Below, piece by piece: positions 1-44,065 of a DNA stretch of 44,065 nt. Source of the stretch: a virus; IMG/VR virus record IMGVR_UViG_3300048836_000016, positions 1-44,065 of that record; one strand, written 5' to 3'. Position 1 is the stretch's first letter. Each line of letters begins with the position of its first letter. The position numbers were made by a program, and so were the translations under genes. The notes under the pieces were generated by a model. It saw nothing but the letters and a program-made list of their open reading frames with translations. It was not told where the DNA came from and made no database searches.

Positions 1-66
1 AAATATACTTATTTTGATATAGAAACGCTTGATCATGTTATCTATGTTGCAGAATTTAACAAGTAA
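1..66 (+). CDS. 3' end of the 100-aa first early gene (copy of 43939-44004)
   Basis: The frame beginning at base 1 reads 21 residues ending in VAEFNK and a TAA. It is the same sequence as the end of the complete gene 43702-44004, cut by the linearisation point. It is not a separate gene; on the circle it is joined to 43702-43938. Function unknown. Confidence 0.9.
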   Translation, partial: KYTYFDIETLDHVIYVAEFNK

Positions 67-127
67 AGAGGAGGTGAGGGGTGGGGAGTAATCCCCACTA
101 AACCACAAAGACGGTCCCAAGTCCGTC
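1..127. repeat. Terminal redundancy, left copy
   Basis: Identical base for base to 43939-44065. An exact 127-bp overlap at both ends of a contig is the usual trace of a circular assembly graph, so the molecule is probably circular or circularly permuted, with a unit of about 43,938 bp. It carries the last 22 codons of the gene that starts at 43702 plus leader sequence of the next genes. A true short direct terminal repeat is possible but not needed to explain it. Confidence 0.95.
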
Positions 128-146
128 ACTCAAAAGTGGGTCGGAC
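81..146 (+). promoter_or_regulatory. Leader RNA hairpins, two mutually exclusive
   Basis: Between the first early gene and the 29-aa gene lie a perfect 7-bp stem with a GTAA (GNRA) tetraloop (81-87 with 92-98), a GACGG/CCGTC stem (110-114 with 123-127), and a competing stem GTCCG/CGGAC (121-125 with 142-146) enclosing CACT/AGTG (127-130 with 135-138). The last two share bases 121-127 and cannot form together. No T-run follows, so this is not an intrinsic terminator. A processing or regulatory role is inference. Confidence 0.4.
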
Positions 147-208
147 ATTCCTATAACTAATAAATATCCAATATATCAAAAGTTTCGATATTATAAGGAG
201 GCTATAAA

Positions 209-298
209 ATGAAAGAGTTTTTAGGTGTAACACTATTTATTTTTGGCGCATATGGGGTCATATATTTGACCTGTGTTATATTGGTCAGGCTATCATAA
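209..298 (+). CDS. Small single-span membrane protein (29 aa)
   Basis: ATG at 209 has a strong AAGGAGG at 195-201, seven bases upstream, and the frame stops with TAA at 296. The product begins MKEFLGVTLFIFGAYGV and is almost all one hydrophobic helix (residues about 5-26) ending in Arg-Leu-Ser, so it should sit in the host inner membrane. It lies 10 bases upstream of the next ribosome site, within the early transcript. Tiny membrane proteins at the start of early operons often target host processes, but nothing here identifies a target. Confidence 0.6.
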   Translation: MKEFLGVTLFIFGAYGVIYLTCVILVRLS

Positions 299-312
299 GG
301 AGGAAAAATAAA

Positions 313-777
313 ATGAATAGTATAATTAAAAAACAATTAGAATTAAAAAAACGAAGATATGAGAATAATCTTAACAAATTAAGTGAAGATTTTGCTCCAT
401 GGGTAAAATATATTAATGAAAAAAATGAAGAATATCAACAAATACAAGATCAAATAGATAAAGCCCCAGCTACTTTTTTTGAAAATAAAAAATTAAAGAT
501 ATTGCGTGAAAAATTAAGATCAATAGAATGTTGCTATACAAATTATAATTGGCACTCTCGTAAATTTAGAGAAGAAGAAAATATAATAAATAAGAGAATA
601 TATGAGATAGAAAAATATTTATCTCATATTGAAATGTTAGAAAATAATATTAAAAAAATTAAAAAGATAAATGATACATCAAGACTTCTGGCAATGCAAG
701 CCGCATTAGTAAATTATGAAACAGAAATTATTATAAAAGAAAAACTGGATATTAAAAATCATAAGGAGGGATTGTAA
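313..777 (+). CDS. Early coiled-coil protein, unknown function (154 aa)
   Basis: ATG at 313 follows AAGGAGG closely. The product is rich in Lys, Glu, Ile and Asn and is predicted by eye to be mainly long charged helices or coiled coil (residues 1-60 and 85-125), with no membrane span and no recognisable catalytic motif. The DNA is clearly more AT-rich than the replication genes downstream, which may mark recent acquisition. Its stop overlaps the next start (TAATG), so the two are probably translated together. I do not recognise a family. Confidence 0.8.
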   Translation: MNSIIKKQLELKKRRYENNLNKLSEDFAPWVKYINEKNEEYQQIQDQIDKAPATFFENKKLKILREKLRSIECCYTNYNWHSRKFREEENIINKRIYEIEKYLSHIEMLENNIKKIKKINDTSRLLAMQAALVNYETEIIIKEKLDIKNHKEGL

Positions 778-1094
778 TGTCAACATTTAAAATAGATCAA
801 GTTGGGCTTATCGTAACAGCTAATAAACTCGGTGATGACAGACAGGGGTATTTCTCATATGTAGGGATAAGCAAGGGTTTTCATTGTAACCATCATTTAT
901 TTAGGAGCATCAACGGAGGGTATATAATAAGTTTTACGGATATAGATTTTCGCTGCGGTGATGTTACTTTTACGGAAGATGGGAAACCTTTTAAAAAATC
1001 ACAGCGTAACGCCAAATTTTCAGCGATAAAAGGAACTTCTATCCCGCAGTTTCTTGCTAATCCGTCAAGGCTGTATAGTCGGCTAGGTATATAA
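777..1094 (+). CDS. Hypothetical early protein (105 aa)
   Basis: The ATG overlaps the TAA of the preceding gene (TAATG), with GGAGG just upstream (AAGGAGGGATTG). The protein is soluble, with beta-rich character and a basic middle (residues about 65-85). No motif was recognised. A 71-codon frame on the opposite strand (893-1108) is its shadow. Confidence 0.75.
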   Translation: MSTFKIDQVGLIVTANKLGDDRQGYFSYVGISKGFHCNHHLFRSINGGYIISFTDIDFRCGDVTFTEDGKPFKKSQRNAKFSAIKGTSIPQFLANPSRLYSRLGI

Positions 1095-1106
1095 GGAGGT
1101 GTTATC

Positions 1107-1223
1107 ATGCTAGCCCTTTATATTCTGGCAGCGGCTTTTGTTGCAGGAATGTGCGCCGCAGGGATTATAATTGTATCGTACGAGGTGTATTGTATAATCA
1201 TGGAAAAATGGGACAGGAGGTAG
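1107..1223 (+). CDS. Small membrane protein (38 aa)
   Basis: ATG at 1107 has AAGGAGG at 1093-1099. The product starts MLALYILAAAFVAGMCAAG, continues hydrophobic to about residue 25 and ends with the charged tail MEKWDRR. One membrane helix with the tail probably cytoplasmic. Its last codons (AGG AGG TAG) form the ribosome site for the methyltransferase gene at 1228, so the two are translationally linked. Function unknown. Confidence 0.6.
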   Translation: MLALYILAAAFVAGMCAAGIIIVSYEVYCIIMEKWDRR

Positions 1224-1227
1224 GGAT

Positions 1228-1887
1228 ATGAAAATACTTTGTGCCTGTGAGGAAAGCCAGGCTGTGTGTATTGAGTTAAGGAAATTGGGACACGAGGCTT
1301 ACAGTTGCGACATTGAACCTTGCAGCGGGGGACACCCCGAGTGGCACTTACAGGAAGATGTAATACCACTTCTTAAGAAAGAGTGGGATATGATCATAGC
1401 TTTTCCTCCTTGTACATATCTCTCAGTAGCAGGTAATCGTTGGTTTAATGTGGCTAAGTACGGCTATAAAGCTCTTAAAAGACATCAAGACAGAGAGAAG
1501 GCAACCCAATTCTTTATGGCTTTTGCAAATGCCGACTGCACTAAAATCGCCATTGAAAACCCTATTGGAATCATATCTTCCGTATATAGAAAACCTGATC
1601 AGATTATTCAGCCTTACCAGTTTGGGCATAATGCTAGAAAGCACACCTGCTTATGGCTTAAAGGCCTCCCTCTATTAAAACCCACACAAATTGTAGATAT
1701 GGGTGAAATAAAGCCAGGGGGCTACTCCGTCAATGCCCATGCAGACTGTGCGAGAGATGAGAATGGAAAAATTATTGCGTGGAATGACCCTAGGACTGCA
1801 AAGATTAGAAGTAAAACCTTTCCAGGCATCGCAAGAGCCATGGCTGAACAGTGGGCGGGATGTACACAGGAGGTAGGGATATGTTAA
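1228..1887 (+). CDS. Cytosine-C5 DNA methyltransferase-like protein, copy 1
   Basis: A 219-residue protein of the short phage family related to C5-cytosine methyltransferases. The N-terminus MKILCACEESQAV occupies the place of SAM-binding motif I, FPPCTYLS (residues 59-66) carries the Pro-Pro-Cys catalytic loop with the nucleophile at C62, IENP (109-112) matches motif VI, and KTFPGIARAMAEQW near the end resembles the closing motif. It would methylate cytosine in phage DNA, plausibly to escape restriction; specificity cannot be read. It is much shorter than a typical bacterial enzyme, so the target-recognition part is minimal (the LWLKGLP segment). A paralogue lies at 7993-8625. The ribosome site AGGAGGTAGG precedes the ATG. 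Confidence 0.75.
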   Translation: MKILCACEESQAVCIELRKLGHEAYSCDIEPCSGGHPEWHLQEDVIPLLKKEWDMIIAFPPCTYLSVAGNRWFNVAKYGYKALKRHQDREKATQFFMAFANADCTKIAIENPIGIISSVYRKPDQIIQPYQFGHNARKHTCLWLKGLPLLKPTQIVDMGEIKPGGYSVNAHADCARDENGKIIAWNDPRTAKIRSKTFPGIARAMAEQWAGCTQEVGIC

Positions 1888-2189
1888 AAAAAGGGGATGT
1901 CTGGACTAAACAGCGTCTTGATGGCATTAAAGAACAGGTACTCCGCATCAAGGGAGGCGAGGAAAGGAAAGCACGGTGTAAAGGTGAAGGCGAATTACTT
2001 TCAATGTGTGAGGGCAAGCATCTGACTCAACGGGAGGCGATATATGCACAGTGTTTTGTCTGTTGTGGCTATTATGTCGATGGTAAAGAGGACTGCTGTA
2101 ACAAGATATGCCCGTTGTATTATTATATGCCTTATAGGGCCGGATTTAAGGAAGATATACGGAAGAAGAGTATAAATACGGATAAGTAA
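1881..2189 (+). CDS. Cys-rich phage protein, possible zinc binder (102 aa)
   Basis: The start at 1881 is chosen because AGGAGGTAGG lies just upstream and ATGTTAA overlaps the stop of the methyltransferase; an upstream in-frame ATG at 1851 has no ribosome site. Residues about 56-85 carry a dense cluster: QCFVCCGYYVDGKEDCCNK followed by CPLYYYMPYR. The pattern C-x2-CxGYY-DG-xDC-xxxxCPLY-MPYR recurs in uncharacterised phage proteins and suggests a zinc knuckle. The N-terminal half is basic and helical. No enzymatic role is evident. Confidence 0.75.
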   Translation: MLKKGDVWTKQRLDGIKEQVLRIKGGEERKARCKGEGELLSMCEGKHLTQREAIYAQCFVCCGYYVDGKEDCCNKICPLYYYMPYRAGFKEDIRKKSINTDK

Positions 2190-2259
2190 AACTACGTATG
2201 TAAAAACAGTCTAGAGTGGTATCGTGGGGTACATCTAGGCAAGGAAAGGGGAGGACTCA

Positions 2260-2418
2260 ATGCCTTATCACAAGATAGACAGAGTTGCTTTAGTTGACAT
2301 CAAAGGAGATGGTCGGCTGACAGCGGAAGAGAAGAGGCTTATCTCACGCACGTGGAAGAAGAAAAGTGGATTGTTTAGGCGGGTTGTAGACTGGACAAGG
2401 AGGCATATACATGGATAG
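2260..2418 (+). CDS. Small basic protein with EF-hand-like loop (52 aa)
   Basis: ATG at 2260 has GGGGAGG at 2249-2254. The frame ends at 2418 and overlaps the next start by 8 bases. Residues 13-24 (DIKGDGRLTAEE) match the calcium-binding EF-hand loop at positions 1, 5, 6, 8 and 12, with Lys instead of Asp/Asn at position 3. The C-terminal half is strongly basic (WKKK, RRVVDWTRR), so binding to nucleic acid or membrane is possible. Function unknown. Confidence 0.6.
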   Translation: MPYHKIDRVALVDIKGDGRLTAEEKRLISRTWKKKSGLFRRVVDWTRRHIHG

Positions 2419-2791
2419 AGAGATATTGTTTAGGGGAAAAATTACAAAAATTCCTAAGTACCTTGAAGACAATATGAAGGTTGGTACTTGGGTTTATGGC
2501 TCATACGTAGATTATCCAGGGGCACAGATAGTAGACCTTGAAGATGAATATGTTGTTGACCCCGCCACAGTCGGACAGTTTACAGGGCTTTGTGATGACA
2601 AGGGGCAAAAGGTTTTTGAGGGGGACATAATAGATGTCAAAGCGCGATTTAAGTCAGAAGTGCGTTTTATTGCCCGTAACGCAGGTTATCTTTTAAAGGA
2701 CAATCATGGAAATTGGGAATGGCTATTCGATGTATTAGCGTCAATGCCCTGTGAAGTCATCGGCAACATTCACGATAAGGAGGAAGTTTAA
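2411..2791 (+). CDS. YopX family protein
   Basis: A 126-residue protein with the hallmarks of the YopX family: the opening IxFRGK (here MDREILFRGKITK), GTWVYGSYV, the middle TVGQFTGLCDDKGQKVFEGDIID (residues about 55-77) and the closing EVIGNIHDKEEV. The family is common in prophages and phages of Firmicutes and Bacteroidetes; its molecular role is not established. The start overlaps the upstream gene and the stop TAA shares a base with the next ATG (TAATG). Confidence 0.85.
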   Translation: MDREILFRGKITKIPKYLEDNMKVGTWVYGSYVDYPGAQIVDLEDEYVVDPATVGQFTGLCDDKGQKVFEGDIIDVKARFKSEVRFIARNAGYLLKDNHGNWEWLFDVLASMPCEVIGNIHDKEEV

Positions 2792-3474
2792 TGGGTAAGC
2801 TAGAAAAAGTACCATCGAAGGCAAGTAAGGCGCATATACGCTATAAGGATAAGGATGGGAAAATAGTCCCGGGCGTAACCACGATCCTTGGCATTATTGC
2901 AAAAAATGGGCTAATCAAGTGGGCCAACCAATTAGGCTTGCAAGGTTTTGACAGTACCGCATATGTCGATGAAACAGCCAAAATAGGCACGCTTGCCCAC
3001 GAGATGATACAAGAGCATCTCGGCGGGAATAAGGTTGACTACGGGGCATACTCAAAAGACCAGATAAGCGCAGCAGAAAATAGCCTCTTGTCCTACTTTG
3101 AGTGGGAGCGCAGATTAGGCAAGCCTATTGAAACTATCCACATTGAGTTGCCTCTTGTATCGGAGATGCTGAAGTACGGCGGTACAATAGACTGGTACGG
3201 TATGATTGGCGATGAGTATTGGCTTATTGATATTAAGACTGCAAAGGGGCTATATCCCGAGCATCAATATCAAGTATCTGCTTATTATGCTATGCTCCTT
3301 GAGAATGATTATAAGGTTGACGGTGTACGCCTTTTGAGGGTAGGGCGAAGCGAGGATGAAGGGTTCGATGACCATGTTGTAGCTAAGGAGAGATTAGTAC
3401 AGGGGTTTGAAGTATTTTGTGCGGCAAGAAATCTATATAAAGCAAAGCAGAGATTTGAGAAGGGGGATAAGTAA
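2791..3474 (+). CDS. PD-(D/E)XK exonuclease (RecB/Cas4-like), recombination
   Basis: A 227-residue nuclease of the PD-(D/E)XK fold. The motifs are in order: GTLAHEM with H70, GGTIDW with D134, LIDIKTAK with D147 and K149, and a following QYQVSAYY helix (Q159-Y166). Such enzymes trim double-stranded ends to give single strands for annealing. The Erf-type annealing protein starts on the very next base, so the two form a phage two-component recombination pair. The start is TAATG-coupled to the YopX gene with GGAGG upstream. Confidence 0.85.
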   Translation: MGKLEKVPSKASKAHIRYKDKDGKIVPGVTTILGIIAKNGLIKWANQLGLQGFDSTAYVDETAKIGTLAHEMIQEHLGGNKVDYGAYSKDQISAAENSLLSYFEWERRLGKPIETIHIELPLVSEMLKYGGTIDWYGMIGDEYWLIDIKTAKGLYPEHQYQVSAYYAMLLENDYKVDGVRLLRVGRSEDEGFDDHVVAKERLVQGFEVFCAARNLYKAKQRFEKGDK

Positions 3475-4119
3475 ATGTGCAAACAGACAGAAAGTATTGC
3501 TAAGCTGACGGAGGCTCTTGTTAAAGTCCAGTCCGTCATGGAGACAGCAAGCAAGGATGCCAACAATCCATTCTTTAAGAGTAAATATACTACGCTTGCA
3601 GGGTGTTGGGATGTCGCAAGGAAGCCTCTTGCGGATAACGGGCTTGCAGTTATTCAGACAACAACCTTTGATGAAGGTAACGGTGTTATCGTTGAAACAA
3701 CTCTATCCCATATCTCAGGGGAATGGGTCAGAGGGTCCCTAAAGATGCCGCTTGTTAAACTAGATCCGCAGGCGGTCGGCTCGGCTATAACATACGCTAG
3801 GCGTTATGCACTCTCGGCTATGATTGGCATTGTATCAGAAGAAGATGATGACGGTGAATCAGCTATGGGGAGAACACAGGTACAGGCACAAGCTAAAGCT
3901 CCTGTTAAACAGGAAGTTAAACAGGAAACCCCCAAAGACAAGCTGATTAAACAAGCCTATGGAGTGCTTATCAACGGGCTAAAGATGCCTAAAGAGGACA
4001 TGTTGGGTTATCTCAAGGGCGTAACAGGGAAAGACAGCATTAAAAACTGGCACGACCTTACTGAAGATGAACTGAAAGAGGTTATCTCTGTTGCGAAGAA
4101 AGATGCGGAAGGGAAGTAG
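3475..4119 (+). CDS. erf: Erf-family single-strand annealing protein
   Basis: A 214-residue protein. Residues about 5-125 match the Erf family: NPFFKSKYTTLAG, the LAVIQTT strand, LSHISGEWVRGSLKMPL and the signature QAVGSAITYARRYALSAM followed by EEDDDGE. The C-terminal part is a Gln/Lys linker (VKQEVKQE) and a helical region. It would anneal complementary single strands made by the exonuclease upstream, for recombination, repair or genome circularisation. The ATG follows the upstream TAA with no gap. Confidence 0.9.
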   Translation: MCKQTESIAKLTEALVKVQSVMETASKDANNPFFKSKYTTLAGCWDVARKPLADNGLAVIQTTTFDEGNGVIVETTLSHISGEWVRGSLKMPLVKLDPQAVGSAITYARRYALSAMIGIVSEEDDDGESAMGRTQVQAQAKAPVKQEVKQETPKDKLIKQAYGVLINGLKMPKEDMLGYLKGVTGKDSIKNWHDLTEDELKEVISVAKKDAEGK

Positions 4120-4165
4120 GAGAGGGAGGGTATTATCCCTCCTTCTTCTCAGAGGAGAGCGACTA

Positions 4166-5002
4166 ATGAATACGGACATCAGGATAAGCATATCATTCAA
4201 GGGTCATCGAAAGAGACTTAAACTGCAACAGTTACTGGGTAAGGGGAGTACGGACTACCTGCTTGACCTATGGATAAACACAGCTATGAACCATCCTAAG
4301 GGTATTCTCACAGATATGGATGAGTATGACATAGCAATTGAAGCAGGATATACAGGAGACGCTCATAAATTTGTCGATGCGTTGCTCGCTTGTGGGCTAT
4401 TAGAACAGCATAATGACGGAACATACTATATACATGACTGGGATGAGCATCAGCGGTATGTCATGTTTGCTCCTGAACGCAGTGAGAAGGCTAAACGAGC
4501 GGTAGAGGCACGGGAGAATAAGAGGGTATCTAAAAATACAAATGAGATCATCTCAATTGACGTTTTAGATGATCTAAATGTTGACGTTAGTTCATCCCCT
4601 TCTCCTGCTCCTTCTCCATCTCCTAATCCTGTTCCTTCTCCTAAACCTAAACCCTCTCCAAAGAAGGGTAAGGATAAAAGCAACAGTGAGCATTTGGATT
4701 TATTTGATGAGTTCTATAATGCTTATCCAAGAAAAACAGAAAAGAGTGCTGCGAGGAAAAATTGGATCGCACGTATGAATGACAAGGAGAACCCTAACGA
4801 CATTATTAAAGCTGCAATTGCCTTTGCACAGATATGCAAGAAAGAAGGAAGGGAGGAGAAATTCACAAAGCACCCTGCAACCTTCATCTCATCAACAAAC
4901 GTTTGGAAAGATTATCTCAATATGTCCACTTCCTTCAAGGGTGAACTTACAAAAGAGGAGATAGAGCAACAGGAAAGGTTGATTGCCAAGTATGGAAAGT
5001 AA
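4166..5002 (+). CDS. Replication initiator / replisome organiser
   Basis: The start at 4166 is preferred because AGAGGAG lies at 4151-4157; an upstream in-frame ATG at 4091 would add a basic tail inside the erf gene. The 278-residue product has three parts: an N-terminal winged-helix-like domain (about 1-100, beginning MNTDIRISISFKGH), a Ser-Pro/Lys-Pro low-complexity linker (about 145-170), and a C-terminal domain (about 180-278) with FDEFYNAYPRK, AARKNW and KHPATFISS, a pattern found in phage replication proteins that recruit helicase loaders. A DnaC-like loader follows directly. The gene carries internally, at 4564-4578, the palindrome that is repeated in the intergenic region near 43500-43600. 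Confidence 0.75.
   Translation: MNTDIRISISFKGHRKRLKLQQLLGKGSTDYLLDLWINTAMNHPKGILTDMDEYDIAIEAGYTGDAHKFVDALLACGLLEQHNDGTYYIHDWDEHQRYVMFAPERSEKAKRAVEARENKRVSKNTNEIISIDVLDDLNVDVSSSPSPAPSPSPNPVPSPKPKPSPKKGKDKSNSEHLDLFDEFYNAYPRKTEKSAARKNWIARMNDKENPNDIIKAAIAFAQICKKEGREEKFTKHPATFISSTNVWKDYLNMSTSFKGELTKEEIEQQERLIAKYGK
4564..4578. promoter_or_regulatory. Intragenic copy of the TTTAGAT-G-ATCTAAA palindrome
   Basis: A 7-bp inverted repeat around a single G, inside the codons for Leu-Asp-Asp-Leu just before the initiator's Pro-rich linker. The 19 bases 4563-4581 are identical to 43541-43559 in the divergent intergenic array. Its place inside the initiator gene recalls the lambda origin inside gene O. A protein-binding site for the initiator or another regulator is inference. 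Confidence 0.55.
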
Positions 5003-5900
5003 AACTATCGAAGAAGCGATGAAACAACCTTTTGATGAGGATGCAGCATGGCGGGATTTAATAACCTGGCTCAAATGGAAGTTCGGGGACTTTGAGGAAT
5101 ACCAAGTAGAGGATAAGCAGTTTATCGAACTCAGTAGGGCGTTTGACCACGAACAGGACTGCAAGGTATGTACGGACATCACAGAGTGCCATCACTCAAT
5201 GGCAAGGCTTATACCTTATCAGACACAGGTTAATGGCTTTACCGTAGTCAAGGTTGCCGCCGAGTGCTGCCAGGGGGTAAAAGAAGTCAAGGAAACAAAG
5301 AATAAGACAGACATGCTAGAGGCTTCAATGATCCCACGGAACAGGAGGCGGAACTCTTTCACTAACTTTGAGACAACAGGAATGTCGGTACAGCTTATGG
5401 CGGCAAAAGGGCTTGCCCTTGAATGTGCGGAGAATGGAAGGGGCTTGCTTATCGGAGGGAATGTAGGTTGCGGAAAGACACACCTTGCCCTTGCTGTCGC
5501 ACTCCATGGCATAGAACATGGCAAGAGTGCGCTATTTTACTCACTTCCTGAGTTACTTGATAAGATAAGAAAGGAGGTAATAAATGGGTCTACAGACCTA
5601 CTTGACAGAGCCAAAGTGGTTGATATACTGGTCATAGACGATTGCGGCACACAGCGGTTCAAGGACTTCGGCGATGAGACTATCTTTAAGATAGTTGATG
5701 CCCGCTATAACAATAAACTACAGACAATTATCACAACAAATGCAGTTGGTATGCAACAGTTTAAGTCTATGCTGAAGGGGAAAGAGGGGGAGAGCGACAG
5801 GTCAGAAAGAATATGTTCAAGGATAATAGAGATGACAGAACAGATATGGTTGCCGAACGAGGGAGATTACAGGAAGGTCAAAAAGGAGGAAGGGGATTGA
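4992..5900 (+). CDS. DnaC-like AAA+ helicase loader
   Basis: A 302-residue protein from the ATG at 4992; a TTG at 4983 is the alternative. An N-terminal region has a Cys/His cluster (CKVC at 57-60, ECHH at 66-68, ECC near 92) that may bind zinc. The AAA+ core has Walker A GGNVGCGKTH (155-164), Walker B ILVIDD (212-217) and a sensor TTNA (248-251), as in DnaC/IstB-type loaders. It would load the host replicative helicase at the phage origin together with the upstream initiator. The genome encodes no helicase, primase or polymerase that I can recognise, consistent with recruitment of host machinery. Confidence 0.85.
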   Translation: MESKTIEEAMKQPFDEDAAWRDLITWLKWKFGDFEEYQVEDKQFIELSRAFDHEQDCKVCTDITECHHSMARLIPYQTQVNGFTVVKVAAECCQGVKEVKETKNKTDMLEASMIPRNRRRNSFTNFETTGMSVQLMAAKGLALECAENGRGLLIGGNVGCGKTHLALAVALHGIEHGKSALFYSLPELLDKIRKEVINGSTDLLDRAKVVDILVIDDCGTQRFKDFGDETIFKIVDARYNNKLQTIITTNAVGMQQFKSMLKGKEGESDRSERICSRIIEMTEQIWLPNEGDYRKVKKEEGD

Positions 5901-6577
5901 TAGAATACTACAACGAAGATTGCATGGAGGGCATGAAGCGGTATAAGGATAAGCACTTCTCGCTAGCTATTTGCGACCCGCCTTATGGAATAGGGATTTG
6001 CGGCAAATCAAAACTTTCCGGCGCAAGCAATAAGGAATACGCCGTAAAGAACTGGGACGAATCGCCGCCATCCGCTGACTACTTTGACGAACTAAGGCGC
6101 GTTAGCAAAGAGCAAATTATTTGGGGCGCCAATTTCTTCGATGGTGTTGGACTTGTGGGAGGAGGAATTGTATGGAACAAGCTTGGTGTAAACATTGGGC
6201 GAAGAAACCCTATGCCAACACTGAGCGATTGCGAATATGCTTTTTGCAGCATGAGGACAAACATCAAAATGTTTTCCTACACATACATCGGGAACGTCAT
6301 TGGTAATGACTACCAAATACAAAGAGGCCCATCAGACCGCATCCACCCCACCCAGAAGCCCGTCAAGCTCTATAAGTGGTTGCTCCACAACTACGCCAAG
6401 AAAGGCGATTTAATCTTAGACACACACGTTGGCTCAGCCTCTAGCCTGATAGCTTGTTACGACATGGGTTTTGATGCAGTGGGTTTTGAACTTGACAAAG
6501 ATTACTACGAGGCAAGCAAGAAGAGATTGAATGATTTTATGATACAAGGGAAGCTGTTTAAGGAGGACACAGAATGA
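5897..6577 (+). CDS. DNA amino-methyltransferase (N6-adenine/N4-cytosine), beta type
   Basis: The TTG at 5897 is chosen: AAAGGAGG lies 7 bases upstream and TTGA overlaps the stop of the loader gene. The 226-residue product opens IEYYNEDCMEGM, has the catalytic DPPY at residues 27-30, HPTQKP at 150-155, and the SAM-binding motif I as DTHVGSASS (175-183) with VGFELD after it. Motif IV before motif I defines the beta arrangement. It probably modifies phage DNA against host restriction; target site unknown. Motif I has HVGSAS where FMGSGT is usual. Confidence 0.85.
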   Translation: MIEYYNEDCMEGMKRYKDKHFSLAICDPPYGIGICGKSKLSGASNKEYAVKNWDESPPSADYFDELRRVSKEQIIWGANFFDGVGLVGGGIVWNKLGVNIGRRNPMPTLSDCEYAFCSMRTNIKMFSYTYIGNVIGNDYQIQRGPSDRIHPTQKPVKLYKWLLHNYAKKGDLILDTHVGSASSLIACYDMGFDAVGFELDKDYYEASKKRLNDFMIQGKLFKEDTE

Positions 6578-6891
6578 AACTGGTCTACATCGCACACCCG
6601 CTCCGAAACGATCCTGATTTTAATAAGGCAAGGCTGAGTGAAATTCTCAACAATAACTTTGTGTCATACCAAGAGATGCACGTTATCCCAGTCAGTCCGA
6701 TACATTTGTTTGGCTACCTTGACCCAGGCGTTGACGTTATGGCTGAATGTTTAGAACTCCTTTATCATTGCGATGAGTTATGGGTGGTCGGAGACTGGAA
6801 AAACAGCACGGGAACTTGTGAAGAGATAGGGTTTGCAAAGAGCAACGGAATAAAAATAAGGTATATTGAGGGGGACAAGCAAAATGGCTAG
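6574..6891 (+). CDS. DUF4406 / nucleoside deoxyribosyltransferase-like protein
   Basis: A 105-residue Rossmann-like protein opening MKLVYIAHPLR, with VIPVSPIHL (about 37-46), a CDELWVVGDW strand (66-75) and STGTCEEIGFAKSNGI (78-94). These match the DUF4406 group, related in fold to nucleoside 2-deoxyribosyltransferases, whose conserved Glu sits in the segment after the Ser-x-Gly. A role in nucleotide salvage or hypermodification is possible but unproven. The ATG overlaps the upstream TGA (ATGA). Confidence 0.75.
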   Translation: MKLVYIAHPLRNDPDFNKARLSEILNNNFVSYQEMHVIPVSPIHLFGYLDPGVDVMAECLELLYHCDELWVVGDWKNSTGTCEEIGFAKSNGIKIRYIEGDKQNG

Positions 6892-7315
6892 GGGTTACAA
6901 TAAAGTTATATTGATTGGAAATATGGTCAGGGATGCAGAGATGCGTGGCAGAGAGAGTAAGGTTGCATCTTTTACGATAGCAGTCAGTCGCTCATGGAAG
7001 GATAAGAGCGGAATGAAGCAGGAGGCAACGGACTACATTAAATGTGTGGCATTTGGGTCAACAGGCGAGATAGTCGGCAACTATACTTCTAAGGGGAGCA
7101 GGATTGCGGTTGACGGTGAACTCAGGGAAGAGAAATACACTAATCAGAGCCGTGAGAAAAAGTCAAGCTGGGTCGTACATGTCAACAACGTAGTCTTGCT
7201 TGAAAGAAGGCAGGATACACAGCCAACTGAGGCTGAATTGCCTATCGAAGCGGAGAGTTTCAATCTGGACTTTGAGCAGGGTCCCGAACTTGGTCAAGTA
7301 GAAATACCATTTTAA
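6884..7315 (+). CDS. ssb: Single-stranded DNA-binding protein
   Basis: A 143-residue OB-fold SSB starting at the ATG at 6884 (GAGGGGG upstream). Typical features are NKVILIGNMVRDAEMR near the N-terminus, ASFTIAVSRSW, TDYIKCVAFG, GSRIAVDGELREEKY, and an acidic tail ending VEIPF, like the DDDIPF tail that recruits partner proteins in bacterial SSBs. It fits with the initiator, loader, Erf and exonuclease in the same operon. Confidence 0.95.
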   Translation: MARGYNKVILIGNMVRDAEMRGRESKVASFTIAVSRSWKDKSGMKQEATDYIKCVAFGSTGEIVGNYTSKGSRIAVDGELREEKYTNQSREKKSSWVVHVNNVVLLERRQDTQPTEAELPIEAESFNLDFEQGPELGQVEIPF

Positions 7316-7327
7316 GGGGGAGATATT

Positions 7328-7696
7328 ATGATTCTCAAAAGGTGCATCAAGTGTGGCAGGGAGATAGACAAGGGCGAGCGGTCTTATGACATTATTGACA
7401 ACACGTGGCGTAAGATTGGGGTGGTGTGTGAGGGGTGCTTGCACACCTATGAGGAAGAAGATATACATGACCCTGACGTTGAAGGAGCGAAGATGGAGAA
7501 GAAACCTTCTGTCGAGGAGATAAGGTTGGATATGCTAGAACGCACTGTTGAGGCACTATGCGATTTGCTTACAAGCTGTATGGAGTCAGACCCGTTTTAT
7601 TGTGGCTCGAAGGACTGTAAGGATAGACTGTTTGATAATGGTTGCCCCTTTGAGGACATAGAGTTGTTCAGAAACTCCCTTGAGGCTAAGCGATGA
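7328..7696 (+). CDS. Zinc-ribbon protein with a second Cys cluster (122 aa)
   Basis: Residues 6-37 form a CIKC ... CEGC zinc ribbon around GERSYDIID. After an acidic linker, a helical region and a second cluster follow (CDLL, CMES, YCGSKDC, GCPFE). The N-terminal ribbon aligns well with the broken or recoded small gene immediately downstream (7693-7833), so the two are probably duplicates. The ATG is preceded by AAGGGGGAG. Function unknown. Confidence 0.75.
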   Translation: MILKRCIKCGREIDKGERSYDIIDNTWRKIGVVCEGCLHTYEEEDIHDPDVEGAKMEKKPSVEEIRLDMLERTVEALCDLLTSCMESDPFYCGSKDCKDRLFDNGCPFEDIELFRNSLEAKR

Positions 7697-7833
7697 TCTG
7701 CGTTATCTGTCAGAAGGAAATCTGCTGAGGCGATCCATCATACGAAGTCGTGGACTTCGAGACAAGAGAAGACGCTGGCGTAGTCTGCACTGAATGCGCG
7801 GAAACGTTAGAGAGGGAGGAGGATTATGACTAA
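7693..7833 (+). pseudogene. Small zinc-ribbon gene interrupted by an in-frame TGA
   Basis: The ATG overlaps the previous TGA (ATGA). The frame reads MICVICQKEIC, then TGA at 7726-7728, then GDPSYEVVDFETRED and GVVCTECAETLEREEDYD to a TAA at 7831-7833, which overlaps the next start. Across the TGA it is a complete CxxC...CxxC ribbon that aligns with the 7328 protein, whose residue at that position is Lys. Either it is a nonsense-mutated gene (Arg or Lys codon to TGA) or the TGA is read through or recoded. A perfect 7-bp hairpin (7743-7759) follows the TGA. TGA is used as a normal stop elsewhere, so a global code change is excluded. Confidence 0.55.
7743..7759 (+). other. Hairpin 3' of the in-frame TGA
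   Basis: CGAAGTC (7743-7749), loop GTG, GACTTCG (7753-7759): a perfect 7-bp stem. 21 bases separate the TGA from the first loop base, which is G. As I recall the published bacterial SECIS pattern (short apical loop 16-37 nt after UGA with a G among the first loop bases), this geometry fits, but such hairpins are common by chance. Confidence 0.35.
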
Positions 7834-7991
7834 TGGAAAAACAGCAAGAAAAAACCTGTCACACCTGTAGGCATTTGCGACTTAAAGATTATGTTATCGG
7901 TATTTGCCTGAGAACGTGTGAAATAAAACAGCCCTGTAACTCCTGCGATAAGTGGGAGGAGAGAGAGGAGAGGGATTGGTACGGATGCTAA
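7833..7991 (+). CDS. Cys-rich mini-protein (52 aa)
   Basis: TAATG overlap with the previous frame and a strong GAGGGAGGAGG at 7812-7822 support this start. The sequence holds six spaced cysteines plus one at the C-terminus: CHTC (9-12), C25, C29, CNSC (35-38) and C52, a likely zinc-binding arrangement, followed by a charged WEEREERDW tail. One of a chain of similar tiny proteins in this operon. Function unknown. Confidence 0.65.
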   Translation: MEKQQEKTCHTCRHLRLKDYVIGICLRTCEIKQPCNSCDKWEEREERDWYGC

Positions 7992-7992
7992 G

Positions 7993-8625
7993 ATGAAAAT
8001 ATTGGTTGCATGTGAAGAAAGCCAGGCTGTAACAATTGAACTAAGGAAACTGGGACACGATGCTTATAGTTGCGATATTGAACCTTGCAGCGGGGGGCAT
8101 CCAGAGTGGCATCTGCAACAGGATGTATTGCCCCTGCTAAAAGAAAAGTGGGACATGATAATTGCGTTCCCGCCGTGTACTTATCTTAGTAATGCAGGGG
8201 CAAGACACTTATGGAAAAATCACACTTTGAATATTAAAAGATATGAGATTGGGCTTAAAGCTAAAGAATTTTTTATGTTTTTTTACAATGCTCCATGTAA
8301 AAAAATAGCGATTGAAAATCCCTTACCCTCAAAAATTTACGAGTTGCCAGCCCCAAACCAGGTAATTCAGCCATATCAATTTGGACATCCATATACAAAG
8401 CGCACACAGTTATGGCTTAAAGGATTACCGATATTACAAGCAACAAATACTGTTGAACCGCAGCAAACGTGGTGTCCCAGTGGATCTTATTCAAATAAAC
8501 ATAACGAAAAACACAAAGGAATGTTCACAATAGACAGGGCGAAAAACAGGGCAAAAACCTTCCCCGGTATAGCAAAGGCAATGGCTGAACAGTGGGCGGG
8601 GATTGTAAAGGAGGATAACAAATGA
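7993..8625 (+). CDS. Cytosine-C5 DNA methyltransferase-like protein, copy 2
   Basis: A 210-residue paralogue of 1228-1887. The first 66 residues are nearly identical (MKILVACEESQAVTIE..., FPPCTYLS at 59-66, nucleophile C62), IENP lies at 107-110 and KTFPGIAKAMAEQW at the end. The middle, between the catalytic loop and IENP, and the segment after LWLKGLP differ most, consistent with different target specificity after duplication. Two bases separate the ATG from the stop of the preceding mini-protein. Expected role: cytosine methylation of phage DNA; unproven. Confidence 0.75.
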   Translation: MKILVACEESQAVTIELRKLGHDAYSCDIEPCSGGHPEWHLQQDVLPLLKEKWDMIIAFPPCTYLSNAGARHLWKNHTLNIKRYEIGLKAKEFFMFFYNAPCKKIAIENPLPSKIYELPAPNQVIQPYQFGHPYTKRTQLWLKGLPILQATNTVEPQQTWCPSGSYSNKHNEKHKGMFTIDRAKNRAKTFPGIAKAMAEQWAGIVKEDNK

Positions 8626-8765
8626 CCATTGACGAAGCTGAAAAACTAATGTGTCCGTTTGGAAATGACTGCGTTACTTATCAGTGTATGGCATGGCGGT
8701 GGTTTGACCCAGAGATTAAGAACGAGGGGTATTGCGGTTTAGCGGGGAAGGAGGGTGCGGAGTGA
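8622..8765 (+). CDS. Cys-rich mini-protein with CPF...CMAWR motif (47 aa)
   Basis: ATGA overlap with the methyltransferase stop; AAGGAGG lies 6-7 bases upstream. Four cysteines: CPFGNDC (11-17), QCMAWRWFD (C22) and YCGLAG (C38). The CPF-x-C-x-CMAWR layout is seen in many small phage proteins of unknown role and suggests a single zinc site. The stop overlaps the next ATG (TGATG). Confidence 0.65.
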   Translation: MTIDEAEKLMCPFGNDCVTYQCMAWRWFDPEIKNEGYCGLAGKEGAE

Positions 8766-8923
8766 TGGAGGCGGTCAAGGATTGTAAATGTGGGCAGAAA
8801 CCAATCGCTTTTGGCACAAATTATTACTTTTTCTTATATTGTCAAAACTGTTTTGAGCATTCAGAAGTCAAGGATAATCCAGCCGAAGCAATCGCCGTAT
8901 GGAACAGGAGGGTTGAGGGATGA
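8765..8923 (+). CDS. Lar-like (restriction alleviation type) zinc protein (52 aa)
   Basis: The start at 8765 is TGATG-coupled, with GGAAGGAGG upstream; an earlier in-frame start lacks a ribosome site. The layout CKCGQKP...YCQNCFEHSEV...DNPAEAIAVWNRR matches small Lar-family proteins: a CxC/CxxC zinc site and the closing EAI-x-x-WN-x-R. In Rac prophage, Lar modulates type I restriction; here anti-restriction is plausible beside several DNA methyltransferases, but it is inferred from a short motif. Confidence 0.65.
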   Translation: MEAVKDCKCGQKPIAFGTNYYFFLYCQNCFEHSEVKDNPAEAIAVWNRRVEG

Positions 8924-9141
8924 GTCCTACACAGGAAAATAGTTTTACAAGAGAAATGGGAAGGATAGCCGAGTCACTAAGTTTTGAGCGGAATCAATTG
9001 TTGCAAAAAGTGCAACAGTTGGAAGAAGCAGGAGACCGTATAGTAAAACTTGTCAACGAGGTATACGCTATGATGGGTGGACCGTGCATGTTACAGGATG
9101 CGGTTAAAGAGTGGGAGAAAGCGAAGGGGGAAGCGGAATGA
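8920..9141 (+). CDS. Small coiled-coil protein (73 aa)
   Basis: ATGA-coupled to the Lar-like gene, with AGGAGGG upstream. A helical protein with heptad-like Leu/Val spacing (residues 20-50: LLQKVQQLEEAGDRIVKLV), followed by MMGGP and a charged end. No family recognised. It may be a structural partner of its neighbours in the mini-protein chain. Confidence 0.7.
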   Translation: MSPTQENSFTREMGRIAESLSFERNQLLQKVQQLEEAGDRIVKLVNEVYAMMGGPCMLQDAVKEWEKAKGEAE

Positions 9142-9524
9142 GCGAGCCTAAGTTTACAAAGGGACCGTGGTTTATGGAACATGATCGCGAATTTGATGAA
9201 TGTATGGTTTATGCAGAACGAGAAGGGGAAAGAGTAGATATCTGCGAAGTTAGCACATGCGTAACAGTGTCGAACGAAGATAACCATATAAGCATGAAAC
9301 AGATCAAGGCAAATGCTAAACTACTGTCTGACGCGTGGCAACTACCTGACCTGCGAAGGGAGATTAAAGAACTCAAGGCAATCAACAAGGAGATGTACGA
9401 GGTGTTAAAAGAACACGCTGATTTTACTTGTGAATCCTGTGTGGCAATTGTCAAAAATCCATGTGACGATTGCCTGCACAAAATAATTAAGGTCCTCCGC
9501 AAGGCAAGAGGTGAGATAGAATGA
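9138..9524 (+). CDS. Phage protein with GPW motif and coiled coil (128 aa)
   Basis: The start at 9138 is ATGA-coupled. The N-terminal part (FTKGPWFMEHD...) and QIKANAKLLSDAWQLPDL (about 55-72) resemble a widespread group of phage proteins with a GPW motif and an ANAKL helix; their function is not known. A coiled coil follows (DLRREIKELKAINKEMYEVL) and then a C-terminal Cys cluster: CESC and CDDC (about 103-118), possibly zinc binding. Confidence 0.7.
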   Translation: MSEPKFTKGPWFMEHDREFDECMVYAEREGERVDICEVSTCVTVSNEDNHISMKQIKANAKLLSDAWQLPDLRREIKELKAINKEMYEVLKEHADFTCESCVAIVKNPCDDCLHKIIKVLRKARGEIE

Positions 9525-9700
9525 CAGACGAGACGCTACCGCTTGATGCCTGCTGTCAAAACTGCAAATATTACATACACTACACCAACCCAGCATGGCG
9601 TATTTGTGTTGCTCCCAAGATAGTCAAGAACGGTTTTATGGTACACGTTGACGATAATCATGTCTGCCGAGACTGGAAGGCACGAGGTGAGGAGGAATGA
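9521..9700 (+). CDS. Cys-rich mini-protein (59 aa)
   Basis: ATGA overlap at both ends (9521 and 9697) places it firmly in the operon. Cysteines at CCQNC (11-15), RICVAP (C29) and HVCRDW (C48) give a CxxC...C...C zinc-type pattern with aromatic residues (KYYIHY) between. Unknown function. Confidence 0.65.
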   Translation: MTDETLPLDACCQNCKYYIHYTNPAWRICVAPKIVKNGFMVHVDDNHVCRDWKARGEEE

Positions 9701-9885
9701 CCGAACCTGTAAGTAATACTTACAAGTTGCACACTTGTGAGACCTGTCATCACTCAATCTGGGACAGGGAAGGCTGTTACTGTAACCGAGTTATAGCCAA
9801 GATGCACAAGGTTTGCGAGGCAGGCACATGCGAACACTGGGCATTAAGTCAATACTATGAGACTGATTCAAAGGAGATGAATTAA
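9697..9885 (+). CDS. Cys-rich mini-protein (62 aa)
   Basis: The ATG overlaps the upstream TGA, with GAGGAGG upstream. Cysteines and histidines are dense: CETCHH (14-19), CYCN (27-30), C40, C45-EHW. This could hold one or two zinc ions. The stop overlaps the next ATG (TAATG). Unknown function. Confidence 0.65.
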   Translation: MTEPVSNTYKLHTCETCHHSIWDREGCYCNRVIAKMHKVCEAGTCEHWALSQYYETDSKEMN

Positions 9886-10049
9886 TGCGAAAGATTGACA
9901 AGGCAGTTGAGATAGTCAGAGTGTGGCAGGATGAAGACCTTAAAGATTTAATAGTAGTCGGACTTTGCCCGTATCAATTAGGAGTAGGCAAAAAATGTAT
10001 GGAGGATAAAAGTTGTAGAGACTGCTGGAACGAGGAGGTAGAGAAATGA
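9885..10049 (+). CDS. Cys-containing mini-protein (54 aa)
   Basis: TAATG start coupling and AAGGAG upstream. A helical N-terminus (VEIVRVWQDEDLKDLIVVG) is followed by a compact Cys site, LCPYQLGVGKKCMEDKSC then RDCW (C28, C38, C44, C47). The stop overlaps the next ATG by two bases. Unknown function. Confidence 0.6.
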   Translation: MRKIDKAVEIVRVWQDEDLKDLIVVGLCPYQLGVGKKCMEDKSCRDCWNEEVEK

Positions 10050-10339
10050 GCGGAGGATACTTTAATTATCATCAGTCGCAAATATGGGATATAGCACAGG
10101 ACATTAAGGAACTTATCGATAATAACCATGACCAGACGTTAGACGAGTACGGATACCAGATAGGAAAAGAGTATAGCCCTAAGACTATTGAACAGTTTAT
10201 CGAGGCGTATGACTTGTTGATACAGGCTTATATCTATACCCAACGTATTGACTGGCTTGTATCTGACGATGACGGAGAAGATAGTTTCCATGAGAGGCTG
10301 AAGGAAGATTTAAAGGAGATAAAAAATGAGCCTCAATAG
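10046..10339 (+). CDS. Conserved phage protein (MSGGYFNY family, 97 aa)
   Basis: ATGA-coupled, with GAGGAGG upstream. The sequence belongs to a conserved but uncharacterised phage family opening MSGG-x-F-x-Y, with a Tyr-Ser segment (EYSPKTIEQF) and the closing RIDWLVSDDDGEDSFHERL. It is acidic and helical, with no catalytic motif. The last bases overlap the start of the HTH gene. Confidence 0.75.
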   Translation: MSGGYFNYHQSQIWDIAQDIKELIDNNHDQTLDEYGYQIGKEYSPKTIEQFIEAYDLLIQAYIYTQRIDWLVSDDDGEDSFHERLKEDLKEIKNEPQ

Positions 10340-10532
10340 ACTTTCCCCACAGGAACTCAAAGTAGCAACGTACATAGCGCATGGTTACGATAATCAAGAG
10401 ATTGCTGATGCTATGGGGATAAGCAAACGTACAGTTGTAAACTATATGACACATTGCCTTAACCGCTTTGACATTCCATTAGGCGGAGCATCAAGGGTAA
10501 GGCTTGCGAGGAAAGTATGGGAGGAGATATGA
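10326..10532 (+). CDS. Stand-alone LuxR/GerE-type HTH regulator (68 aa)
   Basis: Residues 6-50 form a GerE/LuxR-type DNA-binding domain: LSPQELKVATYIAHGYDNQE followed by IADAMGISKRTVVNYMTHCL. There is no receiver or sensor domain, so the protein is little more than the DNA-binding unit, and dimer binding to a palindrome would be expected. AAAGGAG precedes the ATG. It could act on the palindrome array at 43500-43600; that link is inference. The stop overlaps the next start (TGATG). Confidence 0.85.
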   Translation: MSLNRLSPQELKVATYIAHGYDNQEIADAMGISKRTVVNYMTHCLNRFDIPLGGASRVRLARKVWEEI

Positions 10533-11008
10533 TGCTTAAAATATGCGGTACTTGTATACACTGTAAAGTCAATATCCGTAACATGTTCCATTGTGATAAA
10601 TCTGATTTACTTGTAGAAGCTGACTACTGGTGTGATGAATACGAGCCGATAGAAACAAAGACAGAAAACACAAGCACTTATAAAGTTACTTATTCAATGG
10701 CGGACAAGGATATTGGACAAGCACTCAATGATGGATTTAAGAAATATTTCCAATCTACAAACAAAACTCATAAAGGTTCAGCCTCAGATGCCACGCACTA
10801 TCAGAAGTTACAACAGCAACCGATAGAGATAATGCAAACGCTAATGACACCTGAGCAGTTTAAAGGGTTCTTATGGGGCAACGTGATTAAATATGCTTTG
10901 CGGTGCGGGCTAAAAGATGCTCCTGAGAAAGAGATGCAGAAGGTAAGGCAGTATGCTGAGTGGTATATCGAGGCTTGTGAAGGAAAGACTATTGATCCGA
11001 GGGAGTGA
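10532..11008 (+). CDS. Cys-rich N-terminus fused to DUF3310 domain (158 aa)
   Basis: The start is taken at 10532, where GGGAGGAG lies five bases upstream; an ATG at 10529 is the alternative. Residues 1-40 have a zinc-type cluster (CGTCIHC, HCDKSD, WCDEYEP). After a linker, residues about 85-150 match DUF3310: HYQKLQQQPIEIMQTLMTPE, then GFLWGNVIKYALRCGLKD and QYAEWYIE. DUF3310 proteins are frequent in phages and of unknown biochemical role. The fusion joins one of the local Cys-rich modules to this domain. Confidence 0.8.
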   Translation: MLKICGTCIHCKVNIRNMFHCDKSDLLVEADYWCDEYEPIETKTENTSTYKVTYSMADKDIGQALNDGFKKYFQSTNKTHKGSASDATHYQKLQQQPIEIMQTLMTPEQFKGFLWGNVIKYALRCGLKDAPEKEMQKVRQYAEWYIEACEGKTIDPRE

Positions 11009-11014
11009 TGACAT

Positions 11015-11224
11015 ATGACCTATAACTATGAGGACAACAATGTCGATTCACGTATAACCTTAATAATGCGCTTTCTTGACAGGCACGTTGCCGCAGAAGA
11101 CAGGAATGAGTTAGAGGCATTTATCAGGGCATATACTTGTCCGAAGGAAGTATTTAAAGTGTGCGATGGAGTAAGGGAACACAGCAAGTGCAGAAAATGT
11201 TGGAATGGAGAGGGTTGGATATGA
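11015..11224 (+). CDS. Small protein with C-terminal CxxC/GxG motif (69 aa)
   Basis: ATG at 11015 has GGGAG about ten bases upstream. A helical body (ITLIMRFLDRHVAAEDRNEL) leads to a Cys-rich end, CPKEVFKVCDGVREHSKC then RKCWNGEGWI, reminiscent of one half of a DnaJ-type CxxCxGxG zinc repeat. Unknown function. The stop overlaps the next ATG (ATGA). Confidence 0.65.
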   Translation: MTYNYEDNNVDSRITLIMRFLDRHVAAEDRNELEAFIRAYTCPKEVFKVCDGVREHSKCRKCWNGEGWI

Positions 11225-11496
11225 AGAAGTTTTATGAGATAAACGCACACGAGGTATGCAACAGGGTGCTTGACAATATATGCAAGAGTGAAGAAATAAT
11301 TATTACTGAAGAAGAACTATCTGCTATTGCTACAAAGTTGCTATGGCTTGAACAGGACTATGCAGAAATACGCAACCTTGCTACAATAAAGATGCGGAAT
11401 GAAAACAGTTATATAAACTATCGACTTAAAAGAGGCAGTGTGCTTAAAACAAGATTGAAAGCTGAAGGAAGTCAACTGGCTACAAATTGTAGCTAG
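11221..11496 (+). CDS. Hypothetical helical protein (91 aa)
   Basis: The ATG at 11221 is ATGA-coupled with GAGAGGG upstream; a longer frame from 11161 would only overlap the previous gene. The product is helical, with EEIIITEEELSAIATKLLWLEQDYAEIR, and a basic C-terminus. No family recognised. A long hairpin (11472-11500) covers its last codons and stop. Confidence 0.65.
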   Translation: MKKFYEINAHEVCNRVLDNICKSEEIIITEEELSAIATKLLWLEQDYAEIRNLATIKMRNENSYINYRLKRGSVLKTRLKAEGSQLATNCS

Positions 11497-11500
11497 TTGA
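11472..11500 (+). other. 12-bp hairpin over a stop codon
   Basis: TCAACTGGCTAC (11472-11483), loop AAATT, GTAGCTAGTTGA (11489-11500); one G-T pair in a 12-bp stem. It includes the TAG stop at 11494. No T-run follows on either strand, so it is not a standard terminator; an mRNA-stability or processing role is possible. Confidence 0.4.
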
Positions 11501-11522
11501 AAATAAAAAAGGCAAAAGTTAA

Positions 11523-11699
11523 ATGAGATGCGATGAGTGCAACTACTGCCATTCCGTAGATTATTCAGGGCTTGTTCCACAAGTAAACTGTACACGACCG
11601 AGGCAGAACAGGTATCCCAGTTTATATGAAGGTTGCTGTTATTGGGTCAAGCGAAAGGAGAGAAAAAGGTATGGCAGTAAACGTACCGTTAGAAGCTGA
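11523..11699 (+). CDS. Cys-rich mini-protein with basic tail (58 aa)
   Basis: ATG at 11523, weak ribosome site (AAAAGG about 10 bases upstream). Residues 3-9 give CDECNYC, then C23 and the CCYWVKR segment (38-44), again a zinc-type layout, and a strongly basic end (RKERKRYGSKRTVRS). It overlaps the start of the VRR-NUC gene by 29 bases in another frame and is the last of the Cys-rich chain. Confidence 0.55.
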   Translation: MRCDECNYCHSVDYSGLVPQVNCTRPRQNRYPSLYEGCCYWVKRKERKRYGSKRTVRS

Positions 11700-12045
11700 G
11701 GAGCAATGTACCTTCTTTGAGATAGCACAGCTTATACTTACTCCATTGCAGTACCAACTGTTGTTCGCAGTACCTAACGGCGGCAAGAGACATATCCGTA
11801 CAGCAATCAATCTTAAAAGGGAAGGAGTAAAGCCTGGTGTTCCCGATATAATCTTCGCATACCCGACAAAGCAGTACCATGGAATGTTCATAGAAATGAA
11901 GCGTCAAAAAGGTGGTGTTGTCTCGGAGGAGCAGAAAGTAATGATAGACAAGCTGAATGAGGTGGGATACTATACGACAGTTTGCAAAGGGTGTGATGAG
12001 GCAGTCAGGGAAATCAAAGGATACCTTGGAATGAAAGATGTCTAA
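11671..12045 (+). CDS. VRR-NUC domain nuclease
   Basis: The start at 11671 has AAAGGAGAG at 11654-11662; an upstream in-frame ATG at 11626 lacks one. The 124-residue protein is a single VRR-NUC domain: FAVPNGGKRHIRTAINLKRE, GVKPGVPDIIFAYP with the catalytic Asp, HGMFIEMKRQKG with Glu-x-Lys, and EEQKVMIDKLNEVGY. Such stand-alone phage nucleases belong to the PD-(D/E)XK superfamily and may resolve branched DNA; some act as Holliday-junction resolvases. Confidence 0.85.
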   Translation: MAVNVPLEAEEQCTFFEIAQLILTPLQYQLLFAVPNGGKRHIRTAINLKREGVKPGVPDIIFAYPTKQYHGMFIEMKRQKGGVVSEEQKVMIDKLNEVGYYTTVCKGCDEAVREIKGYLGMKDV

Positions 12046-12532
12046 GATACCTGAAGAAATACCACATGGAGTGCTTGACATTATAAGTTTATTGGAAAAG
12101 TTTTTATCCTACAACGCAGGAGGGCTGATGCCCTTTATAGACGAAACTATCCCGATGCCATCAAGTTATATGATGTTCCTTATTGCGACAGCCCACTCAG
12201 GCTGTGAAGAAGAAAATGTCAGAGTGCAGGGTGGTGGTGCGACAGAATATATTGATGCCAGGATAGACGCAGTTATGGAACTCGAGAAGATAATCAGACG
12301 ATACGGAGGAGTTGATGCCTTCCAAGGTAATTTCAGAATCTATGAGGTTATTGCTCCGAAGAACTATTCTATCCTAAAAGACGTATCACAAATAGGTCAA
12401 TCTAAGCTCCCAAACATGACCGCTGTGGCAAGTCTATACAAGATGAACACCCATACTTTGAGAAAGAGGATTAAATACTCGTTGTACGAATTGGCTTGTC
12501 TAATTTACAGCAGGAAGTGGGGCAGGAGATAA
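12038..12532 (+). CDS. C-terminal HTH protein, candidate late-gene regulator (164 aa)
   Basis: The last gene of the rightward operon, overlapping the VRR-NUC stop. The N-terminal two thirds are helical without a clear motif. Residues about 125-160 (KLPNMTAVASLYKMNTHTLR then KRIKYSLYELACLIY) look like a helix-turn-helix of the sigma region 4/RinA/ArpU kind. Position at the end of the early operon and this fold are typical of phage late-transcription activators or antiterminators. It could act at the terminator ahead of the small terminase gene; this is inferred, not shown. Confidence 0.6.
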   Translation: MSKIPEEIPHGVLDIISLLEKFLSYNAGGLMPFIDETIPMPSSYMMFLIATAHSGCEEENVRVQGGGATEYIDARIDAVMELEKIIRRYGGVDAFQGNFRIYEVIAPKNYSILKDVSQIGQSKLPNMTAVASLYKMNTHTLRKRIKYSLYELACLIYSRKWGRR

Positions 12533-12545
12533 GATGTAAAATAAA

Positions 12546-12577
12546 AAAGGGAGTCTCTTTTTAAGGAGGCTCCCTTT
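12546..12577. terminator. Bidirectional intrinsic terminator between early and late operons
   Basis: AAAGGGAGTCTC (12546-12557), loop of eight bases, GAGGCTCCCTTT (12566-12577): a 12-bp stem with one G-T pair. On the minus strand it is followed by TTTTTTATTTT, a full terminator for the late operon; on the plus strand the tail is TTTCTC, weaker but placed 14 bases after the last early stop. It separates the convergent transcripts. Confidence 0.85.
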
Positions 12578-12661
12578 CTCAAAAGGAGAGAGGAGGTTTT
12601 GTATGACTCAAAGGAGGATTCGCTAAAGGAAGTATATACCCATGTCGCACTTGTGTCAATA

Positions 12662-13072
12662 TTACATTGAGGCAGAAGCGATTATTCCTACAACAATCCC
12701 AATAACTATACCGGCAGTAATTCCCTTTGCTTTTTCTGCAACAACCTTCTTGTTAAGTAGGATGACTTGCTCTTGCAGGATAGAGTTTTGTTCACGTAAA
12801 AGTTTAGTCTCCTGTAAAGATGCGTTTATATATTCCTCTGTTTTCTTTAATATTGCGGTGTTGCTCTCTCTTTCTAAAGCAAGGGCTTCCTTGAGAGCCT
12901 TAACTTCCCCTGTAAGAGACGCTTGTTCAGCAATAAGTATTTTTGCATCTGCGACAGGGAGTAATATATTTTTAGAGTCAATCTGAGTTGCGTTTGCGTA
13001 TGTCCTCGATGAGAGCATTAAGACGATCAAGAACATCAGCGTCAGGAATCTTAATAGCTTTCTTGTATTCAA
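12662..13072 (-). CDS. Membrane coiled-coil protein, second spanin-like lysis gene
   Basis: TTG start at 13072 with AAGGAGG nine bases upstream; it begins inside the preceding gene in another frame (95-bp overlap). The 136-residue product has a signal peptide or first membrane helix (LLRFLTLMFLIVLML, then SSRTYANA, a possible type I cleavage site), a long coiled coil (about 45-110), and a Gly-rich C-terminal membrane helix (ITAGIVIGIVVGIIAS). The overlap and coiled coil resemble Rz/Rz1 or unimolecular spanins, but there is no lipobox Cys, so the label is tentative. It is the last gene of the late operon. Confidence 0.6.
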   Translation of the reverse strand: MNTRKLLRFLTLMFLIVLMLSSRTYANATQIDSKNILLPVADAKILIAEQASLTGEVKALKEALALERESNTAILKKTEEYINASLQETKLLREQNSILQEQVILLNKKVVAEKAKGITAGIVIGIVVGIIASASM

Positions 13073-13388
13073 TGCGCCCTGCCTCCTTTATAAGTTGGTC
13101 GTTCTCCTTTTGAAGTTCCGTTTGTGCTTCCATAAGAATTTGTAACTGTCTGCAAATGTCTACCCTTGCTTCCTCTATCTTTCTTAGCTGTTCAGCCTTT
13201 ATATTGTTTTCTGTTTCAAGTAAATTGACACGCCTGTCTAGTCTTGCCGCATACGTACTTATCAGCAGAAAAATAAACAGGAACACAAAAATTATTATTA
13301 TTATCTCTTTAAACGGGCTTATTTTGTTCCACGCTGATTGTAAAAGTGTTTTAATCTTCGTTGTGGTCTCGTTCAGATTGTCGGACAT
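12978..13388 (-). CDS. Inner-membrane spanin-like (Rz-type) protein
   Basis: The ATG at 13388 is chosen for its AAGGGGG ribosome site. 136 residues: a short cytoplasmic N-terminus, one strong membrane helix (EIIIIIFVFLFIFLLIST, about 28-45), then a long periplasmic coiled coil (RLDRRVNLLETENNIKAEQL onwards) to the end. This is the topology of an i-spanin, which together with an outer-membrane partner disrupts the outer membrane at lysis. It lies next to holin-like and endolysin genes. The implication of a diderm host is inference. Confidence 0.6.
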   Translation of the reverse strand: MSDNLNETTTKIKTLLQSAWNKISPFKEIIIIIFVFLFIFLLISTYAARLDRRVNLLETENNIKAEQLRKIEEARVDICRQLQILMEAQTELQKENDQLIKEAGRIEYKKAIKIPDADVLDRLNALIEDIRKRNSD

Positions 13389-13653
13389 TAGGATTCCCCC
13401 TTTCTGAAAACTTCTTGCCAACATACATTCCGCCCGAAGCTGTAAACAGCCCAAGCAATACCTCAGCTCCGTTGCCGGAAGAATTAATTATCACAGAGAT
13501 AAAACAAGCAATAACACAGAAGACAAACGCCCAAAAGGAAAGGAACCTGGGTAACGATAAGCACCCGTCAGAATCGTACCATGTGCTTTTTATGTCAGTA
13601 GTTATCTTCATTTTAGGAGTTCCAATATCTGTCTTGTCACGTTTATAAACCAC
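13351..13653 (-). CDS. Holin-like membrane protein
   Basis: GTG start at 13653, with GGAGG nine bases upstream inside the previous gene. The 100-residue product has a basic N-terminus, a strong membrane helix (FLSFWAFVFCVIACFISVII, about 37-56), a second weaker apolar stretch (EVLLGLFTASGGMYVG) and a charged tail. Small size, two hydrophobic stretches and its place between XhlA-like and spanin-like genes suggest a holin. Overlaps both neighbours. Confidence 0.55.
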   Translation of the reverse strand: MVYKRDKTDIGTPKMKITTDIKSTWYDSDGCLSLPRFLSFWAFVFCVIACFISVIINSSGNGAEVLLGLFTASGGMYVGKKFSERGNPNVRQSERDHNED

Positions 13654-13874
13654 GCTATAAATCCTCCGAGTGCCACAATTACCGCAAAGATTATCCTTTT
13701 GAGATAAGCGTCCTTCAGGTCGTAGTCTTCCAGTTTACAAATCCTGTTTTCGTGGTCCTCTATTTCTTTTACTATTTCCTTGATCCCACTATCCCTTGTA
13801 ACTTCATGGTCAACAAGCTGTGTTACATTTTTATCTATGCGTATAATTGCTTCTTCCATTTGTTCTGTTGTCAT
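13608..13874 (-). CDS. XhlA-like (haemolysin XhlA) lysis protein
   Basis: The ATG at 13874 has AAGGAGTG upstream; a TTG at 13880 is too close to it. 88 residues: an N-terminal amphipathic coiled coil (EEAIIRIDKNVTQLVDHEV, IKEIVKEIEDHENRICKLED) and a C-terminal membrane helix (IIFAVIVALGGFIAWFINV). This layout matches XhlA proteins, which work with a holin in lysis of Bacillus by phage PBSX. Followed by the holin-like gene. Confidence 0.7.
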   Translation of the reverse strand: MTTEQMEEAIIRIDKNVTQLVDHEVTRDSGIKEIVKEIEDHENRICKLEDYDLKDAYLKRIIFAVIVALGGFIAWFINVTRQILELLK

Positions 13875-13887
13875 AGTCAATCACTCC

Positions 13888-14274
13888 TTAAAATGCGAAG
13901 ACACGCCATCGCTTGCTTTTTTTGCTTTTATCAACATCGAGATGTACCGAATAACTTCCTATAAGATAACAAAACTGCAACTCAGGCAACATTCCCTTCT
14001 TCCATAGAGACTTAATAACCTTGCCAAGTGCATTTGAAGAATAACCACGCGCTGTTATATCAGCGGCGTATCCTCCGAGATGGGAACTGTCAGGCACTCC
14101 ACCGACCTTCCTGTTATGTTCTTCACACCTTGTCCCACTGATAATGCTTATCGGTACATTGACCTCGTTGCGAATGATTTCAATATATTTGACAAGAGTA
14201 TCATCTATATTGTTCGTACCACAGCAGGGGCAGTTAAATTCTTCCCTGTTAAAATGTCTTGTAAGATTACCCAT
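13888..14274 (-). CDS. M15-family peptidase, endolysin
   Basis: The ATG at 14274 overlaps the end of the transglycosylase gene. The 128-residue protein has the M15 zinc-peptidase signature: SGTRCEEHN, then SSHLGGYAAD with H65 and D72, and HLD with H111. These enzymes cleave peptide bonds in the cell-wall stem or cross-bridge (L-Ala-D-Glu or D-Ala-D-Ala type). No signal peptide and no separate wall-binding domain. It sits between the transglycosylase and the XhlA/holin-like genes, so it is the probable endolysin. Confidence 0.85.
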   Translation of the reverse strand: MGNLTRHFNREEFNCPCCGTNNIDDTLVKYIEIIRNEVNVPISIISGTRCEEHNRKVGGVPDSSHLGGYAADITARGYSSNALGKVIKSLWKKGMLPELQFCYLIGSYSVHLDVDKSKKSKRWRVFAF

Positions 14275-14767
14275 TCTGCTCACCGATCCATTTGTCGTAC
14301 CGCCAGTATAATGCCTCAACATTTTTTGCATAGCGTGAATCTGCACCGGCAGCGTTATATCTTCCTGCCGCTCCTTTTATGCTTCCATGCTTCTTAAACA
14401 GTGCCGACAGATGAGCCGCACCGTATCGTATATTCAAGTCGGGGTCTAACAGTATTTCTATTACATCGCTATTCTTGTGTTGCGTTGAAAGATAACCCCA
14501 TGCTGTAGGGACCATCAATTGCATAAGTCCGTAAGATGTAGCTATGTCCTGTGGATAGAGCATCGTGCGTTCTACAATACCCTTAAACTTATCTGTGCTT
14601 CCGTACTGTTCGAGATAACGTGGTTCATGCCTTGACGCAAGCGGATTGCCTCCGCTCTCCTGCTGGATGACAGCAAGTATAAGTGCGGGCGGTAAGTCGG
14701 TAAGCCTTCCCCACTTCCTCGCAGATACAAGCCAACGTGATACTTTTTCATTTGGTGTCCATGCCAT
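14267..14767 (-). CDS. Lytic transglycosylase (SLT domain)
   Basis: 166 residues forming one SLT/goose-lysozyme-like domain: ALILAVIQQESGGNPLA with the catalytic Glu at 37, SYGLMQLM (78-85), NIRYGAAHLSALFKK and AAGRYNAAGA near the end. It cuts glycan strands. It stands between virion protein genes and the endolysin. In T7 the equivalent domain is part of the ejection protein gp16, so here it may be a separate virion enzyme for DNA entry, or a second lysis enzyme. Confidence 0.85.
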   Translation of the reverse strand: MAWTPNEKVSRWLVSARKWGRLTDLPPALILAVIQQESGGNPLASRHEPRYLEQYGSTDKFKGIVERTMLYPQDIATSYGLMQLMVPTAWGYLSTQHKNSDVIEILLDPDLNIRYGAAHLSALFKKHGSIKGAAGRYNAAGADSRYAKNVEALYWRYDKWIGEQNG

Positions 14768-14786
14768 TATTTCACCTCCGATTATT

Positions 14787-14812
14787 AGGGGAGCAGGTTT
14801 CCCTACTCCCCT
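14787..14812 (-). other. 11-bp GNRA-capped hairpin between virion and lysis genes
   Basis: On the minus strand AGGGGAGTAGG, loop GAAA, CCTGCTCCCCT: 11 paired bases with one G-T wobble that is a mismatch on the plus strand, so the structure belongs to the leftward transcript. No T-run follows. It may be an mRNA processing or stability element, or a weak terminator that sets the level of lysis genes. Confidence 0.5.
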
Positions 14813-14824
14813 TGAAAAGTTAAG

Positions 14825-15196
14825 TTATGCTCCTGTAAAGAGAAGTCCGATTACCCTTGCGCCGTCCTGGTTGACAGCAGATGCCGCAGTGCCAGAGCGT
14901 ACTTTGAAGTACCCCATGGCATTAACGCTGTCTTTGTTCGTGCCGATAACGACAGTCTGAGATGCCGCCACAGGAATAGTTACCTCTGCTGGAGAGCTTG
15001 CGTCTGTATAAAGCGGATCAAATGTTCCACCGCTTGCCTCTGCCTCTGCGAAGGTTATAGCCGCAGAAGTCCACGCTGTCGGCATGAATATCTTAACAAG
15101 CCTCATTCCACGACCGTCAATCTCCGCTGAAAGTGAAGCCCCTGATGCAATTGTTGCTGTGGTAAAGTATGTCTTTGGCATAATTCTCTCACTCAT
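14825..15196 (-). CDS. Virion-associated beta-rich protein (123 aa)
   Basis: A small Ala/Ser/Thr-rich beta protein: TATIASGASLSAEIDGRGMR, IFMPTAWTSAAITFAEA, PLYTDASSPAEVTIPVAASQ and KVRSGTAASAVNQDGAR. This layout (MPTAWT...LYTD...R-x-x-x-VRSGT) recurs in phage structural or decoration proteins of unknown exact role. It is the last gene before the lysis cassette. ATG at 15196, with AAAGGGTG upstream. Confidence 0.65.
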   Translation of the reverse strand: MSERIMPKTYFTTATIASGASLSAEIDGRGMRLVKIFMPTAWTSAAITFAEAEASGGTFDPLYTDASSPAEVTIPVAASQTVVIGTNKDSVNAMGYFKVRSGTAASAVNQDGARVIGLLFTGA

Positions 15197-15223
15197 AATA
15201 CATCACCCTTTCTGTTGTTGTTG

Positions 15224-18200
15224 TTACTTACGCCTGTACTGCTTCTTAGTTATATCTATCAAATCTAAGTCAGGCTGGTCATCACTTAGATAATGATACA
15301 AGTTCCATGCTACAGTGTGTAGCTGTAAAGATGATCCTGTCAGATAAGATGCTGACTCCGTACCCTTCTCTATTTTGTCCTCCCATTCAGCATCAGAATC
15401 TAAAAGTATTTTAGCAGTTCTGATATAACTTTCAAGTGATGCTGTCATAGGGGATAACCTTAGTGAGCTTGTATACCCAACGCCTGTTATCTTAGCCATA
15501 GTGTAGGGACCAATATCACGCAAGATAGGGACTGTTGCCATAGCGTAGTTGACAGACTTAATAGATGCCCACTTGCCCCAACCGCCAAACATTCCTTCTT
15601 CATCTTCTTCAGGCTGGTCATCGTCTCTCAACATGCCCTCATAAATAGCAGGAGCAATAAAGAGAATAAGCATTGATCCCAATAAAGCAGGAACATTCCT
15701 TACTGACTTTACATCATGCCCAGCCCTTCTTGCAAGATTATAGACTACATTAAAATACTGAGTAAACATTGAAATAGCTTTAGCAAGCTCACTCTGATTT
15801 CTCTGTAATTTAGTCTGGTCAATAATACTTGACCCGCCCTGTGTTTGTCTTACTATGTCATCTGCGTATCCAACAGCCTTATCAACATCACCTTTATAAA
15901 GGTCAAGCCCCACCCTATATCCCTCTAGCCATGTAGGGATAGTGATAGTTCCGTCTGAGAAGTTGAATATTGACATAGCTATCTTCTTGTCCATTCTTGA
16001 CATTTGACCAAACTGCTTGTCAAGCAGGAACTCACGCATACTCGTTTCAATCAGTCCGTTGCGTTCTACCATGAATGGAGACATATCCATAACAAACTTC
16101 CAGTCCTTAGCCCATGTCCAAGGTCTTGCGTAGTACATTGCCATTGCCCTAGCTGTATTCTTGCCAAGAATATTAGCTGAGTTAAACCACCCAGATGACT
16201 GCAACATCAATACAGACAGCTTAAACATAATTATTGCCGCTGTAACCGCATGTCTTTGATGCCTCAGTGTGTTAGACAGCTTGTCGGTTGGCGTGGCAGG
16301 AGGCGTAGCAACATCACGTACCCAATCATCCATTACCTTTAGTCCAACCTTACCAACTCGCTCCGCTATCATTACACGCAGTTCCTTATTAAACAATATC
16401 TTGTTAGCATCTATAACCGCCTTTCTAAAGGCGAGGTCGTGCGTTACCTGTTCAAGATGCTTTCTTAGCCCGCCAAGGTCAAGCCTTACCTGATAGTTAG
16501 CATGAGCCGCCCTTGCTTTATAAGCACCCTGCCTTGTTGCCGCCCTGAACGGGGGCTGACTCTTAGTAAGTCCCTGCTCATACTCATCAGACTTATTGAT
16601 ATCAACGAGCTTGCTGTAGTCGATCACAAGGGGATAATACCCGCCTCTGTAAACACCGTGCTGTGTAGCGATAGGGATAGCTTCTTCTGTCTTAGGTTCA
16701 TACCCCAAGACTTCTCTGTTGAGTGCCTTCATCATCGGGAACAGTGTGTTAATTATGTCCCGCATGTCCTGCCCAAGGTCGAGTGCCTTTTTATCTAACT
16801 TACTAATAATAGCCTCAACCTGTTGCTCACTCCATTTTTTGCCTTCCATCAAACGAACCTTATTAGTCTCTGTACCTAAGTTCATATAGACACAGAATAT
16901 CTGTTCACCTGTGAGTGAGTACCCCAACTCCTGAATAAACACTTTCCTTTTAAGAAACTTACTCCATTGACCACGACCATAGTGCTTGAATATTGCATTG
17001 TCTATTCTGTCTGTGTAGTCTTTTAATAGAAGTACCTTAGTGTCGATAGCATCTGCAAAAGGTCTCCAAAGTATATCCGTAAAAGCACCAGGTTTTTCTA
17101 TACCCTTAGTGCCATCAAGCATAAGCAAGGTAGTTTGCGCTTTTTCCAACTGTGCGTTTATTGCATCAGGCATACCATGTAACGCTTCAAGTTTCCGCAT
17201 ATTTGGATCAGATGAGGTTATATGTGTTCGGGTTACTTTCTGTTTTTCAAGCGACTTCTTTAGTGCCTCGACCGCTTCATCATAAGTTTGTGCTTCTTCC
17301 GCTTTCTTGAAAAGCATAATACCCTTACCAATCTTCTCTATTGCCTTGATAGTGTTATATAGGCCTTCTATCTGATTATACGTCAGGGTATTAAAGTCTT
17401 TCTGTTTAAGCTGTCGTTGTATATCTTCCGGTAAGTCTATAGGGATACCTAACTCCTGCTGTTCAGCTATCCACTCGGCAATATCCTTACGTACAGCCAT
17501 TTCATCTTCGGATATTTTTTTAAACTCGTACCTTTCAAGGAGAGTGTCTATCTGGTCAAGTGCATCAGGGGCTATGCCGAATGTCTGTTTTCTCGAGCGA
17601 CCAGCCATCTTTTTAAGATACTTGACCATTGTATCAGAGGCAGTCTTTCGTGCCATGGACTCACTTGCAAGTGCGGCATTTATTATCTGCAACTCCTTCT
17701 GAGCAAGTGCGGTGTCCATGTCTTTATTCAAGATAGCACGTTCAGCCGCAAGTGCCGCCTTTCTTTCAAGGGCAATAAACCTTTTGAAAGCAATAGCATC
17801 TTTCCAAAGAAGTCCGTCAAGATGTTTCTCTGCTGAGCGTTTAGCCGCCTGTACCCTTGCACGTGCATAAGCCATCTTCAATGCCGCCTTACCTTTTTTC
17901 GCAAGGATAAGCCATTCTATGCCAAGCAGTTCAAGCCTGTTCTTTCCACGTATAGCTTTCTCTGATGCAAGGCGTACAGACTCAGGGTCTATGTCTACGT
18001 TCAACTCAGCATCAAGTTCAGCCTTAGCCTTCTCCTGTGCAACCTTGTCTATATCCCTTGCTGTTGCAAGGTCAAGGAACATCTCTGATGCAGAAGAATA
18101 TCCGTACTCCATAGCAATAACTTCGGGATCTGTGCCACCTTCTTTTCTGAACCACTTACTGTTGAACGTAGGAATGATAGTGTCAATGTCGGATATTTCA

Positions 18201-21200
18201 CGCTCCCCAAACGTTACAGCCATACCCAGTGAGGATACCAAGTCATTCATAATTGCCGCTGACTCGTAGTAATCAAAGGTAATGCCACCCTTTTTCTCAC
18301 TTATAGCAAGGAGCGTACGTATCTTGTTGACAGGTTCTTTCTCAAGGATAGCACGTATCTCTTTAAGTTTAGTTGCCATCTTACGTGCATATTCAATCTG
18401 CTTATCCTTCTTAAATAGCCTTTCGATAGGCTTCATCAAGCGAGCAAGCATAGTTTCACGTGCCTCTGCCTCTGCTTCTTCTTTTAGCGAGCCATACAGT
18501 TCAGCTTCTTCCGCTGTTACCTCAACGCCCTCCATCTGAGTAACATCTTTCTTGTAATTGGCAAGCGTTTCAACTTCAGTTATCTCATCTTCAGTGGCAA
18601 TCATTCTGTCAAATACAGCCTTGACTTCAAGGGATATTTCTACATTAAGTGCAGATACTTCCTTGTATATCCCAATAAGCCATTCCTTAAACTTGCGGAA
18701 GGTTCTTTTTAATCCGACAGAAGGTGCTTCACCTGTCATAAGATAAGCCTCAAAGGTACGTGCAAACTTCTCATGTGCCTCTGTGAGCCTGTCTGCATTA
18801 AGAGATGCAAGTGTTTCACCCTCTGACATGCCGAGATACTCTTTTAACACAGCGAAGTCTTTAGCTATCTGACTGTCAGGTGCAGACTGCAAAGCGTACA
18901 TCTCGGTCATTTTAAGCATAATATGCCCCATCTCGTGAGCGAAGGTTGAAGCATCACGGGATTTAAAGAAAGAGATTAAAGACTGACCTTCGGTAAAGGA
19001 TACTTGACCACGGGTATCTTGCTTGTATATTTCTTCAAGTATCTGAATGGCATCTTCGTTAAACATTACATAGTTATAGCTTTCTTTATCCTTGCCTCTA
19101 GCTGTGGCATCTTTGTATTTTATACCGATAATTCCATGTTCATTGAGCCAAGAAGAAGCAGACTCATCGCTACCAAGATTTTCAGAAAGCTCTGAATAAA
19201 ATTCTTCGCCACTTTTAACTGCGTTTTCGTTACGCTTTAAAACACGCAACTCATAAATGCTTCTTTCTGAAATTTTGGATTCCTTCCACGCTGTTTTTAC
19301 CGCTTCACTCTGTTCACTAAAAGCAGTATCCCATATTAAGTATTGTCCTGTATCATCTGGAATGTCTACTTTATAAAGTTGTCCTTCCGTAAACTGAAAA
19401 TCTTTTTGCCTTAAACCTATAAGAGCCTTACGTACATCAGACAACATTTCCTTGTCTTTTGTGTTTTTAGCCCTTTGAAGCTCTTGTGTTTTTTTATTTA
19501 TTGCCCTTTCAAGCACATCCCCACCGTCTGCCATTTCATCCCTTATTGCCTTTATGGTAAAAATCCGTGAAGAAGGAGATATTCCTGGTATTGATAAAAA
19601 GTAATCCTTTCCATTAACAGTTATTCCTTGCGACCAATCTAGTTTCCTATACCACTCTGCTATTTCTTTGTTCTCGGCAAAGTAAAGCCCGTATCCGTAA
19701 GCCTGCGCCCCTTCGCCAGTGCCGACCTTTTCAAGACTAAACCTATCTATTCCCCTGTAAGGCGTACCGTGATAAACAGGCTGGTCTAACACAGTTCCAT
19801 TTCCATCTATAGGAGCATACTGCCCTTGTCCTGCGTCTATCCAAGCGACATCTATTAATTTAACTTTTTTAGAATAAACCTTATTACCTTTTCCTGCATA
19901 TGTTTGTGCTTCTTTTTTGCTGGGTGTAACAAACACACCATTACCGATAGGGTTAGATGAATAAATAAATATCTCACCGACTTTTAATGCACTATTCATA
20001 TCTTTTTTTGTAAAGTCATCTGTGAAATCATCTTCTGATTCAGTAAATGCTTCTTCTGCGGTCATAATATCATCTATTGTTCGTATTCCTGTATGTATGT
20101 CATCTTTCATAGGATTACTTTTTAATATTATGTCAATTTGTTTTTGTTTTAAATTAGAAACATCCTGCCCCAACACAGTGCCATTCCCATCTTCAGGCAA
20201 GCCTATCCGCATACCTATTTCTGCGTTCTGCTCTGTAGGCATAATGCCCCTTGACTTAGCAAGAGTGTTTACCCATGCTGACCACAGCAAGGCATTACTT
20301 TCCGCTTCTTCGGCATTTAGTCCGTTAGAGAGCAACATAGCCTTAGTTTCCTGTCGCACCATTTCAAGGTCAGCACCGTAAGCATCTTCCTGTGCAATGG
20401 CTAACTTAGCTTCTTCGATAGACTTCTGTTTCTCTGCCTCATATTCAGCTAGGAAAGCCTGTGCCTCATCTGCTGTCATTTCGCCTTCTTTGAGACGGAT
20501 ACCTCCTGCGAGTGCTGAATGAGCGTCTGTTCCTGCAATCTTCTCAGCGTAAGTTGCAGTATTGACCGCAAGGTCTCCACCCTCTGTAAGCGATGTTTCG
20601 TATTCTTCCGTTATTCCTAGTTCCTCTGCAACATCAGCCGCCGATTGCCCAAAAACAGTCTGGAATTTCTCGGAGTCAATGTAGATAGTTTCAAGCCCAC
20701 CGTCTTTTGTAGCACTTGCAATAAGTTCCCTATAAGCACGTGGGAGTCTTTGTCTTACCTTAGAGTCTTTAGCGGCCATAGCAAGTTCGTTGAATAGTTC
20801 AGTATTCTGTGTTGCCCTGTTAGCCCTATTAAGGTCGACAGAGAGATTAGTCGCCGAGCCTAGCATAGGCACAAGTGCAAATGTTTCGGCTGCACCTTTT
20901 GCCTCTTGCACAAGAGATGTTATAAACTGGTTTAAGTCGGTATACTTACTCTCGTCAATACCTGACAGCTTTGTTGCCGCCAAACCGCCCATCTGTGTTG
21001 TTGCCTGCTGTACAACTTCCTGTGCTACGTTCTCAATGTAAGTTGTACCATAAGTCTTAGCAAAATTCTTTATTGCAGTTCTTGCTGTTGGTCTTTGCAA
21101 CGTAAGAAGCATAGCATTTCGTACTGCATCAGCACCACCTATACCTAGTTTGGCAAATGCTGACTTAAAGGGAGATACTATTGAGCCAAGCCCCAAAAGG

Positions 21201-22108
21201 ACTTCACTGCCCATATTAGCAAGCCCTGTGATAGAGGCGGCTACTTTTGCGACATCGTCATCTACTCCAGGAATATCCTTATATTCCCTCCATGCGTTTC
21301 CTGCTTCCATAGAGAATATAGATTCAGCCGCACCGAATGTAGCACCAACGCCAAGCCCTGTAACTGCGCCTCCTACAGCACCTATTACATTACCAACACC
21401 GGGAACAAACGACCCTGCGACCATGCCTGCGCTTCCATAAGCCAATACCTTCCTAAGTGTTTCAACCTGTTGCCCTGTTATTTCAGCCAAGCCCTGTAAC
21501 ATACGTTCAGACAAACTAGATTCAGCCAGTTTAGTTTGGCGTTCCTCAATGCCTTTTTCGTAAGAGGATATAGTCTGTTCAAGTGCTTTATTGTCAGATT
21601 CAAAATACATTTGCCTTGTGCCAAGTCTACCGACCGTACCAATATCCTTACCCACTGAGAAAGCAGTACCCATTTTAGAGAAGATACTCTCGTGCTGTTT
21701 GAGGTTATCTATGTCATCCCAAGCGAACCCCATGTTAGCACCGAGAAAGTTACCTGTAATGGGATATGCCTTTTCCATCTCATTCCAGTCTACCTTCGGT
21801 GCTTTCTCAAACTTTTTCTTGTCAATAGTTTCTTTAATTACTTCAGGCTTGCGGTCAAGTACAAAGTCAGGGAGTCCTGTCGTATCTTTAACATCTGCCC
21901 TTTGAGCAAGGGATTCTGCATCAAGTCCCCATGAGTCTTTATACTTCTCAGCAAGGTCATAAGCCATTGTACCCTTGCGGAGCAGTTTAAGGTTCTCTAC
22001 CTGTTTAGGGGCAAGAGGCTTTAATACAGCAGATTCTTCTATAGCCTGTGCATCATTTTCAAGCCCGAATTGCTCAAGCTCTATATCGTCTAATGGTCTA
22101 AGTGCCAT
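15224..22108 (-). CDS. Giant polyvalent ejection protein with ART and metallopeptidase motifs
   Basis: 2294 residues, the largest gene. Visible parts: a Gly-rich hydrophobic stretch (about 219-266: AYGSAGMVAGSFVPGVGNVI...) that could span a membrane; an ADP-ribosyltransferase-like domain with VYHGT (778-782) and GYGLYFAE (805-812); a zinc-peptidase motif HEMGH (1058-1062); long charged helical regions; and C-terminal apolar segments (about 1956-1980 and 2140-2160). This mixture fits the 'polyvalent proteins' that phages package and inject, and the position equals T7 gp16. It probably forms part of the DNA-ejection channel and delivers enzymatic domains into the host at entry. Enzyme activity is inferred from motifs. 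GGAGG precedes the ATG. Confidence 0.8.
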   Translation of the reverse strand: MALRPLDDIELEQFGLENDAQAIEESAVLKPLAPKQVENLKLLRKGTMAYDLAEKYKDSWGLDAESLAQRADVKDTTGLPDFVLDRKPEVIKETIDKKKFEKAPKVDWNEMEKAYPITGNFLGANMGFAWDDIDNLKQHESIFSKMGTAFSVGKDIGTVGRLGTRQMYFESDNKALEQTISSYEKGIEERQTKLAESSLSERMLQGLAEITGQQVETLRKVLAYGSAGMVAGSFVPGVGNVIGAVGGAVTGLGVGATFGAAESIFSMEAGNAWREYKDIPGVDDDVAKVAASITGLANMGSEVLLGLGSIVSPFKSAFAKLGIGGADAVRNAMLLTLQRPTARTAIKNFAKTYGTTYIENVAQEVVQQATTQMGGLAATKLSGIDESKYTDLNQFITSLVQEAKGAAETFALVPMLGSATNLSVDLNRANRATQNTELFNELAMAAKDSKVRQRLPRAYRELIASATKDGGLETIYIDSEKFQTVFGQSAADVAEELGITEEYETSLTEGGDLAVNTATYAEKIAGTDAHSALAGGIRLKEGEMTADEAQAFLAEYEAEKQKSIEEAKLAIAQEDAYGADLEMVRQETKAMLLSNGLNAEEAESNALLWSAWVNTLAKSRGIMPTEQNAEIGMRIGLPEDGNGTVLGQDVSNLKQKQIDIILKSNPMKDDIHTGIRTIDDIMTAEEAFTESEDDFTDDFTKKDMNSALKVGEIFIYSSNPIGNGVFVTPSKKEAQTYAGKGNKVYSKKVKLIDVAWIDAGQGQYAPIDGNGTVLDQPVYHGTPYRGIDRFSLEKVGTGEGAQAYGYGLYFAENKEIAEWYRKLDWSQGITVNGKDYFLSIPGISPSSRIFTIKAIRDEMADGGDVLERAINKKTQELQRAKNTKDKEMLSDVRKALIGLRQKDFQFTEGQLYKVDIPDDTGQYLIWDTAFSEQSEAVKTAWKESKISERSIYELRVLKRNENAVKSGEEFYSELSENLGSDESASSWLNEHGIIGIKYKDATARGKDKESYNYVMFNEDAIQILEEIYKQDTRGQVSFTEGQSLISFFKSRDASTFAHEMGHIMLKMTEMYALQSAPDSQIAKDFAVLKEYLGMSEGETLASLNADRLTEAHEKFARTFEAYLMTGEAPSVGLKRTFRKFKEWLIGIYKEVSALNVEISLEVKAVFDRMIATEDEITEVETLANYKKDVTQMEGVEVTAEEAELYGSLKEEAEAEARETMLARLMKPIERLFKKDKQIEYARKMATKLKEIRAILEKEPVNKIRTLLAISEKKGGITFDYYESAAIMNDLVSSLGMAVTFGEREISDIDTIIPTFNSKWFRKEGGTDPEVIAMEYGYSSASEMFLDLATARDIDKVAQEKAKAELDAELNVDIDPESVRLASEKAIRGKNRLELLGIEWLILAKKGKAALKMAYARARVQAAKRSAEKHLDGLLWKDAIAFKRFIALERKAALAAERAILNKDMDTALAQKELQIINAALASESMARKTASDTMVKYLKKMAGRSRKQTFGIAPDALDQIDTLLERYEFKKISEDEMAVRKDIAEWIAEQQELGIPIDLPEDIQRQLKQKDFNTLTYNQIEGLYNTIKAIEKIGKGIMLFKKAEEAQTYDEAVEALKKSLEKQKVTRTHITSSDPNMRKLEALHGMPDAINAQLEKAQTTLLMLDGTKGIEKPGAFTDILWRPFADAIDTKVLLLKDYTDRIDNAIFKHYGRGQWSKFLKRKVFIQELGYSLTGEQIFCVYMNLGTETNKVRLMEGKKWSEQQVEAIISKLDKKALDLGQDMRDIINTLFPMMKALNREVLGYEPKTEEAIPIATQHGVYRGGYYPLVIDYSKLVDINKSDEYEQGLTKSQPPFRAATRQGAYKARAAHANYQVRLDLGGLRKHLEQVTHDLAFRKAVIDANKILFNKELRVMIAERVGKVGLKVMDDWVRDVATPPATPTDKLSNTLRHQRHAVTAAIIMFKLSVLMLQSSGWFNSANILGKNTARAMAMYYARPWTWAKDWKFVMDMSPFMVERNGLIETSMREFLLDKQFGQMSRMDKKIAMSIFNFSDGTITIPTWLEGYRVGLDLYKGDVDKAVGYADDIVRQTQGGSSIIDQTKLQRNQSELAKAISMFTQYFNVVYNLARRAGHDVKSVRNVPALLGSMLILFIAPAIYEGMLRDDDQPEEDEEGMFGGWGKWASIKSVNYAMATVPILRDIGPYTMAKITGVGYTSSLRLSPMTASLESYIRTAKILLDSDAEWEDKIEKGTESASYLTGSSLQLHTVAWNLYHYLSDDQPDLDLIDITKKQYRRK

Positions 22109-22119
22109 ATTATAGCCTC

Positions 22120-23592
22120 CTAATCCCTACCTGTACCTTTCGGTTTTTCATCAGGCATCCATTCCTGCCATTGTCCATTTCTGAATACAACATAAATATC
22201 GTTGCCCTCTTTATCCTGCCTCTTTTCAGCATCAGGCGGAACTTTCCATTTATCTATTTTCTCATCTCTGCCAAATATACTTCTTTTGCTTAATGCTTTA
22301 CGTTCGAGAACATCTTTCTTCCCAAAATCTGCAAGTACACCAAGATATTCTTCATCAGTTAAACCTTGTCCTGTTAAAGACCTTTTAGTTTTTTCTGCTA
22401 TTTTAACTGTTTCGTTAAGATTAGTAATAAAGCCAAGCCTTTCTGTCCTGTCTTTTATTCCAATAGACTGCATAAGATTATTGGCTTCACTTGATCTACT
22501 AAACTTAACGACAGGCTCAACGTCATCATCTTGCCCCTGTTTTTTATAATAACTTAGAAATTGTTTCAACTCTGTCTTGCCAAGTGAACCTTTAAATGCA
22601 CCATAGAAAGATTCCCAAGTTGGGTACTTATCATACAAAGTCTTATCCATTACCATACTCTGTAATGAAAAATAAGTTTCATCATCTGTTTTAACCTTGC
22701 CGCCACCTACTCCACCTGTACCCTTGCCGATTTCCCATACATCTTCAGCAAGGTCTTTTAACTGCCATTTTTCTCTTTCAGATAAGCCAGTAGCATCAAT
22801 AGTTTTCAACGCTTGCGTATAACTAAGTTTCTTGCCTCTTATTTGCCCGTAGGTATTGTCAAATAATTCAGCATCTTGTTTATTCTGTTCTATTTCCTGC
22901 TGCCTGATACCAGCCTTCTTCATATCCTCAACCTTATTCCAATCACCTTGGTCTAACATATCAAAGGCAGATTTATCTATTTCGGCATTTGGATTCTCAT
23001 CAATAACCTTTTCAATCATATCAAGCTGAATACCCTTGACGCTTTTCTGTATAATCTTTGTCTGCTCTACCTTAGAAAGCAAAGCCATATTAGGTACTTC
23101 CCTTTTAATTCCCTCTATATCGCCATTTTTAGAGAGAGTATCTATTGTCTGCATATACCCAGCTTTAATAGAATCATTCTGTTTCTGTATGAATAGCCCT
23201 TTAAACTTCCCGTCATAAGACATTCCTGAGATGTCAAACATCTGTGAGGCTTGCTGTTTCAGCCTGTCAGGAAGTGCCTGTATTTCCTTCTCCTTGTACT
23301 CTTTCCATAACTTCTTAAATCTATCATTCATTCCCTCATAGTCAGGATTACCCTGCTCATTGGCGTATATTTCTTCGGCGTAAGCGTTAGCCTTTGCGGA
23401 CATTAATGCGAATGTACCACGGTCGGCTTCTTCCTGCTGTTTAGCCGCAACGACAGCAAGTTTCTGTCCTGCCCTCTGCAGTGCCTCACCTATTCCTGCA
23501 CCAAACGCATCGGCAGAAGTGCTTCCCTGTACCCTCACACTCGGTACAGAAGGCACTCCCACCTGTTGCTCATCATATCTCGGTACTCTCAT
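22120..23592 (-). CDS. Internal virion protein, T7 gp15-like
   Basis: 490 residues, mostly helical and Lys/Glu/Gln-rich. It opens MRVPRYDEQQV and has an Ala-rich segment (FGAGIGEALQRAGQKLAVVA), then a long region with ADRGTFALMSAKANAYAEEI. It lies between the gp14-like protein and the giant gp16-like protein, the same order as the T7 internal core genes, so it is probably the middle part of the ejection conduit. Identification rests on position and helical character more than on sequence. ATG at 23592 with GGGGTGAT upstream. Confidence 0.65.
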   Translation of the reverse strand: MRVPRYDEQQVGVPSVPSVRVQGSTSADAFGAGIGEALQRAGQKLAVVAAKQQEEADRGTFALMSAKANAYAEEIYANEQGNPDYEGMNDRFKKLWKEYKEKEIQALPDRLKQQASQMFDISGMSYDGKFKGLFIQKQNDSIKAGYMQTIDTLSKNGDIEGIKREVPNMALLSKVEQTKIIQKSVKGIQLDMIEKVIDENPNAEIDKSAFDMLDQGDWNKVEDMKKAGIRQQEIEQNKQDAELFDNTYGQIRGKKLSYTQALKTIDATGLSEREKWQLKDLAEDVWEIGKGTGGVGGGKVKTDDETYFSLQSMVMDKTLYDKYPTWESFYGAFKGSLGKTELKQFLSYYKKQGQDDDVEPVVKFSRSSEANNLMQSIGIKDRTERLGFITNLNETVKIAEKTKRSLTGQGLTDEEYLGVLADFGKKDVLERKALSKRSIFGRDEKIDKWKVPPDAEKRQDKEGNDIYVVFRNGQWQEWMPDEKPKGTGRD

Positions 23593-23602
23593 CTTATCAC
23601 CC

Positions 23603-24187
23603 CTACCTATACAACGGAGGGACTTCTAATCCCGTAGCCTTATATCCAGCCCCCGTAGAGCCATTCAGTCCCAACTTTGAACCTAACATACCGTTTCCTG
23701 TAAGTATGGTGCTTCCCGCACCCAAAAGACCACCCACGAGTGCACTTTTGCCCATGTTTCCGTACTGGCTTGCCTGTGCTTTATAGTTCGCCGACTCTAC
23801 ATCGAAGCCCCATTTTTTAAGTTCAGCGTTGTAACGGACAAGTGCTTTGTCCTGTGCCGCCATATACTCTGTGCTTGCCTGTATTTCAAGAGGAGATCCA
23901 GAAGAAATATCCACTCCCGAAGCTCCGTACATCGCTCTCTGCTGCCCCTGTATCTGCCTTGCCCTTCTTGCTATACGCTCCTGTTCAAGCCTTCCCTGAG
24001 TTAAAGAAGCCATGCCCTGCTGTTCGGCAAGTTTAGCGTTTTGCGTTGCCATAGCCTGACCATACTGTGCTGATTGATACTGCGCTCCTGCGGAGGCAAG
24101 AGTGCCTATTACTTGCATTGTTGTGCCTACAGTTGCCGCTGTTGATGCTGACATACCCATAGCTGTAAGCATTGTCGCTATGCACAT
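23603..24187 (-). CDS. Internal virion protein, T7 gp14-like
   Basis: 194 residues. The Ala/Gly-rich hydrophobic N-terminus (ATMLTAMGMSASTAATVGTT) is followed by a helical Gln/Ala-rich body (AQYQSAQYGQAMATQNAKLA, RQIQGQQRAMYGASGVDISS) and a Gly-rich end. The arrangement, with the YGASGVDISSGSPLEI segment, is typical of short-tailed phage internal virion protein A/gp14, which is ejected first and forms the outer-membrane pore in T7. TAATG-coupled to the gp13-like gene. Confidence 0.8.
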   Translation of the reverse strand: MCIATMLTAMGMSASTAATVGTTMQVIGTLASAGAQYQSAQYGQAMATQNAKLAEQQGMASLTQGRLEQERIARRARQIQGQQRAMYGASGVDISSGSPLEIQASTEYMAAQDKALVRYNAELKKWGFDVESANYKAQASQYGNMGKSALVGGLLGAGSTILTGNGMLGSKLGLNGSTGAGYKATGLEVPPLYR

Positions 24188-24654
24188 TACTTATCACTCC
24201 TTTTAAGGACTATTGTGTGGAAGGGAAGTCCCTCTATTCCGTAAGGTCTAGCCTCTTCTATCTCAAATCCAGCCCACTTGCACATATTCAATACTTCGAT
24301 ATTCCTTGCGTCAATCTCGCCTGATAGAATGTCGAATGCCTCCTGCATGGCTCTTATGGCTCGTTTGAACGTCTTTAGGAATACGAAAGAGTAATCGGCT
24401 ATATCTTCCCGACACACAAGCCAAGGATTGCCTACCGTAGCAAGCATATCCCTTTCGCAAACGCCAAATATGGCAAGCGGTTGCCCTTCTTCATCAAGAC
24501 CTGTCCATGCTTTCTTTGATACCCTAATACTTTCATTGATGCCTGTTAGTCCGTCAACGTGCGCCATAGCCCATATCTCGGCTATATTGGCAGGGTGAAG
24601 CCTCTTAGATAAAGCCTCACCATGCCATTTCTCGTAAGGAACTATCTTACTCAC
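24187..24654 (-). CDS. T7 gp13-like (DUF2833) protein with GNAT-like fold
   Basis: 155 residues. AHVDGLTGINESIRVSKKAW, LAIFGVCERDML, NPWLVCREDI and the end SGEIDARNIEVLNMCKWAGF match the gp13/DUF2833 group, which resembles acetyltransferases. In T7 gp13 is needed for assembly and is lost from the mature particle; whether this protein acetylates anything is unknown. GTG start at 24654 overlaps the tail tubular B stop (GTGAGTAA). Confidence 0.75.
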   Translation of the reverse strand: MSKIVPYEKWHGEALSKRLHPANIAEIWAMAHVDGLTGINESIRVSKKAWTGLDEEGQPLAIFGVCERDMLATVGNPWLVCREDIADYSFVFLKTFKRAIRAMQEAFDILSGEIDARNIEVLNMCKWAGFEIEEARPYGIEGLPFHTIVLKRSDK

Positions 24655-26962
24655 CTGTAGTTACCACGGGAAGCACTCCCAATATAGTAATAGGGTAAGG
24701 CTCAGATTGCCTGACATATACCCTTCCCTCTTCGTTGAAGGGGCTGTTCATTGTTACACGCACATCTCCTGTGTAAGGGTATGTTGCGTTTGCAGGATAT
24801 TTAAGAGGCATAAGGTGTGTACTGTCGGGTCCCACATAGCCTCCCTTTGAATCTTTAAGTCTAAGCACGACCTCACCGACACGCTTCTTCCTTGCCTGTG
24901 CTGTGCCTGTGTTAGTCTGAAATTCTATATTGAGCGTTTCTAAGTTTGAGTTGTAAGGCAATCCTGCGATAACCTTGCTTGCCGCTGTTCCAAGCGTTAT
25001 AGTACCGCCTGCGGATACAGTCTTTCCTGTGAAGGCAACGCCATCTGCCACACCTGACACTGACTTGCCGACAAGATGTCCAAGCCCTGTTACCGTTGTT
25101 GTTGCTGTTTCAGCCTCAAAGAGTACGCCACAGTCCACAAACCACGCATCTTCAAGGTCGGAATACTCACGCACTTCCAAACGCTCAATGTACTTGACCA
25201 CGCTACCATTGACTGTGCGCTTGACAACGAAGTAAACCTCATCTTGCAGATTACCGGGAATAACGCAAACAGACTCGGCAATTCCGCTGTCGGCAAGCGG
25301 TCTGCGATACCATGCCTGTACCTGATGCTCCTTTAGAAAGGAGAATCCCAATATAACACCGTCATCCCGCACAGCCCATATTATTGAGTGCGGGTCTTGC
25401 TGATAATCCCAGTCCACGACATAATGCCCCTCAAACAGATGTTCCGACATTACCGACATGTCTATTCCATCGTAGCCATAAACTGTATCTGAGAATGTCA
25501 AGGATTGTACTTTATTACTGAACCTTTGAAGGTAAAAGACTACGTTGCCTATCACGACAGGATCTATTTTACCCGCCCTGAATGATGTTTCGTGAGCTGT
25601 CTTTATACTTGATGGAGTTATTGTATCTGAATTACTCCCTGCCGATAGCGACCATACACCGCCTGACGTAAAGCAAAGCATCTCCCGCATAGGAATCATT
25701 GAATGTATCGCATTAACGCTCCTTGCAGGAAGTGGCACTGTTATAGCGTCATCGTCTTGTACCTCTATAGAAACATCAAAGTTATCATAATCACCTGTCT
25801 TTGAGAGGTCAATACGTAGTCTGTTATTGGCTGTATTGGCAAATGCAAGCCGGTCCTGATAAAACATTACTGTCTCAGGATAGCCCGGGACTGCTCCCCA
25901 TGCGCCTAAACTCCAAAACTTAGTAGCCTTAGCAATATATAAACAGTCCTTTTTTACTTCACAAAGCACAGATGTCGCAGATGAAAATGTTGTTATTTTT
26001 AAAAAACCTAAAACTTCTTCTCTTAAAGAGCGCAGTTCATAGTCGATTCTATTTGCGTCACCGTCTATTGAGCAAATTCTTAGATTAGGAGTTATATCTC
26101 CATAATCTTCTCTCCTGTGTTCTCCTGTTACGATATCCCATGACGTTGTAACAGATAAAACCTTGTAATCATCCCAAGTAGTGCCGCCATCAAAAGATAT
26201 TTGAAGGCGGTAATTTTCTAACCCACTTGCTCCATATTTAAAACGGAACTCCCATTTACCATTTATTGGCCAAGCGCTACCATACCAAGGAGTGGAACCA
26301 CTATCTTGACTGCCATCTTGCAACATCTCCTCGTTACGCATATAGCGTATCTTTATCCATCTTCCGACATCTCCTGCTGCAAATAAGTTAGCAGAAGATG
26401 TTACTGTTACTGTCTCACCGTACAGTCCAGTTGAACCTTCATACGCCGAAAGCGTTAAAGTTGTAGCGTCAACGTTCTCATTGAGGAAAGGGCCATTCCT
26501 AAAAGCAAAGTCAGTAATAGTCCAACTGTTGTCAGCAAGACGTGCCAGTTCCCTCGGAGGATACCCTGCACAGGTAAGAAACATTATGTCAGCACTTTGG
26601 GTATATTTAATGTTAAACAGGTCATCTTCCGCATATGTTGTTGTAAGTTCATAAGGAGATGCACCGCTTAACACAAGTGCGCCATCCTTAATTACCCTCA
26701 TCTTTTTATCTGAAAACTCCAACACAAAAGATGTCGTTGCTGAATACTCAAAAGGTATAAGCCTTACTGCACCTGTTGATGACTTGGCTGTAGCGATATA
26801 CTTAGTTCCTGCTGTATTGCTTGCTCCACCTTGCGGATGTACGAAGAAGTTCTCCATTGTCTTGCAACCGACACCATAATGGGCGGTGTCTACCCTTGCA
26901 TACATTGAGGGCGAAAGTTCGCCTCTTGTAAAAGAAGGCTGTATAGTATGAAGTTCAGCCAT
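24647..26962 (-). CDS. Tail tubular protein B-like (T7 gp12 type)
   Basis: 771 residues, the nozzle of a short tail. The N-terminus is diagnostic: QPSFTRGELSPSMYARVDTA, then GCKTMENFFVHPQGG and AGTKYIATA. The rest is beta-rich with VRLIPFEYS, PGYPETVMFYQDRLAFANT and SVNAIHSMIPM, characteristic of the family. It follows tail tubular protein A with TAATG overlap, as in related phages. It would build the distal tail tube. Confidence 0.9.
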   Translation of the reverse strand: MAELHTIQPSFTRGELSPSMYARVDTAHYGVGCKTMENFFVHPQGGASNTAGTKYIATAKSSTGAVRLIPFEYSATTSFVLEFSDKKMRVIKDGALVLSGASPYELTTTYAEDDLFNIKYTQSADIMFLTCAGYPPRELARLADNSWTITDFAFRNGPFLNENVDATTLTLSAYEGSTGLYGETVTVTSSANLFAAGDVGRWIKIRYMRNEEMLQDGSQDSGSTPWYGSAWPINGKWEFRFKYGASGLENYRLQISFDGGTTWDDYKVLSVTTSWDIVTGEHRREDYGDITPNLRICSIDGDANRIDYELRSLREEVLGFLKITTFSSATSVLCEVKKDCLYIAKATKFWSLGAWGAVPGYPETVMFYQDRLAFANTANNRLRIDLSKTGDYDNFDVSIEVQDDDAITVPLPARSVNAIHSMIPMREMLCFTSGGVWSLSAGSNSDTITPSSIKTAHETSFRAGKIDPVVIGNVVFYLQRFSNKVQSLTFSDTVYGYDGIDMSVMSEHLFEGHYVVDWDYQQDPHSIIWAVRDDGVILGFSFLKEHQVQAWYRRPLADSGIAESVCVIPGNLQDEVYFVVKRTVNGSVVKYIERLEVREYSDLEDAWFVDCGVLFEAETATTTVTGLGHLVGKSVSGVADGVAFTGKTVSAGGTITLGTAASKVIAGLPYNSNLETLNIEFQTNTGTAQARKKRVGEVVLRLKDSKGGYVGPDSTHLMPLKYPANATYPYTGDVRVTMNSPFNEEGRVYVRQSEPYPITILGVLPVVTTGE

Positions 26963-27573
26963 TATCTTGCACTAGCGTACTTGTTACGCTTATTCCTTAT
27001 TCTCTTGTACCCTTCCGACATATCCAAGGCTCGTGCTGTCTCTATCTCTATCTCGTACACCTTGTACAGTTCATTCCTTCGTGCAAAGTCCCTAGAGAAT
27101 ACTACCGCAAGTTCAGCCGCAAGCCTCCATGTCAGACAGCTTACAAAGTTGGCATCAAACAATTCTGGATCGGTAATTTGTGCTATATAGTCGGCATAAG
27201 CATCTTCGATGTCTGTTGCAACGATACGGACATCGTTGTAACAATCGATTGAATATACCTCGTGTTCTTCTCTACCGTCTTGTCGCTCGTTACCCTCTGA
27301 ATAAACTTTTAATAGCCTAAGGCAATCATCGGGATAACAGTACGAGTACAAAAACTCCGACTGATTAATGTCGGCGTAGTTCTGCTCTAACTTTATATGC
27401 CTTGTGGCAAAACGCCACGGATACTCACGAAGGAGTGCATCCCTTGTTTCTTCGTAGATAAGATTAGCCTGTATAGCCTGCATGTCTGTAGTATCGGTAA
27501 GTGATGTTATAACCGTACTGCTTCCCATACGAGAGAGTGCTATGTTGACTATACTAACATCTGTTCGTGCCAT
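26962..27573 (-). CDS. Tail tubular protein A-like (T7 gp11 / adaptor)
   Basis: 203 residues. It opens MARTDVSIVNIALSRMGSST and has YEETRDALLREYPWRFATRH, YCYPDDCLRLLKVY and TWRLAAELAVVFSRD, the hallmarks of gp11-type adaptors that join portal to nozzle. GGGGTGAT precedes the ATG at 27573. Confidence 0.9.
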   Translation of the reverse strand: MARTDVSIVNIALSRMGSSTVITSLTDTTDMQAIQANLIYEETRDALLREYPWRFATRHIKLEQNYADINQSEFLYSYCYPDDCLRLLKVYSEGNERQDGREEHEVYSIDCYNDVRIVATDIEDAYADYIAQITDPELFDANFVSCLTWRLAAELAVVFSRDFARRNELYKVYEIEIETARALDMSEGYKRIRNKRNKYASAR

Positions 27574-27585
27574 ATTATCACCCCG

Positions 27586-28095
27586 TTACCATGAGATTAA
27601 GCTAAGTTCTTCTGCTGTTGTTGCAGTGTCTATCTGTTCATTAAGTTCCTTTTCCCTGTCAAATTGTGTCTGCACGTGAACTCTTACAGTAGCCCCAATT
27701 GCCTTGACATCTTCTGCTGTAAGCTCCACAAAAGAACCATCATCTGTTTTCCAGTTTAACGTATAAGTAGGATCAATAATAGCCTGTAAACATGCACCCG
27801 TAAGAAGTGCCTGGCTTTCACGGTCTGTGCGTATACCCATAATGCCTGCAACTTCGGCATTGAACCTTGACGCTGCAATTTCAGCACGTTTGACGCTTTT
27901 AAGTTCATCAAGTGTAGGAATATAAGGGGCTACCCAGTCCGAGCCATTCCATACGTCTGTTTCTTTAGAGGGTGGAATAAAAGTATATCCCAACGGAGCG
28001 GTATAGTCCTTGATGTCGATGTCTATGTCGGAGTGGGATTCCTCGATGCCTCCGTAACTCTTGTCGGAATTTATCTTATATAGGTTTATCTTCAA
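27586..28095 (-). CDS. DUF4376 tail-fibre assembly-like protein, copy 1
   Basis: The TTG at 28095 overlaps the upstream TGA (TTGA) with GGGGTG before it; a GTG at 28104 is the alternative. About 169 residues. The N-terminal half is acidic and variable, with WNGSDWVAPYIPTLDELKSV; the C-terminal half (ASRFNAEVAGIMGIRTDRES, QALLTGACLQAIIDPTYTLN, WKTDDGSFVELTAEDVKAIG) is DUF4376. This domain follows tail-fibre genes in many phages and may be a chaperone or fibre tip. A clear paralogue is at 29362-29949. Confidence 0.75.
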   Translation of the reverse strand: MKINLYKINSDKSYGGIEESHSDIDIDIKDYTAPLGYTFIPPSKETDVWNGSDWVAPYIPTLDELKSVKRAEIAASRFNAEVAGIMGIRTDRESQALLTGACLQAIIDPTYTLNWKTDDGSFVELTAEDVKAIGATVRVHVQTQFDREKELNEQIDTATTAEELSLISW

Positions 28096-28565
28096 AACGC
28101 ACACCCCATTTCTAAACCAACTAATATTTCGTCAGGCACTTCAAAGACCGCCCATGAAACAGATAAACGCCCGCTTTCTGTGCCAGATAAAAAGCGGACT
28201 CTAACATCTGCCCAGTCTGTAATATTAGCCATCTCAGCAGAAGAAAGAGTAAGTGTATATTCTGTATAAGAGGAATTAGGTGTTATCGCATCCCCAGTTT
28301 TTATAATGGTTGAACCACACCTTATAGAAGGAATAATTTTTCTTGTCTCACTTGTTTTACTTCTAAATTTTAATATACCTTCACCTGTGGCAACTGGCGT
28401 TAGTGGATTTGATAACTTACACTCTTGATACTCACTGTCATAATCTTCATATATATAATCTGTGTCGCTTGCTGTTATTTCGTCAATCAGGGCATATCTG
28501 CTTGTGCCAGTGGAGCAAACAAAACTTAAGTTAACATCACTAGAAGGTCTCATATACTGTGTCAT
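28092..28565 (-). CDS. Beta-rich tail-associated protein (157 aa)
   Basis: Sits between a fibre-like gene and a DUF4376 gene. A beta-rich protein opening MTQYMRPSSDVNLSFVCSTG, with TEYTLTLSSAEMANITDWAD and VRFLSGTESGRLSVSWAVFE. The repeated short strands suggest a jelly-roll or Ig-like virion domain, possibly a receptor-binding knob. The DNA is more AT-rich than its neighbours. Family not recognised. Confidence 0.65.
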   Translation of the reverse strand: MTQYMRPSSDVNLSFVCSTGTSRYALIDEITASDTDYIYEDYDSEYQECKLSNPLTPVATGEGILKFRSKTSETRKIIPSIRCGSTIIKTGDAITPNSSYTEYTLTLSSAEMANITDWADVRVRFLSGTESGRLSVSWAVFEVPDEILVGLEMGCAF

Positions 28566-28568
28566 AAT

Positions 28569-29348
28569 CTACACCCTCTTGACCGCTGTACCGTTGTAGT
28601 CTGTTCCATCAAAAAAGAAACAGATAAAAAATACACCGTTGTTTACATTAAAATCAGGAGTTACGCCGCACCACTTGACAGAAGCTGGGAAGGTTATCGT
28701 TATCGCAGTAGACGGCTGTGTCAGTTTTAAGACTAAGTTGCAAGCCCCCTGCGGAGCGGTGAACGTGTATGTCGGTGCTGTCGTAGGTGCGACCGTCTGC
28801 TTATTGCTTTTACGCCAGTCTATAGTAGTCCCTGTTGTGTTGTTCACAAGCGTAAAAAAAGCTGTATTTAAATTAAAATCAAATTGTTTCTCATCTGTGC
28901 CTAACTCATAAGCTCCTGCGCCCGTCTTAGTCAGCTTGTAAGTGAGTAAGTCTAAATTCCCGCCAAGTTCAGGCGTACTATCTCCTGCGACACTTTCAAG
29001 GAAACTAGATGCACTCTTGCCTGAGTCTTTAAGTGTAGTTCCGTCTACTCCGTCAAATGATGCAAAGTTACCATCGGTTGAAGATGCAGGACCGCTCATC
29101 TCACCGTCAAGTCCATCATCACCCTTGACAGCAATAGCCTCACTCCATGATACCCCATTGTCCGTTGAGATACGCATATACAAAGCATCTGTTGCTGTGG
29201 TAGTCCAGTCAGTACCATTGACTGAATACTCTACTTTAAGATACTCAGCATCGGTTATGAGGTACTGAACATCTTCATCTTTGGAAGAAAGAGCGTCATA
29301 CTGTGCCTGTGTTAGTGCAACAGTTGCCCTCCATGCCCGTGTTTCCAT
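28569..29348 (-). CDS. Tail fibre protein 1
   Basis: 259 residues. An N-terminal attachment-like part (ALTQAQYDALSSKDEDVQYL, VEYSVNGTDW, DNGVSWSEAI) leads to a short collagen-type turn (GDDGLDG), a repetitive shaft (DGVDGTTLKDSGKSASSFLE) and a beta-rich distal end with QAPQGACNLVLKL-like strands and FFFDGTDYNGTAVKRV. The layout is that of a receptor-binding fibre. The DNGVSWSEAI element recurs in the 32365 protein (DNGATWGDTI), suggesting shared attachment modules. Confidence 0.7.
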   Translation of the reverse strand: METRAWRATVALTQAQYDALSSKDEDVQYLITDAEYLKVEYSVNGTDWTTTATDALYMRISTDNGVSWSEAIAVKGDDGLDGEMSGPASSTDGNFASFDGVDGTTLKDSGKSASSFLESVAGDSTPELGGNLDLLTYKLTKTGAGAYELGTDEKQFDFNLNTAFFTLVNNTTGTTIDWRKSNKQTVAPTTAPTYTFTAPQGACNLVLKLTQPSTAITITFPASVKWCGVTPDFNVNNGVFFICFFFDGTDYNGTAVKRV

Positions 29349-29361
29349 TAAACCACCCCCA

Positions 29362-29949
29362 TTAATATACGCTCCATGTTATTTTTTTTACTTCCTCTAT
29401 CGTTGCAGCACTGTCAATCATGCCACACAACGCTTCTTCCTTATTAAACTGCGACTGCACGTATTCCCTGACAGTCCTGCCGACAGTCATTATTTCTTCT
29501 GCGGAGAGAGACACAAACGTGCCATCGATCGTTTTCCAACTAAGTGAGTAGGTCGGGTCAATGACAGCCTGTAAAACCGCACCTGTTAAGAGTGCCTGTG
29601 ATTCACGGTCGGTTTTGATTCCGTATATCCCTGCGGTTTCTGCTTCAAAGCGGGATTGTGTTATTTCAGCTTTCTTTGCTTCTTTCACTTCCGCAAACAT
29701 TGTTATAAGTTCTGCCTCGGAGTAGTCAATAACAGGATAGACCGCTGTCGCCCTGCCATCGGAAATGCTTATCTCCGGCTCTCCGTAATACTGTGTTGAT
29801 AGCAGTTCTGGGCGCACCTCGTCAGCAGGGTAGATGTTCAGTTCCGCCAGTTGTGTATCAGTCAGTTCATTCAGACTTGTCCTCGATGAGCCGTTAGGCA
29901 GATGGAGGCGAAAGGGGAGGGGTGTTATAGAGCCATTAATGAGATACAT
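29362..29949 (-). CDS. DUF4376 tail-fibre assembly-like protein, copy 2
   Basis: 195 residues. The C-terminal half (RFEAETAGIYGIKTDRESQA, VLQAVIDPTYSLSWKTIDGT, FVSLSAEEIMTVGRTVREYV) is a DUF4376 domain closely similar to 27586-28095. The N-terminal half is different (MYLINGSITPLPFRLHLPNG) and has LSTQYYGEPEISISDGRATA. TAATG-coupled to the LamG-like fibre, which suggests it serves that fibre, while copy 1 serves the other. Confidence 0.75.
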   Translation of the reverse strand: MYLINGSITPLPFRLHLPNGSSRTSLNELTDTQLAELNIYPADEVRPELLSTQYYGEPEISISDGRATAVYPVIDYSEAELITMFAEVKEAKKAEITQSRFEAETAGIYGIKTDRESQALLTGAVLQAVIDPTYSLSWKTIDGTFVSLSAEEIMTVGRTVREYVQSQFNKEEALCGMIDSAATIEEVKKITWSVY

Positions 29950-30683
29950 TACAAATCACCATCCATTTTTGCATGATAGTGCTCATCTAGCGACATCACG
30001 CCTGCAGGTTCATTCCCTCTGGCAACTTTCTTCATTTCATCCGGAGTTAAAATTCTATTAAACAGAGAGACTTCGCAGATGCGGGAGTAGCCGGCATGAT
30101 TATTGCTTGTATTATAACCAACGACCAGTTCTCTAGATGTCATAGCTGGTACATATATAGTTTTCTGATCAACCTGGGTGCCATTAAGATAGAGTGTCCC
30201 GACTCCACCGCTGATTGTGCCTGATATATAATTCCACTTCTCGAGAAGTACAGAGGATACCCCTCCGTATGTGCTTAGGTCGTTAATTAGGTTTTCATGA
30301 GTGCTCCCGTTCGATCCACCTAAGACCAGTCCGCCACTGTAGACTGATAAGTGATAGTTGTATTTAGCCGCAGTGCTGCCTATTTGTCCAGTAGCCACGC
30401 CATTGTTATATGCGCTATCGACAAACTGATCCATGTAATACCAGTAGCCTATCGTTAGTGTCTGGAGAGAAAATACTGAACTTGCTGCCGTTTTCATATT
30501 TTGTGCCGGAGTGAAATTATATGCGCCACTGTATTTCCCATTTGTAGCGTAGGTCGCACTGACGGTCGTGAACGGTTTGGCGCTCGGCCCATAGTCGAGT
30601 GCATTCTTGCTGAACGGGTAATAGGCCACGAGACCGTTCAGATTAGACAAACGGGGATGAATCCCTACATACCCCCTGCTCAT
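29949..30683 (-). CDS. LamG/concanavalin-like fibre protein
   Basis: 244 residues. LNGLVAYYPFSKNALDYGPS, TLTIGYWYYMDQF, EKWNYISGTISGGVGTLYLN and ELVVGYNTSNNHAGYSRICE then VSLFNRILTPDEMKKV form a typical LamG-type jelly-roll (Laminin_G_3), a sugar-binding fold found in phage receptor-binding proteins. Probable role: binding of host surface glycan. ATGA overlap with the preceding 109-aa gene. Confidence 0.85.
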   Translation of the reverse strand: MSRGYVGIHPRLSNLNGLVAYYPFSKNALDYGPSAKPFTTVSATYATNGKYSGAYNFTPAQNMKTAASSVFSLQTLTIGYWYYMDQFVDSAYNNGVATGQIGSTAAKYNYHLSVYSGGLVLGGSNGSTHENLINDLSTYGGVSSVLLEKWNYISGTISGGVGTLYLNGTQVDQKTIYVPAMTSRELVVGYNTSNNHAGYSRICEVSLFNRILTPDEMKKVARGNEPAGVMSLDEHYHAKMDGDL

Positions 30684-31009
30684 GATATCTCCAGGACTGA
30701 CCCCGTTAGGACGAGGTCAGATGCCGCACTTGCTAAAGCTTTGATAGTGTCCCCTGCCTCCAATATCAGTTTCCCGGACAGCACCCCGAGCGCACTCCCC
30801 GCTGGAACAGGAGCTGCCTTGATGAGATATGTCTCTGCGGCGGAATCGCTTGAATCAGTCCACGAAACACTGGCGTCTGCCTCGTTTACTCCGTCGATGT
30901 TTGTTACCTGAACCATAAGTACAATCGCTGTTGTGGCAGATGGGCAAGTATAAGCTACTGCCGCCGTAGTGCCTAATGCCAATTTAAAGTTTTTAAAAGT
31001 TTCAGCCAT
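30680..31009 (-). CDS. Small virion/fibre-linked protein (109 aa)
   Basis: A beta-rich Ala/Ser/Thr protein: FKLALGTTAAVAYTCPSATT, VLMVQVTNIDGVNEADASVS, WTDSSDSAAETYLI and PAGSALGVLSGKLILEAGDT. Short proteins with this layout occur among phage tail and capsid-decoration genes. It sits between two fibre genes and overlaps the LamG gene. Exact location in the virion unknown. Confidence 0.65.
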   Translation of the reverse strand: MAETFKNFKLALGTTAAVAYTCPSATTAIVLMVQVTNIDGVNEADASVSWTDSSDSAAETYLIKAAPVPAGSALGVLSGKLILEAGDTIKALASAASDLVLTGSVLEIS

Positions 31010-31021
31010 TATTTTCCCCTC

Positions 31022-32362
31022 CTAAGATAATGCTATAACAAGACCAAGGGATACACCGCCTGATGTCCCGCCAGTAGGCGCATCGATCCACTCAGCCCCG
31101 CTCTCGTCAGTTTTAACAGCAAGAACCTTCCCTGAATCACCTTCGGATATTGTTGGGATACCAACGCCGTCAGAGCCGTCTGTGCCGTCTGTACCATTAG
31201 TCCCGTCAGCGCCTTTAATACTGCCAAGATCGCTCCACGTTCCTGATGTCTTACTCCAAATGTGCCAAGTGGTGTAATTAAGGTATATATCTCCATCTAC
31301 ACCTTCTGTTGTCGGGTCAACTGTGCCGCCGAGTATAGTGTTACCGTCAGTACCATCTACACCACTAGAAATTTCGCTATACTCAAAGCCATCTTCCGTG
31401 GAATTAACAATAACAACTTTTCCTGCATCGCCTTCTAAAATTTCTGGCAACGTAGAGGCTGGCAAGTCTTCAATATCTAATTTAAGTGCAAGCGCATCAA
31501 ACACCGCATCTTCCGATGGGGCTTTGTCGGTTACTCCATTTGTGATGGTCTGTACTACAGGGTAAGCAACATTTTCAAATCTACTCGCAGTGGCGTTCCA
31601 TTTAAGAATGTTATTGTCGGCAATACTTGCTATATGCACATCATTTATCTGGAACATTGAGGGGTTAAACTCAGGTCTGACAAAGATTATTCCGTCATTC
31701 TGACTGCGAAGGATAGCTCCCATCGGCACTTTACAACAAGGTGCTTCGGGCTGTGTATCTGTAAGCCCACCTGGAGTTGTCGGGTCAAAGTAGACTACCG
31801 CACCTTCTGCAAAGGCAGTTGTGTTTACGCCCCTAACCTTGCCAACCTTTGTAACGTATCCCCATTTGTTCTGGTCAATGTTATGCGTAGCAATGCCAAG
31901 TATCCACCTCGGAAGAAAGCCCTCTGCCGAAGCATCGGCAACTTTAAGTTTAATATTGTCCCCCAATGCTCCGCCAAACATGACTACCTGTCCGTCAAGT
32001 ATATCCTCTACAGCCTTGCCACGTATCATAAGTTCCTCGCCGACCTGCATTACAACACCGTCATACAGTTCGACATCAAGAGTGCCATCGTCTATATTCC
32101 ACGTAATGTTGCGTGGGTCAGGATTAGCAAGGTCATCTGTCGCAATATTTATTCCATCGACAAGTATCTCACCATTGGCATCTTTGCCTACTATCCCCGT
32201 ATCGACATCTTTAATTGACTTCAAACTTGCAGGTGTTACAGCTTTAACGTCTACCGTACCCGCCAAAGTCTCGGCATCTGTAGCGAAAGGATAGCCATTC
32301 ATTATCTCGCTTAGGACTACCCATTCTGCTGTTATAGGGTTATACCCGTATCTTATCGCCAT
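31022..32362 (-). CDS. Tail fibre with collagen-like segment
   Basis: 446 residues. The N-terminal part (MAIRYGYNPITAEWVVLSEI) and LASIADNNILKWNATASRF-type repeats lead to a trimeric shaft. Near residue 350 begins a run of Gly-x-Asp triplets (GVDGTDGNT..., KGADGTNGTDGTDGSDGVG), then ISEGDSGKVLAVKTDESGAE, and a hydrophobic end (VSLGLVIALS). Collagen-like triplets are common in fibres of Firmicutes phages. The motif 'EGDAGKVVIVNSTEDGFEYS' is partly repeated as EGDSGKVLAVKTDESGAE. Confidence 0.8.
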   Translation of the reverse strand: MAIRYGYNPITAEWVVLSEIMNGYPFATDAETLAGTVDVKAVTPASLKSIKDVDTGIVGKDANGEILVDGINIATDDLANPDPRNITWNIDDGTLDVELYDGVVMQVGEELMIRGKAVEDILDGQVVMFGGALGDNIKLKVADASAEGFLPRWILGIATHNIDQNKWGYVTKVGKVRGVNTTAFAEGAVVYFDPTTPGGLTDTQPEAPCCKVPMGAILRSQNDGIIFVRPEFNPSMFQINDVHIASIADNNILKWNATASRFENVAYPVVQTITNGVTDKAPSEDAVFDALALKLDIEDLPASTLPEILEGDAGKVVIVNSTEDGFEYSEISSGVDGTDGNTILGGTVDPTTEGVDGDIYLNYTTWHIWSKTSGTWSDLGSIKGADGTNGTDGTDGSDGVGIPTISEGDSGKVLAVKTDESGAEWIDAPTGGTSGGVSLGLVIALS

Positions 32363-32364
32363 TG

Positions 32365-32754
32365 TTAATCACCGCTTCCTAACCACGTCATTGTATAAAC
32401 AGCAAGGGCAATAGTGTCTCCCCATGTAGCACCATTATCCATTGAGAAGTGTATATAAAGATCAGTGCCTTCATAAGGCGTATGCCATGTTGTACCATCG
32501 GCTGAATACTCCATCAAAGGAGCATAGCCTTGATCTCCCTGGTCCCCTTTTTCAAGCACGAAATCAAGTACAGCCGCCGAAGTTGTCCCGACATTTGTAA
32601 CACTTGACGGTGTGCCTGTTGTAACCGTGCCTACCTCTATTGTTGCCGCAGTACCGGGAAGTCCCTGTACTCCTCCGTCAAGGTCAAGCACTTCTATAAC
32701 ATCGGCAACCTCGATTATCTCTATAAGTTCGCCTACTTCGATTATCTCTGTCAT
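32365..32754 (-). CDS. Short fibre/adaptor protein with collagen-like linker (129 aa)
   Basis: The N-terminus is a run of repeating Ile/Val/Glu units (IIEVGELIEIIEVADVIEVL), then GGVQGLPGTA, a TVTTGTPSSVTNVGTTSAAV segment and KGDQGDQG before a beta end with DGTTWHTPYEGTDLYIHFSM and DNGATWGDTI. Probably an adaptor or short fibre. The last element is shared with tail fibre 1. Confidence 0.7.
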   Translation of the reverse strand: MTEIIEVGELIEIIEVADVIEVLDLDGGVQGLPGTAATIEVGTVTTGTPSSVTNVGTTSAAVLDFVLEKGDQGDQGYAPLMEYSADGTTWHTPYEGTDLYIHFSMDNGATWGDTIALAVYTMTWLGSGD

Positions 32755-32766
32755 ATTATGCCCTCC

Positions 32767-33156
32767 CTAGAAAGAAGCGTCAGTAACTCCCTTTGTGCAA
32801 TACCATGTCTTTACAGGGTTCTTGTAAAGGTTCGTTACTGTGCCAGAAGCCTCAATAAGCAAGTCGGTAACACCCTTCATTCCCGCAAGCAGTTCGGCCC
32901 TTGCCTGTGATACCGTTACTCTAATAACTCCATTATGATAAGTTACCTCGTCATATACAACATCTTCACCTGCAAGGGTAAGTCCGTCTCCGTCAGTAAG
33001 ACTGAATATAACAGTCTCATTAAGTCCTTCCTTCTGCTTAAAGTCCATCCTTGCATTGTATCCGCTGACGTTTATCTCTGTTCCTGTTGAATCCCTTAGT
33101 ATAAGCACTCTTGTGAACGTAGCGTTAGGTGTAATTGTCCATCCTGCACAAGCCAT
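32767..33156 (-). CDS. Beta-rich virion protein, first gene of the tail operon (129 aa)
   Basis: Opens MACAGWTITPNATFTRVLIL. RDSTGTEINVSGYNARMDFK, DGDGLTLAGEDVV, NGVIRVTVSQARAELLAGMK and GVTDLLIEASGTVTNLYK give the immunoglobulin-like pattern (D-x-TGT-x-I-x-x-x-GY-x-A-R-M) of small phage baseplate or head-tail proteins. AAGGAGTGG precedes the ATG, and a promoter candidate lies 25-50 bases upstream. Confidence 0.65.
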   Translation of the reverse strand: MACAGWTITPNATFTRVLILRDSTGTEINVSGYNARMDFKQKEGLNETVIFSLTDGDGLTLAGEDVVYDEVTYHNGVIRVTVSQARAELLAGMKGVTDLLIEASGTVTNLYKNPVKTWYCTKGVTDASF

Positions 33157-33178
33157 ACTTCACCACTCCTTGTTGGAA

Positions 33179-33207
33179 TATCTATATTCGTATTTTATTA
33201 TTTTCAA
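33179..33207 (-). promoter_or_regulatory. Candidate leftward promoter of the tail operon
   Basis: On the minus strand TTGAAA (33207-33202), 17 bases, TAGATA (33184-33179), in AT-rich DNA right after the capsid-operon terminator and before the first tail gene. A fair -35 and spacing with a weak -10, so low to moderate confidence. Confidence 0.4.
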
Positions 33208-33223
33208 TGTTATGTCAGACGAA

Positions 33224-33263
33224 AGATAAAAAAATAACGGGGAGAGTCATACAACCCTCCCCG
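33224..33263 (-). terminator. Intrinsic terminator of the capsid operon
   Basis: Minus strand CGGGGAG, 12-base loop, CTCCCCG (33263 to 33238), followed at once by TTATTTTTTTATC. A GC-rich stem with a long T-run, just after the stop of the 33269 gene. It splits the late region into capsid and tail transcripts, unless read through. Confidence 0.85.
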
Positions 33264-33268
33264 CATTG

Positions 33269-33595
33269 TTACTTCTTCTTCGCTTTCTTAGGCGAAGCCT
33301 TTTTAGTTACCTTTTTTACTGCCTTCTTTTCAACAACTTCCTCTTTAGGCTCAGGCTGTGTGAAAGGCTCAGGCGGCATAATGATTTTCTGTAACTCGGA
33401 CAAAGTCTCAGGCTCTTTTTCCACAAGTGTGTTTTCCTGCTCGTCAACGAGTACAGCATCATCTGCCTCATCTTCCCTTTCTAAAGGCTCAAACCATTTT
33501 GACACATAGTCATTATCTCCATACTCAACTATGTCCCCTGCCTTATACCTGTTGCCTTTCCGGTCAAAACAATTAGCCGTACAGAGATAACGCAT
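33269..33595 (-). CDS. Hypothetical structural-region protein with Lys-rich tail (108 aa)
   Basis: The N-terminus (MRYLCTANCFDRKGNRYKAG, DIVEYGDNDYV) looks like a small SH3-type barrel. The middle is acidic and the end is a Lys/Ala-rich tail (KKAVKKVTKKASPKKAKKK). The basic tail suggests contact with DNA or capsid acidic surfaces. Last gene of the capsid operon. ATG at 33595. Confidence 0.65.
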   Translation of the reverse strand: MRYLCTANCFDRKGNRYKAGDIVEYGDNDYVSKWFEPLEREDEADDAVLVDEQENTLVEKEPETLSELQKIIMPPEPFTQPEPKEEVVEKKAVKKVTKKASPKKAKKK

Positions 33596-33599
33596 GTCT

Positions 33600-34319
33600 T
33601 TATGCCGGGGCTATCGTATAAGTCAACTGCAACAGGAACGCAGGCGGAGCCGCCGTAGTTCCGTTGGTTACAGACAGGTAAAGTTTTTCTCCAGCCGCAA
33701 GGACTTTATGCGTAGTGTCAAGAGTACCAAGGTCGACCTCTGTTCCCTTCGCAGGAAAAGCAGGGTCGGCGTCAAACTCTTTCGTAACTATCGCATTAGA
33801 CGAACTATCCTCAAGCAGGATAACGCACTTGTTGGAGTCATCTATTCCTGCCGCTGTACCGTTGGAAATGATACTTGCCTTAGTCAGCGTTATAGCATGG
33901 TCGGCAGGGACTACGAACAGGCTGTGGTCTGTAAGGTCAACTCCTGCGGAGAGAGCGTCAATATGGACAGGCAGTATATGCATCCTTGCAGAAGCATCAA
34001 GTTTGCCAAGTGTCCATATGCCGTCATCAAACAATGCCCTCGTAGCAGTATCAGCATTGAATGAACCATCTTTAAACGCAAGGATTATCTGTGCGTTATC
34101 AAAGGAGTCAGCGTCAAACTTAGCTGCCACCGTTGCTGCATCGAAGTAATCATCTGCCATCATAGCCCGCCCAGCTGCACTCTTTGCAAGTGCGCCTGCG
34201 GCTATCGTTCCAACAGTTACAGCCTTAGAGTTTACACCGTCATGGTCATGTCCTGCTGATGTGCTGAACACGGAGGTCAGCATTTTAGGCAGGTTTTGCC
34301 ATCTGAAGAAATAGGCCAT
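33600..34319 (-). CDS. Virion structural protein, head-fibre-like (239 aa)
   Basis: The start at 34319 has GGAGGG six bases upstream; the TTG at 34322 is too close. The N-terminal half has an Ala/Gly-rich run with FSTSAGHDHDGVNSKAVTVG, then TIAAGALAKSAAGRAMMADD and FDADSFDNAQIILAF; the GHDHDGVNS motif is common in phage fibre or decoration proteins. The C-terminal half is beta-rich (LTKASIISNGTAAGIDDS, AAGEKLYLSVTNGTTAAP). A capsid-surface fibre or decoration protein is likely. Confidence 0.7.
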   Translation of the reverse strand: MAYFFRWQNLPKMLTSVFSTSAGHDHDGVNSKAVTVGTIAAGALAKSAAGRAMMADDYFDAATVAAKFDADSFDNAQIILAFKDGSFNADTATRALFDDGIWTLGKLDASARMHILPVHIDALSAGVDLTDHSLFVVPADHAITLTKASIISNGTAAGIDDSNKCVILLEDSSSNAIVTKEFDADPAFPAKGTEVDLGTLDTTHKVLAAGEKLYLSVTNGTTAAPPAFLLQLTYTIAPA

Positions 34320-34331
34320 CAATAACCCTCC

Positions 34332-34748
34332 TTATGCTGTATGGCTGTCAAGGACTACAAAAGCGTCTATCTTGCCCTTGGTCGCATCGGCAGTTCCGCA
34401 CTGGTAGGTGAAGCGGAGATAGCGTTCCAGCTTATCATCGTAGTTCGACAGGTCAGCCTCAAAGATGGTATATCCTGCAACAAGCGTTGCCTGTGCAAGA
34501 GTTGCGGAAGTCCAAAGTGTAGTTGCGCTTCCGAAATTAACATCATCGTCTGTCTCAAGTACCACAGCAAGTGTTACGTTGTCCCCTGCGCTGTCAAACG
34601 CCTCTCCTGCTACACGGCAGATAACCTTGCAGTCATTACGTATATTTCTATCTGTTGCACCAAGGTCAATTATATTAGTGCTTGCTGTTGCCTGCTGTGC
34701 AGTAATGACCTGTGCATCGCTCATTACTAGGTTGTTATCTACAAACAT
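34332..34748 (-). CDS. Bbp16-like capsid cement protein
   Basis: 138 residues. FVDNNLVMSDAQVITAQQAT, STNIIDLGATDRNI, VVLETDDDVNFGSATTLWTS and LERYLRFTYQCGTADATKGK match the Bbp16 family (Bordetella phage BPP-1), which stabilises the capsid lattice. It lies directly after the major capsid gene, as expected. AGGAGG precedes the ATG. Confidence 0.85.
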   Translation of the reverse strand: MFVDNNLVMSDAQVITAQQATASTNIIDLGATDRNIRNDCKVICRVAGEAFDSAGDNVTLAVVLETDDDVNFGSATTLWTSATLAQATLVAGYTIFEADLSNYDDKLERYLRFTYQCGTADATKGKIDAFVVLDSHTA

Positions 34749-34779
34749 ATTTAATTCCTCCTATTTTAAATTCTATAGT

Positions 34780-34806
34780 TTAACTATCTGGATTTATCGG
34801 ATAGTT
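34780..34806 (-). other. Hairpin at the end of the major capsid gene
   Basis: AACTATC and GATAGTT (34782-34788 with 34800-34806) form a 7-bp stem around an 11-base loop, including the capsid stop region. No T-run. Such hairpins after highly expressed capsid genes can protect or partly attenuate the transcript. Confidence 0.35.
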
Positions 34807-35807
34807 TAAGATACTGTTGCTTCAGCGTTGGTAATAGCGTCGCACTTCTTAATGGGAACTCCCCAGAAAGAGGTTACGGGCTTTCCTGCAAAGTCGTTAA
34901 TGCCAAGCATAACATTGTGCTTCTGCATAGCCATGATGTCAAGCCACTGCTTTACAGTTGCGTTGCAGTAAAATACAGGCTTTACGCCGCTCATGCTCGG
35001 GAAGCGGTGGTAGGCTTTTATCATCTCGGTGATAATATCAGCGGAAGTGTCAGCCGCAGTATTGAACGTAGCAAGGTTGCTTACGTCAATATTGGCGATA
35101 CGTACAGCATAACGCCAGTCAGGGAGAGCAACTCCGCAGTCCCATGCAAAGTGTGAGCGATAGCCTTCGTAAAGTCCGTTAGTGGAATCCCCGAGAGTTA
35201 CCTGTCCTTTGTCCTCAAACTTCAGTCCTGCGGTAGATGCCTTCGGATATACACCAAAGACTGTTCTCGGAGACCAACCGACAAGCCATATTGAGGTATT
35301 GTCATCACCTGCACCGCCTGCTGAAAGCACGTTGTAGCCTATATTGCTTGTAGTTGCGCTGATTGCGTTGTAGTAGTTGGCAAGCCCCTTGAACTCCTCA
35401 GGAGCGGTCGATACGTTGCCATAAAACAGCGTATCAGCGAATTCCTGTGCCATACCTTCAAGCTGTGCTACAGACTCAGATGCCCTAAAAGCTGCGGTAT
35501 TCCCGTTGAGGTCAGCAAGCCTCTTGTCGCACTCACTGTAAGCTTCGAGCATGGCGCAAGCGACATCTTCCTGCGTTGTGGTAGACTTGTTTGGCACAAC
35601 ACCCTTATTTATCTGCCTCCATGTCGGTGCAGGAATGGACATCCTGCGAGTATAGCGATGTCCTGTGGGAAGGTTGCCCTCCACCCATATCATGTCATCG
35701 AGGACTTCGTTCTTCTCGTTGAGGATCTCCGCTATTGTTGCGATACCGCCATCAGGATCAAGGCGTGATGCTACGTCAACCAGGTTTAGTTTTGTTCCGA
35801 TAATCAT
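34806..35807 (-). CDS. Major capsid protein (podovirus GP7/BPP-1 type)
   Basis: 333 residues. It opens MIIGTKLNLVDVASRLDPDG with EILNEKNEVLDDMIWVEGNL, then PTGHRYTRRMSIPAPTWRQI, GMAQEFADTLFYGN, WLVGWSPRTVFGVYPK, DWRYAVRIANIDVSNL, and FAGKPVTSFWGVPIKKCDAI near the end. These are hallmarks of the HK97-fold capsid proteins of BPP-1-like short-tailed phages. Preceded by the scaffold gene and followed by Bbp16-like cement. ATG at 35807 with AGGAGG. Confidence 0.9.
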   Translation of the reverse strand: MIIGTKLNLVDVASRLDPDGGIATIAEILNEKNEVLDDMIWVEGNLPTGHRYTRRMSIPAPTWRQINKGVVPNKSTTTQEDVACAMLEAYSECDKRLADLNGNTAAFRASESVAQLEGMAQEFADTLFYGNVSTAPEEFKGLANYYNAISATTSNIGYNVLSAGGAGDDNTSIWLVGWSPRTVFGVYPKASTAGLKFEDKGQVTLGDSTNGLYEGYRSHFAWDCGVALPDWRYAVRIANIDVSNLATFNTAADTSADIITEMIKAYHRFPSMSGVKPVFYCNATVKQWLDIMAMQKHNVMLGINDFAGKPVTSFWGVPIKKCDAITNAEATVS

Positions 35808-35839
35808 ATATAATTCCTCCTATTTTTTATTTGAGATTG

Positions 35840-36502
35840 TTATTTTTTGCTTCCAAACATGCCCTCCAGCCCCACATATGGGTCACTGGAACGTGGCTTG
35901 TTTCCTCTTTTGGACTCTAGTTCCCCTTGAGGTTCGGCTATGCGTTCTCCAGCCTTAAACATGGCTCTGAAGATGTAACTGGATATTCCAGTTTCAGCAA
36001 GCCATTTTCTTTCCTCTGGAGAAAAGAGTTCCTTAAAGCCCTTTTCTGCAATAGCTTTCTTCGCATCAAAGTCATCTTTGAAAAGAGGGTCATTCTTGAC
36101 GTTGCTTTCCCACTCAGATACTTGCTTTTCCCATGCTTCGGCGGTCTTAGTCCGAATACTTTCAACCTGTTTAGCCTGAAACTCAGCAAGTTTCTGTGCT
36201 TTATCGGGAGATATTCCCATTTCTTTAAGAAGAGTCCTAGCCTCTTTTAGTGCTTCTTTATCAACAGACAACCCTTCGGGAAGTTCAGGCATCCAGTCAT
36301 CACCGACAGGCTCGTCAGCTTTAACATCTTCCTTTTCTCCTTCGGCGTTATCCCCTCCAACAGGGGCTTCTTCCTTTGGAGTTACATGTGCGCCTTCTTC
36401 CGTGAATAACCCTTCTGCTTTTTCGTCAGAAGTCTGTGTCTGTTCTTCGACCTGTGCTTCGGTGTCAACCTGTGCAACAGTCGTATTCTCATTTTCTGCC
36501 AT
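35840..36502 (-). CDS. Capsid scaffolding protein
   Basis: 220 residues, very acidic in the first half (MAENENTTVAQVDTEAQVEE, EGEKEDVKADEPVGDDWMPE) and helical after (LSVDKEALKEARTLLKEMG, KLAEFQAKQVESIRTKTAEA, WEKQVSEWESNVKND). The composition and place between portal and capsid genes are typical of scaffolds. The C-terminus is basic (SKRGNKPRS), which could bind the capsid interior. Confidence 0.85.
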   Translation of the reverse strand: MAENENTTVAQVDTEAQVEEQTQTSDEKAEGLFTEEGAHVTPKEEAPVGGDNAEGEKEDVKADEPVGDDWMPELPEGLSVDKEALKEARTLLKEMGISPDKAQKLAEFQAKQVESIRTKTAEAWEKQVSEWESNVKNDPLFKDDFDAKKAIAEKGFKELFSPEERKWLAETGISSYIFRAMFKAGERIAEPQGELESKRGNKPRSSDPYVGLEGMFGSKK

Positions 36503-36809
36503 AATTATTATCCTCCTGCTTTATTTTTTTAGCTTCTTTGCACATTTCAATATAACGGTCAGGGCATACTTCCATAATGTCCTGATAGACTAACAGCCCC
36601 AAGTTTCTCATGCCCTCATAGAAGAATGACCATGAGTTGCCCTGCATTGTAGTCCTGAATATATATGACTGTTCAAGAAGACGGTATATAAAACGCCTCC
36701 CTTCTACACTTTGCATAATGAAAGCTATATCGCCAAGCTCACGTTTCTTTATATGCTCAGCTTTTAACTGCATTGTCTTGTCATCTGGTCGTTTAGGGTC
36801 AGCCCTCAT
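36489..36809 (-). CDS. Bbp19-like head protein
   Basis: 106 residues. DIAFIMQSVEGRRFIYRLLE followed by YIFRTTMQGNSWSFFYEGMR, NLGLLVYQDIMEVCPDRYIE and MCKEAKK match the Bbp19-like family found between portal and scaffold genes of short-tailed phages. Its function in head assembly is not established. Overlaps the scaffold start. Confidence 0.8.
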   Translation of the reverse strand: MRADPKRPDDKTMQLKAEHIKKRELGDIAFIMQSVEGRRFIYRLLEQSYIFRTTMQGNSWSFFYEGMRNLGLLVYQDIMEVCPDRYIEMCKEAKKIKQEDNNYGRK

Positions 36810-36811
36810 AA

Positions 36812-38476
36812 TTACACACCAGCCTCGCCAAACATAGCCTGCATAGCATTTGTATTGTTACCCATGTCAGTCTGCGACAAGTCTTTAGCCGCTCCTGCTC
36901 CCTGCTGTGCCATTGCCATCATCTGTGCCATCTGCGCCTGTTTAGCCTGTTGTGCCTTCGCCTGTTCCACTTCCTCATCGGAACGTATGAGCTTAACAGG
37001 TATGCCAAGCAGTTCACCGTACTGGTCAACAACTTCAGGAGCGTTGACCTTCATCAAAGCGTCAGGGAAAGCCTGTGCTATCTCGGCAATCATGCCTACC
37101 CATTCACGAATAGCCGTAGTTGCGACAGCCTTCTGAGCCTGTGCAAGGATTGAGACATACTCTATCTGCAAAGGTTGCCCCTGTATCTCCTGCGGAGGTT
37201 CGGGCAACAGCCCGTTGCGTAACATTATCCCAAACGTGCGCTCAATAAGAGGCTTCAACAGCGTTTCTTCCTGTTGCTCTATTGCAGGGCCAAGCATGAG
37301 CATCTTTTCCCTTGTCATCTCTGCAACTTCAAACGCTGTCTTTTGCTGGTCGGCAACCTGTTGGAGCATCAGGAACATGTCAACGTAGAACGCTTTATTG
37401 ATCCTTTCGACAACCTGCTGTATCGAATACTCCAATCCCTCAAAGTTGGGATTAAAAGCGTATATCGGGCGTATGCCGTACTGCATGTCATTAGCAGGTA
37501 CTAGCGTAACTCCGCCAGGCGTTAAATCTACATTCTCATTCCTGAGAGATGCAGGCATCATTACAGGCGGGTCAACGTGCTTGTCCAGTGCCTCTAGCGT
37601 GTCAAGACGCATATCCTGAAGCATACGGACATCACCGATGGTATCCCATGACGGCCCCCTACCGTAGGAATCACCGCTGATAGTTTCCCAACGTGGGGCA
37701 AGTATCGGGAATTCTTCATACCCCTTTACCTGTAAGAACCCATCACCTTTCGCTCCCTTTTCCCAGTAGGCGGATATAAACTCTTTCCCTTTATAGTCCA
37801 GTCTATTGCCCTGCTTATCAGGATTAGGCATAATGATGTGATTGACCATGTACCAATCTTCGGTCTGTTGATTTCTAACCTTCGCCCTGACTTGGTCGGA
37901 ACATTTATCCTCACCGAACTGCTCGACCATCTGCCCGGCTGTCATCCATATCTCACGACATACAGCATTGACATTCAGCCTTGAATCAAGTCCAAGTGCA
38001 TACTCGCCTATGGTATAAACCCTTAGCCTTATGACATCTTCGACATCTTCAGACACAAGGGCACAGGCTGTACCGAACCCGCCCAACTCCTGATAAATAG
38101 CATGGAGTGCAGGATAAGCGTTACTCTCTGAGAATACCATGTACATCCTGCGCTCGACCTCGTCAAGCCATGCCCTCACTGTTACGTTGTCCCGCAACTC
38201 GGGATTAGGCAAGCCCAACCTAAACCAAGGTCGACTTGGAGAGGTAAGCCCTGTTAAAAGTCCTGCCGATAATACACGCAATGCCATCTTTGCGGCATTT
38301 TGTACGATCTTGTCATCCCTGCGCTTGCCCTCATTTGGGTTCTCACCGTCAAAGCGACCGTGGTACGGAAGCATGAAATCCCTAATATCCTTCCACTCGT
38401 CAAGCCATGACTGCCTATCCCTCATTAGACTGCTTTTATATCGCTCAGCCTCTTGTATATTCAGTTCCTTCGGCAT
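36812..38476 (-). CDS. Portal (head-to-tail connector) protein, T7-like
   Basis: 554 residues of the podovirus head-tail connector family. The N-terminus has RQSWLDEWKDIRDFMLPYHG and KMALRVLSAGLLTGLTSPSR, then PWFRLGLPNPEL, ILAPRWETISGDSYGRGPSW, and in the stem DKHVDPPVMMPASLR, with a Gln/Ala/Met-rich C-terminus (AQQAKQAQMAQMMAMAQQGA). It forms the dodecamer through which DNA enters and leaves. It sits between the small TILAG protein and the Bbp19-like gene. Confidence 0.92.
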   Translation of the reverse strand: MPKELNIQEAERYKSSLMRDRQSWLDEWKDIRDFMLPYHGRFDGENPNEGKRRDDKIVQNAAKMALRVLSAGLLTGLTSPSRPWFRLGLPNPELRDNVTVRAWLDEVERRMYMVFSESNAYPALHAIYQELGGFGTACALVSEDVEDVIRLRVYTIGEYALGLDSRLNVNAVCREIWMTAGQMVEQFGEDKCSDQVRAKVRNQQTEDWYMVNHIIMPNPDKQGNRLDYKGKEFISAYWEKGAKGDGFLQVKGYEEFPILAPRWETISGDSYGRGPSWDTIGDVRMLQDMRLDTLEALDKHVDPPVMMPASLRNENVDLTPGGVTLVPANDMQYGIRPIYAFNPNFEGLEYSIQQVVERINKAFYVDMFLMLQQVADQQKTAFEVAEMTREKMLMLGPAIEQQEETLLKPLIERTFGIMLRNGLLPEPPQEIQGQPLQIEYVSILAQAQKAVATTAIREWVGMIAEIAQAFPDALMKVNAPEVVDQYGELLGIPVKLIRSDEEVEQAKAQQAKQAQMAQMMAMAQQGAGAAKDLSQTDMGNNTNAMQAMFGEAGV

Positions 38477-38488
38477 GTAGCCACCACC

Positions 38489-38662
38489 TTATTCTCCCAA
38501 CAGGCGTTTCTTTCCTGTCGCTGACTCCTGTTCTCCTGCTAGAATGGTCGACTGATAACCCCGCCTCTTAGCTGCCTGTTTGAATGTCCCGCTCTTAGAC
38601 TCATCAGCCTCTTTCATAGCAGGTATGTCAGGTGTCTTTATATCGGGTGTCCCAAAACACAT
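38489..38662 (-). CDS. Small podovirus head-region protein (57 aa, TILAG...LLG type)
   Basis: TAATG-coupled to the Zn-peptidase-like gene, with GGGAGG upstream. The product opens MCFGTPDIKTPDIPAMKEAD and ends GYQSTILAGEQESATGKKRL then LGE. Short proteins with S-T-I-L-x-G and a closing K-x-LLG occur just before portal genes in many short-tailed phages; their role is unknown. Confidence 0.7.
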   Translation of the reverse strand: MCFGTPDIKTPDIPAMKEADESKSGTFKQAAKRRGYQSTILAGEQESATGKKRLLGE

Positions 38663-39045
38663 TAACTATTCCTCCCTTTCAACTCTTTATTCTCTTTATG
38701 CAAAGCATTGTTTATACACTCCATCTTGCTTAATGCCTGTGCAATAGAGTCTATAGCCTGCTCACCACTGACAGGACATTCATAATTATTCTTCGCTGTC
38801 CAATCTGCAAAGTGAAGGTGAAGCAGTTCATGGACTACGATCCATTCTAAGTTATACTCCCCGTCATAATCTGTTGGATGGAGTATCTTTATAAAGCCTT
38901 CCCTTGAGTTGATGTTAAACGTACATTCACCGAGAGCGTCAGAGTTACTAAACTCCCTTGCCCTGTAGAAGTCTATTGTTACCTCCCAGTCCTGTAAGCG
39001 TAGTATCTTCTGCCACTTTGAAGCCAGCTTAGCCAGATTGACCAT
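38662..39045 (-). CDS. Putative zinc metallopeptidase-like phage protein
   Basis: 127 residues. WQKILRLQDWEVTIDFY at the start, then LEWIVVHELLHLHFADW, an HExxH zinc motif, and a downstream GEQAIDSIAQALSKM helix that could give the third ligand. Such small proteins lie in the packaging/portal region of phages and are annotated only as putative metallopeptidases. Whether it cuts a virion or host protein is unknown. The ATG overlaps the end of the methyltransferase gene. Confidence 0.7.
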   Translation of the reverse strand: MVNLAKLASKWQKILRLQDWEVTIDFYRAREFSNSDALGECTFNINSREGFIKILHPTDYDGEYNLEWIVVHELLHLHFADWTAKNNYECPVSGEQAIDSIAQALSKMECINNALHKENKELKGRNS

Positions 39046-39814
39046 TAGGTCCTCCTTTAAATAAGGAATCCTGCTTGTTTATATTAATGACAGCTTGATT
39101 TATTCTGTCTTGTGCTATCTTAAAATATCCTTCGTCTAGTTCTATTCCAATAAAGTTGCGGTTAGTGTTGACACAGGCAACTCCTGTTGTGCCGCTGCCC
39201 ATACAGTTATCAAGTACCGTCTCACCTTCGTTGGTGTACGTGCGGATCAGGTATTCCATGAGGGCTACGGGCTTCTGTGTGGGGTGTACTGTGCCGCGCT
39301 CCACAACAGGGAAGTCTAGAACCTGTTTTGGGTAACGCTTGCCGTCGCTCCCCTCACGATGCGTCCCGAATTTCCCATAGTTGTCGGTCAGCCCATTCTC
39401 AACCACCTTACCGGCCTTGTTGCCGTAAGGCTCGCCGCTACCGAATTGCGGATTGTATGTGCATTGAGAACGATAGAAGACAACGATGTCTTCCTTGTCG
39501 CGCATCGGCATTTTTTTAGCGTTCAGATGCCCGGTGCCCTTTGGCTTCCGCCAAACCCAATCATACTTGAAATAGGAAAGCTGGCTGCAAACCAGCGTGC
39601 TCGTAAACGGCTGCGCCGCCGTAAGCACCACCGCGCCATTCGGCTTCACTACCCGCCAGTATTCCCGCCACAACTCATCAAGCGGCAACACGCTATCCCA
39701 CTTGTTCTGTGTCGTCCCATACGGCAAATCGCACAGGATCAGATCCACGCTTTCATCAGGGATATCTTTCATCTTCTCCAGGCAATCACCCTGTATTAAC
39801 TTAATATCCACCAT
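39029..39814 (-). CDS. DNA amino-methyltransferase, beta type (second)
   Basis: The ATG at 39814 is preferred (GGGG eight bases upstream) over an upstream TTG. 261 residues: DLPY at 29-32, KPKGTGHLNAKKMP, HPTQKP (177-182) and SAM motif DNCMGSGTTG (202-211), with FIGIELDEGYF. Probably an N6-adenine or N4-cytosine enzyme of the type used to protect phage DNA. Unlike the first (5897-6577) it lies in the late operon. The DNA of the central part is more GC-rich than its surroundings, suggesting acquisition. Confidence 0.88.
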   Translation of the reverse strand: MVDIKLIQGDCLEKMKDIPDESVDLILCDLPYGTTQNKWDSVLPLDELWREYWRVVKPNGAVVLTAAQPFTSTLVCSQLSYFKYDWVWRKPKGTGHLNAKKMPMRDKEDIVVFYRSQCTYNPQFGSGEPYGNKAGKVVENGLTDNYGKFGTHREGSDGKRYPKQVLDFPVVERGTVHPTQKPVALMEYLIRTYTNEGETVLDNCMGSGTTGVACVNTNRNFIGIELDEGYFKIAQDRINQAVININKQDSLFKGGPNGQSG

Positions 39815-39845
39815 CACATTATCCCCGCTATTTCTGTGAGTTCCA

Positions 39846-40625
39846 TCACACTTTACCAAGTAAAACTGTGATTTTCTTATTCTTCTTGCCTCCGTGCAAC
39901 TCTACAATGGGACAGCCTAACTCCTCAGGTGGGAAATTCTTTTGTATAGCGTAGCCTTCCCTCTCCTGATAGCTCCCCGAATTGACAAACCACATAGTTT
40001 TCTTGATAACCTCATCGCAATGTCGTTGTGGTATATAGACATTCTCGGGAAAAGAAATGATCCCGTGAGTATGCCCCATACAATAACAATCACAGATGAC
40101 AATGTTCTTTAACCGCTCTATTGCGTTAGCCTTAGCACCTCTTGTACGCCCGTTAGAACTCCCATGAGTGAGATATATCGTATAGTAATTATCACGCCCA
40201 CGAGCTGGATTATATCCAAAACGCACTTTGAGAAGCACTTCATGCCCAAAGAATGGGACATCTAACTTGTATGAGAGTATCTCAGGTGTAGACAAGCCTA
40301 CCTCCTTATCTATCCTATCCTCGTGGTTGCCTGTAATAATGCCCCATATGCGGTCTTTAATGGGTAACAAGGCTTTCTCAGTGACCTCTATCTGCTCCCT
40401 TGGTGAATACTTCTGCCTGTATATATCACCTACGGAGCATTTTGTAACTACATCCATCATATCCCCATTGAGAACACAATACCTGTTTGGAGCCGCCTTG
40501 ATATAGTCTATGTACTGCTTAAACAGCGCATCATTGAAGAACGGGCTTCCGATGTGCATATCAGACAGCGGAAGAAACTCTACGGTCTCGTACTCATTCG
40601 ACAGGTTGACCGGATATACTCGCAC
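39846..40625 (-). CDS. Calcineurin-like metallophosphoesterase
   Basis: 259 residues with all motifs of the family: SDMHIG (D22, H24), NGDMMD (53-58), GNHED (99-103), YLTHG (H154) and GHTHG (184-188). It could act on DNA ends, nucleotides or proteins; phages carry such enzymes with several roles. GTG start at 40625 with AGGAGGG upstream. It is the first gene after the terminase terminator and the structured gene-free region. Confidence 0.88.
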   Translation of the reverse strand: MRVYPVNLSNEYETVEFLPLSDMHIGSPFFNDALFKQYIDYIKAAPNRYCVLNGDMMDVVTKCSVGDIYRQKYSPREQIEVTEKALLPIKDRIWGIITGNHEDRIDKEVGLSTPEILSYKLDVPFFGHEVLLKVRFGYNPARGRDNYYTIYLTHGSSNGRTRGAKANAIERLKNIVICDCYCMGHTHGIISFPENVYIPQRHCDEVIKKTMWFVNSGSYQEREGYAIQKNFPPEELGCPIVELHGGKKNKKITVLLGKV

Positions 40626-40741
40626 ACAATCCCTCCTTTGGCTTTATTTCGTGCATAATAACACCTAAATAACAGCGGTTTTTGTGCAGGAATTAAAACA
40701 AAATAGTTTATGTAAAACTAAAACAGGATTTTATATTTTAC

Positions 40742-40893
40742 TAACTTGTGTCTCACAAAAGGCACAAGATGAAGCACAAGTTAAATTGTGTCTCAATGGT
40801 GAGTGACAATACCTCACATTTCCTCGTTGGGCGATAGATGCCAGTTCTATCCTCATTGAGACATCAATTCCGTGATACCCCTTTAACTTGTGC
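40742..40893. ncRNA. Nested inverted-repeat element, candidate structured RNA
   Basis: A perfect 12-bp pair (40774-40785 with 40882-40893) encloses a perfect 10-bp pair (40789-40798 with 40854-40863), which encloses two hairpins: GTGAG/CTCAC (40799-40803 with 40813-40817) and GATAGA/TCTATC (40833-40838 with 40846-40851). Together they make a three-way-junction fold. An upstream segment (40742-40750) can pair with 40775-40783 instead, competing with the outer stem, and TTGTGTCTCA occurs twice (40746-40755, 40786-40795). Strand and function unknown; a binding site or origin is the alternative. Confidence 0.55.
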
Positions 40894-40969
40894 CGTGGGT
40901 ATTTCCAAAATGGAAACAACCATCAATTACCTGACCCCACGAAACTGATATCATGTCGGTGACGTTAAC

Positions 40970-40999
40970 AAAATGATAAACCCCTCGAAAGTGAGGGGG
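40970..40999 (-). terminator. Intrinsic terminator after the terminase genes
   Basis: Minus strand CCCCTC, loop ACTTTC, GAGGGG (40998 to 40981), then TTTATCATTTTG. It lies about 85 bases after the large terminase stop and would end the terS-terL transcript. Confidence 0.75.
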
Positions 41000-41082
41000 T
41001 ATCACCATAATTAATGCTAGGTATATCTATCAAGCTAGCATGATTATCAATTACCACTATTGCGCCTAACTGGCAGTTTATA

Positions 41083-42486
41083 TTACCGCTTACCCCTGCC
41101 ACGCCTGTCAAGGTGATTGTAGTCCTTCTTAACCCTCGAAGGTATGAGCGACAGAGTATCCATCATAGCGTTACATTGCACTTCCTCGGCAAACGTCATA
41201 GCAAGCGCATCAGCCTTATCAGGTGAAGGCAGTCCACGTTTACGCATGTCCTCTTTGCGCTCTAGCCCTATCTTCCCGTTGGCTGAATAGTAATACTCAG
41301 GAGCGCAGAGGTCATCACGCAGGTCGGTGTTGTCAGGAACACAGCCTCCCGCCTCCAGCCACTCCTTCATTTTCCACCACATCTCGACACGCTTGTTTAC
41401 AAACCGAGTTGAATCACCAGCCGAGCCTCCGAAGTAGACAGGCATCGGGTTAAAATGCAGAGTGCGAAGCGTATCAACTACCCCTGCTCCCCATCCTGTA
41501 ACATCAACAAAGCAAGCATCGCAGTCATTCTCACGCCATATACGTGCTATAGCCTGTGCAAACTGTGCAGTATCCACGTTGCGCGAACTCCATAACTCCT
41601 GCGCAACCAAACCTTGACGCATATAAATAACGCTGCTGTCATCACCAAAATAGCTGACATCACAGCCAAGGATCTTGGGCATATGTCCGTAAACGTTTAT
41701 CCTGTGCGCCTGGCGGATAGACTTGTCAATCAAATCAGGGCTTATAAGCTGCGCCATACTAGTTGACGGGAACTCACCGAGAACGCGCACTTTATAAATA
41801 TCACTGTCGGCTCCGTAGGCTTCGGCAATCTCAACGGCGTAGTCTGGACTTACATGCGGGCTATCTAGACAACTGAACGTCAGCCGCTGCCATCTGTCTC
41901 TGTTGCGGTGGAACGCATCATAGAAATAGCCGGTGTTCCTTGTAGGGTTTGCGGCCATGAGAACTCTTGCGCCAACCGTTGACAATGTACCTTGAGCAAC
42001 CTGGAACACAACGTCAGGAACTCCGGAGGCTTCGTCTATGAGAAAGAACAGGTTGTCATCATGGAACCCCTGTAATGCTTCCGGGCTTTCTTTTCGACCT
42101 GTACGAGCGACAGCAAACCCACTGGCACCGCTATAGCGTACCATGTCGGCGGTTATCTCAAGGGAAGATTTCCACGGCTCAAGCAGTTTGTCCCCCCACT
42201 TGCGGACCTCCGACCATAACACATCGCTTAACTGATGAGCCGTAGGAGCTGTAACAGGGATTTTAATATGCTGATGAGTTGTAATCCCCCATAATATCAG
42301 CCAGGACAACAACGTTGATTTGCCCGTACCATGCCCGGACTTAATAGCCACTCTTGCATTGTCGCAGGCAAAAGCCCGTAACGCTTCAGTCTGTTGAGGC
42401 GAAGGAACAACTCCGAGACACTCAATAACAAACTTAACGGGATCGTTACGCCATGAGATAACAAGGTCAACTATGCGCTCATCCAT
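41083..42486 (-). CDS. terL: Terminase large subunit
   Basis: 467 residues from the ATG at 42486 (GAGGG eight bases upstream; a GTG lies 3 bases before it). ATPase: Walker A SGHGTGKST (about 50-58), Walker B FFLIDEAS (147-154) and the coupling segment LMAANPT. Nuclease: GCDVSYFGDD (about 274-283), CFVDVTGWGAG (Asp near 328) and SPDKADALAM (Asp near 425), the RNase H-like acidic triad. It drives DNA packaging and cuts the concatemer. It overlaps the small terminase stop by eight bases. Confidence 0.93.
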   Translation of the reverse strand: MDERIVDLVISWRNDPVKFVIECLGVVPSPQQTEALRAFACDNARVAIKSGHGTGKSTLLSWLILWGITTHQHIKIPVTAPTAHQLSDVLWSEVRKWGDKLLEPWKSSLEITADMVRYSGASGFAVARTGRKESPEALQGFHDDNLFFLIDEASGVPDVVFQVAQGTLSTVGARVLMAANPTRNTGYFYDAFHRNRDRWQRLTFSCLDSPHVSPDYAVEIAEAYGADSDIYKVRVLGEFPSTSMAQLISPDLIDKSIRQAHRINVYGHMPKILGCDVSYFGDDSSVIYMRQGLVAQELWSSRNVDTAQFAQAIARIWRENDCDACFVDVTGWGAGVVDTLRTLHFNPMPVYFGGSAGDSTRFVNKRVEMWWKMKEWLEAGGCVPDNTDLRDDLCAPEYYYSANGKIGLERKEDMRKRGLPSPDKADALAMTFAEEVQCNAMMDTLSLIPSRVKKDYNHLDRRGRGKR

Positions 42487-43012
42487 CACTTTTACCCTCA
42501 GAAGGGAGGTATAAAGTATCCTCCCGAGTTAAAACAGGTGGCTCTGCGTGGCTTGTAGTGAGTGCCTGCCTAGCTTCGACCATCTCTAACAGCTGTTTGG
42601 GCGACATTTCAACGTTTAATTGAGTTGTAGTTTTCATTGCCAAGACATCAGCTATTAAATTAAGTGAGTTGCTAGCCGAACGAGCGTCTAGCATTTTATA
42701 AACTTCGAGGCCGTCCTTATCCTTGAGCGGAGTCAATATTTCCTGCATGCCATTTTTTGCAATCCTTACTGCTGCTGAAACGACCCATTCCTTATCGATC
42801 TTAACATGTTCATAAACTTCTGCGACAATTGGGCGGGACAATTCGTTGATACGATTCTTAACTTCGAACTTTTTAAGCAACTTGTTTCCAATTGCTCCGG
42901 CAGTTTTTTCCGAATAACCCGCTCTAATAGCGGACTGCGTTCCATTTGCGTCTTTAATATACTCCTGGCAAAACAATTCTTGTTTGTCATTTAATTTGCG
43001 AATTCGCCCCAC
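42479..43012 (-). CDS. terS: Terminase small subunit
   Basis: KLNDKQELFCQEYIKDANGT then QSAIRAGYSEKTAGAIGNKL is the classic N-terminal helix-turn-helix of small terminases (LT-x-KQ-x-x-F...N-x-T-x-A-x-x-AGYS), followed by an oligomerisation region and TTQLNVEMSPKQLLEMVEAR. No good start: GTG at 43012 or 43015 sits only 2-5 bases from AGAGG, with TTG at 43024/43027 as alternatives. A longer frame to 43120 would be translated through a terminator hairpin and is rejected. About 177 residues. Confidence 0.82.
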   Translation of the reverse strand: MGRIRKLNDKQELFCQEYIKDANGTQSAIRAGYSEKTAGAIGNKLLKKFEVKNRINELSRPIVAEVYEHVKIDKEWVVSAAVRIAKNGMQEILTPLKDKDGLEVYKMLDARSASNSLNLIADVLAMKTTTQLNVEMSPKQLLEMVEARQALTTSHAEPPVLTREDTLYLPSEGKSDG

Positions 43013-43038
43013 CACCTCTTGCAACAAAAAATATCTAT

Positions 43039-43073
43039 AAAAAAATCCCCTTGAGAACGAAGTCTCAAAGGGA
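43039..43073 (-). terminator. Intrinsic terminator in the leader ahead of terS
   Basis: Minus strand TCCCTTTGAGA, loop CTTCGT, TCTCAAGGGGA (43073 to 43046) with one G-T pair in 11, followed by seven Ts (43045-43039). It lies between the leftward promoter (43121-43150) and terS, so the leader transcript would be only about 75 nt unless transcription is allowed through. A leader segment TCAAA...TTTGA could pair with part of the 5' arm and act as a weak antiterminator. Confidence 0.82.
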
Positions 43074-43120
43074 ATAATTTGAATTATTAAGCTACAAAGC
43101 CTAGTTGTGTTACTATACAT

Positions 43121-43150
43121 ATTTTACCATTGACAGATACAAAAAATCAA
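43121..43150 (-). promoter_or_regulatory. Leftward (late) promoter
   Basis: Minus strand TTGATT (43150-43145), 18 bases, TGG then TAAAAT (43126-43121): a sigma-70-type promoter with an extended -10. Start of transcription is expected near 43114, giving a leader that runs directly into the terminator at 43039-43073 and then terS. Confidence 0.65.
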
Positions 43151-43498
43151 GCCCTTTTTCCCCTCTCTCAAAATATCCGCAATTATTCGCAATTAATCTA
43201 TCCGCTCTTACGAACACAGTCATAATCAAACATTACAAACTCCAACTTTAAATTACAGTCCCAATTTAATATTTGACTTTAAAATATATGTCAGTGAGCG
43301 ATAGCGAACGGCAGTATTTTAATTTGCCTTCATTTTTGGCGTTCCTGGGGTTAGAGATTTTAATCTTTAGATCTTAATCTTTAAATCTTTTAAGTACTTA
43401 GGATCTTAAAAGATTCTTTATTATATCATGCCTGTCAAGTACCTCCGGAGACACAATTTAAAAAATAAAGTGTGAACTTGCAAAGTCTTGCTATCACT

Positions 43499-43600
43499 GC
43501 TCCGTATCTAAATTGCAATTTTAGATGATCTAAAAGTGCATTTTAGATGATCTAAATGTGTGTTTTAGATGATCTAAATTTTAATTTTAGATATAAAAAA
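43499..43600. repeat. Array of TTTAGAT-G-ATCTAAA palindromes at 22-bp spacing
   Basis: Three full copies at 43520-43534, 43542-43556 and 43564-43578 (centres 43527, 43549, 43571), each a 7-bp inverted repeat around a G. Half-sites continue the exact register on both sides: ATCTAAA at 43506-43512 (centre 43505) and TTTAGAT at 43586-43592 (centre 43593). A spacing of 22 bp, about two helical turns, puts all sites on one DNA face. It is either an initiator iteron array or a cooperative operator. A sixth copy is at 4564-4578. Confidence 0.8.
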
Positions 43601-43640
43601 GATGGGCCTATAGACCTATATACAACTGCCGTGTAAGGTG

Positions 43641-43649
43641 TATTATATA
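43641..43649 (+). promoter_or_regulatory. Weak candidate -10 of the rightward early promoter
   Basis: TATTATATA lies 52 bases upstream of the first early ATG. No good -35 is found at 17-18 bases upstream (ATATAC at 43618-43623), so activation by a protein bound to the palindrome array may be needed. Low confidence. Confidence 0.25.
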
Positions 43650-43701
43650 GTCGTGCCAGGGGTTTAGGAGAGGCGCAATAAAATTAGGGGGAGAGATTAA
43701 G

Positions 43702-44004
43702 ATGACGGCAGCAATTAAAAACTACAGTGGAAAGACATGGAAATTTATTCAGGACTATTATAGCAAGAACCCAGAAGGACATTATTTCGATCACGACACA
43801 TTAAAGTTTTTTGGAGAACGCACATCGGAAATGAGAGTATTAAAAAATACAACAGTAATTAAAAATTACAAGGGTGAAAAACAGGAATGTTATATTTTAT
43901 CATCTTTACAGCGTAATCACCCAAGCGGACCCACACGGAAATATACTTATTTTGATATAGAAACGCTTGATCATGTTATCTATGTTGCAGAATTTAACAA
44001 GTAA
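43702..44004 (+). CDS. First early protein, unknown function (100 aa)
   Basis: ATG at 43702 follows GGGGGAGAG. Its last 66 bases are repeated at 1-66. The product opens MTAAIKNYSGKTWKFIQDYY, is rich in Tyr, Lys and Asn, and has FGERTSEMRVLKNTTVIKNY; the second half reads like a small winged-helix layout (helix, then VIKNYKGEKQECYILSS and YTYFDIETLDHVIYV strands). That is only an impression. As the first gene after the control region it may be an early regulator or host-takeover protein. No family recognised. Confidence 0.75.
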   Translation: MTAAIKNYSGKTWKFIQDYYSKNPEGHYFDHDTLKFFGERTSEMRVLKNTTVIKNYKGEKQECYILSSLQRNHPSGPTRKYTYFDIETLDHVIYVAEFNK

Positions 44005-44065
44005 AGAGGAGGTGAGGGGTGGGGAGTAATCCCCACTAAACCACAAAGACGGTCCCAAGTCCGTC
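43939..44065. repeat. Terminal redundancy, right copy
   Basis: Exact copy of 1-127. It contains the 3' end of the 43702 gene and the first two leader hairpin segments. See the left copy; merging the two gives the circular unit. Confidence 0.95.

What the first reader, a model, noticed from the sequence alone, without database searches (positions are those of the whole stretch)
40742..40893. Nested long inverted repeats forming a possible three-way-junction RNA
In a gene-free region between two operons, a perfect 12-bp helix encloses a perfect 10-bp helix and two hairpins, with a duplicated segment able to compete for the outer strand. So many exact pairs in 120 bases strongly suggest selection. 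Possible roles: a phage non-coding RNA (a packaging or regulatory RNA near the terminase gene), a switch in the leader of the metallophosphoesterase operon, a packaging site, or a second origin. I know no family with this layout.
Basis: partly seen in the sequence, partly recalled or inferred. Interest (0 to 1): 0.66.

Follow-up and report, generated by a model that had tools for sequence, protein, structure and literature searches.

The report
Solitary tRNA-shaped skipping-rope phage RNA
The paired sequence in this phage is a skipping-rope RNA, a small structured RNA of unknown function; elsewhere its relatives sit next to a gene for a toxin-like RNA-cutting enzyme, so the RNA is probably that enzyme's antidote, and the phage appears to carry the antidote alone.

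Summary
The inverted repeats are real and exceed chance, but the functional strand is minus and the outer 12-bp helix is not conserved. The core (40789-40863, minus) is a skipping-rope RNA (Rfam RF02924, 45.2 bits, cut-off 36.7), an orphan family. It lies on the sense strand of the late genes, between the terminase large subunit and a phosphoesterase. In the only close relative (L139) the core is 100% identical, but the outer-helix partner falls in a ~59-bp segment that is missing there, and the neighbouring genes differ.

The new result concerns the family. PBECR3 genes (predicted barnase/colicin-D/RelE-fold RNases) found by protein alone carry this RNA next door in 36 of 39 loci. Unbiased draws of Clostridia and Bacilli genomes give 27/32 and 11/18 small PBECR3 genes with the RNA adjacent (chance about 0.03). 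Paired RNAs mostly have their own promoter and terminator. Gene order varies; some loci have the promoter-RNA-terminator-toxin layout of type III toxin-antitoxins. The predicted PBECR3 structure resembles colicin D. The RNA has tRNA-like helix order with covarying loop-loop pairing.

Best reading: RNA antitoxin or decoy of a tRNase-like toxin, carried solitary by this phage, perhaps as counter-defence. Antitoxin and counter-defence steps are inferred.

The parts
40789..40863 (-). Skipping-rope RNA core (RF02924); Rfam match 40791-40861, own model R1 match 40790-40862
   Evidence: cmscan 45.2 bits, cut-off 36.7; R1 59.6 bits (the window is one of the sequences R1 was built from)
40854..40863 (-). 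P1 5' strand (UGUCUCAAUG), pairs with 40789-40798
   Evidence: perfect 10-bp inverted repeat; P1 covaries across 43 relatives
40789..40798 (-). P1 3' strand (CAUUGAGACA)
40833..40851 (-). P2 hairpin GAUAG-AACUGGCAU-CUAUC (D-arm position)
   Evidence: P2 99.5% paired with covariation
40822..40831 (-). P3 position, short and variable (anticodon-arm position)
40799..40817 (-). P4 hairpin GUGAG-GUAUUGUCA-CUCAC (T-arm position), abuts P1 without linker
   Evidence: P4 100% paired with covariation
40839..40843 (-). Loop 2 side of the loop-loop pairing (UGGCA)
   Evidence: pairs with 40804-40808; loop-loop covariation
40804..40808 (-). Loop 4 side of the loop-loop pairing (UGUCA)
40742..40783 (-). 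Hairpin directly 3' of the RNA; its loop segment is inverted in close relative L139; no U-tract
   Evidence: inverted repeat I2; alignment with L139
   Evidence: alignment with L139; near-duplicated ends 40862/40921 (repeat D5)
40922..40983 (-). Upstream block 89% identical in L139; possible promoter or control region, no sigma-70 match at the expected place
   Evidence: no 12-mer of it recurs elsewhere in the window
41083..42489 (-). Terminase large subunit (upstream neighbour)
   Evidence: phrog_2, E 1.9e-53
39846..40625 (-). Calcineurin-like phosphoesterase (downstream neighbour)
   Evidence: phrog_7339 E 7.9e-36; PF00149

Best explanation
The element is a skipping-rope RNA (RF02924) made from the minus strand. 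Shown: its identity; its fold (tRNA-like order of four helix positions with a pairing between loops 2 and 4); and that elsewhere the family forms a two-gene module with a small PBECR3 protein of predicted colicin-D/RelE-like fold. Inferred: in that module the RNA is the antidote of the RNase, docking on it as a tRNA-shaped decoy or inhibitor, as RNA antitoxins do in type III toxin-antitoxin systems. Also inferred, less firmly: this phage carries only the RNA, as do phages that keep it in tRNA arrays, so that it can neutralise such a nuclease encoded by the host or a resident prophage. My estimates: identity 0.97; functional pairing of the family with PBECR3 0.9; RNA as antidote rather than another role 0.6; solitary phage copies as counter-defence 0.4.
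For: Identity. Fold: 43 relatives, 92% of cells paired, covariation score 0.605 against 0.198 shuffled; across 47 distinct loop pairs, loop 2-loop 4 complementarity 4.04 against 3.27 +/- 0.10 shuffled (0/500), and 5.08 against 3.40 +/- 0.27 (0/2000) in 13 divergent ones. Pairing with PBECR3: 18 of 49 RNA-bearing viral records have PF18812, adjacent to the RNA where mapped; ascertained by protein alone, 36 of 39 PBECR3 loci have the RNA beside the gene; unbiased genome draws give 27/32 and 11/18 small PBECR3 genes with the RNA within 600 nt, expected 0.03 and 0.02, genome co-occurrence p 1e-19 and 1.5e-10. Architecture: promoter-like site (score 9 or more) before 83% and terminator-like hairpin after 82% of paired RNAs (terminator 6% in shuffles); RNA after gene, before gene, or convergent, which fits action in trans. 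Protein: predicted structure pLDDT 96.8, highest structural matches include the colicin D tRNase domain (Z 6.9, 2.7 A over 85 residues), then BrnT, CDI nuclease and RelE; conserved helix His and C-terminal Thr/Ser as in PBECR RNases (PMC5512222). Antidote: RNAs without PBECR3 are commoner than small PBECR3 without RNA (39/78 against 12/50, p 0.005). Precedents: AbiF/RCd22 (PMC12373285), phage RNA mimic of ToxI (PMC3475682), Racrs (PMC10651486).
Against: The window encodes no PBECR3 and its host is unknown, so no target nuclease is identified. About half of the RNAs in the sampled bacterial genomes lack a recognisable PBECR3 neighbour. No promoter was identified for the window RNA. PBECR3 domains in large polyvalent frames lack the RNA in 8 of 9 cases, so not every PBECR3 needs it. 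The colicin D match (Z 6.9) is below the aligner's own caution level of 8. The p value for asymmetry may reflect unequal detection of RNA and protein. Inhibition itself is untested.
Confidence: 0.45

Rival explanations
1. The RNA is a cofactor, activator or specificity partner of the PBECR3 nuclease, so that the pair forms an active RNA-protein effector rather than a toxin and its antidote.
For: The tight pairing and conserved compact fold fit a ribonucleoprotein as well as an inhibitor.
Against: Solitary RNAs are common in phages and chromosomes while small PBECR3 genes more rarely lack the RNA. The RNA's own promoter and terminator, and the promoter-RNA-terminator-gene order in Bacilli, resemble RNA antitoxin loci.
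Confidence: 0.2
2. Solitary skipping-rope RNAs in phages act on something other than PBECR3: as tRNA-shaped decoys for host tRNA-handling enzymes, or against other defence RNases.
For: Several phages keep the RNA in a tRNA array, e.g. Bacillus phage P59 among 15 tRNA genes and Lactococcus phage 949 between tRNA-Asp and tRNA-Pro. One RNA follows an Abi_2 gene (L118) and one a ParE/RelE-like toxin gene (L325).
Against: The only strongly recurrent nuclease partner across samples is PBECR3.
Confidence: 0.25
3. A packaging RNA, packaging site or leader switch for the terminase or phosphoesterase genes of this phage.
For: The RNA lies between TerL and the phosphoesterase gene here, and in L139 upstream of a TerS gene.
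Against: 0 of 50 records with TerL relatives and 0 of 3 portal regions of related phages carry it. Family members lie in tRNA arrays and bacterial chromosomes, in any orientation. No match to any packaging RNA family in the window.
Confidence: 0.04
4. The 12-bp outer helix and its competing repeats form a three-way junction or a switch around the RNA.
For: Perfect 12-bp complementarity and duplicated arms; it is in the plus-strand minimum-energy fold.
Against: The 5' arm lies in a ~59-bp segment missing from L139, whose RNA core is otherwise identical; the 3' hairpin loop is inverted there. The arm copies read as products of duplication and inversion at a hairpin.
Confidence: 0.05

Closest known systems
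skipping-rope RNA (Rfam RF02924)
   Same: Score above the curated cut-off, P1/P2/P4 with variable P3, conserved GAGG and GA(A/G)AUG blocks, loop-loop pseudoknot (a pseudoknot is shown for this family in the Rfam 14 paper, PMC7779021).
   Different: Rfam types it only as an sRNA gene, and the held library gives no function. The window copy has its loop 4 pairing register shifted by one base and a short P3.
Type III toxin-antitoxin systems (ToxIN and relatives) and phage RNA mimics of ToxI
   Same: Structured RNA next to an RNase gene; in Bacilli the order promoter-RNA-terminator-gene; a solitary RNA in a phage resembles the phage PhiTE escape by ToxI-like RNA (PMC3475682).
   Different: The RNase is of PBECR type rather than ToxN; the RNA is usually a single tRNA-shaped unit rather than short tandem repeats; inhibition is untested.
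AbiF/RCd22 (Abi_2 protein with abiF RNA motif RF03085)
   Same: A prophage-encoded RNase-like toxin neutralised by a neighbouring structured RNA that carries an Rfam motif (PMC12373285).
   Different: Different RNA fold and a HEPN rather than BECR protein, though one skipping-rope RNA (L118) does follow an Abi_2 gene.
Colicin D and other BECR tRNases
   Same: Among the top structural matches of the predicted PBECR3 model.
   Different: Colicin D has a protein immunity partner (1v74 title); the PBECR3 module has an RNA neighbour instead.
tRNA
   Same: Order and linkers of helices (2, 1, 4 and 0 nt), loop 2-loop 4 pairing, placement inside tRNA arrays of some phages.
   Different: No anticodon arm of standard size, no T-loop sequence, not called by ARAGORN.

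Membership tests
skipping-rope RNA RF02924 | Covariance model score at or above the gathering cut-off (36.7 bits) | tested here: met
   45.2 bits, E 1.3e-7; same match again
skipping-rope RNA RF02924 | P1, P2 and P4 helices in the family arrangement | tested here: met
   P1 10 bp, P2 5 bp, P4 5 bp; cloverleaf -22.2 kcal/mol against MFE -24.5, without counting the loop-loop pairing
skipping-rope RNA RF02924 | Pseudoknot between the two large loops | tested here: met
   UGGCA/UGUCA in the window; family-wide covariation
Type III toxin-antitoxin system | RNA gene adjacent to an RNase toxin gene | tested here: not met
   The window has no PBECR3. Met elsewhere in the RNA family
[quoted passage not shown]
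   PBECR3 matches Pfam PF18812 and colicin D/RelE folds; ToxN is not among the rows shown, which does not exclude it
Type III toxin-antitoxin system | RNA directly inhibits the toxin | not testable with these tools
   Needs expression and binding assays
tRNA | Recognised as tRNA by ARAGORN | tested here: not met
   0 tRNA genes in the window
phage packaging RNA (phi29 pRNA type) | Match to a packaging RNA family of Rfam | tested here: not met
   Only Twister-P5 and skipping-rope reach their cut-offs in the window
cis-acting leader or riboswitch of the downstream gene | Conserved position upstream of the same gene | tested here: not met
   Neighbours differ between the window and L139 and across the family, in both orders and orientations

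The most novel reading that the evidence does not exclude
Skipping-rope RNAs are tRNA-shaped RNA antitoxins of a widespread, partly prophage-borne, colicin-D-like RNase (PBECR3), a new type III-like toxin-antitoxin or defence family. Phages such as this one, and phages with the RNA in tRNA arrays, carry solitary copies as RNA-based counter-defence.
Probability: 0.4. Interest if true: 0.88.

Novelty: new member of a known kind. Interest (0 to 1): 0.68.

Why it matters
Skipping-rope RNA is catalogued as an sRNA of unknown function; no function was found in the held literature. Finding it beside one family of predicted RNases in most loci ascertained by the protein gives the orphan RNA a partner and makes its function directly testable. 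It also suggests a new kind of RNA-controlled toxin and another RNA-based way, besides ToxI mimics and RNA anti-CRISPRs, for phages to disarm bacterial defence.

Tried and rejected
TerL as a marker for related phages: only 41-43% identical relatives, none with the RNA. Phosphoesterase and portal as markers in viral contigs: no confirmed relative. Two exact-pattern scans for the window's RNA and its upstream block: only L139. DNA similarity of the region to phage records: none. PBECR3 in phage records, and the phage 949 RNA in plasmids: none. Sequence search of PBECR3 against solved structures: nothing credible. PADLOC and NCBIfam: PBECR3 not represented beyond one weak PADLOC row. Foldseek against PDB gave no match below E 0.05; the colicin D link comes from the second-look aligner. 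A simple shuffle of loop pairs on the first, uniform set did not separate from chance; the test became decisive only with divergent subtypes. The first PBECR3 alignment was too diverse for a collection scan. The weak snoRNA and c-di-GMP riboswitch matches in the region are below their cut-offs. A sigma-70 promoter for the window RNA was not found at the expected place.

Full report
What is in the window. Both strands fold better than all 200 shuffles. A scan against all Rfam families finds a skipping-rope RNA, RF02924, at 40791-40861 on the minus strand, 45.2 bits against a cut-off of 36.7 (again). The minus strand is also the coding strand of the neighbouring late genes: terminase small and large subunits upstream; phosphoesterase, methyltransferase and portal downstream.

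Fold. Reading 5' to 3' on the minus strand: P1, a 2-nt linker, P2 (5 bp, 9-nt loop), a 1-nt linker, a short variable P3, a 4-nt linker, P4 (5 bp, 8-9-nt loop), then P1 with no linker. This is the order and spacing of acceptor, D, anticodon and T arms of tRNA (tRNA layout from general knowledge). Loops 2 and 4 pair (UGGCA with UGUCA in the window), where D and T loops meet in tRNA. On 43 relatives the structure pairs in 92% of cells, with covariation score 0.605 against 0.198 shuffled. Across 47 distinct loop pairs, almost all from bacterial genomes, the loop-loop complementarity exceeds all shuffles, most clearly in 13 divergent ones such as UGUGC/GCACA, CCCGC/GCGGG and CGUGGC/GCCACG. The tRNA comparison rests on architecture only; ARAGORN does not call it a tRNA. 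The linker lengths in the viral set were partly imposed by my search pattern, but the Rfam consensus shows the same layout independently.

The outer helix. Contig L139 is the only close relative found. Its RNA core matches the window without a mismatch, and the match runs on into the 3' flank. A ~59-bp segment of the window just upstream, which holds the 5' arm of the 12-bp helix, is absent there, and the loop of the hairpin just downstream is inverted. In L139 the RNA lies downstream of a phosphoesterase with 53% amino-acid identity to the window's over the part held, and upstream of a different terminase small subunit. So the RNA cassette is strongly conserved or recently exchanged while its neighbours differ, and the outer helix is most likely a local accident. 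One relative is thin evidence; more would settle it.

The family elsewhere. A pattern scan of viral contigs gave 86 stretches. Of 80 records tested, 69 had a match over the RF02924 cut-off and 70 had a match at E 0.01. None of 50 records with terminase relatives has one. Contexts fall into three kinds. In tRNA arrays the RNA occupies a tRNA slot; cultured examples are Lactococcus phage 949 and Bacillus phage P59, where nothing is annotated at that place. In prophage-like contigs it lies near integrases and repressors. [quoted passage not shown]

Independent tests of that link. PBECR3 genes fetched from genome and viral contigs by protein pattern alone have the RNA beside them in 36 of 39 loci. 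Caveat: the probe was built from PBECR3 proteins that lie beside the RNA, so it samples that subfamily. The unbiased test is the genome draw with the public Pfam and Rfam models. In 291 Clostridia genomes 27 of 32 small PBECR3 genes have the RNA within 600 nt, always on the same strand after the gene. In 395 Bacilli genomes it is 11 of 18, of which 7 have the RNA before the gene. Expected by chance are 0.03 and 0.02. PBECR3 domains in large frames (polyvalent proteins) have it in 1 of 9 cases. Four viral loci are convergent. About half of the RNAs in these genomes have no recognised PBECR3 neighbour; their neighbours are mixed, including housekeeping genes and one ParE-type toxin.

Architecture of the pair. 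Where PBECR3 is present, a sigma-70-like promoter lies just before the RNA in 83% and a terminator-like hairpin follows in 82% (6% in shuffles); for other RNAs the figures are 35% and 42%. Bacilli loci with the RNA first, read by eye, mostly show the order promoter region, RNA, terminator-like hairpin, PBECR3 gene. This is the layout of type III toxin-antitoxin loci. Variable order and convergent cases argue against a leader or riboswitch.

The protein. A PBECR3 model built on 41 sequences has mean pLDDT 96.8. The second-look aligner puts the colicin D tRNase domain at the top (Z 6.9, 2.7 A over 85 residues), tied with other RNase toxins and followed by CDI nuclease and RelE-type toxins. Z is below 8, so fold and function should not be over-read; three colicin D entries among the top six and the Pfam assignment agree. 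A helix histidine and a C-terminal Thr/Ser are conserved in most members, as described for active PBECR families (PMC5512222).

Mechanism. A tRNase-like toxin paired with an independently expressed, stable, tRNA-shaped RNA suggests that the RNA occupies the tRNA-binding surface and blocks the enzyme. The abiF RNA motif proved to be an antitoxin RNA for a prophage Abi_2 protein (PMC12373285), and one skipping-rope RNA follows an Abi_2 gene (L118). The excess of RNA without nuclease over nuclease without RNA (39/78 against 12/50, p 0.005) fits an antidote, though detection limits could bias it. For a phage, carrying only the antidote would be counter-defence, as in the ToxI mimic of phage PhiTE (PMC3475682) and RNA anti-CRISPRs (PMC10651486). 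Shown: identity, fold, genomic pairing, promoter/terminator layout. Inferred: inhibition, tRNA mimicry, counter-defence.

Novelty. The window element is a new member of a known RNA family. The association of that family with PBECR3 nucleases was not found in the held library: of 15 papers with the term 'skipping-rope' two concern the RNA, and neither gives a function in the passages found; of six hits for 'PBECR' the polyvalent-protein paper that I searched does not mention such an RNA in the passages seen. The original description of the RNA motif (from memory, Weinberg and colleagues 2017) is not held, so prior mention there cannot be excluded.

Noticed in passing
window 1-127 and 43939-44065; ribozyme 73-126 and 44011-44064 (+): The window has a 127-bp direct terminal repeat that contains a Twister-P5 ribozyme (57.8 bits), so the record is probably a complete circular or terminally redundant genome with one twister ribozyme.
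   Followed up: partly
window 40742-40783 and L139: The loop of the hairpin after the RNA is inverted in L139 while the stem is largely kept, a possible hairpin-loop inversion by template switching.
   Followed up: partly
window 15224-22108 (-): A 2294-aa ORF with LPD22 and a borderline ART-PolyVal match, likely a polyvalent protein; no PBECR domain detected.
   Followed up: partly
L118:2339-2420 and L325:1503-1576: Skipping-rope RNAs directly downstream of an Abi_2 (AbiF/D-type) gene and of a ParE/RelE-type toxin gene, so partners other than PBECR3 may exist.
   Followed up: partly
L122, L130, L131, L160, L237 and G135:C70: Tandem or neighbouring pairs of skipping-rope RNAs, in some cases within about 100 nt.
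   Followed up: no
Lactococcus phage 949 (L393) and Bacillus phage P59 (L394): Unannotated skipping-rope RNAs inside tRNA arrays of cultured phages; in P59 it fills a slot between tRNA-Asp and tRNA-Pro.
   Followed up: partly
window about 12700: GC skew and coding strand switch together near 12.7 kb, dividing a plus-strand arm from the minus-strand late arm.
   Followed up: no
window 40981-40998 (-): Terminator-like hairpin just past the TerL stop codon, upstream of the RNA.
   Followed up: no

Follow-up and report, generated by a model that had tools for sequence, protein, structure and literature searches.

In the Bacillus phage SPP1, the initiator gp38 binds to oriL, which is located inside gene 38, and to the intergenic oriR, and its binding to oriR is thought to arrest replication forks and to start the synthesis of concatemers (PMC6316719, PMC3485210). 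The O gene of phage lambda also holds its own origin, and the initiator O binds to the iterons (PMC7466680). Here, we describe a comparable arrangement in an uncultured phage (IMG/VR record IMGVR_UViG_3300048836_000016). The window that was analyzed is the whole virus record of 44,065 bases. It carries a 127-bp terminal repeat, and for that reason the genome is probably circularly assembled. Two arrays of the same 22-bp phased sites, one in the control region between the early and late genes and one in the gene of the replication initiator, are therefore separated by about 4.96 kb on the circle. By analogy with SPP1, these arrays are probably one or two replication origins.

The intergenic array and the control region

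The intergenic array (43506-43592) consists of four complete ATCTAAA-N7-TTTAGAT units of 21 bp each, laid end to end with an exact pitch of 22 bp. The same eight arms can also be parsed as three perfect 15-bp palindromes with the sequence TTTAGATGATCTAAA, located at 43520-43534 (with GATC at the centre), 43542-43556 and 43564-43578, and one half-site at each end in the same 22-bp register (ATCTAAA at 43506-43512 and TTTAGAT at 43586-43592). This was the description given in the initial annotation, and the palindromes, the outer arms and the exact register were all confirmed, although the half-sites disappear when the eight arms are read as four complete units. The four-unit parse seems the cleaner one, as it leaves no half-sites, and the 7-1-7 parse is a better match to the 22-bp phased palindromes of one relative, L040; either may correspond to the footprint of the protein. 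Genome-wide, there are 12 perfect 7-1-7 palindromes, and only the arm of TTTAGATGATCTAAA recurs (four copies). In 300 dinucleotide shuffles, no 7-1-7 arm occurred more than once, and the TTTAGATGATCTAAA palindrome was never found. The three copies in the control region had been noticed before, but a fourth perfect copy, at 4564-4578, had been overlooked.

The control region is bounded on the left by the gene for the terminase small subunit (42479-43120, minus strand), which is the first leftward late gene, and the first rightward early gene (43702-44004, plus strand) encodes a protein of 100 amino acids with no known function. In line with the initial annotation, which placed the array beside AT-rich repeats between the early and late promoters, a block of AT-rich direct repeats (ATCTTTAGATCTTA / ATCTTTAAATCTTTTA, 43358-43430) adjoins the array on its left side. 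This block is a candidate DNA unwinding element, and the 60-bp window at 43366 ranks among the 0.15% least stable in the genome (99.85th percentile of instability). The block also contains an extra TTTAGAT half-site (43366-43372), exactly 154 bp (7 x 22) from position 43520, which may be a coincidence.

The intergenic array could chiefly be an operator by which the initiator represses or activates the early promoter, with only the array in the initiator gene serving as origin, and we give this a real but less than even chance. About 25 bp to the right of the array lies a weak candidate early rightward promoter (43619-43646, plus strand, TATACA-16-TATTAT, 9/12 matches), the only promoter-like site detected from the array to the first early gene, which fits such a role, and since no second array was seen in the records of the relatives discussed below, a second origin is not a habit of the family. 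On the other hand, promoter-like sites in this region are not above background (6 found versus 4.6 expected in shuffles), the AT-rich repeat block next to the array is what an origin would need, and the functions of operator and origin are not mutually exclusive. Sequence cannot separate the two, and a replication role is favored because the AT-rich repeats adjoin the array and because of the SPP1 precedent. The cumulative GC skew, suggested earlier as a check for an origin at this place, turns at the control region and near 13 kb. The second turn coincides with a switch in gene orientation, so the skew follows the coding strand, is uninformative here, and was rejected as an origin sign.

Several other elements were found in the control region and elsewhere in the genome. 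A strong hairpin resembling a Rho-independent terminator (43073-43046, minus strand, 11 pairs followed by a T-run) is located where the leftward late region begins and overlaps the 5' end of the listed open reading frame of the terminase small subunit, which suggests a later start codon for this gene and possibly antitermination of the late genes. A Twister-P5 self-cleaving ribozyme (73-126, plus strand, repeated at 44011-44064; 57.8 bits, gathering threshold 37.6) lies just past the first early gene, within the terminal repeat, and a skipping-rope RNA (40791-40861, minus strand; 45.2 bits, gathering threshold 36.7) is located between a phosphoesterase gene and the gene for the terminase large subunit. 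Two early proteins, encoded at 1228-1887 and 7993-8625, are similar and both start with MKI, followed by CEESQAV.IELRKLGH.AYSCDIEPCSGGHPEWHLQ. The first of these had no Pfam match, and the pair looks like a duplicated gene.

A second chain within the initiator gene

The gene at 4166-5002 (plus strand) encodes a replication initiator of 278 amino acids (phrog_9474, E 6.9e-29; phrog_270, E 4.2e-16). The AlphaFold2 model of this protein (mean pLDDT 79.6, pTM 0.40) comprises a winged-helix-like N-terminal domain, a long helix (residues 102-127), a disordered linker (about 133-170) and a helical C-terminal domain. With this model, Foldseek matched viral replisome organizers (best E 1.5e-9). The fold search against the PDB gave nothing significant (best E 0.17), its weak matches including winged-helix regulators and one complex of a plasmid Rep protein with DNA, and the sequence search against the PDB returned low-complexity matches only. 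The initiator gene is adjoined by the gene for a DnaC/DnaI-like helicase loader (4983-5900, plus strand; phrog_50, E 2.7e-43), and the phage also encodes an exonuclease, an ERF recombinase, an SSB and a VRR-nuclease.

The fourth perfect palindrome (4564-4578) is part of a chain of three ATCTAAA-N7-TTTAGAT-like units with a 22-bp pitch, located within the initiator gene at 4528-4592. When the genome was scanned for six-arm chains with this pitch, 37 of the 42 arm bases matched here, compared to 42 of 42 in the intergenic array, 24 at the best unrelated place in the genome and 27 in the best of 200 shuffles; in the 44 kb, this chain of arms occurs at exactly two places, the control region and the initiator gene. 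The core AGATGATCT has five copies in the genome, all within these two arrays. The perfect palindrome in the initiator gene has an independent-base expectation of about 1e-5, and the joint probability of the codons that it needs, given the protein, is about 0.0016. The chain covers approximately codons 121-143, where the long helix ends and the linker starts. In a generic test against synonymous-codon shuffles, the repeat cluster in this gene was matched by 14 of the 39 shuffles and was not significant; the support for the chain comes from its identity to the intergenic array.

One could argue that the chain in the initiator gene is a decaying remnant of an origin whose function has been taken over by the control region. 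Three of its arms are imperfect and it has no AT-rich neighbor, whereas the intergenic array is perfect. However, the preservation of most arm bases within a coding sequence and the low probability of the codon combination of the perfect palindrome speak against decay, and we consider a remnant unlikely. The in-gene array reaches the 98th percentile of instability, which arises from the sites themselves. There is no obvious AT-rich unwinding element beside it, and a pyrimidine-rich tract is found there instead. This tract (4600-4660), directly past the array, codes for Ser-Pro repeats and contains the most pyrimidine-rich 40-mer of the plus strand. Similar C/T-rich runs also occur past the in-gene repeats of two relatives (L008 and L023).

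Repeats in the initiator genes of distant relatives

Searches of viral contigs with single proteins (the initiator, the loader and the head-tail adaptor) and of genome contigs with the initiator protein yielded no close relatives. The DNA sequence of the array had no match in viral contigs, only short, weak phage matches (best E 0.004), and only weak AT-rich matches in plasmids, of which the best was to a stretch lacking annotation in two records of Neisseria (E 6e-4). For the comparison with related phages that the initial annotation had called for, distant relatives were therefore used, namely 80 loci with distantly related initiators, which gave 55 distinct initiator genes, including that of the window. 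Clusters of repeated 10-mers were counted when they exceeded all 39 synonymous-codon shuffles. Clustered mid-gene repeats beyond this synonymous expectation were found in 15 of the 55 initiator genes and in none of the 139 genes taken as controls from these loci. Most clusters in initiator genes fall between 0.36 and 0.59 of the gene length, and their spacings are mainly 10-12 and 21-23 bp, i.e., one or two helical turns. For several records taken as a whole, the cluster in the initiator gene is the strongest or second strongest of all clustered repeats. About one quarter to one third of the distant relatives show significant repeats within the gene. Relatives with a clear in-gene motif had no second array in the records examined, many of which may be fragments.

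In L040, there are four copies of the motif GGTTCNCACAGAACC, one of which has a single mismatch. They are spaced at exactly 22 bp and have the 7-1-7 palindrome geometry. A search for terminase relatives gave one useful phage, L150/L305, whose terminase is 46% identical, and its initiator gene contains iterons with spacings of 11, 22 and 12 bp, after which comes an AT-rich run that encodes Asn and Asp. Another terminase relative (L148) has a similar divergent layout, but carries a different type of initiator and no repeats. The homologues that are most similar over the full length (L013, L024, L026 and L043) have no in-gene iteron array, and for this reason in-gene repeats are common but not universal in this initiator family.

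These comparisons bear on the identity of the binding protein, for which the initial annotation had proposed the initiator, a LuxR-type protein or a host factor, and for which it had left the choice between origin and operator open. The sequence data single out the initiator as the most plausible of the three candidate binders, because its own gene holds the 22-bp chain at a position that is occupied by repeats in many relatives, and nothing points to the other two. The LuxR/GerE-type protein (10326-10532), which has a clear GerE domain (Pfam E 7e-13), would have to bind both arrays and control early transcription, and palindromic sites with 7-bp arms do suit dimeric helix-turn-helix regulators. 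However, the operators of such a protein would be confined to promoter or control regions of the genes that it regulates, and the second chain is located in the coding sequence of the initiator. Binding by this protein would leave the position of that chain, in the linker-coding region and where the relatives have their repeats, unexplained. Moreover, of 11 relatives tested, three had sub-threshold GerE matches and none had a match above the cut-off, whereas the initiator was present in all, and we regard this alternative as very unlikely.

A host factor or an unrecognized phage repressor might also bind the arrays, in which case the in-gene copy would be an operator for the silencing of replication. 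GATC is scarce in the genome (0.40 of expected) but stands at the centre of every palindrome, which could mark the site of a methylation-sensitive protein of the host or the phage. Nevertheless, distant phages whose motifs are unrelated in sequence also carry phased repeats in this part of the initiator gene. Such repeats at a common position fit a site evolving together with the initiator and not a single host factor, which makes this explanation highly improbable. Aside from GATC, the genome is strongly depleted in GGCC (0.16 of expected), CCGG (0.34) and CGCG (0.16), and it encodes two N6/N4 DNA methyltransferases (39029-39859, minus strand, and 5813-6577, plus strand). Control by methylation of the central GATC was considered and found to be unsupported, the target sites of the methyltransferases not being known.

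Proposed function and comparison with known origins

We consider it highly likely that the initiator is the protein that binds the arrays. That it binds both of them, with the in-gene array as an origin of the type found in its family and the intergenic array as a further origin, a site for fork arrest or regulation, or both, is in our view likely. Whether the intergenic array is itself an origin appears evenly balanced. In the proposed mechanism, initiator dimers would bind to the ATCTAAA/TTTAGAT arms. The 22-bp pitch, corresponding to two helical turns, would place all units on one face of the DNA, so that several dimers may form a single nucleoprotein complex, which would melt the nearby AT-rich DNA and, together with the helicase loader (4983-5900), bring in the replicative helicase. 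The array at 4528-4592 would then be the family-type origin, embedded in the region coding for the linker, and the array at 43506-43592 a second, more perfect site beside the AT-rich block and the early promoter region, possibly related to the first as oriR is to oriL in SPP1. The AT-rich block at 43358-43430 would lend itself to strand opening beside this second site. An SPP1-like switch in replication is conceivable, given the exonuclease, ERF recombinase, SSB and VRR-nuclease, and autoregulation of the early promoter would be an equally simple additional role. More speculatively, the array may have been copied, or be moving, out of the initiator gene to the control region between early and late genes, with a single protein then both initiating replication and switching transcription, and the disordered linker of the family may exist partly because its DNA is the origin, although we find this combination rather doubtful.

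If correct, the origin of an uncultured phage and the binding site of its initiator have been predicted from sequence alone. As clustered mid-gene repeats with a spacing of one or two helical turns are frequent in a large initiator family, they may offer a general way to read phage origins, and the array outside the gene makes the question raised by SPP1, the purpose of a second initiator site, testable in an unrelated phage.

Relatives with phrog_9474/phrog_270-type initiators (L040, L027, L077, L089 and L150) are like the window in the position of the repeats in the gene and in their one- or two-turn spacing, and L040 also in its 7-1-7 palindromes at 22 bp, but their motif sequences are wholly different and no second array was seen in the records examined. 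Compared to phage lambda (PMC7466680), the window shares inverted-repeat iterons located centrally in the initiator gene and, in the broad sense of a lambda O-type system, a helicase loader gene beside that of the initiator. In lambda there is a single array, with the adjacent AT-rich region within the gene, whereas in the window the in-gene array is followed by a pyrimidine-rich tract and a second array lies outside the gene. Bacillus phage PM1 was considered as a stand-in for SPP1, but the annotation given to its initiator is DnaD-like and not that of a gp38 homologue, and for that reason PM1 was left out of the comparison. SPP1 itself resembles the window in having one array in the initiator gene (37 of 42 arm bases in the window) and a second, intergenic one, in the combination of repeat units with AT-rich DNA, which in the window adjoins the intergenic array, in the neighboring helicase loader, and in the genes for a phage exonuclease, an annealing recombinase and an SSB. 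The two differ in that the arrays are about 5 kb apart in the window and 12-13 kb apart in SPP1, in that the second array of the window is located in the divergent control region of the early and late genes, and in the sequence of the units and their 22-bp palindromic chain, which are the window's own.
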